From Cryobacterium sp. PAMC25264 (GTDB taxonomy: Bacteria > Actinomycetota > Actinomycetes > Actinomycetales > Microbacteriaceae): a stretch of DNA of 64,000 bases. Every line of letters begins with the position of its first letter. The first letter of the stretch is position 1. The stretch covers positions 2,480,001 through 2,544,000 of the forward strand of contig NZ_CP080383.1 of the NCBI RefSeq assembly GCF_019443325.1, in the 5' to 3' direction. The position numbers and the translations under genes are program-made. This document shows, in pieces, positions 1 through 64,000 of the stretch. The notes beneath the pieces were generated by a model. That model was not told the origin of the DNA and searched no databases. It saw only the letters and a program-made list of their open reading frames with translations.

Positions 1-84
1 GCGGGGCGGCGGCATCCGTGCCGGGGGTCAGGTATGCGGCACCGGTGCGCGGGCCGGTGCAGACGGATGCTCCGCGGCCGGCGC

Positions 85-1161
85 TCACAGGCCGGCCAGC
101 TTCACGCGGCGCACCAGGGCGATGAGCATCGGGGCGCCCAGGAACGCCACGACCAGGCCGGCCTCGATCTCGCCGGGCGGGGCGATCACGCGGCCGAGCA
201 CGTCCGCGGCCAGCAGCAGCACCGGGCCGAGCACCGCGGAGTAGAGCAGGATCCAGCGGTAGTCCGGTCCGGTGAAGCGGCGGGCGATGTGCGGCACGGC
301 CAGGCCGACGAACACGATCGGGCCGGCCAGCGCGGTGGCGGAACCGCACAGCAGCACCACGGCGACGGCGCAGACGATGCGCGCCGCGACGAGGTTCTGG
401 CCGAGGCCGCGGGCCAGGTCGTCACCGAGCGCGAGCGCGTTGAGCATCCGCCCGGCCAGGAGGCAGAGCAGCACCCCCACGCCGATGAACGGGGCCAGTT
501 GGAGCGCCGAGCCGAGGTCGCGGGCCACCAGGGAGCCGGCCGACCAGAACCGGTACTTGTCGAAGGCCGCGGAGTCGCCGAGCAGCACGATGGTGATCAG
601 CGAGGTGAGCGACGCGGTGAGCGCGGTGCCGGCCAGCGCCAGCTTCACCGGGGTGGCGCCCTCGCGGCCGAGTGACCCGATCACGTAGACGATCACCGCC
701 GCGACAAAGGCGCCGGCGAAGGCGAACCAGACGTAGCCGAGGGCCGAGCTGACGCCGAACCAGGCGATGCCGGCGACGACGAAGAGCGAGGCGCCGGCGT
801 TGACGCCCAGCAGGCCCGGGTCGGCAAGCGGGTTGCGGGTGATGCCCTGCATGAGGGCGCCGGCCAGGCCGAGGGCGAGGCCCGCGAGTAGGCCGATGGC
901 GGTACGGGGCACGCGCAGGTCGAGTACCACGGTGTGGTCGGTGAGGCTGAGGTCGGGGCGCACCAGAGCGTCGAGCACCGTGCCCAACGGGATGTCGCGG
1001 CTGCCCACCACGAGTGACGCCGTGACCGCGAGCACCAGCAGCAGCACCGCGACCAGGAGGCCGGACAGCTGCCGGCGGCGCGGCATCCGCAAGGCTTCGC
1101 CGGGCAGGGCCGAACCACGAGCGGGCGCGCCCGTCATCCCGGCCTGTGCTGAGGTAAGCAT
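85..1161 (-). CDS. FecCD-family ferric-siderophore ABC transporter permease
   Basis: Polytopic inner-membrane permease of the BtuC/FecCD family, which moves iron-siderophore complexes through an ABC importer. About nine hydrophobic segments are visible, with the family signature MQGITRNPLADPGLLGVNAG in the first third and a typical length of 358 aa. The longest reading frame begins inside a DtxR box, so the true start may be ATG at 1137 or at 1086 (MPRRRQ). It is divergent from the PhzF gene. A second permease or ATPase gene is expected beyond the left window edge; only 84 bases remain there and they show no certain gene. Confidence 0.9.
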   Translation of the reverse strand: MLTSAQAGMTGAPARGSALPGEALRMPRRRQLSGLLVAVLLLVLAVTASLVVGSRDIPLGTVLDALVRPDLSLTDHTVVLDLRVPRTAIGLLAGLALGLAGALMQGITRNPLADPGLLGVNAGASLFVVAGIAWFGVSSALGYVWFAFAGAFVAAVIVYVIGSLGREGATPVKLALAGTALTASLTSLITIVLLGDSAAFDKYRFWSAGSLVARDLGSALQLAPFIGVGVLLCLLAGRMLNALALGDDLARGLGQNLVAARIVCAVAVVLLCGSATALAGPIVFVGLAVPHIARRFTGPDYRWILLYSAVLGPVLLLAADVLGRVIAPPGEIEAGLVVAFLGAPMLIALVRRVKLAGL

Positions 1162-1168
1162 TACCTAA
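1150..1168. promoter_or_regulatory. DtxR/IdeR iron box
   Basis: The 19-mer TGAGGTAAGCATTACCTAA matches the actinobacterial DtxR consensus TTAGGTTAGGCTAACCTAA in either orientation at about 15 positions and is nearly palindromic. It overlaps the first codon of the longest frame of the permease gene. Iron-loaded DtxR bound here would block transcription of the permease. A dtxR gene is present at about 54.5 kb. The box was found by eye; it was not scored against a matrix. Confidence 0.75.
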
Positions 1169-1232
1169 GTATGACAGCCCGGCCTGGCCCGCGCCCCTTC
1201 CCGGCGGCCGCATCGCAGGCAACCCACGCCAT

Positions 1233-1289
1233 GACTGGCCCACTTTCGCTAGTCGGATGCCCCTCCCGACTAGCAATTCCGGGCCAGTC
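1233..1289. repeat. nested inverted repeat
   Basis: Two nested perfect 9-bp arms: GACTGGCCC (1233-1241) pairs with GGGCCAGTC (1281-1289), and GCTAGTCGG (1248-1256) pairs with CCGACTAGC (1266-1274), leaving a 9-base loop. It lies between the divergent permease and PhzF genes and could form a cruciform or bind a dimeric regulator. There is no T-tract, so a simple terminator is unlikely. Confidence 0.7.
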
Positions 1290-1359
1290 TGGGCGGGAAG
1301 CATCCACGAGTTACGAATTGGCCTGGGCGCGCACGGATTACCCCTGCCAGCATGGAGTC

Positions 1360-2226
1360 ATGACCGTGCCCGTGCTGCGCCTTGCCGCCTTCACCGACCC
1401 TGCCCGTTCCGATGCCTCCGCCGGGGGCAACCCGGCCGGGGTCGTGCTTGACGCGAGCGCACTCGACGACGCTGCGATGCAGGTGATCGCGGCCGAGGTC
1501 GGCTACGCCGAGACGGCCTTCGTCACGGAGCGGTCGGTCGGCGGCGATCCGCGGCACAGCCGGCTGCGCTACTTCTCCCCCGTGGCCGAGGTGCCGTTCT
1601 GCGGGCATGCCACCGTCGCCACCGCAGTGGCACTGGCCCGCCGCGACGGCGTGGGCGCCCTCACCTTCGAGACCAGCGTCGGCTCGATCACTATCCAGAC
1701 CCGGGCCACGGATGCCGGCCTCACGGCGTCGTTCACGAGCGTCGACCCGCAGGTGCGCCCCATCGCACCCGAGGTGCTCGCTCGGTTGCTGGAGTTGCTC
1801 GGGGCCACCCCCTCGTCGCTGCACCCCGGGTATCCGCCCCGGCTGGCTTTCGCGGGCAATTGGCATCCGGTGCTGGTGTTCTTGTCGCCGGCCGAGTTCG
1901 ACGCCTTCAGCTTCGACCCCGCGGGCATGCGCGCCCTCATGGACGAGCAGGGCTGGGCGGGTACCGTGACGACCCTGTCGGTGTTGGGAGACACCGAGTT
2001 CGAGGCGCGCAACCTGTTCCCGGTCGGCACCCTCACCGAGGACCCGGCCACCGGATCGGCCGCCGCCTCGGTGGGCGGCTACCTGCGCGAGCTCGGGCTG
2101 GTGCGCCCGCCCACCCGGGTGGTCATCCACCAGGGCCGGCACGTGAGCCGGCCGAGCCTGCTCCTGGTGGACGTGCCCGCCACCGGCGGCATCGTGGTGA
2201 GCGGCGGCGCCACGGAGATCGCCTGA
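1360..2226 (+). CDS. PhzF-family isomerase-like protein
   Basis: 288-aa member of the PhzF / diaminopimelate-epimerase-fold family. Visible motifs are GNPAGVV near the N-terminus, the YAETAFV segment with the family's catalytic Glu, RYFSPVAEVPFCGHAT, and EDPATGSAAASVGGYL in the second domain. Family members are isomerases or have unknown substrates; nothing nearby suggests phenazine synthesis. An in-frame upstream start at 1171 was rejected because the first 63 residues are not family-like and run through the nested inverted repeat. Transcribed away from the iron-regulated permease. Confidence 0.88.
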   Translation: MTVPVLRLAAFTDPARSDASAGGNPAGVVLDASALDDAAMQVIAAEVGYAETAFVTERSVGGDPRHSRLRYFSPVAEVPFCGHATVATAVALARRDGVGALTFETSVGSITIQTRATDAGLTASFTSVDPQVRPIAPEVLARLLELLGATPSSLHPGYPPRLAFAGNWHPVLVFLSPAEFDAFSFDPAGMRALMDEQGWAGTVTTLSVLGDTEFEARNLFPVGTLTEDPATGSAAASVGGYLRELGLVRPPTRVVIHQGRHVSRPSLLLVDVPATGGIVVSGGATEIA

Positions 2227-2247
2227 CCGCTCGCGGCGCAAGGTAGA

Positions 2248-2310
2248 CCTCGTGGCGCAGGAAGAACCTCGCGGCGCAGGAAAATGGGCCACCTACCCTG
2301 CGCCACGAGG
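2248..2310. repeat. 14-bp inverted repeat after PhzF
   Basis: CCTCGTGGCGCAGG (2248-2261) and CCTGCGCCACGAGG (2297-2310) are perfect inverse copies separated by 35 bases, just after the PhzF stop codon. An internal near-copy GCGGCGCAGG lies at about 2271-2280. It may act as a transcript-end hairpin. Confidence 0.6.
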
Positions 2311-2436
2311 CCAAACGTGCGCCACGGCGGCCTTGCAGGGACGAGAGGCTGGCATTCCCGTCCCTCACATGCCCGCAGCACCCCTTCCGCGCCTGCATCA
2401 CCACCGAACCACGCATGGACGGCCGCGCATCCCTGG

Positions 2437-2638
2437 CTCGCAGCACGCGAAAATGCTCGCAGCACGCGAAAATGCTCGCAGCGTGCGAAAGTGCTCGCAG
2501 CACGCGAAAGTGCTCGCAGCGTGCGAAAAGCAGCGCACTACCGCACGCTGCGAGCACTAGTGCACGCTGCGAGCACCACTGCACGCTGCGAGCACCACTG
2601 CACGCTGCCCGCTGCCCGCTGCCCGCTGCCCGCTGCGA
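2437..2638. repeat. 19-bp direct array facing inverted 19-bp array
   Basis: Five consecutive 19-bp units (consensus CTCGCAGCRYGCGAAARTG) run from 2437 to 2531. Three 19-bp units in opposite orientation (GCACGCTGCGAGCACYASY) run from 2543 to 2599, followed by four copies of a 7-bp CCGCTGC motif to 2638. The two halves can pair into a long imperfect hairpin. The gap from 2227 to 2688 holds only this and the preceding inverted repeat; no gene is supported there. Confidence 0.8.
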
Positions 2639-2688
2639 CGGTCATCCCGTGCTGCGAGACGCATCCTGCGCGAGTGGAATGCTCCGGA

Positions 2689-3687
2689 CTAGAGCCCGGG
2701 GGCGTCCCCCGTCGCGACGGGCCGGTCGGGTAGGTTCGACCACTGCGACCAGGAGCCGGGATACAGCGCCGGAGCGAAGCCCGCGAGCGTGAGCGCCACC
2801 GCCTCGTGCGCCGCCGTCACGCCGGATCCGCAGTACACGCCCACGTCGAACCCGAAATCGGGCACTGCCCCGGCGCCACCGGATGCATCGGACCCCGCCC
2901 CCGTCTCGTCGCCATCCGCTGCGCCAGGCGCGGTTTCCGCCGGCGAAGCGGGTGCATCAGCTGACGCGAGTTCCCCGCCCCGCCCAGGAGCCGCATCCGT
3001 CCCGGTACGCGCCCGCACCCCGAGCGCCTCGAACCGCGCACGCAACTCGGCGGCCGGCAGGAAGCGTCCGTCGGCGTCGAGGTTGCCGCCCGTCGGCGCG
3101 TTCACCGCACCGGGGATGTGTCCGGCGCGGGGATCGATCGGCTCGGAGTCGCCCCGGTAGCGTTCGGCGGCGCGGGCGTCGAGGAGCACGCCGTCCTGTG
3201 CGAGCGCGGCCGCGGCATCCGCGTCGAGAGTAGGCAGCGCGCCGAAGACCAGGGTCACCGAACCCGCTGTCACCGGCTCCTCGCCCTCCACCACGGGAAG
3301 GCCGTCCGCGCGCCAGGCACCGAGCCCGCCGTCGAGCAGGCGCACGTCGCGCACACCCGCGTTCCGCAGCAACCACCAGGCGCGGGCGGACGACATGTTG
3401 CCCAGGTCGTCGTAGACCACGACGGTGTCTCCGTCGTTCAGACCCCATCCACGCGCCGCGGCCTGCAGCTCGGCCGGTGCGGGCAGCGGATGCCGACCAT
3501 CCGTCGGCTCACCGTGCCCGGCAAGCTCGGTGTCGAGGTCCACGTACACGGCCCCCGGCAGGTGACCGCGGCGGAATTCCGTGCGGCCGGGAGGGCCGCC
3601 GAGCTTCCACCGCACGTCGAGGATGCGCGGGGCGGGCCCGACGACGAGGAGCGCGGCCAGATCCGCCGGCGTGATCAGAGTGTGCAC
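2689..3687 (-). CDS. two-domain rhodanese-type sulfurtransferase
   Basis: 332-aa protein with two rhodanese domains. The C-terminal domain has the active-site loop CGSGVTA with Cys286; the CGSG form is typical of 3-mercaptopyruvate sulfurtransferases (SseA type), whereas thiosulfate sulfurtransferases usually have CRKG. It would move sulfane sulfur to cyanide or thiols in the cytoplasm. Odd: residues about 225-277 are an Ala/Gly/Asp/Ser-rich low-complexity insertion just before the active-site strand, making the protein about 50 aa longer than usual. GTG start. Divergent from the MFS gene. Confidence 0.9.
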   Translation of the reverse strand: MHTLITPADLAALLVVGPAPRILDVRWKLGGPPGRTEFRRGHLPGAVYVDLDTELAGHGEPTDGRHPLPAPAELQAAARGWGLNDGDTVVVYDDLGNMSSARAWWLLRNAGVRDVRLLDGGLGAWRADGLPVVEGEEPVTAGSVTLVFGALPTLDADAAAALAQDGVLLDARAAERYRGDSEPIDPRAGHIPGAVNAPTGGNLDADGRFLPAAELRARFEALGVRARTGTDAAPGRGGELASADAPASPAETAPGAADGDETGAGSDASGGAGAVPDFGFDVGVYCGSGVTAAHEAVALTLAGFAPALYPGSWSQWSNLPDRPVATGDAPGL

Positions 3688-3904
3688 CCGTTCACGTTAG
3701 CCGTAGCCGTCGGCTCGTCGCTGGGCAACCCGGCCGACCCGGACCAGGCGGACCTGGCGGGCAAAGCCGGCCAGGCCGACCTGAGGGACCCGACATCCGC
3801 TTCGACCCGGCGGAGCCCCCACCCGACATCGCGCGCCGGACCCTCAACCGACCTCGGCATCCCGCGATGCGCCGAGCCCCGCTCCGGCCGTAGACTGGAC
3901 GGTT

Positions 3905-5113
3905 GTGAGCAGCTACTGGACCCTTCTGAAAACACCGGGCGTTGCCCGTCTCATCGGAGCCCAGCTCACCGCCCGATTCCCGTTCGGGATGCTCTCGCTG
4001 GCATTCCTGATCCACATCGAGAAGCTCTTCGATTCCTACGCCGCGGCCGGCCTCGTTCTGGCCGCCATGAGCATCGGCCAGGCCATCGCGGGCCCGCTCA
4101 CCTCCCGGCTGATGGGCCGCCTGGGCATGCGCCCGGTGCTCATCGTCACCATGGTCATCTGCACCACGTCGATCGTGGCGATGGCCCTCGTTCCGCTGCC
4201 GATCGCTGGACTCATGATCATCGGCTTCATCGCCGGCCTGTCGATGCCGCCCATCCAGCCGGCCGTGCGCACCATCTACCCCAAGGTCGTCAACTCCCGC
4301 CAGCTCACCCCGCTGTTCTCCCTGGATGCCTCGGCGCAGGAGATCATCTGGGTGCTGGGCCCGGTCATCGCCACCTTCGTCGCCATCCAGGTCAGCACCA
4401 CCGCGGGCATCCTGCTCGCCGCGTTCTTCCTGGTCGCCGGCGGCATCTGGTTCGTGGCGCTGCCGGAGGTGGGCCGGGTGCGCATCCCCCGCAGCCGCCG
4501 CAAGCTCGGCGTGGTGCTCAAGAAACCCGAGGTGCTGCTCAGCACCGTTGTGGGCTTCATGCTCGTCGCGGCCTGCGCCGCCGTCGAGGCCGGCGTCGTC
4601 GCCGTGTTCGGCCACGGCAGCGCCAATGCCGGCTGGGTGCTGGGCATCTTTGCCGTCGGGTCGCTCATCGGCGGGCTCGCCCTCGGGCACCTCCCGATCG
4701 GCCCGTGGGCACTGGCCAGCCGGATGCTCATCGTCACGATCGGCCTGGCCATCGCCGGCCTCTTCCTCAACTTCTGGTGGCTTTCCGCCGCGCTGCTCGT
4801 CGCCGGCATCGGCATAGCGCCGTCGTTCGCGGTCTTGTTCGGCATCGTCTCGGCGAGCGTCAAGTTCAGCGACACCGCCGAGGCCTACGGCTGGATCGGT
4901 ACCGGCCAGCTCATCGGCGCGGCGCTCGGCTCGGCACTGGCCGGCTTCGCGATCGACCACTCCGGCGCCGGCTCGGCAATCTACGTCGCCGCCGGGTTCG
5001 CCGCGCTCGGCACGCTCATCCCCGCGCTCGGCCGTCGCTGGCACCCCGACCTGCGCGGACGCGACGTGAGCCCCATCCCCGACACCGAGCCCATCAGCAT
5101 CCAGGTCTCCTAG
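3905..5113 (+). CDS. MFS transporter
   Basis: 402-aa integral membrane protein with about 12 hydrophobic segments and the MFS loop-2/3-like motif GRLGMRPVL after TM2. Both halves resemble drug/metabolite exporters of the major facilitator superfamily. The substrate cannot be told from sequence. GTG start at 3905; the intergenic region 3688-3904 is shared with the divergent sulfurtransferase gene. The stop codon is followed at once by a C-rich tract and palindrome copy 1. Confidence 0.85.
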   Translation: MSSYWTLLKTPGVARLIGAQLTARFPFGMLSLAFLIHIEKLFDSYAAAGLVLAAMSIGQAIAGPLTSRLMGRLGMRPVLIVTMVICTTSIVAMALVPLPIAGLMIIGFIAGLSMPPIQPAVRTIYPKVVNSRQLTPLFSLDASAQEIIWVLGPVIATFVAIQVSTTAGILLAAFFLVAGGIWFVALPEVGRVRIPRSRRKLGVVLKKPEVLLSTVVGFMLVAACAAVEAGVVAVFGHGSANAGWVLGIFAVGSLIGGLALGHLPIGPWALASRMLIVTIGLAIAGLFLNFWWLSAALLVAGIGIAPSFAVLFGIVSASVKFSDTAEAYGWIGTGQLIGAALGSALAGFAIDHSGAGSAIYVAAGFAALGTLIPALGRRWHPDLRGRDVSPIPDTEPISIQVS

Positions 5114-5114
5114 T

Positions 5115-5150
5115 CCCCTCCCTCCCTCCCTCCCGCCCTCCCGCCCTCCC
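5115..5150 (-). other. G-quadruplex-forming tract
   Basis: Nine runs of three or four C separated by single T or G bases occur on the plus strand, giving nine GGG tracts with one-base loops on the minus strand. This pattern strongly favours a G-quadruplex. It starts 2 bases after the MFS stop codon and abuts palindrome copy 1. Confidence 0.6.
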
Positions 5151-5212
5151 GCGAACTGTGAGTTAAGCACCCAAAAACGCCGGATTCTGGGGCTTTTCTC
5201 TCAGTTCGCGGG
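5148..5212. repeat. 3'-end palindrome, copy 1
   Basis: CCCGCGAACTG (5148-5158) is mirrored by CAGTTCGCGGG (5202-5212), with further partial pairing inward (TTAAGC against GCTTTT). It lies between the MFS stop and the next gene. It belongs to a four-copy family whose arms read CCGCGAACTGTGAG...AAGC and GCTT...CACAGTTCGCGG. Probably works as a hairpin terminator. Confidence 0.8.
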
Positions 5213-5263
5213 TGCCTGTGGAGAGATTCCGCGCGGACCGCTTCCGTTTGACATCCTCTGTGC

Positions 5264-6172
5264 ATGTCACGACGCACCCCTCTCCCTCCCGAGCTCTTAG
5301 GCGAGCCGTTCCCGGTTGCGCTGGCCCGCAGCCTCGGCGTCACCCGGCGACGCCTCCAGGGCGCTGACCTCACCGCCCCGTTCCGGGCGGTGCGGGTCGC
5401 CGGGCCCTCCCCCAGCAGCGCGGCAACTCTCAGCCGCAGCTATGCCGAGCGGATGCCGCCCACCCACGTGATCAGCCACCACACCGCGGCCCTTCTGCTC
5501 GGGTTGCCGCTGCCCGGCTGGCTCGCCGCGGACACCCGCATCCACGTCACCGTGCCGGCCGGTACTCGGCCGCCGCAGATGACCGGGGTGATCGGACACG
5601 AGCTGCGCACCGAGCTGATGAACGTCGAGTACGTCGACGGGATCCCGGTCACCTCGCCGCTGCAGACCTGGGCGGACCTCGGCATGGTGCTGCCTCGCAC
5701 CGCGCTCGTCGCCGTCGCCGATTTCCTGCTCGCCGGCGACAACCCCGCCTACTGTCGGGAGGACTTGGACCGCGTGATCCTGGGGCGTACCGGCCGCCGC
5801 GGGGTCAAACGGCTGCGTGCGGCGGCGGCCCTCGCCCGGGCCCGGGTCGAGTCGCCCAAGGAGACCGAGACCCGCCTACTCCTCTTCGATGCGGGGCTGC
5901 CCGAGCCGCTCACGAACTACGTCATCACCGACGCCGAGGGCACCTTCATCGCGCGGGTCGACCTGGCCTGGCCGCACCTGCGCGCCTGCGTCGAGTACGA
6001 GGGCGACGGGCATCGCACCGACCGCGCGCAGTTCCGCAAGGACATCACCCGCCGGGAGCGGCTCGAGGATCACGGCTGGCGGGTCATCCGGGTCACCGAC
6101 GATGACCTCATGAACGGCGGCGAGGAGTTCCTGCGGCGGGTGCGCGCTATCCTCACCGCCCGCGAACCGTGA
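5264..6172 (+). CDS. hypothetical protein with DUF559/Vsr-like nuclease-fold domain
   Basis: 302-aa protein of a class common in actinobacteria. The N-terminal about 190 residues resemble AbiEi-like or uncharacterised DNA-binding regions. Residues 195-290 look like a DUF559/Vsr PD-(D/E)XK fold, with acidic residues at E200/E202, D233 and E244-x-E246 (VEYEG) and the WRVIRVTDDDL strand near the end. Nuclease activity is not shown. The last residues AREP and the stop codon are encoded inside palindrome copy 2, so the repeat has shaped the C-terminus. Confidence 0.7.
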   Translation: MSRRTPLPPELLGEPFPVALARSLGVTRRRLQGADLTAPFRAVRVAGPSPSSAATLSRSYAERMPPTHVISHHTAALLLGLPLPGWLAADTRIHVTVPAGTRPPQMTGVIGHELRTELMNVEYVDGIPVTSPLQTWADLGMVLPRTALVAVADFLLAGDNPAYCREDLDRVILGRTGRRGVKRLRAAAALARARVESPKETETRLLLFDAGLPEPLTNYVITDAEGTFIARVDLAWPHLRACVEYEGDGHRTDRAQFRKDITRRERLEDHGWRVIRVTDDDLMNGGEEFLRRVRAILTAREP

Positions 6173-6221
6173 GTAAAGCACCGGAATTTCGGGATTTTTG
6201 GTGCTTTACTCACAGTTCGCG
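6161..6221. repeat. 3'-end palindrome, copy 2
   Basis: Arms 6161-6182 and 6200-6221 pair over 22 bp with one mismatch around a 17-base loop. The left arm begins CGCGAACCGTGAG and its TGA is the stop codon of the upstream gene. The right arm ends 11 bases before the next start codon. Confidence 0.88.
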
Positions 6222-6232
6222 AAAATGGGGGC

Positions 6233-7051
6233 ATGGAACATGCTCTGACGCTCAACGACGGACACGCCATCCCCCAGCTCGGACTCGGGGTCTACAAGAT
6301 CCCCGACGACCTCGCCGCCGGGACCGTGCAGATCGCACTGGAGGACGGCTACCGGCACATCGACACGGCCGCGCTGTACGCCAACGAACGCGGCGTCGGC
6401 GAGGGCCTGGCCCGGGCGGCGCTGCCCCGCGACGAGGTCTTCGTCACCACCAAGGTCTGGAACGACCGGCACGGCTACGACGAGACCCTGCGCGCCTTCG
6501 ACGAGAGCCTGGCCAAGCTCGGCCTCGACTACGTCGACCTCTACCTGATCCACTGGCCGGCACCCCGGCAGGACCGGTACATCGAGACCTACCGCGCGCT
6601 CGAACGCTTGCAGGCGGATGGCCGCGCCCGATCGATCGGGGTATCCAACTTCCACCCGCACCACCTCGACCGGCTCATCGCCGAGACCGACATCGTGCCG
6701 GCAGTCAACCAAATCGAACTGCATCCGTGGCTGGCGCAGGCCGAGACCCGCGCGTACAACGCCGCCCACGGCATCCTCACCGAGGCCTGGTCGCCGCTGG
6801 CCAGGGGCCGCGCGATCGGCAACGCCACCCTCGACGCCATCGGCGCCCGGCACGGCAAGTCCGCCGCACAGGTGGTCATCCGTTGGCACCTCGAGCTCGG
6901 CAACGTGGTGATTCCCAAGTCGGTGACGCCGTCGCGCATCCGGGCGAACCTCGACGTCTTCGACTTCGCCCTGGATGCGGCCGACCGAGAGGCCATCGCC
7001 GGCCTGGACGCCGGCGAACGCACCGGAAAAGACCCCGACGACCTCGACTGA
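6233..7051 (+). CDS. aldo/keto reductase (DkgA-like)
   Basis: 272-aa NADPH-dependent oxidoreductase with a TIM-barrel fold of the AKR5 / 2,5-diketo-gluconate reductase type. The tetrad is visible as D44, Y49, K74 and H107 (LIHWP). The cofactor segment IPKSVTPSRIRAN near residue 225 is typical of AKR5 enzymes. It would reduce aldehydes or ketones in the cytoplasm; the substrate is unknown. The gene is bounded by palindrome copies 2 and 3. Confidence 0.92.
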   Translation: MEHALTLNDGHAIPQLGLGVYKIPDDLAAGTVQIALEDGYRHIDTAALYANERGVGEGLARAALPRDEVFVTTKVWNDRHGYDETLRAFDESLAKLGLDYVDLYLIHWPAPRQDRYIETYRALERLQADGRARSIGVSNFHPHHLDRLIAETDIVPAVNQIELHPWLAQAETRAYNAAHGILTEAWSPLARGRAIGNATLDAIGARHGKSAAQVVIRWHLELGNVVIPKSVTPSRIRANLDVFDFALDAADREAIAGLDAGERTGKDPDDLD

Positions 7052-7065
7052 CCCTCGCGCCCACC

Positions 7066-7127
7066 CCGCGACCTGTGAGAAAAGCACGCCTCCGGGCTCG
7101 GAGGCGTGCTTAAGTCACAGTTCGCGG
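7066..7127. repeat. 3'-end palindrome, copy 3
   Basis: Arms at about 7066-7093 and 7099-7127 pair over 28 bp with a few mismatches and a very short loop. The core is CCGCGACCTGTGAGAAAAGC against GCTTAAGTCACAGTTCGCGG. It lies between convergent aldo/keto reductase genes, so it can serve as a bidirectional terminator. Confidence 0.88.
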
Positions 7128-7141
7128 AAGGGGCGGGAGGG

Positions 7142-8128
7142 TTACCAGCGGTGGTGGATGGACTCGCGCAGCTGGCGGTCGTAGATGGACTGCACGCCTT
7201 CCATGAACTCGATGGGCAGCGCCGGCACGGCGCCGGCGGATGCGTTGCCCTCAGCCTGCTTCACCGACCGGGCGCCCGGGATCACCGAAGACACCCCGTC
7301 GATCTGCGCCACCCAGGCCAGCGCGGCCTGCGCCGGCGTGAGGCCCTCCGGCACCAGGGCGGCGAACTCCGCCGCCGCGGCCAGGCCGGTCTCGTAGTCG
7401 ACACCGGAGAAGGTCTCGCCCACATCGAAGGCGCTACCGTCGCGGTTGTAGTTGCGGTGGTCGTTCTCGGCGAACACGGTCTCGCGCGTGTACTTGCCGG
7501 TGAGCAGCCCGCTGGCCAGCGGCACCCGGGCGATGATGCCCACGCCCGCGGCGCGCGCGGCCGGCACGACCTCGTCGAGCGGCTTGAGCCGGAAGGCGTT
7601 GAGAATGATCTGCACCGTCGCGATGCCCGGCCGGCTAATGGCCTCCAGGGCCTGCGAGCAGGTCTCCACGCTCACGCCGTAGTTGGCGATGACGCCGTCG
7701 TCGACGAGGGTGTCGAGGGCGTCGTAGACCTCGCCCGACTCGATCACGGCGCTCGGCGGGCAGTGCAGCTGCACCAGGTCGAGGGTCTCGGTGCCGAGGT
7801 TGCGGCGCGAGCGTTCGGTCCAGGCGCGGAAGTTGTCGAGGACGTAGTTCTCCGGCAGCTGCTCGAGGCGCCGGCCCATCTTGGTGGCCACGGTGATGTC
7901 CACGCCGGGGGCGCCGTGCTCGAGGAAGTGCCCGATGATCTGCTCGCTGCGTCCGTCGCCATAGACGTCCGCGGTGTCGAAGAAGGTGACGCCGGCATCC
8001 ACGGATGCGGCGAGCACGGCGGTGGCGTCGGCCTCGGTGACGTCGCCCCAGTCGGCGCCCAGCTGCCAGGTGCCCAGTCCGATGACGGAGACGGTGCGGC
8101 CGGTTCTGCCCAGTGTTCTCTTATCCAT
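7142..8128 (-). CDS. aldo/keto reductase
   Basis: 328-aa enzyme of the AKR family resembling YajO/YccK-type reductases. The tetrad is D51, Y56, K83 and H122, and the N-terminus MDKRTLGRTGRTVSVIGLGT is typical. It is only distantly related to the neighbouring AKR, so tandem duplication is unlikely. The substrate is unknown. Convergent with the upstream plus-strand AKR gene, with palindrome copy 3 in the gap. Confidence 0.92.
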   Translation of the reverse strand: MDKRTLGRTGRTVSVIGLGTWQLGADWGDVTEADATAVLAASVDAGVTFFDTADVYGDGRSEQIIGHFLEHGAPGVDITVATKMGRRLEQLPENYVLDNFRAWTERSRRNLGTETLDLVQLHCPPSAVIESGEVYDALDTLVDDGVIANYGVSVETCSQALEAISRPGIATVQIILNAFRLKPLDEVVPAARAAGVGIIARVPLASGLLTGKYTRETVFAENDHRNYNRDGSAFDVGETFSGVDYETGLAAAAEFAALVPEGLTPAQAALAWVAQIDGVSSVIPGARSVKQAEGNASAGAVPALPIEFMEGVQSIYDRQLRESIHHRW

Positions 8129-8169
8129 AGGACCAGCCTAACGACGGGGCCTGACAGAACCTGGTCGAC

Positions 8170-8967
8170 TTACCGGTTCCAGTTGTACGGCGTGGTCGTC
8201 GACACACGGAGGAGCCCGGATCGCTCCATGATCGGCCGCGAGTCCTCGGTGGAGTCGCTGTGCACGAACCTCTTGCCCAGCGCGAGCGCGGAACGGGCAC
8301 GAGCGGCCGTCAGGGCACGGTAGATGCCGCGGCCGCGGTAGGCCGGGAGGGTGGCGCCGCCCCAGATGCCGACGAAGTCGGTACCGGGGACCGGTTCGAG
8401 GCGGCCTCCGCAGACGATGCGGCCGTCGGTCTCCGCCACCCACAGTTCCATTCCGTCGTCACGGGCGAGGCGCTCAAGCAGCGCCTGGGCCATCCGGGTG
8501 TCGACGGCCTCCCCGAATGCTTCGTCGACCGCCGCGCTCATGGCGCGCACGTCGGCCTCGGCGGTGACCCGCCGCAGTGTCACGTCGGCGGGGGTGGGAG
8601 CGTTGCGGCACAGTGCCTCCAGCGGGCCGATCATGATCGACTCCGGCTCGTCGGCGGAGAACCCGTTCGCCAGCAGAGCCGCGTGCAGCCCGGGCGCCCG
8701 GTCGTGACCACGGCTCTTCCACTCCACGGTCCTGATCTCCCGGTCGGCCCGGAAGTGCTCCAGCGCCGCCGCCACCAGACCCGCGATAGCCGGTGCGTCG
8801 GCGCCGTCGAGATCCTGGTAGGTGATGAAGCCTCGCCCTCCAGCGAAGGTCACCAACCGGAGCGGACCCAGTCGGGCGACGCTGAGCGCGCTGGGCGTTT
8901 CGGCATCGGTGCGGAGTTGAGCGTCGTAGGCCTGCAGGTAATCCGTGGCACGTGTCATCGGATCCAT
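8170..8967 (-). CDS. GNAT family N-acetyltransferase
   Basis: About 265 aa with a C-terminal GNAT fold. The acetyl-CoA loop appears as LPAYRGRGIYRALTAARAR (R/QxxGxG/A type), preceded by the strand FVGIWGGATL. The N-terminal half (residues 1-120) is a degenerate GNAT-like or unknown domain. The acceptor is unknown. The start is uncertain: ATG at 8967 or 8958 fits better than the longest frame at 8994, but none has a clear ribosome binding site. Confidence 0.82.
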   Translation of the reverse strand: MDPMTRATDYLQAYDAQLRTDAETPSALSVARLGPLRLVTFAGGRGFITYQDLDGADAPAIAGLVAAALEHFRADREIRTVEWKSRGHDRAPGLHAALLANGFSADEPESIMIGPLEALCRNAPTPADVTLRRVTAEADVRAMSAAVDEAFGEAVDTRMAQALLERLARDDGMELWVAETDGRIVCGGRLEPVPGTDFVGIWGGATLPAYRGRGIYRALTAARARSALALGKRFVHSDSTEDSRPIMERSGLLRVSTTTPYNWNR

Positions 8968-9063
8968 GCTGGCAGCACCGCGGTTCCCCGGCAACTCGGT
9001 CCCGTTCCCTCGGTCGAGGCGCCGTTCACGGCCCAGACAAGCGGCCCGGGCACTCGTGACGTC

Positions 9064-9948
9064 TCAGCCCGAAACCTCGGCCGGCGTCGGACCGCCCGAG
9101 GTGCCCGTCACCGGTCCGGGCGCACCGTCGATCACCCGCACCAGAACCTTGGCGATGCGGCTGCGCACGATGTGGTCGTTGGCCTCAACCCGGTGAGTGG
9201 TGACGTGCCGCATCCGCTCGACCACCCGGAGGCTGCCGGGCGCGACGAAGGCATCAAGCGCACCGTAGATCAGGTCGACGGGCACGTGCAGACTGGCGAT
9301 GTCGCTCACCATGGTCTGCGACTCGATGCAGTGCTCGAGTGACTTCACGAACGGTGTCCAGTTCTCCGCGGTGAGCTCAAGGATCCCCTTGGGCAGCAGG
9401 CGCGCCAGCACGGCGGCGTTGGCGAGGGTGAAGTCCTTGTTCGCCCGCAGGAACTCGTACGCGCGCAGGTACGCGGTGACCCTGGCGCGCACCCAGGGGT
9501 CGCCGATGTCGGTGGGCGAGAGGTAGATCGGCGGGCCCACCAGGACCAGCCGGGAGACCCGGCTGCCCGACGGCGAGAACCAGCGGCGCTCGGAGGCGTA
9601 GCGGGTGGCGATGAGGCTGCCCAGCGAGTGCCCGACGAGCACGAACGGCTGGCGCAGCCTGAGGTGCTGGATGGTCGCGGCGAGCGCGGCGACGTGATCG
9701 TCGAGGGTGTATTCGCAGCCGGCCGGTTTCGGAGACGCCCCATGGCCGAGGATGTCGACGGTGATCACCCGGTGATTCGGGGCGAGCAACGGAACGACCT
9801 TGCGAAAGGTGACCGCGGTGGAGGCGATGCCGTGCACCAGGATCACGACCGGGCCGGAGCCGGTGTCGGAGTGGATGTTCAGACGCGGGGCCCGGCGCCG
9901 ACGGAACCATCCCGTCGGCGCCGGCCCCTCACCCTCGCTGGGCGGCAT
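9064..9948 (-). CDS. alpha/beta hydrolase
   Basis: 294-aa alpha/beta-hydrolase-fold protein. The oxyanion segment VHGIAST, nucleophile elbow GHSLGS, acid-site segment YGALDAFV and histidine-site segment EANDHIV appear in the correct order. It would hydrolyse an ester or a similar bond; the substrate cannot be assigned. The first 25 residues are Arg/Pro-rich with no signal peptide. It lies 24 bases upstream of the start of no plus-strand gene and is followed on the same strand by the GNAT gene. Confidence 0.88.
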   Translation of the reverse strand: MPPSEGEGPAPTGWFRRRRAPRLNIHSDTGSGPVVILVHGIASTAVTFRKVVPLLAPNHRVITVDILGHGASPKPAGCEYTLDDHVAALAATIQHLRLRQPFVLVGHSLGSLIATRYASERRWFSPSGSRVSRLVLVGPPIYLSPTDIGDPWVRARVTAYLRAYEFLRANKDFTLANAAVLARLLPKGILELTAENWTPFVKSLEHCIESQTMVSDIASLHVPVDLIYGALDAFVAPGSLRVVERMRHVTTHRVEANDHIVRSRIAKVLVRVIDGAPGPVTGTSGGPTPAEVSG

Positions 9949-9972
9949 CAGGCGGCGTCTGCTCCGCTCTGT

Positions 9973-10185
9973 CTAGCGCAACTCTTCCTTGTAGTCGTTC
10001 TTGGCCTTCGTGGCGTCACGCTCGGCTTCGGCGCGCTTCACGTCACCCTCGGCCTTCTTGACCTCGGCGTCCGCCTGGACCTCGTCAACCTTGTCGGAGA
10101 CGCGCTCCTTGGCGTCTTCGGCGGCGCGTCCGATCTTCTGGCCGGTGGCCGCGAGGGCATCTTTGGCGTCGTCTGCGAATCCCAT
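9973..10185 (-). CDS. small charged helical protein
   Basis: 70-aa protein made almost wholly of Ala, Lys, Glu and Asp, predicted as one long amphipathic helix or coiled coil. It resembles the CsbD / late-embryogenesis-like stress proteins of actinobacteria in composition, but I do not assign a family. The start ATG at 10185 has an ideal AGGAGG upstream, so the longer frame to 10311 is rejected. Probably soluble and cytoplasmic. Confidence 0.75.
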   Translation of the reverse strand: MGFADDAKDALAATGQKIGRAAEDAKERVSDKVDEVQADAEVKKAEGDVKRAEAERDATKAKNDYKEELR

Positions 10186-10348
10186 GGTTCCTCCTAGAAC
10201 ACGAACTGAATCGGTGATCGGGCATCGGCGCCGCACGTTTTCGGCGCCACGTCGAGCGTACGATGCCCGCCCGGACCGAGACTCGATTGTGATCCGACTC
10301 CCAGAATCCACCCAGATTCCGGATGCGGCCCGACCCTACAGTGGGGCC

Positions 10349-11266
10349 ATGAGCCACACCCCGGAGACAGCCAGCCCGGCCACCAGCAGCACCGACCGCG
10401 CCCGCCCGCGACGCCGTAGCCCCCGCCTCGGCCTGGCCGCCGGGGTCATCCTCGCGGCCGTTCTCCTGGCCGGTTGCACGTCCTCAGGCTCCGACAGCCT
10501 GAGCGCCCAGTCCGCCGAGTCGATGGATGCCGGCACCGCGCCCGGTCAGCTCGTCGCGCCCGGCGAGGCCGCCGCCGGGGACGCGGCCAGCGCCGACCGG
10601 TCCGTGATCACGACCGGCTCGGTGTCGGTGACCGTGGAGGACCCGATCGGCTCGGCCGAGGCCGCCGTCACCATCGTCGAGGAGGCCGGCGGCCGGGTCG
10701 ACTCTCGCACCGAGAACCCCAAGACCGAGAACCAGGCCGCCAGCGCCAACCTGTCGCTGCGCATCCCCGCCGGCGACCTCGACCGCACCCTCGACGAACT
10801 CCGCGCTCTGGGCACCGTCAACTACGTGTCGCTGAACGCCTCCGACGTCACCCAGCAGAGCCAGGACCTCGACGCTCGCATCACCGCGCTGAGCACCTCC
10901 GTCGACCGGCTGCTGGCGCTCATGACGCAGGCCACGAGCACCACCGACCTGGTCGCCATCGAAGGCGAGCTCTCCACCCGGCAGGCCGAGCTGGAGAGCA
11001 TGCGCTCGCAGCGTGACTACCTCAGCGACCAGGTCGAGTACTCCACCGTGAGCCTCGAGCTGTACTCCACGGGTACCGTCGCCCCCGGTGCCCCGGACAA
11101 CTTCTGGACCGGCATCGTGGCCGGCTGGGACACCCTCGTGGTGGCGCTCGGCGGCCTCCTGGTGGGCATCGGATTCGCCCTACCGTGGCTGGCGATCCTC
11201 GCCGTCTTCGGCGGGATCGTGTTTCTCATCGTGCGCCTGTTCACCCGCAAGGGAAAGGCTACGTAG
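10349..11266 (+). CDS. DUF4349 lipoprotein
   Basis: 305-aa predicted lipoprotein. A hydrophobic leader ends in the lipobox LLAGC. The middle carries a DUF4349 domain (from TTGSVSVTVEDPIGSAE to about residue 245) with a coiled coil around residues 185-230. Two hydrophobic segments close to the C-terminus are followed by RKGKAT. The domain's role is not known. ATG at 10349 was chosen over the upstream frame because it begins the signal sequence. The acyl-CoA dehydrogenase gene follows after 10 bases. Confidence 0.85.
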   Translation: MSHTPETASPATSSTDRARPRRRSPRLGLAAGVILAAVLLAGCTSSGSDSLSAQSAESMDAGTAPGQLVAPGEAAAGDAASADRSVITTGSVSVTVEDPIGSAEAAVTIVEEAGGRVDSRTENPKTENQAASANLSLRIPAGDLDRTLDELRALGTVNYVSLNASDVTQQSQDLDARITALSTSVDRLLALMTQATSTTDLVAIEGELSTRQAELESMRSQRDYLSDQVEYSTVSLELYSTGTVAPGAPDNFWTGIVAGWDTLVVALGGLLVGIGFALPWLAILAVFGGIVFLIVRLFTRKGKAT

Positions 11267-11276
11267 GCTTGCAGGT

Positions 11277-12470
11277 GTGACAGAATCTTCCCGTCCCGCT
11301 GCATCCTCCCCCGCCGCCCCACCGGCGCTGCTCGACGACGAACTCCTGGCCCGCATCCGCTCGCGCGCAGCGGCGCACGACGCCGCCAACACCTTCCCGT
11401 TCGACGACGTCACCGAACTCGCCGAGGCCGGTTATCTGCGCGCCCTGGTGCCCACCCGGTTCGGCGGGCTCGGCCTCACCCTGCCGCAGCTGGCCGCCGA
11501 GCAGGCCCGGCTCGCCGCACATGCCCCGGCCACTGCGCTGGCCATCAACATGCACCTGGTCTGGACCGGCGTGGCCAAAGCCATGCACGACCGAGGCGAC
11601 AGCGCCCTCGACTTCGTCCTCACCGAGGCCGCAGCGGGCGCCATCTTCGGTTTCGGCGTCAGCGAACCCGGCAACGATCTGGTGCTGTTCGGGTCGGGCA
11701 CGGATGCCGCACCCCAGCCCGACGGCGGCTACCGGTTCACCGGCACCAAGGTGTTCACCTCGCTCTCCCCTGTCTGGACCAGCCTGGGCACCATGGGCCT
11801 GGACACCAGCGACCCCGGTCGGCCTCTCATCGTCTGGGCGTTCCTCGACCGCGCTGAGGCGGGCATCACCCGGTCCGACGACTGGGACACGCTGGGCATG
11901 CGCGGCAGCCAGAGCCAGACCACCCGGCTCGACGCGGCGTATGCGCCCCCTCACCGGGTGGTGCGGAAGCTCCCGCCCGGCCCGGTGGCCGACCCACTGA
12001 TCTTCGGCATCTTCGCCACCTTCGAGATCCTGCTCGCCGCCGTGTACACGGGCCTGGCGCAGCGGGCGATCGAGCTGGGCGTCGAGGCGGCGAAGCGTCG
12101 CCACTCGGCCAAGAACGACGGCCGATCGCTCAGCCAGGATCCCGACATCCGTCGCCGCATCGCGCAGGCGGCGATGCTGCTGGACGCCCTGTACCCGCAG
12201 ATCGACACCCTCGCCCGCGACGTCGACGCCCTCGTCGACCACGGCCCGTTCTGGTTCGCCCGGCTCTCCGGCCTGAAGCACCGTGCCGTGGAGAGCGCCA
12301 AGGAGGTCGTCGACCTCATGGTGCGCGTGAACGGCGGGGCCAGCTATTTCACCGGCGACGAGCTCGGCCGGCTCTACCGCGACGTGCTGGCCGGGCTGTT
12401 CCACCCGTCCAACTCCGACTCAGCCCACGCCACCGTCGCCGCCGCCTGGCTCGGTCCCCTCGATGAGTGA
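11277..12470 (+). CDS. acyl-CoA dehydrogenase family protein
   Basis: 397-aa flavoprotein-type acyl-CoA dehydrogenase. The FAD-binding middle domain shows FGFGVSEPGND and FTGTKVFTSLSPVWTSL, followed by the helical C-terminal domain with a hydrophobic pocket region (VVDLMVRVNGGASYF). It would oxidise an acyl-CoA or act as a related flavin monooxygenase; the substrate is unknown. GTG start at 11277, 10 bases after the DUF4349 stop codon, so the two are probably co-transcribed. Confidence 0.88.
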   Translation: MTESSRPAASSPAAPPALLDDELLARIRSRAAAHDAANTFPFDDVTELAEAGYLRALVPTRFGGLGLTLPQLAAEQARLAAHAPATALAINMHLVWTGVAKAMHDRGDSALDFVLTEAAAGAIFGFGVSEPGNDLVLFGSGTDAAPQPDGGYRFTGTKVFTSLSPVWTSLGTMGLDTSDPGRPLIVWAFLDRAEAGITRSDDWDTLGMRGSQSQTTRLDAAYAPPHRVVRKLPPGPVADPLIFGIFATFEILLAAVYTGLAQRAIELGVEAAKRRHSAKNDGRSLSQDPDIRRRIAQAAMLLDALYPQIDTLARDVDALVDHGPFWFARLSGLKHRAVESAKEVVDLMVRVNGGASYFTGDELGRLYRDVLAGLFHPSNSDSAHATVAAAWLGPLDE

Positions 12471-12553
12471 CCGCGCCCACCCCATCCCCACCCGCATCCC
12501 CGACCCTCGAAGTGTAGAAGTTGTCCCGTTGACTGCAGTTCCCCCCCCCGCCC

Positions 12554-14070
12554 GTGACCACCCCCGCGGTGACCCCCACCCCCACCGAACCGGTGAACGT
12601 CGCCCGCACCCCCTACCGGGCGCCGCACCCCACGACTCCGCGACCGGTCACCACGAGCATCCCGATCCTGCGCGCCGACGCCAGCGGCATCGCCGCCGTG
12701 CGGGCCTACGAGGATGCGCCGAGCACCTCCACGATCGCCGTTCCGGTGATCGACATCGCCGCGTACACCCGCTCGGTGCTCGACCTCACGATGCGGTTGG
12801 CGGAGGTGATCTTCGCGTCGGGCGCCGGCGCCGAGGACGCCACCGCGGCCATGCACGCGCTCACCCGCGCCTACGGGCTGCGCGGCACCGACGCCAACAT
12901 CACGCACACCATCATCACCCTCACCCACGAGGACCAGTCCACGCACGAGGCCATCTCGCGCAGCCGCGACGTGAAATACCGCACCCTCAACTACGCCAAG
13001 CTCACCGCCACCTCCGAGCTCATCGCCGATCTCATCGAGGAGCCCACGGATGTCGCCGAGGCCCGCAAGCGCCTGGCCACCATCGTCTCCTCCAAGCCGC
13101 AGGTGCCGCCGCTCTACCGCCGGTTCGGCTGGAGCCTGGTCGGCGCCGGCGCGGCCGCGCTGATCGGCGGTGGCCCGATCGTGATCCTGGCCGCCTTCGT
13201 CGCCGCGTTCGTGATCGACCTGCTCACCACCGCGCTCGACAACCGGCGGGTGCCGTTGTTCTACCAGACCGTCGTCGGCGGGGCCATCGGGCCGCTCTTC
13301 GCCGCGTTCGTGCCCCTGGTCGACCCCACCGCCACCCCGTCGCTCGTCGTCGTGGCCACGATCATCATGCTCCTGGCCGGGTCACCACCTTCGGCGCCGT
13401 GCACGACACCCTGTCCGGGTTCTATCTCACCGGCACCGCGCGGTTGATCGAGGCGTTGCTGATCACCGGCGGCCTGGTCGCCGGGGTCGCCGGATCCTCG
13501 CTGCTGCTGGCCCGGTTCGGCCTCGATCTGCGCATCAACGCCGACGTCTCCCCCACCCTGAGCAACCTCGCTATCCAGCTGGTCGCCGCCGTGGTGATCG
13601 TGATCGGGTTCGGCCTGGCCACCCAGGTGCCCTGGCGCGCGGTCTGGGTGGTGTCCCTGCTCGGTGCCGTGGCCGAGGCCATCTACCTCGGCGCCACGAG
13701 CTCAGGGTTCGGGCTGGTCTGGTCCTCCGGAGCGGCCGCGATGGGGGCAGGGCTGCTCGCCGCGGTCGGCGCGCGTATCGTGCGCACCCCGCCGCTGGTG
13801 ATCATCGTGTGCGCCCTGGTACCGCTGGTGCCGGGTCTCGCACTGTTCCGTGGGTTGCTGCAGATGTCCGACGGTGACATCAACGGGCTGCTCAACCTGC
13901 TCACCGCCGGCGCGATCGCCGTGGCCCTGGCGGCCAGCGCCATCCTGGCACAGCTGATCGTGCAGTACGTGTGGGGTCCGGGCCGGCGCCTGCAGCGCCG
14001 CTTCGTCGGTCCGCTCATGGCCCTGCCCGTGCGGCTGGGCCGCAACCCCGGCCCAGGCACCCGCATCTAA
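12554..14070 (+). pseudogene. ThrE-type threonine/serine exporter, frameshifted
   Basis: The product resembles the ThrE/DUF1212 family, which exports threonine and serine. The N-terminal soluble part carries the gated region with ARAYGLRGTDANIT-like motifs; the C-terminal part has about ten membrane segments. The reading frame changes near 13379-13381: the first frame reaches IIMLLAG and the next continues VTTFGAVHDTLSGFYLTG. Adding one G to the GGG run restores one 506-aa protein. This is either a real mutation or a homopolymer error. A run of nine C lies at 12541-12549, just upstream of the GTG start. Confidence 0.8.
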
Positions 14071-14154
14071 CCCCGGCCAGGGCGCACAAGGGCGTCGCAC
14101 GGCTGCGCATCCGCGATGCCGTGCGACGCTCACCTGCCGCGTGACTCAGGTCGA

Positions 14155-14400
14155 CTAGTTGGGAACTTCGCCCTCGGCGGTCTCGTCGCTGACGTCTTCG
14201 TCGACGAAACGGTACGGGATCGGCTCCTCCGTTTCCCGGCCCTTCTTGTAGGTGCGGGTGATCTTCTGGCCGTCCTCGACGGCCTCGAGCACCACGACGT
14301 CCTGGTGTTCTCCGTTGGCGAAGTGCAGTTCCACCTCGGTGCCCGCCGCGATCACGTTCGGACCGAACAGCACTGCTTTGTATGTTCCCTGTGAGCTCAT
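14155..14400 (-). CDS. hypothetical protein, 81 aa
   Basis: Small acidic protein of 81 aa, mostly beta-strand in appearance (YKAVLFGPNVIAAGTEVELHFANG), with a charged C-terminus rich in Glu and Asp. No family recognised and no signal peptide or membrane segment. Codon use matches the neighbours. It lies between the ThrE-type gene and a lysine-rich small gene. Confidence 0.6.
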   Translation of the reverse strand: MSSQGTYKAVLFGPNVIAAGTEVELHFANGEHQDVVVLEAVEDGQKITRTYKKGRETEEPIPYRFVDEDVSDETAEGEVPN

Positions 14401-14632
14401 GATCTCCCGGCTCTCCTGCGCCTTCCCGTCCCACTGACGAGGCGCCTCATCGCAGACAGCCTACGTCGACACGATCAAAAGGCACAGGGCACGCGCAGCG
14501 CGCCTTGGGATACCGCTCAGGATGCCGCTCGGGCAGTCGCCGAGGCCGTCCCGCCGCGTCGAGATGCTCTTTGTCCCGAACCCGCGTAGGGTCAAAGCAT
14601 CCGGCCGCACGGCCGGGTCCGAAGGAGTACAC

Positions 14633-14752
14633 ATGGCTGACAAATCACCCAAGAAGGATGCGACCAAGAAGGTCGCCGGCAAGTCGCTCAAGGAAAAGCG
14701 CGCCGACAAGCAGGCCAAGTCCGCTGAGACCGAGAAGGCTCGCAAGCGCTGA
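14633..14752 (+). CDS. lysine-rich mini-protein, 39 aa
   Basis: 39-aa protein with about 13 Lys residues (MADKSPKKDATKKVAGKS...), disordered and strongly basic, of a type often found in actinobacteria next to stress or ribosome-associated genes. Its function is unknown. The start is set by GAAGGAG at 14621-14627. A strong hairpin terminator follows 40 bases after the stop codon, which supports a real transcript. Confidence 0.7.
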   Translation: MADKSPKKDATKKVAGKSLKEKRADKQAKSAETEKARKR

Positions 14753-14792
14753 CCACTTCCGGCCGGGCGCATCCGCCCGACCCGCCAGACTC

Positions 14793-14828
14793 ACCGGTGT
14801 CGCCCGTTTTCGGGCGGCACCGGTTTTT
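14793..14828 (+). terminator. rho-independent terminator
   Basis: A 14-bp stem with one mismatch (ACCGGTGTCGCCCG with CGGGCGGCACCGGT) around a TTTT loop is followed by TTTTT at 14824-14828. It ends the lysine-rich mini-gene transcript. Confidence 0.85.
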
Positions 14829-14871
14829 CTCGCCCGGTCTGCCGGACGGCCCGGTTCCGGTCCGCGGCGGC

Positions 14872-16008
14872 TCAGACCACGAACCGCACCCCGGCCGCCA
14901 CCGCTCCGCCGCCCGGTATGTCGTCGGCCCGCACCGCGAAGATCTCGGCGCCCGACAGAAGCGCCCGGCGCAGGATCTCGTCGACCACGCCATACGTCAC
15001 GGCGTCCTCGGTGTCGCTGAGGGTGATCGCCCCGGTCTGCTCGTCGACCACCCCGGGCACGCTCCGGTCGATGTCCACGAAGAGAGTCTCGACGGCGCCG
15101 TAGGTGGCCGCCCTGGCCACGTCGCTGAGGTCGGTGACGGCGCGGCCGTGCGCGGCCCGGCTAGCCATCCGGTCTTTGAGGGTTTCGAGTTCGACCGCGT
15201 AGCGCTGGTCCAGGATCCCCCGCGCCGCCCGGCCGAGCTCCTCGTCCGGAGTCTCCTCGGGGTTACCGGCGATGATGCCCTCGGTGAGATTGGGGTAGCT
15301 GTTCACCGACGGGTAGATGCCCGCAAGGGGTTCGGCGGCGGCGAGCACCAAGGGCAGGTCGAGTCCGCTGAGCACCGGGCGGAGCGCCCGGTCGATGGCC
15401 CTGGCGTACTGGCGCATCCGCACCTTCTGACCTTCGCTGCCCTGGATGCGCCCGTTCATGCTGTGGCCGTCCTGGCTGCGGCCGCTGATCGACGGCAGGC
15501 CCACCGAACTGGCCACGTCGCTGGGCAGACCCGGCACGGGCACCGCGTAGACGGGGCCCTCTGCGCTGATCTCGAGCAGCCGCACGGAGTTCTGCGCCAG
15601 GGCGAGCACGAACGCCGCCTGCGGGAAGGTGACCGCTCGCAGCAACGGCTTGAGATAGAACCGGTCGGAGACCTCCAGGGCGCCGCTGAGCCGGTTGGGC
15701 AGCCGGAACGTACGCACACTGGTGGGCGTGGCGAAAATGGCCAGGCTGTACGACAGGGACCGCCAGAAGTCGGAGTCTTCGACAAGGTCCCCCAGGGTCT
15801 CCTGCACGGCCTCGATGACGCTCTTGTCGGTGTTCGCGTCGCGCAGCTGCTGCACCGTCTCGGCGAGCCGGTTCTTCAGCTCCACCCGGGCTTTATCCGA
15901 ATCCTGCGGCAGCGGGGTGGTGCTGAGGTAAACCGAGACGCACGGATGCTGCCGCACCGCGGCCAGGGTATCGACGTCGTCTCGGGTAGGTATATCGGTG
16001 TGCAGCAC
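14872..16008 (-). CDS. baeRF family 3-like protein
   Basis: 378-aa protein resembling the bacterial archaeo-eukaryotic release-factor-like family 3 (baeRF3). The N-terminus contains PCVSVYLSTTPLPQDSDKARVELKNRL, and the C-terminal third has the GAVETLFVDIDRSVPG and AVTYGVVDEILRRALLSGAEIFAV segments seen in this group. The family is proposed to act on stalled ribosomes or to be a peptidyl-tRNA hydrolase fold; this is not proven. It stands alone, convergent with the mini-gene terminator. Confidence 0.7.
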   Translation of the reverse strand: MLHTDIPTRDDVDTLAAVRQHPCVSVYLSTTPLPQDSDKARVELKNRLAETVQQLRDANTDKSVIEAVQETLGDLVEDSDFWRSLSYSLAIFATPTSVRTFRLPNRLSGALEVSDRFYLKPLLRAVTFPQAAFVLALAQNSVRLLEISAEGPVYAVPVPGLPSDVASSVGLPSISGRSQDGHSMNGRIQGSEGQKVRMRQYARAIDRALRPVLSGLDLPLVLAAAEPLAGIYPSVNSYPNLTEGIIAGNPEETPDEELGRAARGILDQRYAVELETLKDRMASRAAHGRAVTDLSDVARAATYGAVETLFVDIDRSVPGVVDEQTGAITLSDTEDAVTYGVVDEILRRALLSGAEIFAVRADDIPGGGAVAAGVRFVV

Positions 16009-16112
16009 GACCAGGCTCCTTCGATTGGCGAGAGTGTGCCCACGTGCCGTCCCCCTGCTCGACGAACTACTCGACTCCTCTGCTCGACCGTGAGCGTCTT
16101 ACCCGGCCCACT

Positions 16113-16961
16113 CTAACCACTCGGATCTGTTCGCATAAGGGCGGCCACGGCCTCCTCCCCGCGGATCAGCACGAGCAACCGCAGTACCTCGTCGATCACC
16201 AGGGCGGTCACCCCGGCGCAGGCGATGCTGTACGGTCCGAGCGGCTCCAGGCCGTCGGCGCGCACCCGGATCACGGCCCAGCCCACCTCGGCGAGGGCCG
16301 CGTCCTTCTCGCGGTCGGAGGCCTCCTTCAGACCGCGGTGAGCGGTGCGCTCCCGCCCCGGCGAGTCGTATTCGATCGCCACCAACAGCCCCGGGATGAT
16401 GATGTCGGGCCACACCTCGGGTTTGCCGTAGAAGCTCCGGTTGATCCGGATGGCGTTCACCCGGTGCGGCAGCCGGATGCGCTCGCCCAGCAGCATCCGC
16501 AGCTTCTGTTCCGCCTGGGAAGTGCGGGTCTTCAGGCCGGGCTTCATGAACGGCACCCCGCCCTCGTGCCGGGCCGCGGGCGCCTGGGCGTTCTTCTGGC
16601 ATTTCGGGCAGCCGGGCCCGGTGAGGGCCTGACGCACTGTGGCCTCATACCGGGAGTGCCCGCGCGTGCAGATCCACTCGTAGCTCGCTCCGATGCGGGT
16701 CTCCTGGGCCAGGGCGGCCGGGCCGGCGGGCGCCGCGCGGCGGAGCAGTTCCTCGCGGCTGCGCTTGGTCTCGCCGAGCAGCATGCACAGCGGGCAGGCT
16801 CGTTGCAGGGTGATGCGTGCCTCGGCGGCATCCGCCCCGTGCCCGCAGCGGAACCGCACGGCGACGCCCGCCGCACCCGAGTCCTCGTCCATCCGCATCC
16901 GCCCGTCGCCGCCCGAACCTCGCAACCGAGGTGCCACCACGGTAACCACACCCGCCGACAT
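16113..16961 (-). CDS. zinc-ribbon protein with Vsr/DUF559-like nuclease fold
   Basis: 282 aa. The first half holds two zinc-ribbon-like pairs: CGHG...CPLC (around residues 39-59) and CTRGHSRYEATVRQALTGPG followed by CPKC. The second half is Vsr/DUF559-like, with VWPDIIIPGLLVAIEYDSPGRE carrying the D and E-x-D residues and AEVGWAVIRVRAD as the final strand. Nuclease activity on damaged or foreign DNA is possible but not shown. The true start may be an inner ATG near 16898 (MRMDEDSG). Confidence 0.65.
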   Translation of the reverse strand: MSAGVVTVVAPRLRGSGGDGRMRMDEDSGAAGVAVRFRCGHGADAAEARITLQRACPLCMLLGETKRSREELLRRAAPAGPAALAQETRIGASYEWICTRGHSRYEATVRQALTGPGCPKCQKNAQAPAARHEGGVPFMKPGLKTRTSQAEQKLRMLLGERIRLPHRVNAIRINRSFYGKPEVWPDIIIPGLLVAIEYDSPGRERTAHRGLKEASDREKDAALAEVGWAVIRVRADGLEPLGPYSIACAGVTALVIDEVLRLLVLIRGEEAVAALMRTDPSG

Positions 16962-17054
16962 CGACGCCCGGATACGCGAGTCGAGGTGCGGACTTCCGCC
17001 TTCGTTTCGTCGGGGAAGGAGGGATCTCCGCTGTCGAGTGCGCGGGAGAGCCGG

Positions 17055-17468
17055 TCAGGTGCCGGTGTGGGCCTCGATGACCTGGCGCATCCGCGGCAGG
17101 GCGAACTGGTCGGCGATCTGGATGCCCGTGTGGCTGCCCAGGTCGGGGTCGGCGCCGGCCGCAAGCAGGTCGAGCAGGATCGCCTCGTTGCCCCGGAACA
17201 CGGCGCAGGCGAGGGCGGTCTGGCCCATAGCGTTCACCACGGCAGTGTCAGCGCCGCGTCGGATCAGCTCCAGCACAGTGTCCCGGTGCTGCGCGTACGC
17301 GGCCACGATCAGCAGGCTGTCGCCGCGCCCGTTGACCAGGTCGAGCGGCACCCCGGCGTCGAGCATCTCGCCGAGCGGGCCGGTGCGGCCGTCCCTCGCC
17401 AGGGCGAAGACACCCTCGACGACCTCCTCGGGAGGCGCCGTCACCGGCTGGTCCTGGTGCGCTGTCAT
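17055..17468 (-). CDS. ankyrin-repeat protein
   Basis: 137-aa cytoplasmic protein with about three ankyrin repeats: GRGDSLLIVAAYAQHRDTVLELIRRGAD, then MGQTALACAVFRGNEAILLDLLAAGAD, and flanking partial repeats. It is a small protein-interaction module of unknown partner. ATG at 17468 is chosen because the longer frame to 17825 runs into the tRNA gene. The 287 bases between it and the tRNA hold only the tRNA terminator. Confidence 0.82.
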   Translation of the reverse strand: MTAHQDQPVTAPPEEVVEGVFALARDGRTGPLGEMLDAGVPLDLVNGRGDSLLIVAAYAQHRDTVLELIRRGADTAVVNAMGQTALACAVFRGNEAILLDLLAAGADPDLGSHTGIQIADQFALPRMRQVIEAHTGT

Positions 17469-17713
17469 GATCGTCTCCGCTTGTCTCGAACAGTGGAACC
17501 GCAAGCTCCCCGCCTGCCCGGCCCCGGCAGTGCCCCCAATCCTAACCAACGCCTCCGCCCCACCCGCCCGGCAAGCCCGGGCCTTGGGGGAGCACAGTTC
17601 CCGCAGAATTCTCCGGGGTGCCGACGCACGCGCGTGATTCCGGCATCCGCTGCCCGCGCGGCGTCGAATTGCAGGAGGTAGGCCCAGGACCGGCACGGAA
17701 GGCCGGGGAAACG

Positions 17714-17746
17714 AAAAAGGACCGCAACCCGGGGGCTGCGGTCCTT
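17714..17746 (-). terminator. terminator of tRNA-Ala
   Basis: On the minus strand a 14-bp stem with one mismatch (AAGGACCGCAGCCC with GGGTTGCGGTCCTT) and a two-base loop is followed by TTTTT. It lies 10 bases after the CCA end of the tRNA. Confidence 0.85.
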
Positions 17747-17755
17747 CTCCTTCAG

Positions 17756-17831
17756 TGGTGGAGCTAAGGAGATTCGAACTCCTGACCTTCTCATTGCGAA
17801 CGAGACGCGCTACCAACTGCGCCATAGCCCC
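17756..17831 (-). tRNA. tRNA-Ala (CGC)
   Basis: Full cloverleaf on the minus strand. The acceptor arm GGGGCTA pairs with TAGCTCC, the anticodon loop is TTCGCAA giving anticodon CGC, and the T-loop is GGAGTTCGAATCTCC. The CCA end is encoded at 17756-17758. It reads alanine GCG codons. Confidence 0.95.
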
Positions 17832-17886
17832 AGACTGCGTATTTACAATATCACGCGAGCGCTGCCGCTTCGAACCGGGCGGGTCC

Positions 17887-18876
17887 TCAGCCGACGGCCC
17901 GGCGGCGGCGCAACACGTCGTCCAGGTCGGTCATGCCGGGTTCGGTCTCGCCGACGATGCCCATGCTGGCGAACCGGCTCGGTGCGGCCTGCGGGGACGC
18001 CTTGGCCGCGGCGGCGCGGGCGGCCACCGGGCGGGTGATCGGGGTGACTTCCGACGGCGCGATGGCCTCGGCCAGGGCCTGCGCCCGGCGCTGCAGCTCG
18101 GCCTCGGCGGCCGCCTGGCGCAGCTGGGCGGCGGCATCCACCGATGCCATCGCGGCCTGGGCGATCGAGCCGGGTGAGAGGTGCAGGGGCTTGGGCAACG
18201 GCTGCGGGGTCCACGGGGTCGGTGCCGCCACGGGTGCCTCTTCGAAGTGCACGGGTTCGAAGCGCTGGCCCCGGCTGCCCTGGGGCACGCGGCGGCCGGT
18301 TTCGGTGGCCACCGCATCCGTCGCCTGGCGCGGGGCTCGAGCCGATCGGCTCACGCTGGCCAGGCGGCCGAGCGCGGCGACGGCCGTTCCGGCGGCGACG
18401 AGGCCGCCCACCAGCAGGGTCCACAGGCCCGCAGAGAGCAGGGTGAGCCCGGCGACGGCGCTGACCAGGCCGATGAGCAGCAGCAGGGTCGAGAGGGCGC
18501 GCATGGCGCGCAGGCGGCGGGCCTTGCCTGCCGGGGTGAGCGCCTTGGGCCGGGCTGCAGCAGCGCGCAGGACCGCGGCACGACGGGCGGCCGTGGCGGC
18601 GTCGCCGGCGGCCTTGGAGGCGATCCGGGCGTCTTCTTCCGCCTGGGCCAGCAGTTTGCGTTGGGCGGACACACCGCGCGCGTTGGTCTCCACGCGTACC
18701 TCCTGGGGGATTTCCGACGTCTCGGCGAGAATGCGCAGGGTCTGCTGCAGCCGCACGGCGTTACGTTCGGTGGCGAGATACTGCCGTCGTCTCGCCCATG
18801 TCGGCATGAGATACGTCACCCAGAGCGCGGCGGCCACGGCCACCATCACTCCCCCACCCAGGACTTCGCTACTCAT
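17887..18876 (-). CDS. SepX/GlpR-like division membrane protein
   Basis: 329 aa. The N-terminus has one membrane segment followed by LWVTYLMPTWARRRQYLA, the signature I associate with the actinobacterial SepX/GlpR family (Streptomyces SepX, corynebacterial GlpR, M. tuberculosis Rv0996). A coiled coil spans about residues 65-105 and two further membrane helices lie at about 127-170, then an Ala/Pro-rich cytoplasmic tail. GlpR binds the gephyrin-like protein Glp and acts in septation. The gene order with rimJ-like and galU matches the M. tuberculosis locus, but no Glp/MoeA gene is present. Confidence 0.7.
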   Translation of the reverse strand: MSSEVLGGGVMVAVAAALWVTYLMPTWARRRQYLATERNAVRLQQTLRILAETSEIPQEVRVETNARGVSAQRKLLAQAEEDARIASKAAGDAATAARRAAVLRAAAARPKALTPAGKARRLRAMRALSTLLLLIGLVSAVAGLTLLSAGLWTLLVGGLVAAGTAVAALGRLASVSRSARAPRQATDAVATETGRRVPQGSRGQRFEPVHFEEAPVAAPTPWTPQPLPKPLHLSPGSIAQAAMASVDAAAQLRQAAAEAELQRRAQALAEAIAPSEVTPITRPVAARAAAAKASPQAAPSRFASMGIVGETEPGMTDLDDVLRRRRAVG

Positions 18877-18930
18877 GCTCCCTACGGTATGAGTCCCGCG
18901 CCCCTCCGTCCCTGATTACGAGGGGGTGTG

Positions 18931-19590
18931 TCACTTGTCGGCCACCTGCAACGGATGCTGCGCGGCGGCCCGGTCGTACTCGTTCACGGTGGCGTTTCCG
19001 GGCGGCACGAGGCCGTCCTGCCAGCGGCGCAGCACCCCACCGCGCACCTCCTCGGCCACGAGGCCGAAGGCGAAGTGGTCGCGCCACGCGCCGTTGATGT
19101 GGATGAACCGGCGGCGAAGGCCCTCGTAGCGGAAACCCAGCTTCTCCACGACCCGCAGCGACGGCCCGTTCTCTGGGCGGATGCAGATCTCCATCCGGTG
19201 CAGCCCCAACTGGGCGAAGCAGTAGTCGGTGGCCAGCGCCACCGCGGTGGGCGTGATCGCCCGGCCGGCGAACTGCTCGCCCACCCAGTAGCCGATCGAC
19301 GCGCTGGAGAGCGATCCCCAGGTGATCGACGAGACGTTCAACTGGCCGGCGAGCTCCCCGTTGTACTCGATCAGGAACGGCAGCCCGCTGCCGGCGCGCG
19401 AGTGGGCGAGCAGGCTACGGATGCTCGCCCGGGTGTCGAAGGACATGGGCGCGTACGGGCTCGTCGCCTCCCAGGTGCGCAGCCAGGACCTGTTCGCCAT
19501 CAGCTCACGCTCCAGGGCGCGGGCATCGCGCAGGCGGATCGGTCGCAGGGTCACTGCACCCTCACGGAGAGTCGGTATCGCGGTCGGCAC
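18931..19590 (-). CDS. RimJ/RimL-like GNAT acetyltransferase
   Basis: 219-aa GNAT protein of the ribosomal-protein-N-acetyltransferase type. The start LREGAVTLRPIRLRDARALERELMANRSWLRTWEAT is typical, as are IGYWVGEQFAGRAITPTAVALATDYCF (acetyl-CoA loop) and KLGFRYEGLRRRFIHINGAWRDH near the end. In related genomes it lies beside galU and the SepX/GlpR gene, as here. The substrate may be a ribosomal or other protein N-terminus. Confidence 0.85.
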   Translation of the reverse strand: MPTAIPTLREGAVTLRPIRLRDARALERELMANRSWLRTWEATSPYAPMSFDTRASIRSLLAHSRAGSGLPFLIEYNGELAGQLNVSSITWGSLSSASIGYWVGEQFAGRAITPTAVALATDYCFAQLGLHRMEICIRPENGPSLRVVEKLGFRYEGLRRRFIHINGAWRDHFAFGLVAEEVRGGVLRRWQDGLVPPGNATVNEYDRAAAQHPLQVADK

Positions 19591-19653
19591 GATGAGCCCG
19601 TCTACTTGGGGGCCGAGGCCCGATGATGTGTCGCAGCTTAGCCCGCGTCCGAC

Positions 19654-20547
19654 CTACTCGAGAGTGGCGGTGAACTCCTTGAGCCAGGGGCGCAGCTCGG
19701 TGCCGAGGTCGTCGCGGTCGACAGCGAGCTGGATGATGGCCTTGATGTAGTCCAACCGGTCACCGGTGTCGTAGCGGCGGCCGCGGAAGATGACGCCGTA
19801 GACGCCGCCAGTGGTCTCCGGGTTGACCGCCATCTCCTGCAGGGCGTCGGTGAGCTGGATCTCGTTGCCCTTGCCCGGCGCGGTGTGCTCGAGCACGTCG
19901 AACACCTCGGGGCGCAGCACGTAGCGGCCGATGATGGCCAGGTTCGACGGCGCATCCGCTGCCGACGGCTTCTCGACCAGGCCGGTGATGCGCACCACGT
20001 CGGGGTCGTCGGTCTTCTCGATCGCGGCGGCACCGTAGAGGTGGATCTGCGACGGGTCGACCTCGAGGAGCGCGACGACGCTCGTGTTGCGGCCGATCTG
20101 CTCGGCGAGCATCTTGTCGAGCAAGGGGTCGCGGGCGTCGATGATGTCGTCACCGAGGAGCACGGCGAAGGGCTCGTTGCCCACGTGCATCTTGGCGCGA
20201 AGCACGGCGTGCCCCAGGCCCAGCGGGTCGCCCTGACGCACATAGTGCATGTCGGCGAGGTCGGTCGACTCGTTCACCTTGGCAAGACGGTCGCGGTCAC
20301 CCTTCTGGATGAGCACCGCCTCAAGCTCGGTGACCCGGTCGAAATGGTTCTCCAGTGCGTTCTTGTTGCGGCCCGTGATCATGAGCACGTCGGTCAGCCC
20401 GGCGGCGACGGCCTCTTCGACCACGTACTGGATGGCGGGCTTGTCCACCACCGGCAACATCTCTTTGGGCATGGCCTTGGTTGCCGGCAGAAACCGGGTT
20501 CCCATACCGGCAGCGGGAATAACGGCCTTCGTAATGTGAGTAACCAT
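19654..20547 (-). CDS. galU: UTP-glucose-1-phosphate uridylyltransferase
   Basis: 297-aa nucleotidyltransferase making UDP-glucose from UTP and glucose-1-phosphate for cell-envelope sugars. The signature AAGMGTRFLPATKAMPKEML starts at residue 12 and VVDKPAIQYVVEEA follows. VLLGDDIID carries the metal-binding Asp, and GLVEKP is the sugar-site motif. Length is normal. Divergent from the 5-formyl-THF cyclo-ligase gene with only about 50 bases between them, so the promoters must overlap. Confidence 0.95.
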   Translation of the reverse strand: MVTHITKAVIPAAGMGTRFLPATKAMPKEMLPVVDKPAIQYVVEEAVAAGLTDVLMITGRNKNALENHFDRVTELEAVLIQKGDRDRLAKVNESTDLADMHYVRQGDPLGLGHAVLRAKMHVGNEPFAVLLGDDIIDARDPLLDKMLAEQIGRNTSVVALLEVDPSQIHLYGAAAIEKTDDPDVVRITGLVEKPSAADAPSNLAIIGRYVLRPEVFDVLEHTAPGKGNEIQLTDALQEMAVNPETTGGVYGVIFRGRRYDTGDRLDYIKAIIQLAVDRDDLGTELRPWLKEFTATLE

Positions 20548-20598
20548 GGCATTAGGTTAGCGGCAAGCCGAAAGGCTTACGCACCTAGGATGACTTGT

Positions 20599-21177
20599 AT
20601 GGATTCTGACATCGAGCACCGAAAGCGGGCGCTCCGCGCAGAGCTGCGGGAGCGCCGGCACACCATGACGGCGGCTGAACGCGACGCGGCCACCGCCGGG
20701 TTCACCGAAAACCTGCAGAGCATCGTGCTGGACCTGTCCGCCCGGTCGATTTCCTGCTATCTCTCCAGCCCCACCGAGCCCAACACGCGCCCGTTCGTGA
20801 ACTGGGCCGAGGCCCGCGGCATCCGGGTGCTGTTCCCGGTGTCGCGCGACGACGGCCTGCTCGACTGGACCGTTGGCGAGGAAGAGACCGAGGTGCAGGG
20901 CATCTCCGGCGCGCCGGAGCCCCAGGGCGAACTGCTCGGACCCATCGCCATCAACGATGTCGACCTCATCATCGTTCCGGCCGCGGCGATCGACAACACC
21001 GGTCTACGGATGGGCTGGGGTCGCGGTTACTTCGACAAGACCCTCGGCTCGATGGAGAAATGCCCGCCGGTGTATGCCGTCGTCTACGACAATGAGTACA
21101 TGGACGAGGTGCCGCGCGAGGTGCACGACCAACCGGTGAACGGTCTCGTTACCCCTACTCGCATCGTCGTCTTCTAG
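20599..21177 (+). CDS. 5-formyltetrahydrofolate cyclo-ligase
   Basis: 192-aa enzyme that converts 5-formyl-THF to 5,10-methenyl-THF with ATP. Lys/Arg-rich start (HRKRALRAELRERR), and GLRMGWGRGYFDKTL is the ATP-binding signature of the family. The start could also be the in-frame ATG at 20590 (MTCMDSD); ATG 20599 is preferred for spacing from AGGA. It heads a block with fmdB and mscL that is conserved in actinobacteria. Confidence 0.92.
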   Translation: MDSDIEHRKRALRAELRERRHTMTAAERDAATAGFTENLQSIVLDLSARSISCYLSSPTEPNTRPFVNWAEARGIRVLFPVSRDDGLLDWTVGEEETEVQGISGAPEPQGELLGPIAINDVDLIIVPAAAIDNTGLRMGWGRGYFDKTLGSMEKCPPVYAVVYDNEYMDEVPREVHDQPVNGLVTPTRIVVF

Positions 21178-21244
21178 ACTTTCCCGGCCGGCACCTGCCG
21201 GCCTGAGCCACGAACCACCCGTGTTCACAAACCGAAAAGACGCA

Positions 21245-21637
21245 GTGCCTACCTATTCCTACCGTTGCACCGAGTGTGACACCGCCTTCGATATCCAGCA
21301 GGCGTTCACCGACAACACCCTCACCGAGTGCCCCACCTGCGGAGGCAAGCTGCGCAAGGTCTACTCGTCGATCGGGGTGAGCTTCACCGGCTCGGGCTTC
21401 TACCGCAACGACTCGCGCGCCGAGTCGAGCGGCAAGTCATCGCTGTCCGCGGAAAAGAGCGCGGGCAAGTCCGACAGCAAGTCCGACTCGGCCCCGGCTG
21501 CGAAGCCGGCCGAGAAGTCCGGCACCGCCGCATCGACGTCGTCGAGCGGGGCGTCGTCAGGCGGGTCCTCTTCGTCGTCTTCCTCTACGTCGTCTTCCTC
21601 CAGCTCGTCGCCGACACCGGCGCCGAAGTCGTCCTGA
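21245..21637 (+). CDS. FmdB-family zinc-ribbon protein
   Basis: 130 aa. The first 45 residues are a zinc ribbon with CTEC and CPTC pairs, as in FmdB-type regulatory proteins (YRCTECDTAFD...). The rest is a long Ser/Lys/Ala tail that looks disordered. Role unknown; the family name comes from a formamidase operon and does not define function. GTG start at 21245. It lies between the folate cyclo-ligase gene and mscL. Confidence 0.88.
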   Translation: MPTYSYRCTECDTAFDIQQAFTDNTLTECPTCGGKLRKVYSSIGVSFTGSGFYRNDSRAESSGKSSLSAEKSAGKSDSKSDSAPAAKPAEKSGTAASTSSSGASSGGSSSSSSSTSSSSSSSPTPAPKSS

Positions 21638-21720
21638 CCCGGTCAGGCACCTGCACATCAGCACGGCCACGCACGCGCACCGCAGCACAATGCACCGCAG
21701 TACAACAAAGGAGTAATCGA

Positions 21721-22221
21721 ATGGGCATGATCAACGGCTTCAAAGAATTCATCATGCGGGGCAACGTCATCGAGCTCGCCGTCGCCGTCGTCATCGGGGC
21801 AGCCTTCACCGGGGTCGTCAAGGCCATCGTCGACGGCATCTTCAACCCGCTGATCGGCGCGATCTTCAACGCCGAGTCGCTCAACGACTCCATGAACGTG
21901 ACGCTGGGCGCCAGCACCATCTCGTTCGGACTCGTCCTGGCCGCGCTGATCCAGTTCCTCCTCGTGGCCGCGGTCGTCTACTTCGCCTTCGTGATGCCGC
22001 TCAACACGCTCAAGGAACACCAGGCCCGTCGCCGTCAGGCCGGCGTGCCGCTGGACCCGAAGAAGAACCCGATCACCGATCTCGATCTGCTCACCGAGAT
22101 CCGCGACCTGCTCGCCGCCCAGAACGGTGCCGTTACGCCCTCCGCCGCCACGGATGTCCCCGCGCCGTACACCGCAGGCACCTCTCCCAGTGGGCCCGAA
22201 GGCGCCAAGCACACACTCTAG
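21721..22221 (+). CDS. mscL: large-conductance mechanosensitive channel
   Basis: 166-aa MscL, a homopentameric membrane channel that opens on hypo-osmotic shock. The N-terminal amphipathic helix GFKEFIMRGNVIELAVAVVIG leads into TM1, and TM2 spans about residues 70-95. The cytoplasmic helix is followed by a tail longer than in E. coli and rich in Pro, Ala and Ser. ATG with AAAGGAG at 21709-21715 fixes the start. Confidence 0.95.
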   Translation: MGMINGFKEFIMRGNVIELAVAVVIGAAFTGVVKAIVDGIFNPLIGAIFNAESLNDSMNVTLGASTISFGLVLAALIQFLLVAAVVYFAFVMPLNTLKEHQARRRQAGVPLDPKKNPITDLDLLTEIRDLLAAQNGAVTPSAATDVPAPYTAGTSPSGPEGAKHTL

Positions 22222-22274
22222 CCTCACCACTTCTCCCCCGACGCACCCGCAGCAGCGCCAGGGAGCACCCCTCA

Positions 22275-22391
22275 CTGCATCCTCTGCATCCTCTGCATCC
22301 GCTGCATCCTCTGCATCCTCTGCATCCGCTGCATCCGCCGCATCCGCTGCATCCGCTGCATCCTCTGCATCCTCTGCATCCTCTGCATCCG
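22275..22391. repeat. 9-bp tandem array (CTGCATCCK)
   Basis: Thirteen consecutive 9-bp units differing only at the last base (T or G) and once at the second base. It starts 53 bases after the mscL stop. The core GCATCC is also frequent across the whole window in both orientations. No coding role is supported, although the period of nine keeps all frames open. Confidence 0.9.
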
Positions 22392-22420
22392 CCGCGTAGA
22401 CGCACAGACCCCCGCGGCGT

Positions 22421-22640
22421 TGACTTGCGGCATACGACCCCTCGCGGCGCCGGAAAGGGTGCTTCGTTGCATCTCGCGGGTCGTCTACCGCCGACGTGGC
22501 CCGAGCTGGCTTGAGACATGCTGTCCCTTCACGGCGCCGCACGGGGCTCTGCGCTGAATCTCACCGACTGACCGCCCGCCGACTTGCGCCATGTCGCCCG
22601 CTCACGGAGCCGGAAGGAGTGCTTGGCTGCATCTCGGGAT
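22421..22640. repeat. three degenerate copies of a ~79-bp repeat
   Basis: Copies begin at about 22421 (TGACTTGCGGC), about 22502 and about 22581 (GACTTGCGCC). Each holds a version of CTCRCGGNGCCGGAARGRGTGCTT followed by TGCATCTCG. The last copy is cut by the G8 tract where the IS110 element begins. The 443 bases from 22222 to 22664 hold only this and the 9-bp array. Confidence 0.6.
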
Positions 22641-22664
22641 GGGGGGGGTGCCCCTATGTTCTTG

Positions 22665-23864
22665 TCAAGCGGCGAGCTGATGGTCGGCTTGGTAGAGGGT
22701 GCCGTCGCGGAGCATGGCGTAGAGAACGTCGCAGCGTCGGCGAGCGAGGGCGATGAGGGCTTGGTTGTGGCGTTTGCCTTGGGCGATTTTGCGGTCGTAG
22801 TAGGCGCGTGAGAGCGGGTCGCGGAGCGCGGCGAAGGCGGAGAGGAACAGGGCTCGTTTCAGGATCTTGTTCCCGCGTCGGGAGGGGTGCTCGCCGCGGA
22901 TGGAGCTGCCGGAGCGGCGGGTGACCGGTGCGAGGCCGGCGTAGGCGGCGAGGTGGCCGGCGGTGGCGAAGTCCTTGCCCGAGACTTCGGTGAGGAGTCT
23001 GGCGGCGGTCCTGATCCCGACTCCGGGCATGCTGATCAGGACGGGGTGAAGAGGGTGAGCCTCCACGAGCCGTTCTACTTCGACCGCGATCTCGTCCCGT
23101 TGCCGGCGGAGTGCTGCGAGTTGTTCGGCGAGTCTGGGGAGCACAATGCTGCTGGCATTCGTGCCAGTGACCACGACGGTCTGCTCGCTCAGGGCCCGGG
23201 TGATTTCGTCTGCGAGGCGGCGGCCCATGCGTGGTGCCAGCTTCACGAGCCGGTTGCCAAGGCGGGTCGTGCCGGCCGCTTTCATCGCAGCTGGCGTGGG
23301 GTAGCGCTGCAGCAAGTCCAACACCGCGGGATGGTCCAAGTGCGGGCCGAGAACACGCTCCAACGCGGGGTGGATCTGGGTGAGGAGGCCCCGGATGCGG
23401 TTACTCGTGGCGGTGATCTGGCCGACAACGTCGTCGTCGAAGCCGCAGAGCATCGAGAGCTCAGCAACCTGCTCATCAGCCAGCTGTAGCGACCGCAGGG
23501 CGTGCGGGAGGCTCCTCGCGGCTTGGGCGATGATTGCCGCGTCGCGGGCATCGGTCTTGGCTTCACCGGCGTGCAGGTCCGCGATGCGGCGCATTGCCAG
23601 ACCGGGCAGGTAGCCCACGAGCACGCCTTCGGCCTGGGCCACGGCGATCGGTAAGGCACCAATAGTCGCCGGCTGATCAACGACGAACAAGACTTGGCCG
23701 TGTCGTTTCAGCTGCCCGATCAGCTCGCGCAGCTTCGCCTCATCGTTGGGTAAAGCCTTGTCGAAGAGTTGCTTGCCGGCCCGGTTGAGGGCGACCGCGT
23801 GGTGTTCTCCCTTGCCGACGTCCACGCCGATGAAGACGTCGACGCTGTCGTAGTTCTCGATCAT
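22665..23864 (-). CDS. IS110-family transposase
   Basis: 399-aa intact DEDD recombinase. The N-terminal RuvC-like domain shows FIGVDVGKGEHHAVAL (first Asp), FVVDQPATIG and AKTDARDAAIIA (last acidic pair). The C-terminal Transposase_20 domain has LISMPGVGIRTAARLLTEVSG and LAAYAGLAPVTRRSGSSIRGE with the expected serine. No frameshift or stop, so the element may be active. GC content and codon use are close to those of the host. Confidence 0.95.
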   Translation of the reverse strand: MIENYDSVDVFIGVDVGKGEHHAVALNRAGKQLFDKALPNDEAKLRELIGQLKRHGQVLFVVDQPATIGALPIAVAQAEGVLVGYLPGLAMRRIADLHAGEAKTDARDAAIIAQAARSLPHALRSLQLADEQVAELSMLCGFDDDVVGQITATSNRIRGLLTQIHPALERVLGPHLDHPAVLDLLQRYPTPAAMKAAGTTRLGNRLVKLAPRMGRRLADEITRALSEQTVVVTGTNASSIVLPRLAEQLAALRRQRDEIAVEVERLVEAHPLHPVLISMPGVGIRTAARLLTEVSGKDFATAGHLAAYAGLAPVTRRSGSSIRGEHPSRRGNKILKRALFLSAFAALRDPLSRAYYDRKIAQGKRHNQALIALARRRCDVLYAMLRDGTLYQADHQLAA

Positions 23865-24104
23865 GAATCCTCCGTCTCAGGTTCGACAAAGTTGGCCTGA
23901 ATCGCGGCATCAAGTCTCGGCATCCACGTTACGAACGGCCTGGGACATGTCCCGGTCCAGCCCCTATCAGCGATCACCTGATACCAGTCAGGCCCGGTGA
24001 CAACACCCCCCGGATCATGGGCGACTGGGGGCAAGAACCATGCCGGGCCTGACAGGCCAACACCCTCACATAACTACACGATCAAGGGCTACGAAGAAAG
24101 TAAC
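23865..24104 (-). ncRNA. candidate bridge-RNA region of the IS110 element
   Basis: IS110-group elements encode a structured bridge RNA in the non-coding end upstream of the transposase. Here the 240-base region upstream holds several short hairpins: GGGACATGTCCC near 23943-23954, and arms based on GGCCTGA/TCAGGC between about 23976 and 24055. Guide loops were not resolved, so this is a position-based prediction only. Confidence 0.35.
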
Positions 24105-24179
24105 GGGGGGGGCCAGCATGAGGCATCCAGCCGCCATCGGCACCCCTCTGCGCCCCTCGGAGAAGCACTCACGGCAGGC

Positions 24180-24456
24180 TGACTTGCCAGTTGGCGCCCA
24201 GTGCGAGCGCCCCAGAGGGCCACAAGTGGCAACTCACTCGACGGGCGTGAGGTGACTCGCCACATCGTTTCCAGTGCGAGCGCCCCAGAGGGCCACAACT
24301 GGCAACTCACTCGACGGGCGTGAGGTGACTCGCCACATCGTGCCCAGTGCGAGCGCCCCAGAGGGCCACAACTGGCAACTCACTCGACGGGCGTGAGGTG
24401 ACTTGCCACTTCGTGCCCAGTGCGAGCGCCCCAGAGGGCCTCAGATGGCAACTCAG
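24180..24456. repeat. 73-bp tandem array, four 57-bp units with inverted termini
   Basis: Units begin at 24180, 24253, 24326 and 24399. Each is 57 bp long, opens with TGACTYGCCA and closes with TGGCAACTCA, so its ends are 10-bp inverted repeats. Units are joined by a 16-bp spacer CTCGACGGGCGTGAGG. The interior (CCAGTGCGAGCGCCCCAGAG core) is nearly identical between copies. The same 57+16 design recurs at 35515. Confidence 0.92.
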
Positions 24457-24463
24457 AATTCTG

Positions 24464-24849
24464 CTACCAGTGCGGAGGCTTGTCCTGACGCAGCCGGGCG
24501 TCGTTCGCGCTGGTCGAGGAGCCGTCGCCGGAGGTCTGGCCGCCTTCTTCGCGGGAGGGCGGCTCCGGGCTGGTGTCGGTGTTCGGTGCGGGAGTCAGGC
24601 GTGCGCGGCGAGCACCTGCCGAACGGACCACCGACTGGCGCGGTTCCACTGACCCGGATGCGCCGGCCGATGCCGCGGGCCGTGCGGCGGTGCCTCGGAT
24701 GGGTCCCTTATCGGAAACAGGCCTATCCTCAGGCACCGCGGTACCATCGGGCTCCGCGTCGACCTCGGACGGAGCAGCACCGTCGGGCACCGCGGCACCC
24801 TCAGGCGCAACCGCCGGGTCAGGCACGGTGAGCCGGACCGCCAGACCCC
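24464..24849 (-). other. out-of-frame C-terminal extension of the helicase-like gene
   Basis: After the stop at 24819, a second minus-strand frame stays open to 24464. It is rich in Pro, Ala, Asp, Glu and Ser and ends NDARLRQDKPPHW. Removing one G from the GGGG run (plus strand CCCC, 24846-24849) joins it to the upstream gene as ...TPTEGLAVRLTVPDPAV. This suggests that the true protein is about 115 residues longer. Confidence 0.5.
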
Positions 24850-27800
24850 TCGGTCGGCGTGACCCCCGCGAGGGCCGCGACGCGCGCGGCGACGGCATCC
24901 GGGTTGCTGAACAGTTCGAAGCTGTGCACGCGCAGGTAGTGCCAGCCGAGGCGGCGCAGTACCTCGGGGCGCAGCCTGAGCGACTCGCGCAGGCTGGCGC
25001 GGTTGACCACGGCGTCGGTCTCCACGACCACGGCACGTCCGGCGTGTGAAGCGGCCAGCGCGACCTTGCCACGGTGCCCGAGCGAGACGGTGAGGCCCTG
25101 GCGTTCCAGACGTCGGGCGAGGTCGACCAGCATGGCTTCGCGCGCATCCGGCACGGGCACCTCGTTGCGGCGCGCCTCGGTCTCGGTGAGCACCTGTGAC
25201 AGGGCCAGGATGCCGTGCCGCTGGCGGTCGGCGTCGATGTCGATGGGGCGGAAGCAGGAGACGATGTCCATGGCGCGGCGGGCACGGGTCATGCCGATCG
25301 CGAGCAGGCGTTCACCGCCGGGTTCGCCGAGCGAACCGAAGTTGCTCAGCAGCCGCCCGTGCGGGGTGCGGCCGTAGCCGATGGAGAAGATGACCCGGTC
25401 ACGGCTCTGCGCCACGGCCTGCTCGAGGGTGAGCACCGTGAACGGTTCGGCGCGGTCCTTGAGAATGAAGTCGCTGAGGTCGGTGCGCTTGGCGAACGCG
25501 GCGAGCACGGCCTGGTGCACGCGCACGGCGTGCCGGGCGCTGGCGGTGATCACCATGAGGGATTCGCGGGGGCGCTTGACGGCGTGGTCCATGACCAGGT
25601 CGACGACCTTGGACACCTCGGCGTCGACGCTTTCGACGGCGCCACTGTCGACGTCGGGCATGCCGTGGCCGCCCTTGACGTAGTTGAGGGTGAGGCTGCC
25701 GTGACCGAGGTAGCTCCCTGCCCAGGGCAGCGAGTCGATGCGGCCGCCGTAGAACCGGTGGTTGACCAGCTCGGCGAGGTCCTCCCCACCGGCCCGGTAG
25801 CTGCGGGTGAGGGTGAGAGTGGGCAGCAATTCGCCCAGCCGGGCCAGCGCCGAGTCGGCGTGCAGCGCGTCAACGTTGGTCTCCTGCGGGCGGGGCACGT
25901 CGGCCGGTTCCACGATGCCGGTCTCGAAGCCCGACGGCGTCTGGGTGACCGGGTCACCGAAGGCGACGACCTGCTTGGCACGGCGGATCGCGCCGACGTT
26001 CTCAGCGAGGGTGGTGGCGCCGGCGTCAACGAGGAGCACAGCGTCGAAGGTCATCTTGTCGTCGAGCCCGGCGACCTCGTACGGCGAGGCGAGCCAGACC
26101 GGTGCGAGCACACGGCCCAGGTGCGGGGCGACCTCGTTGATGCGGCCGGGGGTGGCGCGGTCGGCGCGCAGCAGCCGGCGCAGCTGGTCGGCCTCATCGG
26201 GCCAGTCGACCACGCCGATCTTCCAGGTCTCGGCGAGCAGCCACGCCAGGATCTGTCCAGTCGTGGAGGCGTGAGCCTCGTCGACGAGCTTGAAGTCGGC
26301 TTCGAGCCGGTCGAGCACCTGGGTGTTGGCGTTGAGCAGGGCCCGTTCGCCGCTGAGCATGACCTCGAGCACCGACTGCCACCAGGCGAGTTCGAGCTCG
26401 GCCGCCACGTTCTCCTCCGACACGTGCCGCTGGGACAGATCGGTCATCAGCGGGTCGAGGTTGTGCTCGCGCAGGGTGGCGAGCAGGGCCGTGCGCTCGT
26501 GCAGGTTCGCGAGCACCTCGCTCTCGGCGGCGAGGCCGACGAGAGTGCGCAACAGCTCCTTCACCGGCCGGGAGACCAGCTGGCGCGGGGTGCCGGCGTT
26601 GCCGAGCGGCACATCGAGCTTGCCGAGGTCTTCGGAGACCCGCTGGAACGCCACGTGCACATCGTTGATACCCACCGGCACCTCGGGAGTGACGCCCGCG
26701 GCCGCGTAGCGCTGCCACAGGGTGCGCTGCTGCTGGATGCGGCGCAGGCTCTCGTTCATGTCGCTCACGTGCACGCCGGGCCGCAGGTACTCGTCGGCGA
26801 GTTTGCGCAGCCGGCGACGGTTGCTCGAGGTCATCTCGGGCGAGTCCCGGCGGGCCGAGGTAGCGGCGATGAGTTCGGTCAGCGACCGGTCGAACACGGC
26901 GGGCTGGAACTTGTCCAGGGTCTCGCGGATGTCCAGGAGCAGGCGCAGGTAGATGCCCAGCTCGTGCACCGTCTCGAACGGGCGCAGCCGGGTCTGGCCG
27001 ACCAGGTGACCGGCGCGCTCGAGCAGCCGGGGAACGTCGGTCTGGCTGAGCCGCTTGGCGAGGTCGTGCGACGCACCGGCATCCGCAGTGGAGGCGAAGG
27101 AGGCGCCATACCAGGGCGAGTCGCCCGGGCCGTAGCGGAATTGGCCGAGGACGGCGGCCTTGATCAGTATCGCAGCGGCACTGGCCCGGTCGTGGGCGAG
27201 GCGCTCGAGGGCCACCCGGTCGAGCCGGGCGGTGGTCGACGGCGGCGCCGGCAGCTGGGCGAGCCGGGCGAGTTCGCCGAGCGCGTCGAGCACCGAGACG
27301 CCGAGGGCGGCGTCCTTGCGGGTGAGGGCGGAGCGGTAGTCGAGCAGCACCTTGCGCAGGCGCACGAGGGCGTCGTCGACGTCGCCGACGCGCGGCTGGG
27401 CGGCCTTCTCGTTGCGGGTGATCGACTGGATCAGGTCGCGGCGGAGGGTGCGGGGCGTGACGGCCACGCCGGGCAGGCCCACCTGCACGAGCCGGTGCGC
27501 GATGCCGTCGAGGCTGGAGCGTCGGGCGCTGACGACGAGCACACGCTTGTGCTGGGCGATGAGCGAACCGATCGCGTTCACGATGGTCTGGGTGCCGCCC
27601 GTGCCGGGCAGCGTCTTCACGACGAGGGAGTTGCCGGCGCTGATCTGCGCGACGACGTTCTCCTGCTCGGCGTCGGCATCCAGCAGCAGAGTGTCGGTGC
27701 CGGGCGGGCGCACGTCCTGGCCGATCGGCAGCACCGGGTTGTACGCCATCTCGATGGCGCGACGGGCGGTGGGGTTGCCGGCGACGGCGTCGAGCACCGG

Positions 27801-28574
27801 ATGCGTGAGCTTCTGCGCGTCGACGGCCATGGCGCGGCCGACGTCGGCGAAGGAGGACGCGACCAGCCGGGGCACCACGTTGAACCAGGGCAGGTGCGAG
27901 GTGAGGCCGCGCAGCCGGTCGATCACGGGCTGCGGCTTGAACGCCCCGTTGGTCACGGCGAGAGCGACGAACGCGTCCGCGTCGAGGGTGATCTGGAACT
28001 GGTCATGCAGCGCGCGGGCCAGTTCGGGGTTGAGGAACGGCTGGCCCTTGAGCTTGAGCTCGAAGTCACGGCCGTAGCGGCGGATGGCGAGGGGTCGTAG
28101 CAGCACCGGCGCGGTGAACTCCACGTCGCCGTGACGCCACTGGGCCAGGCCGATGGCCAGGTGCACCGACTCGATGCCGCGCATGGAGCGCAGTTCGATG
28201 CCCTTCTGGGTGATCTCGTTCGCGGCCAGGCGGGCGTTGCGGAGGGCCAGTTCGTCGCGGATCAGGTTGGAGAGCAGGGTGGTCTTGCCCGTGATGAACT
28301 GGGGCAGCCCGCCCGGGTGGGTGGCGGAGAGTTCGATGCGGGAGCGGGGGCTGTCACCGAAGTGCAGCAGCGGGGAGTGCCCGCCGACCAGGGCAAGTTC
28401 GTCCCGCCAGCGTTGCCAGGTCGGTTCGGCGATGTTCCCGGCGACCAGCGAGGGGTCCCCCAGGCTCACCGAGTCCGGGGAGGTCGCTTGACGCGAGCCG
28501 GGCGAGGACACATCGGGGTAATCCGATGTGAAATCGTCATCTTCTGGTTTTCTATCGAGGCGCCACACACCCAC
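24819..28574 (-). CDS. large SF1-helicase-like protein with C-terminal REase-like domain
   Basis: 1251 aa, resembling the AAA/DUF4011-type SF1 helicases. The C-terminal about 110 residues (VDLARRLERQGLTVSLG... to LGWHYLRVHSFELFSNPDAVA) look like the MTES_1575 Vsr-type REase domain. Helicase motifs are recognisable but eroded: the P-loop reads PGTGGTQT (residues 323-330), with Gly for the catalytic Lys, and Walker B reads LLVDAGA, with no DE pair. SYRA and GMTRARRAMD (motifs IV-VI) remain. ATP hydrolysis is doubtful. GTG start. A probable frameshift removes the last 115 residues. Confidence 0.8.
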   Translation of the reverse strand: MGVWRLDRKPEDDDFTSDYPDVSSPGSRQATSPDSVSLGDPSLVAGNIAEPTWQRWRDELALVGGHSPLLHFGDSPRSRIELSATHPGGLPQFITGKTTLLSNLIRDELALRNARLAANEITQKGIELRSMRGIESVHLAIGLAQWRHGDVEFTAPVLLRPLAIRRYGRDFELKLKGQPFLNPELARALHDQFQITLDADAFVALAVTNGAFKPQPVIDRLRGLTSHLPWFNVVPRLVASSFADVGRAMAVDAQKLTHPVLDAVAGNPTARRAIEMAYNPVLPIGQDVRPPGTDTLLLDADAEQENVVAQISAGNSLVVKTLPGTGGTQTIVNAIGSLIAQHKRVLVVSARRSSLDGIAHRLVQVGLPGVAVTPRTLRRDLIQSITRNEKAAQPRVGDVDDALVRLRKVLLDYRSALTRKDAALGVSVLDALGELARLAQLPAPPSTTARLDRVALERLAHDRASAAAILIKAAVLGQFRYGPGDSPWYGASFASTADAGASHDLAKRLSQTDVPRLLERAGHLVGQTRLRPFETVHELGIYLRLLLDIRETLDKFQPAVFDRSLTELIAATSARRDSPEMTSSNRRRLRKLADEYLRPGVHVSDMNESLRRIQQQRTLWQRYAAAGVTPEVPVGINDVHVAFQRVSEDLGKLDVPLGNAGTPRQLVSRPVKELLRTLVGLAAESEVLANLHERTALLATLREHNLDPLMTDLSQRHVSEENVAAELELAWWQSVLEVMLSGERALLNANTQVLDRLEADFKLVDEAHASTTGQILAWLLAETWKIGVVDWPDEADQLRRLLRADRATPGRINEVAPHLGRVLAPVWLASPYEVAGLDDKMTFDAVLLVDAGATTLAENVGAIRRAKQVVAFGDPVTQTPSGFETGIVEPADVPRPQETNVDALHADSALARLGELLPTLTLTRSYRAGGEDLAELVNHRFYGGRIDSLPWAGSYLGHGSLTLNYVKGGHGMPDVDSGAVESVDAEVSKVVDLVMDHAVKRPRESLMVITASARHAVRVHQAVLAAFAKRTDLSDFILKDRAEPFTVLTLEQAVAQSRDRVIFSIGYGRTPHGRLLSNFGSLGEPGGERLLAIGMTRARRAMDIVSCFRPIDIDADRQRHGILALSQVLTETEARRNEVPVPDAREAMLVDLARRLERQGLTVSLGHRGKVALAASHAGRAVVVETDAVVNRASLRESLRLRPEVLRRLGWHYLRVHSFELFSNPDAVAARVAALAGVTPTEGSGGPAHRA

Positions 28575-28667
28575 ACCCTATTTCTCCGCCGGTCGGATCT
28601 CGGTTAGGCCACCCGGTTATTTACCGCATTCGCAGGATTCTGGGGGCGATTGAGCACAATATGGTGA

Positions 28668-29684
28668 CTACAGCCAGTCTTTGCGCTTGAAGACGGCGTA
28701 GAGCCCGAACCCCATTGCGACCATCAAGGTGATCGCGAACGGATAGCCGAACTGCCATTTTAGCTCCGGCATATGGGTGAAATTCATGCCGTAGATGGTG
28801 CCGACGAGGGTGGGGGCGAACAAAATCGCCGCCCAACTGGAGATTTTCTTCACCTCTTCGCTTTGCGCCAGGCCCGTTTCGGAGAGCCGACGGGTTTCGT
28901 CGTTCTGCCGTTGGGCGACGAGGGTGCTGTGCACCGTGAGCGCGTTCTGCAGCAGCTGCCGGAACGCATCCCCCCGTTCGACGACCCGGATGGTGTGGTC
29001 GAGCACATCCCGCAGGTGCCGGTGCAACTCCACGTCCACGTTGTGCTTCTCGAAGCCCTCCTGGAGCGATTCGAGCATGCCGATCAGCGGCTGGGTGGCG
29101 CGCTGGAACTCGATGACCTCTCGGGAGAGCGCGTAGATGCGCCGGGACACGGCCTGGTCGCCGTCGAAGAGCTGGTCCTCGATTTCGTCGATGTCGTTCT
29201 CCAGGCCGGCCACGACGGGCGCGTACTCGTCGATCACCTGGTCGAGGATCGCGTACAGCACCGCCTGGGGGCCGAAGGCGAGGAGCTTGGGGGTGCTTTC
29301 CAGCCGGTGCCGCACCGAGGCGAGGTCGGGCGACTCGGCGTGCCGGATGGTCACGACGAAGTCGGGGCCCACGAACACGTGCAGTTCGCCGAACTCCACG
29401 CGCTCTTCGGTGTCGAGGTAGCGTGCCGGGCGGAGCACAAGGAACAGGGTGTCGGAGTAGCGTTCGATCTTCGCGCGCTGGTGGCCCTTGAGGGCGTCCT
29501 CGATCGCGAGGTGGTGCAGCGTGAACTCGTCAGCGACCGACCTGACCTCGTCGTCGGTCGGCCGGTACAGGCCGATCCAGGCGAAGCCGTCCTTCCCTTT
29601 GAGCACCTCGAAAACGTCCTGCAACGTTTCCGGGGTTGCCACCCGACGGCCATCCACATAGATTGCGTCATCAATCAGCGCCAC
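28668..29684 (-). CDS. corA: CorA-family magnesium/cobalt transporter
   Basis: 338-aa pentameric divalent-cation channel. The large N-terminal cytoplasmic domain and long stalk helices are followed by two C-terminal membrane helices. The selectivity motif appears as YGMNFTHMPELKWQFGYP, and the last residues KRKDWL are typical. GTG start with GAGGAG five bases upstream. Next on the same strand as the helicase-like gene, with about 90 bases between. Confidence 0.93.
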   Translation of the reverse strand: MALIDDAIYVDGRRVATPETLQDVFEVLKGKDGFAWIGLYRPTDDEVRSVADEFTLHHLAIEDALKGHQRAKIERYSDTLFLVLRPARYLDTEERVEFGELHVFVGPDFVVTIRHAESPDLASVRHRLESTPKLLAFGPQAVLYAILDQVIDEYAPVVAGLENDIDEIEDQLFDGDQAVSRRIYALSREVIEFQRATQPLIGMLESLQEGFEKHNVDVELHRHLRDVLDHTIRVVERGDAFRQLLQNALTVHSTLVAQRQNDETRRLSETGLAQSEEVKKISSWAAILFAPTLVGTIYGMNFTHMPELKWQFGYPFAITLMVAMGFGLYAVFKRKDWL

Positions 29685-29747
29685 TGCTGCTCCTCACTCG
29701 CCGTACAAGTGTGCCACCCGCGGAGGGGCGCGCCGCACAGCCGAGTG

Positions 29748-30365
29748 TCAGCGCGCCGGGCTGGCCTGCCGCTGGGGCCCCTCGTGCTTGCGATAGGTGG
29801 GGCTGAAGGAGAGCAACACCAGGCCGGCGCCGAGCACGGTCTGGCCCAGCGCGTTGCCGGGGAGCAGCGAAACCGCCCCGCCGGCCAGGATCACGACGGC
29901 GGGAAGCACCCGGTAGACCCGTGCGCGCAGGATCGCGGTGCCGAGCAACAGCCAGCCGACCCCGAACACCGCGGCGGTGAGCAGCAGCCCGAACGCGTAG
30001 GAGCCGGCACGGGCGGTACCGTCGAGCAGGCCGGGGGCGATGCGGCCCAGCGTGGGATAGAGGAACGCCTCGGCCCAGAACTGGCCGCTGATCAGGATGG
30101 TGCCGGTGCCGGCCACGATCGCCGCGGAGAACCCGAACGGCCCGATCTGCTTAGCGTGGCGCTCGTAGATCGACACCAACGACAGGATCAGGAGCAGCGC
30201 CCCGCCGAGCAGGGCGATGGAGCGTACGGCGTAGAGGGGGGTCTGCACGAGCTCGCTGGCCGCCTCGCCGGTGAGGCGTAAGACCAGGTCGAGGATGCCG
30301 CCGACCAGGAAGACCACTCCGGCCGCGAGGGTGGATGGCCTAGCCAAACCTTCGAATCTCTTCAC
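29748..30365 (-). CDS. hypothetical polytopic membrane protein
   Basis: About 205 aa with six predicted membrane helices (for example AAGVVFLVGGILDLVL, SIALLGGALLLILSLVSI and VFGVGWLLLGTAIL) and a basic C-terminus. It may belong to an uncharacterised actinobacterial membrane family; no conserved polar motif suggests a substrate. GTG at 30365 has GAGG at good spacing and is preferred over the longer frame at 30380. It lies upstream of corA on the same strand. Confidence 0.65.
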   Translation of the reverse strand: MKRFEGLARPSTLAAGVVFLVGGILDLVLRLTGEAASELVQTPLYAVRSIALLGGALLLILSLVSIYERHAKQIGPFGFSAAIVAGTGTILISGQFWAEAFLYPTLGRIAPGLLDGTARAGSYAFGLLLTAAVFGVGWLLLGTAILRARVYRVLPAVVILAGGAVSLLPGNALGQTVLGAGLVLLSFSPTYRKHEGPQRQASPAR

Positions 30366-30536
30366 TGAAACCTCACCCACCGCGCCTGCCGCCTCGACAG
30401 CCCCGCACGCCGGTGTTCATCCAGAAGGGCTGGTCCCGTTGATTCTTGCACCGGCACGGCCCCCGAACAAGGGCCATGCGGGTCGACAGGTTCGGGCATC
30501 GACCTTGACGGATGCCGGCGGCGTTAGGGTGAGGGC

Positions 30537-31298
30537 GTGTCAGATGCTCCTACCCCCGTGAACGGCCCGCCGGCGACCGGTTCACCGGGCAGTGCTCTGC
30601 CGGGCAGCGGCGCATCGGCGATCGATCTGTCGCGCACCGTGGCCGTGGCGGTGGGTGACCGGGCGGAGACCAGGGCGGGCGATCATGCCCTGCTCGCCGG
30701 CATGGTGGCCCGGTTGACCGGCGCGGCCGCCGCATCCGTCGTCCTCACCCGACGATGCCCTCACTGCGGCGCGAGCGACCACGGCCCGCTGCGGGTGAGA
30801 ATCCCCGGCTTCCCCGCCGTCGTGCCACGGGTGAGCCTGGCCCGGGCGGGTGGGCGGCTGGCCTTGGCGGTCACCGCGGCCGGCCCGGTGGGCATCGACC
30901 TGGAGTCGCTCGCCGACCTCGCCCGCGCTCCCCTTCATGACGTGGCGCTCTCCCCCGCAGAAGCAGCGACGCTCGCCACGCTGCGTCCCGCCGCCGCGGC
31001 GGAGGCGGCGCTGGCGAACATCTGGACCACGAAGGAGGCCGTGCTCAAGGCGGCCGGGTTGGGCCTCCGGGTCGACCCGCGTGAGCTCACGGTCACCCTC
31101 GAGCCGGCCGGCCGGCCCGATGGCCCCTCGCCGCGGCCGTCCGATCGTCGGACCGTGTCCTGGCCCCGCGCCCCGTTCCCCGACACCGACGTGCAGCTCT
31201 GGCCCGTGGCCGCCCCGCGGGGCACCGTGGCCACCGTCGCCGTCGTCTGCGGCGAGCGCCCTTCCGTCCTCATGGTCACGGTGCCCCCGCCGCGGTGA
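30537..31298 (+). CDS. Sfp-type 4'-phosphopantetheinyl transferase
   Basis: 253 aa. It would attach the CoA-derived arm to a carrier protein. The two catalytic motifs are present: GIDLES (119-124) for magnesium binding and WTTKEAVLKAAGLGL (163-177). An unusual zinc-ribbon-like CPHCGASDHG lies at 74-83. A plausible client is the NRPS-like synthetase at 37-41 kb, which carries an obvious carrier domain. GTG start. Confidence 0.88.
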   Translation: MSDAPTPVNGPPATGSPGSALPGSGASAIDLSRTVAVAVGDRAETRAGDHALLAGMVARLTGAAAASVVLTRRCPHCGASDHGPLRVRIPGFPAVVPRVSLARAGGRLALAVTAAGPVGIDLESLADLARAPLHDVALSPAEAATLATLRPAAAAEAALANIWTTKEAVLKAAGLGLRVDPRELTVTLEPAGRPDGPSPRPSDRRTVSWPRAPFPDTDVQLWPVAAPRGTVATVAVVCGERPSVLMVTVPPPR

Positions 31299-31407
31299 TT
31301 GCGCGGACGGCCTCGGCGTAGGTATTTTGGGCGCACCAACAGTTCGCTCTGCTCTGTCGGTTCGGCGGGGCGAAGCCGGGCCGTCCCCCAGTGAGGAGGA
31401 ACCGGCT

Positions 31408-31494
31408 ATGACGGGTCACGAGCACCCGCGGCGCCCCGGCTGGGTGACCTGGGCCATGGTCGTGATGTACATCGGCGGGCGTTCGGCGCGTTGA
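31408..31494 (+). pseudogene. truncated membrane-protein gene (5' fragment)
   Basis: An ideal ribosome site GAGGAGGA (31393-31400) precedes ATG 31408. The 28-aa frame MTGHEHPRRPGWVTWAMVVMYIGG looks like the start of a small membrane protein, and then runs into the opposite-strand ATPase remnant and stops. The rest of the gene appears to have been lost by deletion at about 31478-31486. Confidence 0.45.
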
Positions 31495-31743
31495 GGAGCG
31501 CCAGCCGGTCCAACGCCAGTTTCGCGCGGTACTCCTGCACCGTGCCGATGACCGCATTCTCGATGGCGCTGAAGCCGAACAACGCATCCTGCCATCGCCC
31601 GATCGCGAGCAGAACGGGGAAGCAGACCAGGAGGATGCCGTTGAACAGGGTGAGCACGTTGGCCCGCAGGGTGCTCCAGATGCTGCGGCTGGTCTCTTGC
31701 ACAATGCGTTCGGGCGACAGCCGATTCGGCGCAGGGCTAGCAC
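31478..31743 (-). pseudogene. P-type cation ATPase remnant
   Basis: About 85 codons match the N-terminus and first membrane segments of cation-transporting P-type ATPases: RSIWSTLRANVLTLFNGIL, LLAIGRWQDALFGFSAIENAVIGTVQEYRAK and LALDRLALLNAPNA. The remaining about 700 residues, including the phosphorylation motif, are absent. The break coincides with the end of the plus-strand fragment, so one deletion removed the distal parts of both genes. Confidence 0.75.
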
Positions 31744-31811
31744 CGTCTCGGTCCTCGGGCTTAGCGTGAGGTGATGGACGCCAACCGGTTCACCGTAGCC
31801 CCGCCGCTGAA

Positions 31812-32165
31812 GTGCAGGATTGCATCGACGCCTGCACCGAGCTGGAGCGGGCGAGCGAGGATTGCGCGGAGGCGTGCCTACGGCTGGACGGTGACGGCGA
31901 CGTCACGGACTGTTTCCTGGCCGACCTGGACTGCGTGGAAGTCTGCGCGGCGACCAACCGGCTGCTCGGGTGGCGCTCACGCACCGACGGGCCCACGACG
32001 CAAGCAATGCTGCTGGCCTGCCGTGCGGCCGCATCCGTTTCGATCGCGGCCTGTGAACGGATGCTGCCGGGCCGTCCGCACTGGATTTCGTGTGTTCCCG
32101 CCGCCCACCGCGCTATCGAGGCCTGCACGGCGCTTCTGAAGGTTTTCGAGCCCGACGCCGTGTAG
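31812..32165 (+). CDS. Cys-rich four-helix-bundle copper-binding protein
   Basis: 117 aa with 11 Cys in DUF326 / Csp-like spacing (CIDACTELERASEDCAEACLR, then DCFLADLDCVEVC). Such proteins store Cu(I) inside a four-helix bundle, usually in the cytosol. The GTG start at 31812 has no clear ribosome site. An ATG with GAGGTG upstream lies at 31774 in another frame, so a one-base frameshift near 31800 is possible. The neighbouring ATPase remnant hints at a lost metal-resistance module. Confidence 0.75.
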   Translation: MQDCIDACTELERASEDCAEACLRLDGDGDVTDCFLADLDCVEVCAATNRLLGWRSRTDGPTTQAMLLACRAAASVSIAACERMLPGRPHWISCVPAAHRAIEACTALLKVFEPDAV

Positions 32166-32199
32166 CGCACCGGACTCGGTGGGTCGGGGCCTGGGGCCG

Positions 32200-32835
32200 C
32201 TACTCGGTCTCGGCCGGCGCGGACAGGAAGAGCGGGTCAGCGACGCGCTCGGTCTTGGCGGCCGGGATGTGCTGATCGGTCCGGGGCGGGTGATCGAACA
32301 GACCTACCTCATCCAAGCCCAACGTATCCGGCATCGGCATCCGCAGCGCGGACCGCACGATCCGCAGGGCCCCACGAGCGAAGAACAGATCGATGTCTCG
32401 CTGGGGCGCGCCAGTGAGCGCGGTGACGAGCTGAATCATCCCGCTCAGACGCGTTCGGCACAGCGTTTCGATCTCCACACAGTTCCGCGCGGCGGCCCAC
32501 GCCTGCAGCTGGAACATCAGCACGACATCGTCCCGGATGAGCTCGGCATACTCCCGGCCCAGGGCGTCGAGTGTGACCACACGGCCGGCCCTCCGCTCAC
32601 GATCGGCGCAGTCGGTGGCCGACTGCTCAAGCTGATCCTGACAGGAGTCGATGCACGCCAGGAACAGCGCTTGCTTGGTGGGAAAGAGTTGGAAGAGGTA
32701 CGGCTGAGAGATGCCCAGCTCCCCTGATACCCGACTGACCGGGGTACCGACATACCCCGAGAAGGCGAACAGCGGGATCGCCGCGGCGATCGCCTGCCGT
32801 CGTCTCTCGCCGGCGGGAACGCGCTCTTCACTCAC
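32200..32835 (-). CDS. TetR-family transcriptional regulator
   Basis: 211 aa. The N-terminal HTH is clear: RRRQAIAAAIPLFAFSGYVGTPVSRVSGELGISQPYLFQLFPTKQALFLACID. The C-terminal ligand domain is divergent. GTG start at 32835, as an upstream extension is not TetR-like. Divergent from the membrane-fused alpha/beta hydrolase gene across a 725-base gap carrying two identical-type dyads, so it probably controls itself and that gene. Confidence 0.88.
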   Translation of the reverse strand: MSEERVPAGERRRQAIAAAIPLFAFSGYVGTPVSRVSGELGISQPYLFQLFPTKQALFLACIDSCQDQLEQSATDCADRERRAGRVVTLDALGREYAELIRDDVVLMFQLQAWAAARNCVEIETLCRTRLSGMIQLVTALTGAPQRDIDLFFARGALRIVRSALRMPMPDTLGLDEVGLFDHPPRTDQHIPAAKTERVADPLFLSAPAETE

Positions 32836-32925
32836 ACGCCCAATGTAGTCGCCCCGCCTGACCGCGCCTCCCCCTTCGCTTAGCGACCACTCGCAAGTGG
32901 AATCCGAGCGTGCGTGTCGGTGGCA

Positions 32926-32939
32926 TGCACATTCGTGCA
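32926..32939. promoter_or_regulatory. operator-like dyad 1
   Basis: TGCACATTCGTGCA: 5-bp arms TGCAC/GTGCA around ATTC. It lies 91 bases upstream of the TetR start codon. A second copy of the pattern GCAC-WWTC-GTGC lies 74 bp further. Confidence 0.45.
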
Positions 32940-33000
32940 GACATTCTGGGCGCAACCCGACGGATGATCGGTCCCTTGCCGCCGACGGCTCGCCAGACCC

Positions 33001-33012
33001 GCACAATCGTGC
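33001..33012. promoter_or_regulatory. operator-like dyad 2
   Basis: GCACAATCGTGC: 4-bp arms with the same centre pattern as dyad 1, about seven helical turns away. A third palindrome, GCGACAGCCGGTGTCGC, lies at 33159-33175. The remainder of 32836-33560 shows no convincing gene apart from a 26-codon frame at 33274. Confidence 0.4.
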
Positions 33013-33273
33013 AGGGTGAAGCCTGTTGCCCGGCCCGGTTGGGCCGCTAACATCGACAGATCAGCCCGGCTGTCGACCGTGCGCTGTAGGAAGAATCCGT
33101 CTCGGATGTGTGGCAATCCGGGCCGCCACCGCACCCGGGCGCGATCCGCCGGACGGGTGCGACAGCCGGTGTCGCGACGACCGATGCAGGGTCCGGGTTC
33201 GGCTCGGGCTGCCCCGCAGCCCGACCCGCAAACCCGTGACGGAAGCCAGAAACGAATGATCAAAGGAGATCGC

Positions 33274-33354
33274 ATGGACACCATCCCACAACCGCGGAAC
33301 CAACCGCCGTACTGCCGCCGGTCAGGCAGCGCACCGCTCGACACCGTTCGATAG
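33274..33354 (+). CDS. possible 26-aa leader peptide
   Basis: ATG 33274 follows AAAGGAG at ideal spacing. The product MDTIPQPRNQPPYCRRSG... has no recognised family. It lies about 200 bases upstream of the hydrolase gene and could be a leader peptide or a chance frame with a good ribosome site. Confidence 0.3.
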   Translation: MDTIPQPRNQPPYCRRSGSAPLDTVR

Positions 33355-33560
33355 CCGGCTCACCCTCAGAATCACAGCCGCGCCCAGCAGCCACCTGCCG
33401 CTCCCACGACCAGCGGCAGGTGCGCATCCCGGCCATTCGCCCGTGTCGTCTTCGGCACGAACGACCTCCCGCCGGCACGATCCGGCAGCCGCCTCTTCTG
33501 CGTGCCGTCGACCCCCTCGTCTCTCCTCTCACCAACCCGAAATTCTAGGAGCACAGCACC

Positions 33561-35411
33561 ATGCCCACCCCATTCCTTCGAAGGAACAGCTTCTGGCTGA
33601 TCCTCTCGCTCGCCCTCTGCCTGATCTCGGCGGTTGGCGCCTCCTTCGTTCAGAGCAACGGGGCAACCGTCGCCGTCACGGACATGCGCTGGGAGACCAG
33701 CTCCGGGCGCGAACTGAGCGCCCTGCTGTACAAGCCCGCATCGGCGACCCCCGAAAACAAGGCCCCCGTCGTGATCGTCAGCCACGGGTGGTGGAACTCC
33801 CGGGAGATGCAGGACGCCAACTACGTTGAGCTGGCCAAGCGGGGCTATGTCGTGGTGTCCATCGACATGTACGGTCACGGCAACTCCGGCCCTCTTCCGC
33901 TCGGCATGGAATCCGAGAATGGCACCGGCATGTACGACGCCGTGAAGCTTGTCGCGCAGCTGCCCTACATCGACCCCGACAAGATCGGCGTCTCCGGCCA
34001 CTCCAACGGCGCGCGGGCGGCGAACTACGCCGTCGTCGCCGACAACGAGGCCGAGAAGCCGCTGATCTCGGCAGTGCTCCTGGTCGACAACGAAGCCTTC
34101 TACAGCGATCTGACCGACCCGGCGAAGTATGTCAACAACTACGGCTCGCGTGACGTCGGGCTCGTCGCCGACCAGTATGACGAGTTCTTCTTCCGCAGCT
34201 ATGACGCCAACGGCCAGCAGCTCACCCCGCCCCGCGAGTTCATCGGAACTCCGAATGCCCAGTCCTTCCTACACTTCGGCACGACGGATGACTCCGACGT
34301 GCGCACGGCCGACGAGCTGTACACCGAGACCATCGACGGCACGGACGCCCTCCGCGTGGTCTACACGCCCGCCCAGACCCACCCGTGGGGACCCTTCTCG
34401 AAGCAGACCACCGAGTACACCATCGACTTCTTCCAGGAGGCTTTCGGCGCCCCGGACCCCATCCCGGCCGGATCGCAGACCTGGCAGCTCAAGGCGTTCT
34501 TCAACGCGCTGGGCCTGATCGGTTTCGGGATGTTCCTGGTCGCCTTCACCAAGGCGCTGCTCGTCACCCGCGCCTTCGCCGGACTTCGCCGCACCGAACC
34601 GTTCCAGCTCGCACCGAGCAGCCGAAAGGGCTTGTACTGGTTCTGGGGTGCCCTCGTGGTGTCCGCCCTGTTCTCGGGCTGGAGTTATGTGGCCCTGAGC
34701 CAGTCGGCGGCCCTCACCCCGATCGTGTTCAACGCCGCCCCCACCTGGATTCCCCAGGGAGCGCCGTTCTTCATCGGGCTCTGGGCGGCGGTCAACGGTG
34801 TCTTCAGCATCGTCGTCATGGTCGTGTCCTACCTGCTGTTCGGCCGGAAGAACGGCCAGAACCTGCGGGAGGTCGGCGTGTTCCCCGGCTGGAAGCCGTT
34901 CCTGCATGGACTGGGATTGTCCGCTGTGGTTGTGGTGGCGGCCTTCGGGATCGTGTTCGTCGTCGACTACTTCTTCAAGACCGATTTCCGGTTCTGGGTG
35001 CTCGCGGTGAAGGCGTTCACCCCCGACAAGGTGGGGATTGCGTTCCTCTACCTGCCGCTGTTCCTCGTCTACTACGTCGCCAACTCTGTCGCGATCAACA
35101 GCTTCAACCGGTTCACGATCCGCGAGAAGGAGTGGGTGAATACCGCGATCCTCGCCCTATTCAATTCCCTTGCCCCGCTGGTGCTGGTCATCGCGCAGTA
35201 CTGGACCTTCTTCGTGACCGGCGATCTGATCCCCGGGTTCGGCGGAATCTTCAGCATCTGGCTGTTCCCGGTCATCGTGATCCTGGCAGCCTCGGCGGTC
35301 ATCACCCGCAAGATCTTCCGCGCCACCAACAATCCGTACATCGGCGGTTTCATCATGGCCGCGGTGGTGACCGTCATCTCGGTGACGAACACGCTCACCG
35401 TCGTCAGCTAG
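33561..35411 (+). CDS. membrane-fused alpha/beta hydrolase
   Basis: 616 aa. A signal-anchor helix (residues 11-30) is followed by an extracytoplasmic or cytoplasmic alpha/beta-hydrolase domain, with SHGWWNSREM, nucleophile elbow GHSNG (S148) and a late AQTHPWGPF that may hold the catalytic His. From about residue 310 to the end there are about eight membrane helices. Hydrolase-plus-polytopic fusions of this type occur in Gram-positives; substrate unknown. GC is slightly lower and Phe/Tyr content higher than in the neighbours. Divergent from the TetR gene. Confidence 0.82.
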   Translation: MPTPFLRRNSFWLILSLALCLISAVGASFVQSNGATVAVTDMRWETSSGRELSALLYKPASATPENKAPVVIVSHGWWNSREMQDANYVELAKRGYVVVSIDMYGHGNSGPLPLGMESENGTGMYDAVKLVAQLPYIDPDKIGVSGHSNGARAANYAVVADNEAEKPLISAVLLVDNEAFYSDLTDPAKYVNNYGSRDVGLVADQYDEFFFRSYDANGQQLTPPREFIGTPNAQSFLHFGTTDDSDVRTADELYTETIDGTDALRVVYTPAQTHPWGPFSKQTTEYTIDFFQEAFGAPDPIPAGSQTWQLKAFFNALGLIGFGMFLVAFTKALLVTRAFAGLRRTEPFQLAPSSRKGLYWFWGALVVSALFSGWSYVALSQSAALTPIVFNAAPTWIPQGAPFFIGLWAAVNGVFSIVVMVVSYLLFGRKNGQNLREVGVFPGWKPFLHGLGLSAVVVVAAFGIVFVVDYFFKTDFRFWVLAVKAFTPDKVGIAFLYLPLFLVYYVANSVAINSFNRFTIREKEWVNTAILALFNSLAPLVLVIAQYWTFFVTGDLIPGFGGIFSIWLFPVIVILAASAVITRKIFRATNNPYIGGFIMAAVVTVISVTNTLTVVS

Positions 35412-35514
35412 TTCGGCCGGGCTTCAGGCCCGCCGACGGGTGCTGTCGCGGCAGCTCAAGAGAACACGTTCTTGCGTTGCCGCGAAGCGCCCCCGATGAG
35501 GGTGCCGAGCTATC

Positions 35515-35644
35515 TGACTTGCCACTTCAAGCCCCTTGGAAGCCCGGGAGAGGGTGCGAACTGGCAAGTCGCCCGCCGTCCTTGTGGTGACTTGCCGGTT
35601 GAGGCCCACTCAGCGAGTGTGTGGGGGCGCAAAGTGGCAACTCA
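35515..35644. repeat. 73-bp array, two 57-bp units (second locus)
   Basis: Units begin at 35515 and 35588, exactly 73 bp apart. Each is 57 bp, opens with TGACTTGCC and closes with TGGCAAGTCG or TGGCAACTCA, with a 16-bp spacer between. Interiors differ from each other and from the 24.2-kb array, while the ends and distances are kept. A degenerate third unit may lie at 35702-35759. The gap from 35412 to 35787 holds no gene. Confidence 0.85.
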
Positions 35645-35787
35645 TCTCAGGAAGCGTAGGAGTGCGGCCGACCGGAGTCTGTCACACGAGGCACTGCGCG
35701 CCGAGTTGCCGTTAAATCATCTTCTTGGCGCATCCGAAGAGGCGCTTAGCAACAACTCAGTCGTGCGTTCGCCCGTTAGAGGGCAGG

Positions 35788-37122
35788 TCAGGCGGCCAGC
35801 GGCGGCAGGCTCTTGCCCGACACCCAGCGGGCGATGATCTTGTCGGCGACACGGGTGCCGGAGGCGACGTCGAAGCAGCCGAGCAGGTCGTCGGTGGTGA
35901 CGCTGCCGTGCCGGTGGGTGCGGGTGTACGCACGGAGCGCCGTGAAGAAGGCCTCGTCGCCGATGGCCTGCCGCACGGCGTGCAGGGCCAGGGCGCCGCG
36001 CTTGTAGACCCGGTCGTCGAACATGTCTTGAGGGCCGGGGTCGCCGACCACGATGTTCTTCGGCAGCAGGTCTACCTCGGCCCGGTGCAGCAGGGCGCTC
36101 TCGTGCGCGGTGGGTCCCCCACTGGCCTCGGCCCAGATCCATTCGGCGTAGCAGGCGAAGCCCTCGTGCAGCCAGATATCGGCCCACCGGGTGAGGGTGA
36201 GGCTGTTGCCGAACCACTGATGCGCCAGCTCGTGAGCGATGAGCCGGTCGCTGCCGTGCAGGCCGTCCACGTGGTTACGGCCGAACACAGCCAGACCGTG
36301 CGCCTCGAGCGGAATCTCCAACTCGTCGGCCGTGACGATGACCGAGAACGCCGGGAACGGGTAGGGGCCGAACGCCTCACCGAACACGGAGATCATATCT
36401 CCCAGCCGGGTGAAGTCCACCGACACCGGCCGGGCCAGTGCGGGCGGGTAGAACAGGCTGTACGCCACCGGGGTGGCGGTCACGTCCTGCCGGCGGTACC
36501 GGCCGATCTGCACGCTGGCCAGATACGCGGCCATGGGCTCGCGCACCTCGAAGGTCCAGGTGGTGCGGCCGGACCGGCTGCTCTTTGCCACGAGCGGCCC
36601 GTTGCTCACGACCGTGTACGGCGCCTCGCAGCTGAGCTGGATGCGGAAGGTGGCTTTGTCGCTGGGGTGGTCGTTGCAGGGGAACCACGACGGTGCGCCG
36701 CTCGGCTGCCCGGCGACGAGCACGCCGTCGGTGAGTTCCTCCCAGCCCAGCTCGCCCCAGTGGCTGCGCACCGGGTGCGGCGCCCCGCGGTAGACCACGA
36801 CCACGTCGAACCTCTCGCCCGGCTGTAGCGGCACGGCCGGGGTCAGCACCAGCTTGCGCGCGGTGTGCGTGGTCTTGGTGGGCATCCGCCCGGCCACGGT
36901 GACCTTGTCGACGCTGAGACCGGCCAGGTCGAGGCTGAACCGGTCGAGCCGGGTGAGGGCGCGCGCGGTGATCGTGGCGGTGGCGGTCAGACGATTGGAA
37001 GAGACCCGGTAGTCGAGCACCAGGTCGTAGTGCTCGACCTGGTAGCCACCGTTCCCGCTCGCCGGCAGGTAGGGGTCGCCCGCGGACGTGGAGCCGACAA
37101 TGGGAGGCGTGGGAGACAACAT
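35788..37122 (-). CDS. M1-family metallopeptidase
   Basis: About 444-aa zinc aminopeptidase-like protein. The zinc site is intact as HELAHQWFGN with a downstream WLHEGFACYAEW (HExxH-18-E). The usual GAMEN exopeptidase motif is replaced by LEAHGLAVFGR, so substrate recognition may differ. There is no helical C-terminal domain and no signal peptide. ATG 37122 lies 7 bases after the NRPS-like stop codon, so it is co-transcribed with the synthetase and may process its product. Confidence 0.88.
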   Translation of the reverse strand: MLSPTPPIVGSTSAGDPYLPASGNGGYQVEHYDLVLDYRVSSNRLTATATITARALTRLDRFSLDLAGLSVDKVTVAGRMPTKTTHTARKLVLTPAVPLQPGERFDVVVVYRGAPHPVRSHWGELGWEELTDGVLVAGQPSGAPSWFPCNDHPSDKATFRIQLSCEAPYTVVSNGPLVAKSSRSGRTTWTFEVREPMAAYLASVQIGRYRRQDVTATPVAYSLFYPPALARPVSVDFTRLGDMISVFGEAFGPYPFPAFSVIVTADELEIPLEAHGLAVFGRNHVDGLHGSDRLIAHELAHQWFGNSLTLTRWADIWLHEGFACYAEWIWAEASGGPTAHESALLHRAEVDLLPKNIVVGDPGPQDMFDDRVYKRGALALHAVRQAIGDEAFFTALRAYTRTHRHGSVTTDDLLGCFDVASGTRVADKIIARWVSGKSLPPLAA

Positions 37123-37129
37123 AACGGGG

Positions 37130-40100
37130 TCAAGTCTTCCATGGCGGACGGTGCCACGGCGCAATCGGGTTGCCGGCCCAGAGCGAGTCGGTGGGCACCC
37201 GCTCGCCGCGCATCACCAGGGAGCCGGGCCCTACCGTGGCATGGTCGTCGATCCGCGCCGCAGGCAGGATCACGCTGTTGGGCCCCAGGGTGCCGCCGGA
37301 GCCGATGTGCACGGTGTCCAGTTGCATGATCCGATCGTGAAACAGGTGGGTCTGCACCACGCAGCCGCGGTTGATGCTGCTGCCGGCGGCGAGGGTGACC
37401 AGGTCCGCCTCTGGCAGCCAATACGATTCGCACCACACGCCCCGGCCGATCCGGGCGCCGAGCGAGCGCAGCCACAGCGCCAGGGCCGGGGTGCCCGACG
37501 CGTTCTGCGCAAACCAGGGCCGGGCCACCATCTCCACAAAGGTGTCGGACACCTCGTTGCGCCAGATGAACGACGACCAGAGCGGATGCTCGGTGGCGCG
37601 GATGCGGCCCACCAGCAGCCATTTGGCGGCCGTTGTGACCGCCGCTGCGACCACGCCCGCACCGATGAGTACGAACCCGGAGAGCAGGAGCGCCCAGCCG
37701 GGGCCGGCCGCGAGCCACAGCGCCTCGAGCACGGCCAGGACGCCGAGGGCGATCCACGCGGACACGAACACCGGCACCAGGCGGAGCAGTTCCCAGAGCG
37801 ACCGGGCCAGGCGCAGCCGCGCCGGTGGGTGGAAGGTTCGGGCTTCGTCGATGTCGGTCACCCGGCGGCGCAGCCGCGCCGGCGGGTTGCCCAGCCAGGA
37901 CGACCCGCGCTTGGCCTTCCGCGGGGTGGAGGAGAGCACGGCCACGAGACCATCCCGCGGCACGGTGCGGCCGGGGCCGGCGATGCCACTGTTGCCCAGG
38001 AAGGCCCGGCGGCCGATCTTGGCCCGGTCGATGCGCATCCAGCCGCCGCCGAGCTCGTAGCAGGCGACCATGGTGTCGTCGGCGAGGAACGCGCCCGGCG
38101 CGATGGTGGTGAGCGCGGGCACGAGCAGCACTGTGGAGGCCTCGACGCCGGGGCCGACCTTGGCGCCGAGCAGCCGCAGCCACACCGGGGTGAGCAGGCT
38201 CGCGTAGACCGGGAAGAGCAGGGTGCGAGCGCCGTCGAGCAGGCGTTCGGTCATCCAGACTTGCCAGCCCACGCGGCTGCGCACCGGATGGTGCCCCTCT
38301 GACAGGCCCAGCCCGAGCAGCCGCACCGCGCCGATGACAGCCCCGGCGTAGAACAGGCCGGCGGCCAGAACGGCCAGGGGCACGGCCAGGGCCGCCCGGC
38401 CCACGGCGGCGCCGAGACTCGCGGCCTCCCCCACGAACAGCCCGACGATGAGCACGCCGAGCAGAACCGCGACTGTGGGGATGGCGGTGAGGCCGACCGA
38501 ACCGGCGCCATAGGCGAGCAGCCAGCGGCGGGCACTCGGCGGGCGTTCGGCCGGCCAGGCGTGCCGGGCCGAGCCGACTCGGGCGGCGGGTGAGCCGGCC
38601 CAGCGTTCGCCGGCCGGGACCCTGCCGGAGACCGCGGAGCCCGGTTCGATCTCGGCGCCGGCGCCGATCTTCGCGCCGCCGAGCAGCGTGCTGCGGGAGC
38701 CGATCACGGCCTCGGCGCCGATCTTCACCTGCCCCAGACGCAGGGTGTCCCCGTCGAGCCAGTACCCGGCCAGGTCCACCTCGGGTTCGATCGCGGCGCG
38801 CTCGCCGATACTGAGCATCCCGGTGACCGGCGGCACCGAGTGCAGGTCAACGCCGGGTTCGACGCGGGCGCCGAGCAGGCGGGCGTAGTAGCTGATCCAC
38901 GGCGCCCCGGCCAGGCTGGCGGCGTCGACGAATTGCGCCACCTGTTCGGCCAGCCACAGCCGTAGGTGCACCGATCCGCCGCGCGGGTAGGCGCCCGGCT
39001 TGACGCCCCGGAGCAGGAGCCGGGCCGCGGCCACCGAGATGCCCATCTTGCCCAGCGGAGTGACGAGAAGGAGGAACCCGGCGAGGATCCACCACCACGA
39101 CACGGTGGGGGCGAAGGATGCGCCGGCGGCGGCGAGCAGGTTGTTGGCCGCGGCCAGGTAGACGAGCCATTTGGCGCCCACGAGCAGGTGCAGCGGGATG
39201 CCGAGCAGGCTCTGCAGCAGACCGCTGCGTGCCGGGGTGGGGAGCACCGCGCGGCTGCGGCGGGCCACTGGCGGGGTGCGGCCGTCGAGTTCGGCGGCCA
39301 GCGCGCCGATGCGGGGGTGGTCGTAGATGTCGCTGACCCGGGTGTCGGGGTAGCGTTCTCGGATCGCCGAGACGAACTGGGCGGCCGAGAGCGAACCACC
39401 GCCGTAGGCGAAGAAGTCGCTGTCGGCGTCGGCCACGGGCAGCCCGAGGATCGCGGCCCAGTGCTCGGCGAGCCAGGCGGCGGTGGGACTGAGCGCATCC
39501 GTGTCGGTGCCGGCACCGGCCAGGCTGGGCAACGGCCAGGGCAAGGCGGCCCGGTCGACCTTGCCGGAAGTGCGGGTGGGGATGGTGTCGACCACGGTGA
39601 GCAGCGGCACGAGTGCAGCCGGCAGCGCGACGCGCAGGGCTTCGGTGGCGGCGGTGAGGTCGAAGGCCTCGAGGCCGGCCGGGGCGGCCGGGGCGGGGTC
39701 GACGAGCGAGAGATACCCCACCAGCACCTGGTTGCCGGCCGGGGTGATCTGCACCACCGCGGCGGCGCCGGCGACGCCGGGCAGGGCCTGCAGGGCGGCG
39801 TCGATCTCACCGAGTTCGATGCGGCGCCCGCCGAGTTTGATCTGGTCGTCGGCGCGGCCCACGAATACGAGCCCGGCGGGGTCGAAGCGCACCAGGTCGC
39901 CGCTGCGGTAGGCGCGGTCCCAGCCCAGGCCGGCGTGCGGGGCGTACTTCACGCCATCCTGCGTCGCGTCGAGGTAACGGGCCAAGCCCACCCCGCCGAT
40001 GATCAGCTCACCGGTGGCGCCGGCGGGCACCCGGGCGCCGTCGGCGTCGACCACGGCCAGGCTCCAGCCGTCCAGCGGCAGGCCGATGCGCACGGGGTCG

Positions 40101-41188
40101 CTGCCGTCGAGCAGGGCGCCGCAGGCCACGACGGTGGCCTCGGTCGGGCCGTAGGTGTTCCAGACCTCGCGGCCGCGGCCGCTGATGCGGGCGGCTAGCT
40201 CGGGTGGGCAAGCCTCGCCGCCGAAGATCACCAGGCGCACGGATTCCAGTGCCTCCTCGGGCCAGAGCGCGGCGAGGGTGGGTACCGTCGAGACCACGGT
40301 GATGCCGTGGGCGATCAGCCAGGGGCCGAGGTCGGCGCCGCTGCGCACGAGGGAGCGCGGGGCCGGCACCAGGCAGGCGCCGTTCCGCCAGGCCAGCCAC
40401 ATCTCCTCGCAGGAGGCGTCGAACGCCACCGACAGGCCGGCCAGCACCCGGTCGCCCGGCGCGATCGGTTCGCCGGCCAGGAACAGTCCGGCCTCGGCGT
40501 CCACGAACGCCGCGGCGGAGCGGTGCGTCACGGCGACGCCCTTGGGCACGCCGGTGGAGCCGGAGGTGAAGATGATCCAGGCGTCGTCGTCGGGGCCCGG
40601 CATCGGTTCCCCCCAGTGCGCCAGCGACGGGTCCTCGCCTGCGGGCACCGGACGCTCGGTGAGCACACCGGCGTCGACTCCGTCACGCACCGCGAAGCGG
40701 CCGCCGGCCCCGATCACCCCCACGACATGGGCCTCACCGAACACCAGTCGGGCGCGTTCCTCGGGGTCGTCGGCGTCCACCGGCACATAGGCGGCGCCCA
40801 CGCTGAGGGTGGCCAGAATCGACAGGTAGAGCTCGCGGGTGCCCGACGGGATGCGGATGCCCACGGTGTCACCGCGGCGCACGCCCTTGCGGCTGAGCTG
40901 CACGGCCTGGTCGTTGACCAGCCGCAGCATGCGGCGGTAGCTCAGGGCACCTGCGGCGTCCTCGAGCGCGAGAGCGGTGGGGTGTTCCTCGGCGGTGGCC
41001 CGCAGGATGTCGACGAGGGTGCGCTCAGGGTGCACCAGATGGCCGGCATCCAGCATGCCTTGCTCGTGCGCCTGCACGTACGAGTCTGAGATCGTGGTGA
41101 GGGGAGCCGAAGTGGTGGCAGGAATCGAGACGGTGCTGGCGAGTGAGTCGACTGAGCGCATATCGGGCTCTGAATGGTTCGGGGTCAC
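37130..41188 (-). CDS. Pls/PosA-type NRPS-like membrane synthetase
   Basis: 1352 aa. The adenylation domain (about 60-550) shows IIFTSGSTGVPKG (207-219), TYGPTEA (348-354), YRSGDLVRF and the A10 Lys in RTSGKVDR. The carrier domain has FFAYGGGSLSA with Ser601 as the phosphopantetheine site. The last half alternates membrane helices with hexapeptide beta-helix segments (IGSRSTLLGGAKIGAGAEIEPGS), the layout of poly-lysine synthase-type enzymes that make homopolymers of a basic amino acid. GTG 41188 is preferred because AGGAG sits 5 bases before it; the longest frame starts at 41194. Confidence 0.88.
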   Translation of the reverse strand: MTPNHSEPDMRSVDSLASTVSIPATTSAPLTTISDSYVQAHEQGMLDAGHLVHPERTLVDILRATAEEHPTALALEDAAGALSYRRMLRLVNDQAVQLSRKGVRRGDTVGIRIPSGTRELYLSILATLSVGAAYVPVDADDPEERARLVFGEAHVVGVIGAGGRFAVRDGVDAGVLTERPVPAGEDPSLAHWGEPMPGPDDDAWIIFTSGSTGVPKGVAVTHRSAAAFVDAEAGLFLAGEPIAPGDRVLAGLSVAFDASCEEMWLAWRNGACLVPAPRSLVRSGADLGPWLIAHGITVVSTVPTLAALWPEEALESVRLVIFGGEACPPELAARISGRGREVWNTYGPTEATVVACGALLDGSDPVRIGLPLDGWSLAVVDADGARVPAGATGELIIGGVGLARYLDATQDGVKYAPHAGLGWDRAYRSGDLVRFDPAGLVFVGRADDQIKLGGRRIELGEIDAALQALPGVAGAAAVVQITPAGNQVLVGYLSLVDPAPAAPAGLEAFDLTAATEALRVALPAALVPLLTVVDTIPTRTSGKVDRAALPWPLPSLAGAGTDTDALSPTAAWLAEHWAAILGLPVADADSDFFAYGGGSLSAAQFVSAIRERYPDTRVSDIYDHPRIGALAAELDGRTPPVARRSRAVLPTPARSGLLQSLLGIPLHLLVGAKWLVYLAAANNLLAAAGASFAPTVSWWWILAGFLLLVTPLGKMGISVAAARLLLRGVKPGAYPRGGSVHLRLWLAEQVAQFVDAASLAGAPWISYYARLLGARVEPGVDLHSVPPVTGMLSIGERAAIEPEVDLAGYWLDGDTLRLGQVKIGAEAVIGSRSTLLGGAKIGAGAEIEPGSAVSGRVPAGERWAGSPAARVGSARHAWPAERPPSARRWLLAYGAGSVGLTAIPTVAVLLGVLIVGLFVGEAASLGAAVGRAALAVPLAVLAAGLFYAGAVIGAVRLLGLGLSEGHHPVRSRVGWQVWMTERLLDGARTLLFPVYASLLTPVWLRLLGAKVGPGVEASTVLLVPALTTIAPGAFLADDTMVACYELGGGWMRIDRAKIGRRAFLGNSGIAGPGRTVPRDGLVAVLSSTPRKAKRGSSWLGNPPARLRRRVTDIDEARTFHPPARLRLARSLWELLRLVPVFVSAWIALGVLAVLEALWLAAGPGWALLLSGFVLIGAGVVAAAVTTAAKWLLVGRIRATEHPLWSSFIWRNEVSDTFVEMVARPWFAQNASGTPALALWLRSLGARIGRGVWCESYWLPEADLVTLAAGSSINRGCVVQTHLFHDRIMQLDTVHIGSGGTLGPNSVILPAARIDDHATVGPGSLVMRGERVPTDSLWAGNPIAPWHRPPWKT

Positions 41189-41319
41189 GCGCACTCCTGT
41201 CCGGCTTTCGCGACAAACCGCGACGCGGCCAGCCTAAGGCGATCAGGTAACCGGCGGGTGAACGCACGTCACACCCGTTCATTGTCCCTCTCACGCACCT
41301 TCCAGAAAGGAAATAGCGA

Positions 41320-41379
41320 CGTTATCGGGATGAAAGTCGCGCACAGCATCCTGTTTTTCTCACTTTGTCCTGATAACCG
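41320..41379. promoter_or_regulatory. inverted repeat upstream of the synthetase gene
   Basis: CGTTATCGGGATGAAAGT (41320-41337) and the inverse of ACTTTGTCCTGATAACCG (41362-41379) are related over most of their length. The centres are 42 bp apart, four helical turns. They lie between the synthetase start and the end of the EamA gene and may be two binding sites of one regulator. Confidence 0.3.
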
Positions 41380-41409
41380 TTCGTCGACCCCGGCGACGGA
41401 TGGGGCGGG

Positions 41410-42375
41410 TCAGCGGATGCGGGCGCGCACCGCCGTCGCCGCGCAGGCGATCACCGCGACCGCGCCGACCAGCACCACGAGGTCGAGCCGCTCGCCGAGC
41501 AGCAGGGCGGCCCACACGATCGTGAGCACGGGTTGCACGAGCTGGATCTGGCTCACCCGGGCGATCGGCCCGATCGCCAGCCCCCGGTACCAGGCGAAGA
41601 ACCCGAGGAACATGCTCACCCCGGCGAGGTAGGCGAAGGCCAGCCAGGCCGGCGCATCCGCCCGGGGCCAGCCGGAGCCGAGCCCGACGAGCATCAGCGG
41701 CACCATCACCGGCAGCGCCACGATCAGGGCCCAGCAGATGGTCTGCCACGAGCCCAGCTCGCGGGACAGCAGGGCGCCCTCGCCGTAACCGATCGCGGCG
41801 AGCGCGACGGCGCCCGCTAACAGCAGGTCGGCCGGCTGCAGAGCCTCGAGGCCGCCGGCGGTGATCGCCACGAACCCCACCACGGCGGACACGCCGAGTC
41901 CGCTAGCAAGCCAGAACCGGGACGTCGGCCGTTCGCGGGCACGAAGAACCGCGACCACGGCCGTGGCAGCGGGCAGCAGGCCGATCACGACGGCGCCGTG
42001 GGCGGCCGGCACCGTCTGCAGCGCGTACGAGGTGAGAATGGGGAACCCGGCGATGACCCCCGCCCCCACGAGCGCCAGTCGCGCCCACTGCTGGCCGCGC
42101 GGAAACCGCTGCCGCAACACCGCGAGCACCAGGATCGCGAGGAGCCCGGCCGCGACGGCCCGGCCGGCGCCGACGAAGAGCGGGTCGAGCTGCCCAACGG
42201 CCACCCTCGTCAGCGGCAGGGTGAAGGAGAACGCCAGCACGCCGAGCAGACCGAACCCCAACCCGGCTGCAGACGAGCCAGGCAAAGCCGCACCCGTGGA
42301 TCCCGTGGCCGTGGCAGGAACCGGGCCGGATAACACTGGCGGCCGAGCGACGATAGCGCTATTGTCTGGTTTCAT
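41410..42375 (-). CDS. EamA/DMT-family transporter
   Basis: 321-aa polytopic protein with ten predicted membrane helices and two EamA repeats (LLGVLAFSFTLPLTRVAV... and AAIGYGEGALLSRELGSWQ...). Family members export amino acids, purines or vitamins. ATG 42375 overlaps the start codon of the divergent MocR gene. Such EamA-MocR pairs usually mean that the regulator controls the exporter. Confidence 0.85.
   Translation of the reverse strand: MKPDNSAIVARPPVLSGPVPATATGSTGAALPGSSAAGLGFGLLGVLAFSFTLPLTRVAVGQLDPLFVGAGRAVAAGLLAILVLAVLRQRFPRGQQWARLALVGAGVIAGFPILTSYALQTVPAAHGAVVIGLLPAATAVVAVLRARERPTSRFWLASGLGVSAVVGFVAITAGGLEALQPADLLLAGAVALAAIGYGEGALLSRELGSWQTICWALIVALPVMVPLMLVGLGSGWPRADAPAWLAFAYLAGVSMFLGFFAWYRGLAIGPIARVSQIQLVQPVLTIVWAALLLGERLDLVVLVGAVAVIACAATAVRARIR
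42349..42366. promoter_or_regulatory. palindromic operator candidate for MocR
   Basis: GACGATAGCGCTATTGTC is an 18-bp palindrome with one mismatched pair. It lies 8 bases before the MocR start and inside the 5' end of the EamA frame. Binding here would affect both divergent genes. It may also carry the -10 region of MocR. Confidence 0.55.
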
Positions 42376-43807
42376 GCATGAGGATAGCACCACGGTAGAC
42401 GGTCCGTCCGGCGAATCCGCCCACCTGGCGATCGAACGGCGGTTGCGCCGGTTGGCGGCGACCCGGCCCGCCGGTGAGCGCTTGCCCTCCACGCGCACCC
42501 TGGTGCGTGAGCACGCGGCCAGTCCGCTCACGGTGCAGCGGGCCGTGCAACGGCTGGTGCTCGAGGGGCTCGTGGAGACCCGGCCGGGTGCGGGCAGCTT
42601 CGTGGCCCGGCGACCCGGCGTGCACCGGGCCGACTTCGGCTGGCAGACCACCGCCCTGGGCACCCCGCGCACCGGCGCCGACGCCATCGGCGCCGCCCTG
42701 GCCACCGCTGGTCCCGGGGTCATCTCCCTGCATTCCGGCTACCCGGCCGAGGAACTGCTGCCCACCCGGCTGGTACGGTCGGCGCTCGTGCGCGCGGCGC
42801 GCACGAGTACCGCCGTCGAGCGGGCTCCCCTGGCCGGGCTGCCCGAGCTGCTCACCTGGTTCGCCGCGGAGCTGGCCCCCGCCGGCGCATCCGCCGCCGC
42901 CCCGGCCACGGCCGACGACGTCGTGATCACGCCAGGCGGGCAGAGCGCGCTGTCATCGATCTTCCGGGCGCTGGCCGCTCCGGGCGACGCCATCGTGATG
43001 GAATCGCCCACCTACTGGGGTGCGATGGCGGCCGCCCGCCAGGCCGGACTGCGAGTGGTGCCCATCGGCCGGGGCGCAGGGGCGCCCGCCGCGGGCGACC
43101 TCGACGACGCCCTGGCCGCCAGCGGGGCGCGGCTGTTCTACGCCCAACCGCACTTCGCCAACCCCACCGGGGCGCTCTGGACGAGCACCGAACGGGCCGA
43201 CGTCCTGGCCGTGATCCAGGCCCGCGGGGTCTACCTCATCGAGGACGACTGGGCGCATGACTTCGGCATCGACGCCGAGGTCGTGCCGCTCGCCGCCGAC
43301 GACGCCAACGGGCACATCGTGTACGTGCGGTCACTCACCAAGAGCGTCTCCCCCGCCATCCGGGTGGGCGCCGTCGTGGCGCGCGGCCCTGCGCTGGCCC
43401 GCATCCAGGCCGACCGCACCGTCGACGACCTCTACGTCAGCGGCATCCTGCAGGCCGCCGCCGTCGACGTGCTCACCGATCCCGGCTGGCGCAGCCACCT
43501 CGCGCGGCTGCGCGGGGCATTGCGCGCCCGCCGCGACGAGATGGCCAGGCAGGTGCGCGGCCAGTTGGGCACGGATGCGCTCGAGGTGGTTCCCCGGGGC
43601 GGCCTCAACCTCTGGGTGCGCACGAGCGACGGCGTCGACATGCGCGACCTCGCCCGCCGCAGCCGCGCGGCCGGCGTGCTGTTCTCCCCCGGCGACGACT
43701 GGTTCCCCGCCGAACCCACCGGCTCGTTCCTGCGCCTGAACTACTCACGCGCCCGCCCCGAGATCTTCGAAGAGGCCGTGGCGATCATCGCCGGGTTGCT
43801 GCCCTGA
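42374..43807 (+). CDS. MocR/PdxR-like GntR regulator with aminotransferase domain
   Basis: 477 aa. The winged HTH (residues 18-78: HLAIERRLRRLAATRPAGERLPSTRTLVREHAASPLTVQRAV) is fused to a fold-type-I aminotransferase domain. The PLP Lys is in VRSLTKSVSPAIRVG. These regulators bind PLP or an amino-acid adduct and do not act as enzymes. ATG 42374 has no Shine-Dalgarno, so the mRNA may be leaderless. Convergent with the patatin gene. Confidence 0.9.
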   Translation: MHEDSTTVDGPSGESAHLAIERRLRRLAATRPAGERLPSTRTLVREHAASPLTVQRAVQRLVLEGLVETRPGAGSFVARRPGVHRADFGWQTTALGTPRTGADAIGAALATAGPGVISLHSGYPAEELLPTRLVRSALVRAARTSTAVERAPLAGLPELLTWFAAELAPAGASAAAPATADDVVITPGGQSALSSIFRALAAPGDAIVMESPTYWGAMAAARQAGLRVVPIGRGAGAPAAGDLDDALAASGARLFYAQPHFANPTGALWTSTERADVLAVIQARGVYLIEDDWAHDFGIDAEVVPLAADDANGHIVYVRSLTKSVSPAIRVGAVVARGPALARIQADRTVDDLYVSGILQAAAVDVLTDPGWRSHLARLRGALRARRDEMARQVRGQLGTDALEVVPRGGLNLWVRTSDGVDMRDLARRSRAAGVLFSPGDDWFPAEPTGSFLRLNYSRARPEIFEEAVAIIAGLLP

Positions 43808-43956
43808 CAGCAGCAGCGCACCGGCAGCCTCCCTCGACCGATTAGAGGGAAAAAGGTCGCAACAGAGGATGCCCCGTCGCATTACGTCTGGTTAATCTCA
43901 CTTTTGCCCGAGAATCGTTTCCCGAAGCCGAGCCCGGTACGGTCGTCGCAGGCTGC

Positions 43957-44853
43957 TCAGCTTTCGTGGTGGACCGTCGCGGTGCGAGGATCCGCCCAGA
44001 GCTCCGCGACGGTTCGCCGGCCCTGCTGCCCCTGCCGGTAGCCGGCGCGGGCCGACGCCGCACGGGTGCTGGTGGCCAGCGGGTTCCTGCCGAACGCCCG
44101 AGTGGACTGGGCATCGGCGTACACCAGATGGCTACGACTCGAGCCGAGCGTGTCCAGTTCGGTCGGCGAGATGCTGCCGATGCCGGGACCGCCCTCGCGC
44201 ATGGGAACTACGATGAGTACCGGATCGCAGCCGCGGGCGAGATCCGCGTTGGCTATCGACCTCATGCCGCCGTCCATGTACCGACGGCCCTGAATTGTGA
44301 CGGGCGGAAAGATACCCGGTACCGCGCAACTGGCCGCAACGGCGTCGGCGAGGCCAACGCCCGAGTCCCGGTCGAAGACTCTGAATTCTCCGGACTCCAC
44401 GTCGACCGCGGTGATGAGGAGGCGGCGGTCGGGCCAGGTGTGCAGGGGCAGGCGGGCGGCTATGCTCTCAACCCACGCATCCTCGGGCCCGGTGGCGGCG
44501 CGGGCGGCGAACGCCCCTATTCTCCGGCGGCCTGCCTCGGGCGTCCTGGCTCCGACCCGGGCGCGCAGCATGGCCGCCCCCACCCGCACGATCCCCCACA
44601 AGGTTCCCCGGCCGCGGGAGCCGACGGTGCTCGCGCTGTCCAGCTCGGGTTGCAACAGGTCGGTCAAGCTCGCGCCACTGGCGAGCATGGCTGCCACGAT
44701 CGACCCCGCAGAGGTACCCACATAGGTGGTTTCCGGCTCACGGATGCGCGTCATCAGCGCCGCATCCGCGTTCTGAAGTCCCGCCAGAAAACCGAGTTCC
44801 CACGCGATGCCCACGCTGCCGCCGCCGGCGAGTACCAGTGCTCCGTTCGTCAC
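43957..44853 (-). CDS. patatin-like phospholipase
   Basis: 298-aa patatin-family lipid acyl hydrolase. GGGSVG (10-15) forms the oxyanion hole, GTSAGS (46-51) carries the nucleophile Ser, and YMDGGMRS is the catalytic Asp motif. The set is complete, so activity is likely. No signal peptide. The first strand MTNGALVLAGGG gives a firm start. Confidence 0.9.
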   Translation of the reverse strand: MTNGALVLAGGGSVGIAWELGFLAGLQNADAALMTRIREPETTYVGTSAGSIVAAMLASGASLTDLLQPELDSASTVGSRGRGTLWGIVRVGAAMLRARVGARTPEAGRRRIGAFAARAATGPEDAWVESIAARLPLHTWPDRRLLITAVDVESGEFRVFDRDSGVGLADAVAASCAVPGIFPPVTIQGRRYMDGGMRSIANADLARGCDPVLIVVPMREGGPGIGSISPTELDTLGSSRSHLVYADAQSTRAFGRNPLATSTRAASARAGYRQGQQGRRTVAELWADPRTATVHHES

Positions 44854-45117
44854 GACGCACCTCCTTCTGGCCCCACGATAGACGCTTCCGCATTCCTCTA
44901 GCCCCGGTCATGATCGCCGTGATGATCGGGGCTCTTGCCGAGACCGAGCTGCGACGCGCTCTCGCCGTGTCTGCGAGAGACCCGGCCGGCTGGTCTCCAG
45001 CCCGTGCACGACGCCAGAAAACTGGGCGTCCTCCGACAGCTGCGGCGCGAAGGGACCGCGGGCGTCTCGACGGCGCTGGGGATTCCCTAGACTGGGACAG
45101 AAGGGGGCGTGATCCGG

Positions 45118-45417
45118 ATGAAGAAGGACAAGAGCGACGAACCGCGCGACGAGTTCGACCGTATCCAGATTCCCGAGTTTCTGGCCCGGCCGTTTGAACG
45201 GCTCGGCGGCGGGCCGGCTCCAGCCGCACCCGTCGGGCGCGACGGCGTGCGCTCTGCCGATGCCGCCGGTCCCGGCACGACCGAGTTGCCGGATGATGCG
45301 CCCGCCGACGACGAGCAGCCCGCGCCGCGCGCCTGGTGGGCCGGCTACCGCGGCAAGCTGTTGCTCTACGGAGCGGGCACCCTCGTGATGGTCTTCCTCC
45401 AGTCCCGCGGCCGATAA
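45118..45417 (+). CDS. hypothetical protein, 99 aa
   Basis: Basic/acidic N-terminus (KKDKSDEPRDEFDRIQIPEFLARP), Pro/Ala-rich middle, then one hydrophobic segment near the end (GKLLLYGAGTLVMVFLQS). It looks like a C-tail-anchored membrane protein. ATG 45118 has AAGGGGG at proper spacing; GTG 45109 is also in frame. No family recognised. Confidence 0.5.
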   Translation: MKKDKSDEPRDEFDRIQIPEFLARPFERLGGGPAPAAPVGRDGVRSADAAGPGTTELPDDAPADDEQPAPRAWWAGYRGKLLLYGAGTLVMVFLQSRGR

Positions 45418-45830
45418 CGCGTTCCGCGTCTGCCTGAAGCGAAGGCGACCTGCTTCCGCCCCGGTGCGACACACGCTCCGGTGCCATCAACGATCTTCCG
45501 CCGATGAGTGACGTCGGGCTCCTCGACGCGTGCTCGCGAACCGTCATGGCCGTAGCGACCCGGTGAGGCCGCGTTCAGCGACGGCTCCACCGTCCCGGTA
45601 GAGATCACTCCTGGTCGAAGAGGCCATCGAAATGGGCGAAACGGAGTCCTGGTCGACGCCATCACGCCACCCCGGGAGCTCTCCGACAGCTGAGCCGGCG
45701 GCGCGGCGACTACACCAAACGGAGCACACCGGTTCATCCGTCTGGCGGATGCCACGGCAGCGCCCAGCAGGCACGATGGAATGACCGATCAGGACGCGAA
45801 GGTCGGACCATTCCGTTGAAAGGACCGACC
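45418..45830. other. 413-base gap without a convincing gene
   Basis: I find no protein with family-like sequence on either strand and no strong repeat or hairpin. Only short frames without ribosome sites occur. It probably holds the promoter of the 45831 mini-gene. Confidence 0.5.
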
Positions 45831-46028
45831 ATGACCACCCTGCTACGCACCAGTCCCGCCCACCGGGCCCTGTACCCCGTCGTGATGACCGCGAGCGTCG
45901 TGGCGGTGCCCGCCGGCGCGCACGGGCCGGCCGATCTGCCCGTCTCTGTGGACCGGGCCCCGGCGCACTCCCTCGACCGCGTGGCCCTGTGGACGGCCGA
46001 ACCGGCCGAACTCGGCCGTATCGCCTGA
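45831..46028 (+). CDS. hypothetical mini-protein, 65 aa
   Basis: 65 aa with one weak hydrophobic stretch (YPVVMTASVVAVPAGAHG) that could be a signal-like segment. GAAAGGA precedes ATG 45831 at good spacing. No family recognised. Composition is plausible but the evidence is thin. Confidence 0.45.
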   Translation: MTTLLRTSPAHRALYPVVMTASVVAVPAGAHGPADLPVSVDRAPAHSLDRVALWTAEPAELGRIA

Positions 46029-46094
46029 GGCGTCCCGCCCCTGCCGGATGGGCCGGCTCCCGCTGCCGCGCCGCCGGTTGGGCTACGCCTGCGG

Positions 46095-46295
46095 TCACGC
46101 CCCGAGCAGCAGCAGCACGTGATAGGTGGCGTAGGCCGGCCAAACGATGGCCTGGAGCAGGCCGAGGATGAAGCCCCAGAATGAGCCGTCCGAGATCGAG
46201 ATGAAGTAGATCGCCGCCCCGATGTAGGCGAGAAGGAAGAAGAACCCCCACGATCCGTCGCGTACGATCACGCGGCCCCGCCCATCCGTCGTCAT
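46095..46295 (-). CDS. small two-helix membrane protein
   Basis: 66 aa with two hydrophobic helices: SWGFFFLLAYIGAAIYFIS and FWGFILGLLQAIVWPAYATYHVLLLLG. The start ATG 46295 has GGAG upstream, which favours it over 46307. The role is unknown; small membrane proteins of this layout are common in actinobacteria. Confidence 0.7.
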   Translation of the reverse strand: MTTDGRGRVIVRDGSWGFFFLLAYIGAAIYFISISDGSFWGFILGLLQAIVWPAYATYHVLLLLGA

Positions 46296-46436
46296 CACGC
46301 GCTCCATTTCCTGGCCTGGCCGACCGGTTCTCCCGCTCACGGTAGCCGCGCGGGGGCTCGGGCGAAACCCCCGACCTGCACCTGATTGCCGGTACGGCCG
46401 CTGGCGGCGGGCGCCCCCGCGGGTGAGGATAGTGCC

Positions 46437-47318
46437 ATGGCCGTCTCGCTCACCGCAATCGCCCAGGAACTCTACGGCCTCGCCCCCGCAGACTTCACGG
46501 CCCACCGGAATGCCCGGGCGCGAGACCTCAGGCCGACGGATGCCGCGCTGGCCACACAGGTCGCCGCCCTGCGCAAGCCCTCGCCCGCGGCCTGGGTGAT
46601 GAACCTGATCGCGCGGGAACGGGCGGAGAAGCTCGAGGCGCTCCTGCGGCTCGGCGAAAAGATGCGCCAGGCGCAGGAGCGACTCGACCGTGACGAGCTC
46701 CGCCGGCTCGGCGCCGAGCGCCGGGACGCCGTGGCCGGACTCGCCCGCGAGGCCGCAGATCTGGCCCAGGCGGCCGGGTATCCGCCCACCGCGAGCGTGC
46801 TCGGCGAGGTCGAGCAGGCGCTGCAGGCGGCCACCTCCGACCCGGCGGCCGCGGCCGCGGCTGCCGCCGGTCTTCTCGTGCGTGCGCTGCGGGCCGTGGG
46901 CTTCGAACCCGTCGACCTGCTCGATGCCGTCGCGGTGCCGGGCGCCGCCGCCGTTCCCTCGCCGAAACCAGCCTCTTCCAGCAGCACACCGCCGGTGCAA
47001 CTGCACCAGGTGCGCCTGCGCAAAGAGGCCCGCCGGGAGGCCGAACGTCTCGAGGGTGACGCCGAGGCCGCGGCCGCGACGCTCGATGCCCTCGACCGTC
47101 GCGCCCATCGGCTCGACCTACGTCGGCAGCGCCTGGAGGCCGAGGTGGCGGCGCTGCGGGAGCAGCTGAGGGAGGCGGAATCCACCCGCACGGCCGTCGA
47201 CGACGACTCGCAGGCCCTGGTCGACGCACGCAGCGCTGCCCAGGCCCAGGCGGATACGACGAGTCGGCGCGCCCACGAGGCCCGGGCGGCAGCCGATGCG
47301 CTAGCGGCCCAGGACTGA
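46437..47318 (+). CDS. hypothetical coiled-coil protein
   Basis: 293 aa, Ala/Arg/Leu-rich and largely helical. The N-terminal region MAVSLTAIAQELYGLAPADFTAHRNARARDLR and KPSPAAWVMNLIARER form a conserved-looking module. Residues about 190-290 are strong coiled coil (LRKEARREAERLEGDAEAAAATLDALDRRAHRLDLRRQRLEAEVAALREQL). No enzyme motif. GAGGA lies before ATG 46437. Conserved hypothetical in actinobacteria. Confidence 0.7.
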   Translation: MAVSLTAIAQELYGLAPADFTAHRNARARDLRPTDAALATQVAALRKPSPAAWVMNLIARERAEKLEALLRLGEKMRQAQERLDRDELRRLGAERRDAVAGLAREAADLAQAAGYPPTASVLGEVEQALQAATSDPAAAAAAAAGLLVRALRAVGFEPVDLLDAVAVPGAAAVPSPKPASSSSTPPVQLHQVRLRKEARREAERLEGDAEAAAATLDALDRRAHRLDLRRQRLEAEVAALREQLREAESTRTAVDDDSQALVDARSAAQAQADTTSRRAHEARAAADALAAQD

Positions 47319-47382
47319 CGTTCCCCGCTCCACACGCATCCGGTGCCGACGGGCGCGCGCCGCCGACTGATCGGCGACGGTG

Positions 47383-47655
47383 TCAGGCCGCGGCGAACCG
47401 TTTGGCCGAACGCGCCTTGGCCTTCTCCGCCTCCACCTCGCGGTTCTTCGGCGGAGCGGTCGTGACCAGGTCCTCCAGAAGGTGCCTGGAGATGTGGGCG
47501 ATCTCCTCAACCGCACGGTTGAATGCGTCCTGGTTGGTCTGCGACGGTTTCGTGGACCCACTGATCTTGCGCACGAATTGGAGGGCGGCGGCGTGTACTT
47601 CGTCGTCCGTCGCGGCCGGCTCGAAATTGTGCAGCTGATGGATGTTCCTACACAT
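47383..47655 (-). CDS. DUF2277 family protein
   Basis: 90 aa starting MCRNIHQLHNFEPAATDDEV and containing FVRKISGSTKPSQTNQDAFNRAVEEIAHIS, which are hallmarks of DUF2277. Function unknown. The ATG at 47655 is fixed by the conserved MCRNI start, so the longer frame to 47697 is rejected. Confidence 0.88.
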   Translation of the reverse strand: MCRNIHQLHNFEPAATDDEVHAAALQFVRKISGSTKPSQTNQDAFNRAVEEIAHISRHLLEDLVTTAPPKNREVEAEKAKARSAKRFAAA

Positions 47656-47766
47656 GTTTTCAGGGTAGCCAGACTGGCCCAACGACGAAAGTGCCAAAAA
47701 GTGTTGCAGCGCGGCCGGTCATCCCACTACGGTGATGCTTACGCCATACGACGAAAGGAGCCCAGC

Positions 47767-47835
47767 GTGTTTATTCAGATGACTGCAATCGCAATCCGTA
47801 CCACCGCCGGCTTCGTCGGCGTCTTCACCGCCTGA
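47767..47835 (+). CDS. 22-aa hydrophobic micro-protein
   Basis: GTG 47767 follows AAAGGAG by 6 bases, a near-perfect site. The product, MFIQMTAIAIRTTAGFVGVFTA, is hydrophobic and could sit in the membrane or be a leader peptide of the 48061 gene. It is too short for homology, so support rests on the ribosome site and good codon use. Confidence 0.45.
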   Translation: MFIQMTAIAIRTTAGFVGVFTA

Positions 47836-48060
47836 TCGGCCAGTAGGTAACCCACCGGTCCAGACGGTGGTGACGCTCTCGAAGCCCGACCAGGCAGCAT
47901 CCGCACTCATGTGCCTGCAGCCAGGGTCATTCACCCCGCTCGCGTCGCGCGTTCCTCGCGCGCCGCGCCTCTAGCCGCCTCCAGCGGCCACCCTCATTCG
48001 GCGACCCCGGACGCTCTTCGGCGTGCCCGGATTCGCACCTTTCACGAAGGAATCACCACC

Positions 48061-48330
48061 ATGAATACCCAACTGGCGCCCCGTCCGGGCCGTCACGATC
48101 ACCCGCCCCAACCTGTCCCGCACCCCGAACCGCGCCCCGTGCGCCGTGTGGGGGCGCTCGACCGTGCCGCGATGCACCTGGGCATGGCCCTCATCGCCTG
48201 GGGTCGACGCCCCGTGCGCACGCCCCGTCGGGAACGCCCCGTGTTCTCGCCCGAGTCGGTGCGGGCCCGGCGAGACCTGGAGAACGCTCGAGACCAATAC
48301 CTGGTTCTCAAGCTCACACAGTTCCGATGA
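48061..48330 (+). CDS. hypothetical protein, 89 aa
   Basis: 89 aa, very basic (His, Arg and Pro in the first 40 residues), then LDRAAMHLGMALIAWGRRP and a helical end DLENARDQYLVLKLTQFR. GAAGGA precedes ATG 48061. No family recognised; composition suggests a nucleic-acid- or membrane-surface-binding peptide. Confidence 0.6.
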   Translation: MNTQLAPRPGRHDHPPQPVPHPEPRPVRRVGALDRAAMHLGMALIAWGRRPVRTPRRERPVFSPESVRARRDLENARDQYLVLKLTQFR

Positions 48331-48400
48331 TCCGACCGCGCCCCGGTGCGCCCCGCAGCCTCGGCTTCGGCGGCGCCCCGGGTGCGATCGGTCTCACAGG

Positions 48401-48530
48401 TTCCGCGGGCACCACGCCGCTTGGTGGGTGGCCCGCCCGGTGCCTAACGGCGCCCGACCCGCGCGTCGTGTTCCGCGGGCACCCCGCCGCTCCCCGGGTG
48501 GCTCGACCCGCGCGTCGCGTTCTCGGCTCC
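48401..48530. repeat. 70-bp direct repeat, two copies
   Basis: TTCCGCGGGCACC begins both copies, at 48401 and 48471, and GACCCGCGCGTCG recurs near each end. The second copy is shorter by about 20 bases. It lies between the 48061 gene and the oxidoreductase. Confidence 0.6.
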
Positions 48531-48588
48531 GAATGGCCATCGGGGTTGCGCGAGCAGGTGCCCCTCCCCCGACAGACGACGCGGATAC

Positions 48589-49572
48589 TCAGTCCCCGAG
48601 CCCCGCGCGCCACTGATCGAGCAGGCGCGCGATGGCGCGGCTGTGCGTCCAGGGCATCTCGGCCACTTCGGTCCGGCCCTCCAGCGCGGCCAGCGACACG
48701 GCGTCGGCCTCCGCGGCAAACGGATCCACCGTCGCCGGTTCGACAACACGATCGCCGCGGTCGGTGCGCACGGTGAAGGATGCCGCAGAGGCGGCCCGGC
48801 TGCCGAACACGTCGGGCAGGTCGATCCTCCCCGCGCTGCCGATCAGCGTCGCCGACTTCGGCAACTCGGTCACGATGGAGCAGGCCACCTCCGCCGTGAA
48901 GCCGTTCGCCGACACGGTAGCGGTGGCGTGCTCATCCACCCCGGTGTCGCCGACACGGCCCGCGGCGGCTGTGAGGGTGAGGTCCGCGGGGTCGAGGCCG
49001 GCGGCGGCGGCGAGTCCCACCGCGAGAGACACCGGGTAGCCGCCCACGTCGAGGATCGCCCCGCCGGCCAGGCCCGGGTCGAACAGGCGGCCGGAGCGCT
49101 CGCCCGCGGCGAAGCCGAACGACGCGGTCAACCGCAGCGCCGAGCCCACCTCCAGGCCGGCGACGGCGGCGTCGAGGGCCCGGGCGAACGGCCCGAACCG
49201 GTGCTTGTACGCCTCCACGAACGGGAGGTCGGAGGCCGCGGCTTGGGCCAGCACCCGCTCCACCTCGGCCAGAGTCGGCGCGACGGGCTTTTCGCACAGC
49301 ACGGCCTTGCCCGCCTGCAGCGCCGCCACGGCCAGGTCGGCATGGGTGGTGTTCACCGTCGAGATGTACACGGCGTCGATGTCGTCCCGGGCGAGCAGCT
49401 CGCCGTAGGTACCGGTGACCGGTGCACCATACAGTGCCGCGAAATCGGCCGCCCGACCGGGGTCGGTGCTGCCGACGGCGTGCAGCGTGCCGTGCGCCGA
49501 CCCGGGCAATGCCCGCGCGAACCAGCCGCCGATATCGCCCGGTCCGAGGATTGCCCACCGTGTAGTTGTCAT
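48589..49572 (-). CDS. Gfo/Idh/MocA-family oxidoreductase
   Basis: 327-aa NAD(P)-dependent oxidoreductase. The Rossmann start MTTTRWAILGPGDIGGWFARAL and the CEKPVAPTLAEVER motif with the nicotinamide-site Lys are clear. Likely acts on a sugar or inositol derivative; no sugar gene lies next to it. Monocistronic, upstream of tRNA-Arg on the same strand. Confidence 0.9.
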   Translation of the reverse strand: MTTTRWAILGPGDIGGWFARALPGSAHGTLHAVGSTDPGRAADFAALYGAPVTGTYGELLARDDIDAVYISTVNTTHADLAVAALQAGKAVLCEKPVAPTLAEVERVLAQAAASDLPFVEAYKHRFGPFARALDAAVAGLEVGSALRLTASFGFAAGERSGRLFDPGLAGGAILDVGGYPVSLAVGLAAAAGLDPADLTLTAAAGRVGDTGVDEHATATVSANGFTAEVACSIVTELPKSATLIGSAGRIDLPDVFGSRAASAASFTVRTDRGDRVVEPATVDPFAAEADAVSLAALEGRTEVAEMPWTHSRAIARLLDQWRAGLGD

Positions 49573-49771
49573 GCCGTCACGCTACCAAGCCCACGATGGG
49601 GCGGATGCCGGCCGGTACGCCCTGCCCACAACCACACCACGGTCTCGCCGCGGACGCCTGAGCAACGAACGTTTACAAGGAGATCGGTGAGATACAAGGA
49701 CGTTTCGTCAACACCGGTCCTATTAATCGCACTATTTCCTTGGAATGTGGTGCGATTCCGCGGCCGACGGA

Positions 49772-49846
49772 TGGTGCCCCTGGAGGGACTCGAACCCCCA
49801 ACCCTTTCCTTAGGACGGAACTGCTCTTCCATTGAGCTACAGAGGC
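49772..49846 (-). tRNA. tRNA-Arg (CCT)
   Basis: Complete cloverleaf on the minus strand: GCCTCTG pairs with CAGGGGC, the anticodon loop GTCCTAA gives CCT, and the T-arm is GGGGGTTCGAGTCCCTC. CCA is encoded at 49772-49774. It reads the rare Arg codon AGG. Confidence 0.93.
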
Positions 49847-49942
49847 TGACCGGGCAAGTTTATCTTCAATCGGCGCAGGATTTAGTCCACTCATCGCGAC
49901 ACCGTACGGCAGGAGAACACTCCGGCTCCGGCTCTGCAGGGA

Positions 49943-51172
49943 CTAGGACGGCGGGTAGAGGTACATCGGCACCTCGCTGATCGGCACCGTACGGGTGTGA
50001 TACGCGTGCGAACCCATCCAGTTGTACTCCTCGAGCACCACGGTGCCGTCTCCGGGCACGGACTGCACGTAGGCCACGTGGTTGTAGGTGAACCAGGCCA
50101 CCGCGCCCACGATCGGGGTCTTACTGGTGGGCCAGCCCTTGGCCGCCCAGGCGTTCGCCCACGAGGATGCGTCTCCGCCGCCGGGGGTCATCGAGTTCCA
50201 GCTCCACTTCCACGGGCTGCCGGTGCTGCCGGCATCGCGGTTGAGCCGCCACGCCACGAAGTCGACGCATTCGCGGTAGTAGTAGCCGAGCGGGGAGAGC
50301 CCGCCGCCCTGCGCATCCGTCGCCGCTGTGGGCCACGGGTAGTCGTCACGCTCCGAGCGGATGCCGTACACGGCGTACTCCGCCGCGGAGGCCCGCGCCT
50401 GTTCGGCCGCGCTCTGCTGCGATTGGGAGGCCTGCAGACCGGCCTCGATGTCGTCGAGTTCGGCCTGGCTGGTGGCCGAGAACCCGTCGGCCGAAATGGT
50501 CACGGCGGCCGCGGCGGAGGCGACGGTGACGGCCTGGGCGTCGACCGCGGACTGGGCGCTGAAGCCGGCGGAGCCTTGCGGGGAGAACGCGTAGGCGGGC
50601 AGGGCCGCGGTAAGGAAGACCGCGGGGATGGCCATGAGGGTGACGAGCTTGGCCAGCGGCGTGTGGCGTTTGACGCGTCGCACGGCTGCCGACCCGGCCG
50701 GCTTGGCGGATGCGGCGGCCGGTTTGGTCGGCTTGGCCGGCGCCCGCAGCGCCCGGGTTGTCGGCGTCGGCCGCACGGTGGCGCGCTGACGGGCTTCGCG
50801 GCGGGAGGGCGGGAAGACGCCTGTGGTCTGATCCGGAAGCAGGTATTCCGGCACCGACAGTTCGGGAATCGTCGAGCCCGGCGGGGCGGTCTCCGGGCGG
50901 CTGAGCGGTGCCGACGCGACGACGGGAATGCTGGAGGTGGTCGCGCTCTCAACAACGGCCGCCAGATCGGGCGACACCGACACGACAGGCACGGCCGGAA
51001 CGGGCACGGCGGGCTCCGAAACCGGCGCGGTGTCGTGCGTCGCGCTCACAACAAGGTCGGCAGTTGCGGAAAGAGCCGCGGCTTCGGCGGCTGCACGAAG
51101 GGCTCGGGCCTCACGGCGCGTGGGGATTACACCGTCGCTCTCGGGCGAGCCGGCGGGGCCGGAATGAGTCAC
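49943..51172 (-). CDS. exported CHAP-domain cell-wall hydrolase
   Basis: 409 aa. A long Arg/Ala/Pro-rich cytoplasmic-looking N-terminus (1-190) precedes a signal-like helix LVTLMAIPAVFLTAALPAYA, then a helical linker with DGFSATSQAELDDIE, and the CHAP domain: YYYRECVDFVAWRL (catalytic Cys) and WFTYNHVAYVQS (His). It should cleave peptidoglycan peptides outside the cell. GTG 51172 has AGAGGA before it. It resembles the NlpC/P60 protein at 53 kb in its N-terminal plan. Confidence 0.85.
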   Translation of the reverse strand: MTHSGPAGSPESDGVIPTRREARALRAAAEAAALSATADLVVSATHDTAPVSEPAVPVPAVPVVSVSPDLAAVVESATTSSIPVVASAPLSRPETAPPGSTIPELSVPEYLLPDQTTGVFPPSRREARQRATVRPTPTTRALRAPAKPTKPAAASAKPAGSAAVRRVKRHTPLAKLVTLMAIPAVFLTAALPAYAFSPQGSAGFSAQSAVDAQAVTVASAAAAVTISADGFSATSQAELDDIEAGLQASQSQQSAAEQARASAAEYAVYGIRSERDDYPWPTAATDAQGGGLSPLGYYYRECVDFVAWRLNRDAGSTGSPWKWSWNSMTPGGGDASSWANAWAAKGWPTSKTPIVGAVAWFTYNHVAYVQSVPGDGTVVLEEYNWMGSHAYHTRTVPISEVPMYLYPPS

Positions 51173-51343
51173 AGACAATCCTCTTAACAGCCACAACCGG
51201 TGGGGGGACCTCATAACCATATGGGATGAGCGCACCCGATGTCACCTTGAGCGTTACGTTTTCGTGACATTGTGACGACAACGGGGTGCCGGACACCTGA
51301 CCGCGCCCCGGACAGGCGGCGAGGGTGGGCGCGAGGAAGTCAG

Positions 51344-51700
51344 TCAGTGCTCATTCTCTCCGGAGTTTCCGACAAGGCCGCCGAACAAATGGCTGCCCTG
51401 AGCCGCGCGGCGTGCCCGCTCGACTTCCATCGGATCCGGGTCTGGGGCACCGTCTCGTGGCGGAACCAGCGCTTCCGGTTGTTCGACCGAGACGAACGTG
51501 TCGTCGGCTTCCTTTTTCAGCCGCTTCTTCGCGGCCTTCTCGACGAGGACCGGTACGAAGTCGCGCACTCGACCCTGCTCGAGGCGCCCGTGCTCCTCTT
51601 CCACAATGTTCGCGATGTGGGCTCGCCCCAGGCCCGGGAACCGCTGTGACAGTCGGTCGAGCACGTGGCCGAGGGCTTGAGTTTCGTCTAGTTCGCTCAC
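51344..51700 (-). CDS. three-helix-bundle dimerization-domain protein
   Basis: 118 aa. The first half matches the actinobacterial three-helix-bundle dimerization domain: LDRLSQRFPGLGRAHIANIVEEEHGRLEQGRVRDFVPVLVEKAAKKRL. The rest is acidic and disordered. No enzyme function is known. GTG 51700 is chosen as the domain start; the frame opens at 51790. Confidence 0.7.
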   Translation of the reverse strand: MSELDETQALGHVLDRLSQRFPGLGRAHIANIVEEEHGRLEQGRVRDFVPVLVEKAAKKRLKKEADDTFVSVEQPEALVPPRDGAPDPDPMEVERARRAAQGSHLFGGLVGNSGENEH

Positions 51701-51767
51701 AAGGTCATTCTTCAGCGCTTGGGCACCCGAGGCAACCACCCGATCGTGGACTCGACCACACTCCCGG

Positions 51768-52082
51768 CTAACGGAAAGGAAGGGGAACACGGGCCGCTTT
51801 GGCCCAGTCGAACCGGATGCGCTGACCGTCCGTTTCGTTCAGGATATAGGCCTCGAGCTTCATGATGCGGTGATCGGCAATCGCTTGGTCGTTGCCGACG
51901 ACGTCGAAGCGGTAGCTGTTGGCGTGCTCGGTCACGAGGACCGCGCCGATACCAGGGAAGATCACAAACATCTGATCGGTGAAGAGCAGGGTGTGTTCGT
52001 AGTGACGGCGAAGATTCTGTCCGAGGACGGGGAAGCTGCTGAGCGGTTCCACCGGGCGCACGATAGCTGTCATGGTGATCAT
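51768..52082 (-). CDS. hypothetical protein, 104 aa
   Basis: 104 aa, mixed alpha/beta (YEHTLLFTDQMFVIFPGIGAVLVTEHANSYRFDVVG). No family recognised. ATG 52082 follows GAGGA at spacing 7. It lies upstream of the three-helix-bundle gene on the same strand. Confidence 0.5.
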   Translation of the reverse strand: MITMTAIVRPVEPLSSFPVLGQNLRRHYEHTLLFTDQMFVIFPGIGAVLVTEHANSYRFDVVGNDQAIADHRIMKLEAYILNETDGQRIRFDWAKAARVPLPFR

Positions 52083-52215
52083 GACGTGATCCTCAGCCCT
52101 GAAGGTAAGCACCAGGTTAACGAGGGGTGGGCGTCAGCTGGGAATACCGAGGCGGTCGGAGTGAGACTGCGTGCACCAAGCCGGACGCTGGCGTGCCTGC
52201 CCAGGTGTCGGTGAG

Positions 52216-52719
52216 CTACGCGGCGACGGCGGGCGCGAGGAACTCGTCCCATTGCGGCAACGGCCGCTCCACACCGCTGACCACCCAGGTGGTGCCCTGC
52301 GGCATCCGCGGGTCGAAATGCATGTCCCACCCCATCTCGGCCGGCGTTCGGTCGCTCTTGAGGTTGTTGCAGCGCAGGCAGCAGGCCACCAGGTTGTCCC
52401 AGGTATCCCGCCCGCCACGTGACCGCGGCTGCACGTGATCGATCGTGCTCGCCGACTTGCCGCAGTAGCAGCAGCGGTGTTCGTCGCGGCGCAGCACTCC
52501 CCTTCGGCTCACCGGCACGGCCCGCGAGCGCGGCAGGCGCACGTACCGAGTGAGCAGGATGACGCTGGGACGCTCCCACGAACCCGTCGCAGCCCAGACC
52601 GGGTGCCCCTGATCGGCCTGGATGATTGTTGCCTTCTGGTTCATGACGAGGACGAGTGCCCGCTTGAACGAAACGACCGCGAGGGGTTCATATCCCGCGT
52701 TGAGGACCAGTGTGCGCAT
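52216..52719 (-). CDS. HNH endonuclease
   Basis: 167-aa HNH_5/McrA-like nuclease. The zinc and catalytic region reads CCYCGKSASTIDHVQPRSRGG with the HNH core DHV...NLVACCLRCNNLKSDRTP. The first 50 residues (MRTLVLNAGYEPLAVVSFKRAL) are the conserved N-terminus of this actinobacterial group. Its targets are unknown. A leader with hairpin lies upstream. Confidence 0.9.
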   Translation of the reverse strand: MRTLVLNAGYEPLAVVSFKRALVLVMNQKATIIQADQGHPVWAATGSWERPSVILLTRYVRLPRSRAVPVSRRGVLRRDEHRCCYCGKSASTIDHVQPRSRGGRDTWDNLVACCLRCNNLKSDRTPAEMGWDMHFDPRMPQGTTWVVSGVERPLPQWDEFLAPAVAA

Positions 52720-52945
52720 GCGCTCCCTTTCGAAAAGGGCTGGACGGCTTCCAGCCATTCGAACTGCTGCCTGGAGTCGGCGGGGAGGAGATGCGGGCAA
52801 ACAAAAAGGGCGTCGTCATCATGACAACGCCCCACGGGCTCCGGTGTGCTGACCGCACACGAAACTCGCAACAGATTTGACTGCTGTGCCGCAGCGCGAA
52901 GTGTCCGCGCACATCCATGGTGTGGATCGTGCGTAGCTTGCGCAT
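52688..52945 (-). CDS. possible leader ORF upstream of the HNH gene
   Basis: ATG 52945 (MRKLRTIHTMDVRGHF) follows GGGAGAG by 3 bases and includes the stretch SSQICCEF. The frame runs through a terminator-like hairpin (52803-52832) and ends inside the HNH gene. If translated at all, only the 5' part seems meaningful, perhaps as an attenuation leader. Confidence 0.25.
   Translation of the reverse strand: MRKLRTIHTMDVRGHFALRHSSQICCEFRVRSAHRSPWGVVMMTTPFLFARISSPPTPGSSSNGWKPSSPFRKGAHAHTGPQRGI
52803..52832 (-). terminator. intrinsic terminator or attenuator before the HNH gene
   Basis: Minus-strand stem GGGCGTTGTCA / TGACGACGCCC (11 bp with one mismatch, loop of three) followed by TTTTT. It lies 84 bases before the HNH start codon, so it either ends the upstream transcript or regulates read-through. 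Confidence 0.7.
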
Positions 52946-52990
52946 TGGCTCTCCCAAAATCCCGCAGAACATCAGGGCAACAGGTTAACC

Positions 52991-53030
52991 CACAAATGGT
53001 GCGCCACGGTATCGTGGCGCACCATTTGTG
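52991..53030. repeat. perfect 18-bp palindrome
   Basis: CACAAATGGTGCGCCACG (52991-53008) and its exact complement (53013-53030) flank a GTAT loop. It lies 54 bases after the NlpC/P60 stop codon. No T-tract follows, but the stem is strong enough to end or stabilise transcripts. The rest of 52720-53083 holds the HNH leader region. Confidence 0.85.
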
Positions 53031-53083
53031 CTAGGCGTTACCCAGTGTTTACCGCGGAGGCCGGCCTGGGGAGGTCAAGCGGC

Positions 53084-53947
53084 TCAGATGCCGAGTCGGA
53101 CGATGTAGTAGTCGCTGGTCCAGATCGGCTGCACCCGCACGGATGCGCCTTCATACGGCGCGTGCAGGATATTGCCGTTCCCGGCGTAGAACCCGTCGTG
53201 GCCGTCCATGATGACCAGGTCGCCAGGCTGTGCGTCCGCCAGGGAGATGCGGGTGCCTGCGGCGCCCTGCCCGGTGGACGAGTGCGGCAGGGAAATACCG
53301 AACTGTGCGTACACGTACATCACGAAGCCGGAGCAGTCGAAACCGGCCGGAGTGGCGCCGCCGTAGACGTACGGAACGCCCTGGTACTGCAGGGCGACGT
53401 TGTAGACGGAGGAGAGGCTGAAGCTCGGGTAGGCCGGGCTGGCCAGGTAGTCGGCCGCGGTCGGGCCGCTGTACGAGGCCGCGTAAGAGGTCATCGAGCT
53501 GGCAGCGGCGGTACGCGCCGCTTCGGCGGCCTCGGCTGCGGCTGCGGCGGCGTCGGCCGCGTCGAGCTCGGCCTGGGGCGTGGCGGCGAAGGCGTCCTCC
53601 GCGACGGTGACAGTGGCTGCGGTGTCATCCACGGCCACAGCCTGCTCGCCGGCCTTGGCCTGTTCGGTCGCGTCGGTAGCGGTGAAGCTCTCGGCGTTGT
53701 CGGACGGCGCGAAGGCATAGGCCGGTAGGGCCATGGTGGCGACGAGCCCGGTCGCGAGGGTCATCATCACGATGTTGCCCACGGCGTTGCGGCGGGCGGG
53801 CCGTTTCACGGGCGTCCCCGGGCGCATCACGATGCGCGGGTTGACCTCGGTCTGCGCTGCGCGCAGCGGTTCGAGGGGGGCGGGGCGCACAGCGAGAGCC
53901 GTTGAGCGCCGACCGCGTCGGGACAGTCTTCTACCTAATACAGCCAA
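53084..53947 (-). CDS. exported NlpC/P60 peptidoglycan endopeptidase
   Basis: 287 aa. An Arg-rich N-terminus is followed by a signal-like helix (IVMMTLATGLVATMALPAYA), then a helical linker with DAFAATPQAELDAAD, and the NlpC/P60 domain: TPAGFDCSGFVMYVYAQFG (catalytic Cys), then GDLVIMDGHDGFYAGNG and HAPYEGASV. TTG start at 53947 has GGAGG at spacing 6; longer frames lack a ribosome site. It shares a plan with the CHAP protein at 50 kb. Confidence 0.88.
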   Translation of the reverse strand: MAVLGRRLSRRGRRSTALAVRPAPLEPLRAAQTEVNPRIVMRPGTPVKRPARRNAVGNIVMMTLATGLVATMALPAYAFAPSDNAESFTATDATEQAKAGEQAVAVDDTAATVTVAEDAFAATPQAELDAADAAAAAAEAAEAARTAAASSMTSYAASYSGPTAADYLASPAYPSFSLSSVYNVALQYQGVPYVYGGATPAGFDCSGFVMYVYAQFGISLPHSSTGQGAAGTRISLADAQPGDLVIMDGHDGFYAGNGNILHAPYEGASVRVQPIWTSDYYIVRLGI

Positions 53948-54189
53948 ATCGAACCTCCGGCGCCTTGACAACACTAGGTAGTTGCCCCCGTCCAGTGCGT
54001 CTGGTCGCGTGTAATTTTCCGCCGCAAGAGACGGGAGGGTAAAGGCGTCTTGCGCGGGCCCGACGATCGTTTCTGATCTGTGAGCAGGTCTGAGGTTACG
54101 TGACCGACTACGGTTTGTCACCCTGAAATGCCGGAATCTAACGAATTGGTAACAAACCTGTGAATTCCAACAGAACTTTGAGGGCCTCG

Positions 54190-54903
54190 TCAGGCCGCTG
54201 CGGCGGCGACAGGGGTCGTCACGAAGATGTGGCCGGCGACCTCGTTGGGCAGCTCGAGTCCGTCTCCGAAACCCTCCACCTGCACGAGAACATACGAGCC
54301 CGCGGCGGAGAAGGTACCGGTGTTCCCCGGCAGCACGCCGGACTGCTTGAGCTGAGAGAGCAGCTCGGGGTCGAACTGCACGGGCTCGCCCAGGCGGCGG
54401 ATGACGGCGCTCACCGGCTGGGTCGACGCGGCAACCACGTCGAGCAGGTTGGTGACACCGGCCATGAACGCGACGGCGGGCGAATCGCCCAGCTCATCGA
54501 GCCCGGGGATGGGGTTGCCGTATGGGGATTCTGTGGGGTGACCAAGGATTTCGAGGATCTTGCGCTCGACCTGCTCGCTCATCACGTGCTCCCAGCGGCA
54601 GGCTTCGTCGTGGACGAACTCCCACTCAAGACCAATGACGTCACTGAGCAGTCGCTCGGCCAGACGGTGCTTGCGCATGACGTGCACTGCCTTGCTGCGG
54701 CCGCTCAGGGTGAGTTCGAGGTGACGGTCGCCGGAGACGACGACGAGGCCGTCGCGTTCCATCCGGGCCACGGTCTGGGACACCGTAGGGCCGGAGTGGC
54801 CGAGGCGCTCCGAGATGCGCGCGCGCAGGGGAACGATGTTCTCCTCCTCGAGGTCGAGGATCGTGCGGAGATACATTTCGGTCGTGTCGATAAGGTCAGT
54901 CAT
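54190..54903 (-). CDS. dtxR: DtxR/IdeR-type iron-dependent repressor
   Basis: 237 aa, close to DtxR/IdeR. HTH and recognition region: MTDLIDTTEMYLRTILDLEEENIVPLRARISERLGHSGPTVSQTVARMERDGLVVV. Metal and dimer region: FVHDEACRWEHVMSEQVERKIL, with the Cys at the DtxR C102 site. A C-terminal SH3-like domain is present. It represses iron uptake genes when loaded with Fe(II). GGGAGG sits before ATG 54903. Divergent from serC, as in many relatives. Confidence 0.92.
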   Translation of the reverse strand: MTDLIDTTEMYLRTILDLEEENIVPLRARISERLGHSGPTVSQTVARMERDGLVVVSGDRHLELTLSGRSKAVHVMRKHRLAERLLSDVIGLEWEFVHDEACRWEHVMSEQVERKILEILGHPTESPYGNPIPGLDELGDSPAVAFMAGVTNLLDVVAASTQPVSAVIRRLGEPVQFDPELLSQLKQSGVLPGNTGTFSAAGSYVLVQVEGFGDGLELPNEVAGHIFVTTPVAAAAA

Positions 54904-54977
54904 CCGCAGCCTCCCGCTCGGCCATATGTGCAACGCCACAACACTACCCGTGCGACCCGGCCAACTAGAATCCAGAT

Positions 54978-56093
54978 ATGCCGGACCTACAGATCCCCAC
55001 TGACTTGCTGCCCGCCGACGGACGTTTTGGCTGCGGCCCGTCCAAGATCCGCCGGGAGCAGCTCGACTACCTCTCCGGTGCCGGCGCGAGCATCCTGGGC
55101 ACCTCCCACCGTCAGGCACCGGTGAAGAACCTGGTCGGGCGCGTGCGCACCGGTCTCAGTGACCTGTTCCGCGCCCCCGAGGGCTACGAGATCATCATGG
55201 GCAACGGCGGGTCGACCGCGTTCTGGGACGCCGCCGCTTTCTCGCTCATCCAGACCCGCGCCCAGAACCTCGTCTTCGGCGAGTTCGGCGGCAAGTTCGC
55301 CGCCGCCGCCGCCGCACCGTTCCTCACCGCACCAGATGTGATCAAGGCACCCGCAGGGTCACGTGCCGAGGCCGTTCCCACCGAGGGTGTCGACGTGTAC
55401 GCCTGGCCGCAGAACGAGACCTCGACCGGCGTCATGGCCCCGGTGACCCGGGTGCACGGCGACGCCGGCGCGCTCACCGTGATCGACGCCACGAGCGCCG
55501 CCGCGGGCATCGACTTCGAAGCCGACCAGGCGGATGTCTACTACTTCGCCCCGCAGAAGAACCTCGCCTCCGACGGGGGCATCTGGTTCGCGCTCTTCTC
55601 CGCCGCGGCGATCGAACGCGTCGAGCGCATCGCGGCCAGCGGCCGGTACATTCCCGAGTTCCTCAGCCTCAAGAACGCGATCGACAACTCGCGCCTCAAC
55701 CAGACGCTCAACACCCCCGCGCTGTCGACGCTGCTGCTCATGGAAAACCAGCTGGACTGGATCAACGGCAACGGCGGACTCGCCTGGGCGTCGGCGCGCA
55801 CGCAGGAATCGTCATCCGTGCTCTACGACTGGGCCGCGACCGTGGACTACGCCACCCCGTTCGTGGCGGACCCGAGCCACCGCTCGCAGGTCGTCGCCAC
55901 GATCGACTTCGACGACGCCATCGACGCCGCCTCTATCGCCAAGGTACTGCGCGCCAACGGCATCGTCGACACCGAGCCGTACCGCAAGCTCGGCCGCAAC
56001 CAGCTGCGCGTCGCCACTTTCACGGCCATCGAACCGGCGGATGTGCGCAAGCTCGTCTCGTCGATCGAGTACGTAGTAGCCAACCTGGGTTAG
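54978..56093 (+). CDS. serC: phosphoserine aminotransferase
   Basis: 371-aa PLP enzyme that makes 3-phosphoserine from 3-phosphohydroxypyruvate and glutamate. It belongs to the actinobacterial SerC type: MPDLQIPTDLLPADGRFGCGPSKIRREQL, ILGTSHRQAPVKNLVGRV, and YFAPQKNLASDGG with the PLP Lys. Length is typical. DUF2530 follows after 8 bases. Confidence 0.93.
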   Translation: MPDLQIPTDLLPADGRFGCGPSKIRREQLDYLSGAGASILGTSHRQAPVKNLVGRVRTGLSDLFRAPEGYEIIMGNGGSTAFWDAAAFSLIQTRAQNLVFGEFGGKFAAAAAAPFLTAPDVIKAPAGSRAEAVPTEGVDVYAWPQNETSTGVMAPVTRVHGDAGALTVIDATSAAAGIDFEADQADVYYFAPQKNLASDGGIWFALFSAAAIERVERIAASGRYIPEFLSLKNAIDNSRLNQTLNTPALSTLLLMENQLDWINGNGGLAWASARTQESSSVLYDWAATVDYATPFVADPSHRSQVVATIDFDDAIDAASIAKVLRANGIVDTEPYRKLGRNQLRVATFTAIEPADVRKLVSSIEYVVANLG

Positions 56094-56212
56094 TCGCACT
56101 CATGCGCCTCTGGCTCAAGGACAGCGAAAGACGGCCGGACCCGGTGCCCGCCCGCGCGAATGCGCGGAAAGCGGTGGCGGTGGGTTCGGCCGTCTGGCTG
56201 ATTGCGCTGGTG

Positions 56213-57035
<823 letters not shown>

Positions 57036-57043
<8 letters not shown>

Positions 57044-57416
57044 CCAGTTCCTCGGCAACCTTGCGCAGCATCGCCGCGATCTTCTTGCCGTGTGCACTGT
57101 CGGGGTAACGTCCGCGGCGCAGGCTCGAGCCGATGCCGTCGAGCAGCTTGACGAGGTCCTCCACGATGATGGCCATGTCGTCGGCCGGCTTGCGGCTGAG
57201 CTTGGCCAGGCTCGGCGGAGCCTCGATGACCCGCACCGACAGCGCCTGTGCGCCGCGCTTGCCGTCGGCGATGCCGAACTCGAGCTTCATCCCGGCCTTC
57301 ACGGTAACTCCGGCGGGCACCGCGGATGCGTGCAGGAAGACTTCTTGGCCATCATCGGAGCTGATGAAGCCAAAACCCTTCTCCTCGTCGTAGAACTTGA
57401 CTTTGCCGGTGGGCAT
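57036..57416 (-). CDS. cold-shock-domain protein with C-terminal extension
   Basis: 126 aa. Residues 1-65 are a cold-shock domain (MPTGKVKFYDEEKGFGFISSDDGQEVFLHASAV with RNP1 and RNP2). The remaining 60 residues are helical and typical of the longer actinobacterial paralogue. It binds single-stranded nucleic acid. Coupled to DUF3027 by an 8-base overlap; this order is conserved in actinobacteria. Confidence 0.9.
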
Positions 57417-57510
57417 CTGAACCTCGCTGTAATTTTGGGGCGCGCAGAATGCGTGCCAACCTGACCCAGCTTATTCCGTTGTAGCTGACTATGCCCCGTA
57501 TCCTAGGTCT

Positions 57511-57786
57511 GTGACCACTCAAACTCCACACGACCCCGGCCGGCTCGAGAAGATCCTGGCGTACATGGTCGCGGGCGTGGTCGGCCTGTCCATCCTTGCC
57601 TTCCTCGCCGTGATCCTCGGCACTGCCGCCGGCGCCGGCGACAACGACGGGTTCAGCCAGGGAGTGTGGCCCGCCGTGCTCACACTGCCCCTGTTCGGCC
57701 TCCCCCTCGGTTTCCTCCTGATCATCGCGCTGATGATCGTCAGCGGAATCCGCCGTGCACGCGAGGCTCGACAGAACCAGGAGTAA
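57511..57786 (+). CDS. hypothetical small membrane protein
   Basis: 91 aa with two membrane helices (ILAYMVAGVVGLSILAFLAVILG and AVLTLPLFGLPLGFLLIIALMIV) and a basic end RRAREARQNQE. The next gene starts 5 bases after its stop, so the pair is co-transcribed. Conserved beside the helicase-associated gene in relatives; function unknown. GTG start at 57511. Confidence 0.75.
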   Translation: MTTQTPHDPGRLEKILAYMVAGVVGLSILAFLAVILGTAAGAGDNDGFSQGVWPAVLTLPLFGLPLGFLLIIALMIVSGIRRAREARQNQE

Positions 57787-57791
57787 CACCC

Positions 57792-59639
57792 ATGCTGACG
57801 CTCGCCTCCCGCCTCCGCGCACTGGACGACGCAGCATTGCGCCGCACGATCGCCCTTCGATCGATCCCGGCCCACGGCATCCGTGATTTCTTCGACCTCG
57901 CCGAGGCCCTGCTCGACCCCGACGCCATTCAGGCGACGCTCTCGCACCTGGACCGCAACACGCTGGCCGTGCTGGCGGTGGCCGGCGAGCTGGGCGCACC
58001 CACACTCGACGAGCTCACCGAAGGGCTCGTCGACCTGGGCCACGACACCGGCTCCGCCGAGGAGATGACAGCCCGCATCGACCGGCTGGCCGACCTGATG
58101 CTGCTCGCCCGCGTCGACGACACCGTGCGGCCCTACCCGGCCGTCACCGCGCGACTGCGCGACTGGTCCGATCAGGGCCTGCCGAGCGCCGCCGACCTGG
58201 CCGGCATTCCCGCACCCACGCCGCTGGCGCCTCTCTCGGCCACCGAGGGCCGCTTCACCGAGCGGCTCGCCGCCGAGCGCGCGTTCGCCTCGGTCTCCGC
58301 GATCGCCGAGCTGCTTACCGAACTCGACCGCGAACCGGCCCGCGAGCTCAGCCGCGGCGGGCTCGGCTTGCCCGACAGCAAACGGCTCTCCGCGGCCATG
58401 GGCGTCGATCTCGACGACGTCATCGCGCTGGTCACCATCGCCGCCCGCGCCGAACTGGTGGTGCTCGACGCCGGCTACTGGTCCGAATCGGCCGCAGGCG
58501 AGGCCTGGCTGGTCGACGCTGCGGGAGCCCGCTGGGGCGTGCTGGCCCAGTCCTGGCTCGCGGCGCTGCCCGCGGACATCCGGCAGATTGTGGCGGGTCG
58601 CCCCGAGGTCGCCTGGGGCGACGCGTTGCACCGCTTCGTCGCCTGGCTCTACCCCGCCGGCGGCACCTGGATGGACGCCCGCATCGCCGACTTCGCCCGC
58701 GACGGCGAACTGATCGGCATCACCGCGCGGCAGGCCACCAGCGCGGCAGGCGCATCCGTTCTCGCCGGCGACATCGACGGCGCGATCCGCTTGATCACCG
58801 CCTCGCTGCCCGCCGAGGTGGGCACGGTCTACCTGCAGCACGATCTCTCGATCGTGGCGCCCGGCCCGCTCTCGCCGGCGATCGACGCGCGGCTGCGCAC
58901 CTTTGCGGATGTCGAAAGCCGCGAACTGGCCTCTAGCTACCGGCTCAGCGGCCCCTCCGTCAATCGCGCCCTGGCCACCGGCGACGACGCCGAATCACTG
59001 CTGGCCTTCCTCGGTTCCATCTCGCTCACCGGGATCCCGCAGCCGGTGGACTACCTCATCCGCGACGCCGCCGACCGGTACGGGCGGGTGCGCGTGGGCA
59101 GCGTGGATGCGACCCAGCCGGGCGGGCCCTGCTACATCAGGTCAGACGACACGGCGGTGCTCGGCGCCATCGCGGTCGACCAGACGTTCACGACCCTAGC
59201 CCTGACCACGCTCTCCCCCACCCGGCTGAGCAGTTCACACCCGGCCGAAGCCGTGTTCTGGGCGCTCACCGACGCCCGCTATCCGGTGGCTGCCGAGACT
59301 CCCACCGGCGAAATCGTGCACCTGCGCCGGCACCCGCGGGCGCAGACACAACGCCCGACATCACCGGACCCCACCGTTGCCCTCGTGGCTGAGCTGCGCG
59401 CCACCGACGGCGGCGAGGCACAGGCCGCGCACGCCTGGCTGGCACGGCAACTCGACTCGGCCATCAAGCACCGCCAGACCGTGCAGGTGAGCGTGCAGAT
59501 GCCGGACGGCGAGGTCGTGGACTACCTCCTCGAACCGGCCAGCGTCGGCGGCGGCCGGTTCCGCGCCCGCGACCGCCGGGCCGACATCGAACGCACGCTG
59601 CCGCTGTCCAGCATCGTCAGCATCCTGCCCGCGCCCTGA
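57792..59639 (+). CDS. helicase-associated domain protein (XPB partner)
   Basis: 615 aa, helical repeats in the N-terminal half and a C-terminal Helicase_C_3-like region (QTFTTLALTTLSPTRLSSSHPAEAVFWALTDARYPVAAETPTGEIV, then MPDGEVVDYLLEPASVGGGRFRARDRRADIERTLPLSSI). It is always found next to the XPB-type helicase in actinobacteria. No ATPase motifs of its own. ATG at 57792 follows the membrane-protein gene by 5 bases. Confidence 0.85.
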   Translation: MLTLASRLRALDDAALRRTIALRSIPAHGIRDFFDLAEALLDPDAIQATLSHLDRNTLAVLAVAGELGAPTLDELTEGLVDLGHDTGSAEEMTARIDRLADLMLLARVDDTVRPYPAVTARLRDWSDQGLPSAADLAGIPAPTPLAPLSATEGRFTERLAAERAFASVSAIAELLTELDREPARELSRGGLGLPDSKRLSAAMGVDLDDVIALVTIAARAELVVLDAGYWSESAAGEAWLVDAAGARWGVLAQSWLAALPADIRQIVAGRPEVAWGDALHRFVAWLYPAGGTWMDARIADFARDGELIGITARQATSAAGASVLAGDIDGAIRLITASLPAEVGTVYLQHDLSIVAPGPLSPAIDARLRTFADVESRELASSYRLSGPSVNRALATGDDAESLLAFLGSISLTGIPQPVDYLIRDAADRYGRVRVGSVDATQPGGPCYIRSDDTAVLGAIAVDQTFTTLALTTLSPTRLSSSHPAEAVFWALTDARYPVAAETPTGEIVHLRRHPRAQTQRPTSPDPTVALVAELRATDGGEAQAAHAWLARQLDSAIKHRQTVQVSVQMPDGEVVDYLLEPASVGGGRFRARDRRADIERTLPLSSIVSILPAP

Positions 59640-59703
59640 GCGGCCACGTCACCCCGCTTTGTGGGGCTGAGGCTCGCCGCCCACGGGCGTACCATTGACG
59701 GTT

Positions 59704-61352
59704 ATGTCCGATGGCCCGCTGATCGTCCAAAGTGACCGCACGGTTCTGCTCGAAGTCGCGCACCCCCAGGCCGAGGATGCCCGGCACGACCTGGCCGTGT
59801 TCGCCGAGCTGGAGCGCGCGCCCGAGCACATCCACACCTACCGAATCACCCGGCTCGGCCTGTGGAACGCGCGCGCGGCCGGCCACGATGCCGCGAACAT
59901 GCTGGCCACGCTCGAGAAGTACTCCAAGTTCCCGATTCCGGCGTCGGTCACCGTCGACCTCGAGGAGACCGTCGGCCGGTACGGCCGTCTGGTCATCGAC
60001 CGGGACGACGAGGGACAGCTCGTGCTGCGCAGCACCGACTCCCCCGTGCTCACCGAGGTCGCCGGCGCCCGCCGGATCGCCCCGCTGCTGATCGGACACC
60101 CACGCCGGGGTCGTTCCTGGTGGCACCGTGGGCGCGCGGGCAGCTCAAGCAGGAGCTGGTGAAACTCGGCTGGCCCGCCGAAGACCTCGCCGGTTACACC
60201 CCGGGCACCCCACACGACATCGCACTGCTCGAAAACGGCTGGGCGTTGCGCGACTACCAGAACAAGGCCGTCGCGAACTTCTTCGACGCCGGCTCCGGGG
60301 TGGTCGTGCTGCCCTGCGGCGCCGGTAAGACCCTCGTAGGAGCCGGGGCGATGGCCACCGCCAAGACCAACACGCTGATCCTGGTGACGAACACAGTGTC
60401 CGCCCGGCAGTGGCGCGACGAGCTACTCAAGCGCACCACGCTCACGGCCGAGGAGATCGGCGAATACTCCGGCCAGGTGAAAGAGGTCAAACCCGTCACC
60501 ATCGCGACGTACCAGATCCTCACGGCCAAGCGGAAGGGGGAGTACGCCCACCTCGCACTGCTCGACGCCATGGACTGGGGCCTGGTGATCTACGACGAGG
60601 TGCACCTGCTGCCCGCGCCGGTGTTCAAGCTCACCGCCGAACTGCAGGCGCGCCGCCGGCTCGGGCTCACCGCCACCCTGGTGCGGGAGGACGGCCGCGA
60701 GGGCGACGTGTTCAGCCTGATCGGCCCCAAGCGCTTCGACGCCCCGTGGAAGGAGATCGAGGCCCAGGGCTTCATCTCCCCCGCCGCCTGCTACGAGGTG
60801 CGCATCGACCTGCCGCACGCCGAACGGCTCAGCTACGCCGCGGCGCCCGATGATGAGCGCTACCGGATGGCCGCGACAGCGCCGGCGAAGCTGGATGTCG
60901 TCAAGCAGCTAGTCGCGATGCACCCGGGCGAACGCATCCTCGTGATCGGTCAGTACCTCGACCAGATCGACGAACTCGCCGAGGTCTTGCAGGCCCCCAC
61001 GCTGACCGGTGCCACACCCGTGAACGAACGAGAACGGCTCTACCAGGCGTTCCGAGTGGGCGAGGAGAACCTGCTCGTGGTCTCCAAGGTGGCCAATTTC
61101 TCGGTCGACCTGCCCGAGGCGTCGGTGGCGATCCAGGTGTCCGGTTCCTACGGCTCCCGCCAAGAGGAGGCCCAGCGGCTCGGCCGGCTGCTGCGCCCCA
61201 AGGAGTCCGGCCTCACCGCGAGCTTCTACACGCTCGTGGCCCGCGACACCGTCGATCAGGACTTCGCTCAGAACCGGCAGCGCTTTCTCGCCGAGCAGGG
61301 CTACGCCTACACGATCCTCGACGCGCACGCCCTCCACGCCCCCGTCCCCTAG
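59704..61352 (+). pseudogene. XPB-type DNA repair helicase, frameshifted
   Basis: SF2 helicase related to archaeal/eukaryotic XPB, which opens DNA in repair or transcription-coupled processes. All motifs are present in the second frame: PCGAGKTLVG, IYDEVHLLP, LTATLVREDG and QEEAQRLGRLLRP. The first frame (59704 to about 60110) covers the N-terminal region; the shift occurs at or near GGGG 60107-60110, where one added G gives RIAPLLIGHPRRGSFLVAP and then RGQLKQELVKLGWPAEDLAG. The rebuilt protein is 549 aa, normal for the family, so a sequencing error is likely. Confidence 0.85.
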
Positions 61353-61364
61353 CCCTCCGCCCCA

Positions 61365-61427
61365 CCGCGAACTGTGAGAAAAGCCCCGAAAATCCGGGAT
61401 TTTCGGGGCTTAGGTCACAGTTCGCGG
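61365..61427. repeat. 3'-end palindrome, copy 4
   Basis: Arms 61365-61395 and 61397-61427 pair over 31 bp with three mismatches and a one-base loop. It sits between convergent genes and includes the stop codon of the RibD_C gene, whose last residues ARE-L are read from the right arm. Confidence 0.9.
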
Positions 61428-62227
61428 GCCCGCTGGTAGCGCAGGAGCAGGGTGTCGGCAGCCGGGAGGGCGTGCACGAGACGCATCCGGCGCGGTGCTG
61501 CCTCCGTCGCGGCGGCGATGCGCCCGGCGGAGCCGGACTCGAGCAGCGGCGCCAGGGTGAGGCAGAGTTCGTCCACGGCGTCGGCGGCCAGCAGCGACCC
61601 GAACAGGCTCGGCCCGCCCTCGCAGAGCACCTGCGGGTAGCCCCGCTCGGTGAGGGTGGTCACCATGAGCGAATGATCCACGGATGCGTCCCCGCAGACC
61701 AGCACATCGGCCACCGCCGCCAGCGCCGCCCGCCGCTCGGCGGGGGCCTGTCCCCGGGTCACTATGATCGGGCGGGTGGCGGCACGGGTGAACACCGGGT
61801 GCGCCGGGTCGAGGTCGAGCCGGGCGGACACGATCGCCACTGGAGGGTGCTCCGGCAGCCCGTGGGCGAGCCGCCAGGCCACGGCCTCCGGGCTGAACCG
61901 GATCCCGCCGTACCCCTCGGCGCGCACGGTCCCGGCGCCGACCAGGATCACATCGGTGAGCATCCGCACGGTGTCGAAGACCAGCCGGTCGGCGTCGTCG
62001 CCGAGGCCGCCACTGACGCCGTCGTGCGTGGCGGCGCCGTCGAGGCTGCTGACGAAGTTGACCCGCAGGTGCGGCGTAGCCCGGTCGGTGATGAGGTACC
62101 GACGGAGCACCTCGGCGGGGTCCAGACCGTCGGGGCTGGAACCCGTGGCAGCGGAATCCGCAGGGTCGAGACCCGTGGGACCGGGAATGGCGGGGTCGAG
62201 GCCCTCGGGGCCGTGAGCGGCGGTCAT
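61415..62227 (-). CDS. RibD_C-type pyrimidine reductase-like protein
   Basis: 270 aa. A single RibD C-terminal/DHFR-like domain: RVNFVSSLDGAATHDGVSGGLGDDADRLVFDTVRMLTDVILVGAGTVRAEGYG, with VLCEGGPSLFGSLL as the second NADPH-contact segment. It lacks the deaminase half of RibD. Actinobacteria often have several such reductases with unclear substrates. The ATG overlaps the FolP-like stop codon (TGATG), so translation is coupled. Starts with a repetitive Gly-Leu-Asp-Pro stretch of about 30 residues. Confidence 0.85.
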   Translation of the reverse strand: MTAAHGPEGLDPAIPGPTGLDPADSAATGSSPDGLDPAEVLRRYLITDRATPHLRVNFVSSLDGAATHDGVSGGLGDDADRLVFDTVRMLTDVILVGAGTVRAEGYGGIRFSPEAVAWRLAHGLPEHPPVAIVSARLDLDPAHPVFTRAATRPIIVTRGQAPAERRAALAAVADVLVCGDASVDHSLMVTTLTERGYPQVLCEGGPSLFGSLLAADAVDELCLTLAPLLESGSAGRIAAATEAAPRRMRLVHALPAADTLLLRYQRAREL

Positions 62228-63132
62228 CAGGCGAGGTTGTGGCGCAGGTAGGCGGGTTCGCGGAAGCCCAGGATGGCCTCGGTCATACGCACGGCGTCCA
62301 CGGCGGCCGCAACATTGTGCACCCGCACGATGCGGGCGCCCTGCAGGATGCAGTAGACGGCCGCGGCGAGGGTTCCCTCCACGCGGCGGTCCCTGTCGCG
62401 GTCGAGGGTCTCGCCGATGAAGTCCTTGTTCGACACCGCCACGAGCGTCGGCAGGCCGAGCGCGGTGATCTCGCCCAGCCGGCGGGTGAGCTCGAGGGAG
62501 TGCAGGGTGTTCTTGTTCAGGTCGTGGCCCGGGTCGATGACCAGCCGCTCGGCCGGCATCCCGTGAGCCAGGGCGCGGTCGACCCTGGCGAGCAGGAATT
62601 CGGCGACCTCGGCCACCACATCGTCGTACTGCGGCGCCGGGTAGGGCGTGCGCGGGCGGGCCAGGCTGTGCGTGATCACCAGGGTGGCGTCGCTGTCGGC
62701 GACGACCTCGGCCATCCGCGGGTCGTGCACGCCGGTGGTGTCGTTGATGACGTGGGCGCCGGCGCGGATGCTGGCCAGTGCGACGTCGGGGTCGAAGGTG
62801 TCGACGGAGATGACCGCGCCGGAGCCCTGCAGGGCCGAGACCACGGGGACGACCCGGTCGATCTCCTCCGCAACGGGGATCGGCGGCCCCGGGGCGAACT
62901 TGGCCCCGCCGATGTCGACCCAGTCGGCGCCATCGGCGACGGCGGCCCGGGCGGCGGCCACGGCCACGTCGAGCGCGAACGTGGCGCCTTGGTCGTAGAA
63001 AGAGTCCGGTGTGCGGTTGATCACGGCCATCACCGCGATCTCGCGGGAGAAGTCGAAGTCGCGCCCGCCGATCGTGCGCACCGGCACCTCCAAGCATGGC
63101 AGGATGACGCCGGCGGCGGTCGAACGGGCCAT
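62227..63132 (-). CDS. folP: dihydropteroate synthase family protein, FolP2-type
   Basis: 301-aa TIM-barrel enzyme. INRTPDSFYDQGATF, ADWVDIGGAKFAPGPPI, HVINDTTGVHDPRMAEVV and VIDPGHDLNKNT are visible. The NRTPDSFYD form matches mycobacterial FolP2, for which no dihydropteroate synthase activity has been shown, rather than FolP1 (NVTxDSFSDGG). Role therefore open. Coupled to the RibD_C gene. GAGGAG before ATG 63132. Confidence 0.85.
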   Translation of the reverse strand: MARSTAAGVILPCLEVPVRTIGGRDFDFSREIAVMAVINRTPDSFYDQGATFALDVAVAAARAAVADGADWVDIGGAKFAPGPPIPVAEEIDRVVPVVSALQGSGAVISVDTFDPDVALASIRAGAHVINDTTGVHDPRMAEVVADSDATLVITHSLARPRTPYPAPQYDDVVAEVAEFLLARVDRALAHGMPAERLVIDPGHDLNKNTLHSLELTRRLGEITALGLPTLVAVSNKDFIGETLDRDRDRRVEGTLAAAVYCILQGARIVRVHNVAAAVDAVRMTEAILGFREPAYLRHNLA

Positions 63133-63170
63133 CTGTACTCCTCGGGGCTGGTCGGGGTCTGCGGGCCGGA

Positions 63171-64000
63171 TCACTCGGATGCGACGAGCAGGTCCTCCAG
63201 AGCAATGCTCTCATCCGCGAGCCGCTTGGCATCCACCCGCATGCCCGAACGGATGAGGCGCTGCACGGTCTCGTTCACGTCCCAGACGTTCACGTTCATA
63301 CCTGCGACCACGTGGCCGTCCCGGAGCCAGAACGCCACGAACTCCCGCGTGGACCGGTCGCCGCGGAACACCAACTCGGCGCCGGCGGCCAGCTCGCCGA
63401 ACCCCGAGTACTCCATGCTGAGGTCGAACTGGTCTGTGTAGAAGTACGGGATGGCGTCGTACTCGGTGGTGTCGCCGAGCACGGCCCGACCCGCGGCCGC
63501 GCCGGCGGTGTCGGCGTTCGCCCAGTGCTCCACCCGCAGCCGGTGACCGAGGCGGGGGTGGTGCACGTTCGCCACGTCACCCACCGCGAACACATCGGGG
63601 TCGCTCGTCGCGAAGGTGGCCGACACGGCGATCCCGTCGTCGACCTCGAGACCGGAGCCCAGGGCCAGCTGGGTGTTGGGCGTGGCCCCGATACCGACCA
63701 CCACCAGGTCCGCCCGCACCAGGGTGCGGTCGCTCAGCCGCACCCCGGTGACCCGGGTGCCGCCGCTGCGAATCTCGCCCTCCAACTCCACCACGGTGGT
63801 GTTGTTGCCCATGTGCACCCCGTGGTCACGGTGCAGCAGATCGAACATCCCGCCCAGCTCGGCGCCGATGGCCGACTCCAGCGGCACCGGCCCACGGCCA
63901 AGCACGATCACGTCGTTGCCGTAGCCCTTGGCGGTGGCCGCGACCTCGAGTCCGATCCAGCCGCTGCCCACGATGACCACCCGTCGTCCGCCCTCCGCCA
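63171..64000 (-). CDS. FAD/NAD(P)-dependent reductase, 3' part
   Basis: The C-terminal about 277 residues of a rubredoxin/ferredoxin-reductase-like flavoprotein. VVIVGSGWIGLEVAATAKGYGNDV is the NAD(P)-binding Rossmann motif, TSDPDVFAVGDVANV is the second FAD motif, and VAFWLRDGHVVAGMNVNVWD belongs to the Reductase_C domain. The N-terminal FAD domain lies past the right window edge. It would pass electrons to a ferredoxin-like partner. Confidence 0.88.
   Translation of the reverse strand, partial: AEGGRRVVIVGSGWIGLEVAATAKGYGNDVIVLGRGPVPLESAIGAELGGMFDLLHRDHGVHMGNNTTVVELEGEIRSGGTRVTGVRLSDRTLVRADLVVVGIGATPNTQLALGSGLEVDDGIAVSATFATSDPDVFAVGDVANVHHPRLGHRLRVEHWANADTAGAAAGRAVLGDTTEYDAIPYFYTDQFDLSMEYSGFGELAAGAELVFRGDRSTREFVAFWLRDGHVVAGMNVNVWDVNETVQRLIRSGMRVDAKRLADESIALEDLLVASE

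Follow-up and report, generated by a model that had tools for sequence, protein, structure and literature searches.

Palindromic units in the window

The window is a 64,000-nucleotide stretch of the Cryobacterium sp. PAMC25264 genome (contig NZ_CP080383.1, positions 2,480,001 to 2,544,000) and contains two arrays of a 57-bp palindrome (type A), whose units and spacers are given here without strand. The first array is composed of four units, at 24180..24236, 24253..24309, 24326..24382, and 24399..24455. The first three have profile scores of 55.5, 42.9, and 47.9 bits, and the fourth aligns with a single type A unit of another genome (G024, locus L036). The 16-bp spacer at 24237..24252 recurs with the same sequence in all three gaps, indicating that the array has expanded recently and locally. 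The second array is a doublet between convergent genes, with units at 35515..35571 (46.2 bits) and 35588..35644 (45.4 bits). Its 16-bp spacer (35572..35587) is unlike that of the first array in sequence. The period is exactly 73 bp in both arrays.

This organization (four plus two units of 57 bp, 16-bp spacers, and a 73-bp period) reproduces the original prediction, with coordinates that agree except for the final base of the first array, which is 24455 and not 24456. The shared end sequence that had been described is also present, except that the first unit of the second array ends in TGGCAAGTCG rather than TGGCAACTCA. Both arrays lie outside genes, as had been proposed, and have zero overlap with independently predicted genes. 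A generic pattern allowing up to three mismatches matches five of the six units and nothing else in the 64-kb window, and none of 100 shuffles yields a match.

An IS110-family element lies next to the four-unit array, at approximately 22640..24115 on the minus strand (ends placed by eye against G024), with its transposase gene at 22665-23864. Across this element from the type A array is a pair of units of a second type, type B (CGAGTTGCCGCAAAGTGCCCC...). The first unit of the pair (22507..22563) is degenerate; the second (22580..22636; E 1.7e-6) is 73 bp away, and both align with G024. The unit at 22507 is absent from the list of profile model R2 and is supported by its generic score (20/24), the 73-bp distance, and the G024 alignment; the generic score alone is weak, with seven hits of at least 18 in five random 64-kb sequences. 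A third, degenerate type B unit is located in the same intergenic region at 22421..22476 (E 3.7e-6). The degenerate pair and this third unit were not part of the original prediction. Near the second type A array, what is probably left of another unit (CGAGTTGCC...CAACTCAG) is recognized at 35702..35760 by eye only, unscored by any model.

Family and genomic position

The 57-bp palindrome is a dispersed, mostly extragenic repeat family in Cryobacterium (Microbacteriaceae) and its relatives, with at least two types, A (the window arrays) and B. Type A has almost disappeared from one of these genomes (G004). A genome-wide search for the inverted ends with a free gap of 27-57 yields 20 forward matches versus 0 in the reversed control, and all matches are 57 bp long except one of 56 bp. 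In profile searches, which covered either 98 or 150 candidates in each genome and so give lower bounds on unit copy numbers, both strands of PAMC25264 contain at least 149 matches among 150 scored candidates. The loci fetched from this genome hold 79 merged units; 63 of these score at least 22 bits, and 60 of the 63 lie 72 or 73 bp from another strong unit. Among 126 arrays, 80 hold at least two units and 46 hold one detected unit, indicating that the doublet is not obligatory. As a short palindrome in many, mostly extragenic copies, the unit is a REP in the broad sense, and arrays of several units at regular spacing have the makeup of BIMEs.

The type A half-site, YGAsTTGCCAsTTgrgGCCCcyTs, is ~24 bp long, and the two half-sites flank a variable centre of ~9 bp. 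A doublet spans 130 bp (57+16+57). The column profile was derived from 28 full-length dimers spaced at 73 bp in which each unit scores at least 20 bits, after removal of two pairs that overlap within the four-unit array. Many half-site columns carry 1-2.7 bits, the first spacer base carries 0.45 bits, and the remaining spacer and flank columns carry at most 0.3 bits. Rfam gives no match at the arrays in 12 sources (only two tRNAs, away from the arrays). No description of the family is among the literature matches listed for Cryobacterium, actinobacterial REPs, Microbacteriaceae repeats, and phased extragenic palindromes; in the available sections of a Cryobacterium genome paper, "palindromic" is applied to CRISPR only (PMC7381226).

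The arrays lie behind the 3' ends of genes, often between convergent genes. In PAMC25264, 23 of 45 classified arrays are convergent versus 5 of 26 window gaps of at least 130 bp (p = 0.011). The 126 pooled arrays, which include orthologous loci, comprise 64 convergent, 43 codirectional, and 11 divergent cases, as well as 7 that overlap a predicted gene and 1 unclassified.

The excess of arrays between convergent genes and immediately after stop codons would also fit a BIME analogue bound by gyrase or a nucleoid protein, which would handle supercoils behind transcription units with no dedicated sequence-specific protein. The length of DNA wrapped by gyrase is close to 130 bp, in favour of such a role. 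However, the known preference of gyrase is far less specific than a 24-bp half-site, and the fact that types A and B each have their own sequence suggests dedicated readers. The available text of PMC2817692 reports that E. coli BIME-2 arrays bind gyrase. On balance, we consider this explanation distinctly improbable.

Bidirectional intrinsic transcription terminators would be expected at the same positions, after the 3' ends of genes and where two genes converge. However, no terminator-like site is present at the units of either window array and no T run follows the window units; the three terminator-like sites in 22300-25000 are at the end of the IS110 element and within the transposase gene. 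Covariation does not maintain the type A stems (see below), and termination leaves both the phase and the pairing of units unexplained. A terminator function is very improbable.

Spacing and helical phase

Pooled over the genomes, there are 209 distinct neighbour pairs in 51 flank clusters. A distance of exactly 73 bp separates 118 of the pairs, in 45 clusters, and one of 72-74 bp separates 162, in 49 clusters; the clusters join loci by chained similarity and are a rough count of independent events only. These counts are for units that score at least 14 against the profile over 39 or more aligned columns; eight loci (L103-L105 and the other-genus loci L124-L126, L130, and L133) are omitted. 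In PAMC25264, of the 32 strong neighbours no more than 400 bp away, 30 are at exactly 73 bp. Copies are thus many and their spacing fixed, in this genome and in relatives, and the 73-bp period is not the coincidence of one duplication, the alternative that the original prediction had named.

Of the remaining 47 distances, 24 are at 83-87, 93-96, or 105-109 bp, ~one to three helical turns beyond 73, and 23 (including 58, 61, 67, 70, 76, and 101) are outside these three groups. Distances of 83-109 bp join one type A and one type B unit in 22 of 25 cases. Over 76-160 bp, 27 cluster-deduplicated distances have a mean cosine of 0.515 for a period of 10.5 relative to 73 (p = 4e-5), a value that includes the first data, after which the range and period were picked. 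The statistic was set before the new loci were fetched, and these loci alone give p = 0.011 (n = 8 after removal of previously seen distances). Over a wider range, the first set gives p = 0.0155 (58-200 bp), all data give p = 0.0027 (58-201 bp), and the new loci alone give p = 0.069 (58-201 bp; n = 15). With a period of 10.0, all data give p = 0.006 (76-160 bp) and p = 0.044 (58-201 bp). The neighbour distances fall at whole helical turns, as in a phased array, with a weaker signal over the wider range.

Simple descent accounts for part of the fixed spacing, since doublets are passed on both by inheritance and by local copying. If descent were the only cause, one ancestral doublet and unequal recombination in 73-bp steps would create phase without function. 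Consistent with this, one 73-bp step separates arrays of different species (a pair at L203 versus a single unit in PAMC25264), units can be more alike within a species than across species, and the four-unit array is a recent expansion. However, the identity of spacer and centre between clusters averages 0.364-0.374, little above the flank value of 0.313, which suggests that these parts are near saturation, yet 162 of the 209 pairs deviate in length by no more than 1 bp. In addition, the distances other than 73 bp are phased, and the motif columns evolve at a slower pace than those of the spacer and centre. In 11 of 13 between-genome orthologous doublets with unconstrained identity of at least 0.5, the motif columns are more alike than the unconstrained columns; in the other 2 doublets the two classes of column are equally alike. 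The weak wide-range test on the new loci and the 46 single-unit arrays of 126 shift some weight to descent and take a little from phased sites; descent alone is nevertheless quite unlikely.

The spacing of the palindromes tracks the helix turn across species despite diverged intervening DNA. This physical clue, from sequence alone, suggests that a protein complex occupies the double-stranded DNA. The phased distances could instead reflect phased insertion rather than a function after insertion.

Doublet copying, arm covariation, and a proposed role

Besides the tandem expansion in the window, there are copies in which, as in REPINs, the copied segment is the entire doublet; it is 130 bp long and its ends are sharp. 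Five same-genome copies have unalike flanks, with identities of 92% over 130 bp (G004, L112), 88% (PAMC25264, L019), 85% (G063, L269), 83% (G023, L069), and 81% (PAMC25264, 2840674 versus 3855009, 1 Mb apart). The borders are visible in the alignment in four of the five cases, and four of the five copies are within 1 kb of the source. No target-site duplication, a mark of DDE-type MITEs, is evident by eye in the aligned copies, and a local search found no clean empty site with target duplication. A single unit is located inside a cofD gene, whereas the cofD gene of a relative is without it; this is the only clean single-unit empty-site case, the other differences being mostly one unit versus two. 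Genome G007 has a doublet where the window (~30480-30620) has none, in an alignment too poor to place the ends. The copies close to their sources and the cofD insertion support in part the earlier suggestion of a small mobile unit that inserts beside its own kind.

The RAYT transposase (PF01797) is found in 0 of 57 Cryobacterium genomes and in 5 of 14 control genomes, and RAYT-driven REPs were rejected on this ground. A parent autonomous element between arrays was set aside for the three stretches examined, which hold ordinary or unassigned genes (a glyoxalase-like gene in L112, an ORF with no Pfam match in L073, and ORFs in L167). TIGR or CRISPR-like guide arrays were considered because a TIGR-Tas model matches the neighbouring IS110 transposase below the cut-off; they were set aside, as the units are dispersed and lie beside different genes.

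Type A has no overall arm covariation, with 78.8% of cells paired versus 80.1% in shuffled data, and 0.719 versus 0.715 in a 150-unit set whose single canonical orientation may bias columns 1 and 4. Column pairs 1, 13, and 14 (3 of 24) pair above the shuffled level, and pair 11 below it. The type A palindrome therefore looks like a two-fold DNA site and not a hairpin. A structured RNA or RNA hairpin was rejected on the same result, the Rfam matches being the two tRNAs only. Type B has slight arm covariation (the observed share of paired cells is reached by 5 of 500 shuffles), and two type B units and one other-genus unit fold very stably (z -5.4, -5.8, and -10.3). A single-strand or RNA role may be possible.

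These folds, the type B covariation, and the copying of doublets would be accounted for by a REPIN-like mobile element with a single-stranded hairpin intermediate, in which the enzyme sees a DNA or RNA hairpin and the spacing is a by-product of doublet copying. REP doublets with a preferred spacing (71 bp in one group) are known as mobile units, according to the available part of PMC3116915. However, type A is without overall covariation, the folds of the four window units tested are weak (z -1.0 to -2.5), no RAYT is found in the 57 genomes, and hairpins do not predict the excess near 84, 95, and 105 bp between mostly unlike units. We regard a hairpin intermediate as unlikely.

The original suggestion of a protein bound in phase is in accordance with the phased distances, the type A arms, and the slower-changing motif columns, the binder being putative. 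We consider it somewhat probable that the repeats are a RAYT-less REP/REPIN-like family whose 130-bp doublets are phased sites for a putative DNA-binding protein and are spread by a candidate trans-acting enzyme. The basic unit would be the 57-bp two-fold palindrome, and the usual working and copied unit the doublet. A sequence-specific, probably dimeric protein would bind each palindrome as double-stranded DNA. Proteins whole turns apart (seven preferred, then eight, nine, and ten) would share a DNA face and touch, and would assemble downstream of genes, most often where two genes converge, into a short, rigid nucleoprotein array that could serve as a roadblock, a boundary, or a supercoil-handling site. 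Doublets would spread mostly to nearby sites by a putative trans-acting enzyme other than a Y1/RAYT transposase, and arrays would grow and shrink in 73-bp steps by recombination between units.

A more speculative and rather doubtful possibility is a dedicated Cryobacterium architectural system, in which a putative protein (or an A/B pair) reads the palindromes planted by doublets and builds phased boundaries between convergent genes. If so, it would be the bacterial equivalent of terminator or insulator sites arranged in arrays, and such arrays would be spread by their own small mobile element without RAYT. Repeats of the REP kind are common, and host benefit versus self-interest is an old question for them. 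The present family adds an abundant one for Actinobacteria, without the transposase that explains classical REPs.

In phased operator arrays, as in the Cryobacterium doublets, palindromic sites are whole turns apart on a single face of the DNA. Unlike the operators, the Cryobacterium sites are dispersed behind genes in dozens of copies and are copied as doublets, with a putative binder. CGTC-tagged REPs and Rickettsia palindromic elements, as described in the available part of PMC3733652, likewise have no dedicated transposase known, common dimers, and some intragenic units. However, CGTC is absent from the unit ends in the A1 and A2 consensus, the half-sites are 24 bp versus stems of 8-9 bp, and the spacer length is fixed, whereas most dimer spacers in those elements vary between 20 and 100 bp. 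In REPINs (PMC3116915, available part), the doublet is the copied unit and spacer length is kept while its sequence is free, as here. They consist of two inverted REPs around a hairpin, whereas the Cryobacterium doublet is two complete tandem palindromes, without overall compensatory change in type A and with no RAYT found in the 57 genomes.

REPs and BIMEs of enterobacteria and pseudomonads are similarly short, palindromic, dispersed, and extragenic, in regularly spaced clusters. The Cryobacterium family differs from them in its actinobacterial host, in that no RAYT is found in the 57 genomes, and in the absence of the GTAG tetranucleotide from the unit end (type A ends read YGA...TCR, and their flanks carry almost no information). 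It also differs in that each 57-bp unit is a full two-fold palindrome and the pitch is fixed at 73 bp, with whole-turn exceptions in excess. REP elements are insertion targets of IS110-family elements, as reported in the available part of PMC1525189, and the IS110-family insertion at the Cryobacterium repeats is a further likeness.

Units in the window and their distribution

The 57-bp units of the original prediction are borne out: four occupy 24180–24455 of the window and two occupy 35515–35644, with successive units 73 bp apart. A degenerate family pattern (≤3 mismatches) matches five of the six, has no other match in the 64 kb and has none in 100 shuffles. The own genome is a single contig of 4.06 Mb. 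Across it, a search for the inverted ends, with the gap left free at 27–57, gives 20 forward matches and 0 in the reversed control; all are 57 bp long, save one of 56 bp. A sequence-only model built from 22 units (R1) has at least 149 matches on both strands (150 candidates scored). Profile scoring of the own-genome loci examined yields 79 merged units. Of these, 63 score ≥22 bits, and 60 of the 63 lie 72 or 73 bp from a strong neighbour.

These units are of type A (TGAsTTGCCAsTTgaGGCCC...). Type B units (CGAGTTGCCGCAAAGTGCCCC...) have the same length and pitch, and are present in relatives and in the own genome, where, with 150 of 3442 candidates scored, a type B model (R2) matches at least 123 times over both strands; the matches include some type A units. 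In the window, a degenerate type B pair lies at 22507/22580 and a further type B unit at about 22421. An IS110-family element (22640–24115) separates this B pair from the A array at 24180–24455, its insertion point lying a few bases past a type B unit; the region is present without the insertion in relative G024 (locus L036). By eye, units resembling CTGCATCC form a short tandem repeat (about 22275–22395) directly ahead of the B units, and G024 has a shorter version of it, followed by another short repeat. For the gene adjoining the array (24819–28574), hits to the ProA and Hhe models, far below cut-off, suggest a likeness to large anti-phage proteins; its weak matches to DUF4011 and a C-terminal MTES_1575 nuclease are also both below cut-off.

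The counterpart of the 35515–35644 locus in relative G004 has one B unit and no A doublet. G004 has few strong type A units and many of type B, although its flanking DNA shares up to 97% identity with the own genome; type A seems nearly lost there. Other Cryobacterium genomes have a third type of palindrome, almost perfect (CGAGAGTGCAGTTTTGGCCCC...), at three loci (L064, L065, L066).

In one genome per species across 84,980 species (a scan that possibly left out the own genome), the 57-bp pattern has six loci, all in Cryobacterium. R1 matches at E ≤0.001 in 25 of 57 Cryobacterium genomes, ten of which, the own genome among them, have at least 20 matches on both strands. The exact type A pattern occurs in six of 40 genomes including the own, all six being Cryobacterium, and in none of 15 genomes of the order outside that genus. 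Of 299 Microbacteriaceae genomes, five contain a generic pattern, the own genome being one of them; three are from other genera, with 1–3 units each, and these units have no neighbour at 73 bp in a scan of five loci. The repeat family is real; it is common across part of a single genus and is more ordered than the original prediction could know.

Pitch and helical phase

The own genome has 32 strong neighbours at distances of up to 400 bp: 30 lie at exactly 73 bp, one at 72 and one at 189. With a further 140 stretches, taken from relatives and from the own genome, the earlier loci amount to 459 distinct unit sequences and 209 distinct pairs of neighbours. Of these pairs, 118 are at 73 bp and 162 at 72–74 bp (147 same-type, 15 mixed). 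The pairs fall into 51 flank clusters, 49 with a 72–74-bp pair and 45 with an exact 73-bp pair. In 46 of 126 arrays a single unit is detected.

The other 47 distances are non-uniform. Three whole-turn groups take 24 of them, and 26 lie between 76 and 110 bp (76; 83–87, 14 times; 93–96, seven times; 101; 105; 107; 109). In 22 of the 25 distances of 83–109 bp, an A unit is joined to a B unit. Phase relative to 73 bp, at a period of 10.5 bp, is significant in the first set (p = 0.00045, n = 21; p = 0.00125, n = 18, without repeats of one locus). The range and period were picked on these data, so the statistic was fixed beforehand and applied to new loci, giving p = 0.011 (n = 10), and again p = 0.011 without loci already seen (n = 8). 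All data, deduplicated and including the first set, give p = 4e-5 (n = 27). The phase is weaker over a wider range: p = 0.0155 in the first set at 58–200 bp and, at 58–201 bp, 0.0027 for all data (n = 43) and 0.069 for new loci alone (n = 15). For all data, p is 0.006 (76–160 bp) and 0.044 (58–201 bp) at a period of 10.0, and 5e-5 and 0.0008 at 11.0. Longer distances may conceal undetected intermediate units. In another Cryobacterium, related units form an array (L056, 809–1552) with distances of 92, 184, 132, 195 and 84 bp, not 73.

Palindromes as proposed double-stranded sites, and known repeats

The half-sites hold most of the information; centre, spacer and flanks hold little (spacer ≤0.45 bits). 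Twenty doublet pairs have one flank that can be aligned. For the 13 of them that compare different genomes, likeness is higher in motif columns than in unconstrained ones in 11 and equal in two. In 22 type A units, pairing between the arms does not exceed that of shuffled arms (78.8 vs 80.1% of cells), and RNAalifold detects no pair preserved by a double change. With 150 units, mean pairing is 0.719 vs 0.715 shuffled, with columns 1, 13 and 14 above the shuffles and column 11 below. On these sequence comparisons, type A does not look like a hairpin. Type B has a slight pairing excess (81.7 vs 79.7%; 0.733 vs 0.713 with 239 units), and two folded type B units are strong hairpins, whereas four window units are not.

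In the simplest account, a putative sequence-specific protein would read each palindrome as double-stranded DNA, and the protein on one palindrome would meet its neighbour's across a whole number of helical turns. REP doublets that move as units and favour certain spacings have been described (PMC3116915); some REPs are reported without a dedicated transposase, and some inside genes (PMC3733652). BIMEs are reported to bind gyrase and IHF (PMC2817692), and IS110 is given as the most represented family among REP-associated insertion sequences (PMC1525189). The Cryobacterium family is REP-like in the broad sense, but by the defining tests it does not belong to the RAYT-associated REPs, and the Y1 transposase (PF01797) is found in none of 57 Cryobacterium genomes. 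Helical phasing of these repeats is not described among the literature matches listed.

Gene context, inheritance and mobility

Arrays were classed with our own codon-usage gene finder. Of 126 arrays from several genomes, orthologous loci pooled, 64 are convergent, 43 codirectional and 11 divergent; seven overlap a predicted gene and one is unclassified. Median distances over six sets are 24–41 bp to gene 3' ends and 91–118 bp to 5' ends. The own genome has 48 arrays, three overlapping a predicted gene; 23 of the 45 classified are convergent, vs five of 26 window gaps of ≥130 bp (p = 0.011). From this position behind genes, one might guess at a role as roadblock, as boundary or in supercoil handling.

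Sequence matches to own stretches exist for 39 of an early set of 55 loci from relatives (some of these loci overlap), indicating that array positions are often inherited. One of the 39 (L037, from relative G007) matches a place in the window without an array; its type A doublet corresponds to about 30480–30620, where the window has none. Some arrays show concerted evolution within species, and differences between species are 73-bp steps.

Near copies of the 130-bp doublet occur between unalike flanks in G004 (L112, 92%; flanks 37/30%), the own genome (L019, 88%) and relatives G063 (L269, 85%) and G023 (L069, 83%). Two own doublets 1 Mb apart (2840674 and 3855009) are 81% alike, again with unalike flanks. 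The likeness stops at the doublet borders in the four copies aligned base by base; L269 was judged by identities only. Unconstrained identity of ≥0.7 between clusters is reached in eight of 6440 comparisons, and in three of 26,844 for flank columns. In addition, cofD (PF01933) of the own genome (L236, 2129–3190) contains a 57-bp type B unit in frame, as does cofD in relative G040 (L128), whereas cofD in G023 (L181) is uninterrupted. By eye, L181 also carries an ABC-transporter-like reading frame (243–2186) with apparent translated palindrome units.
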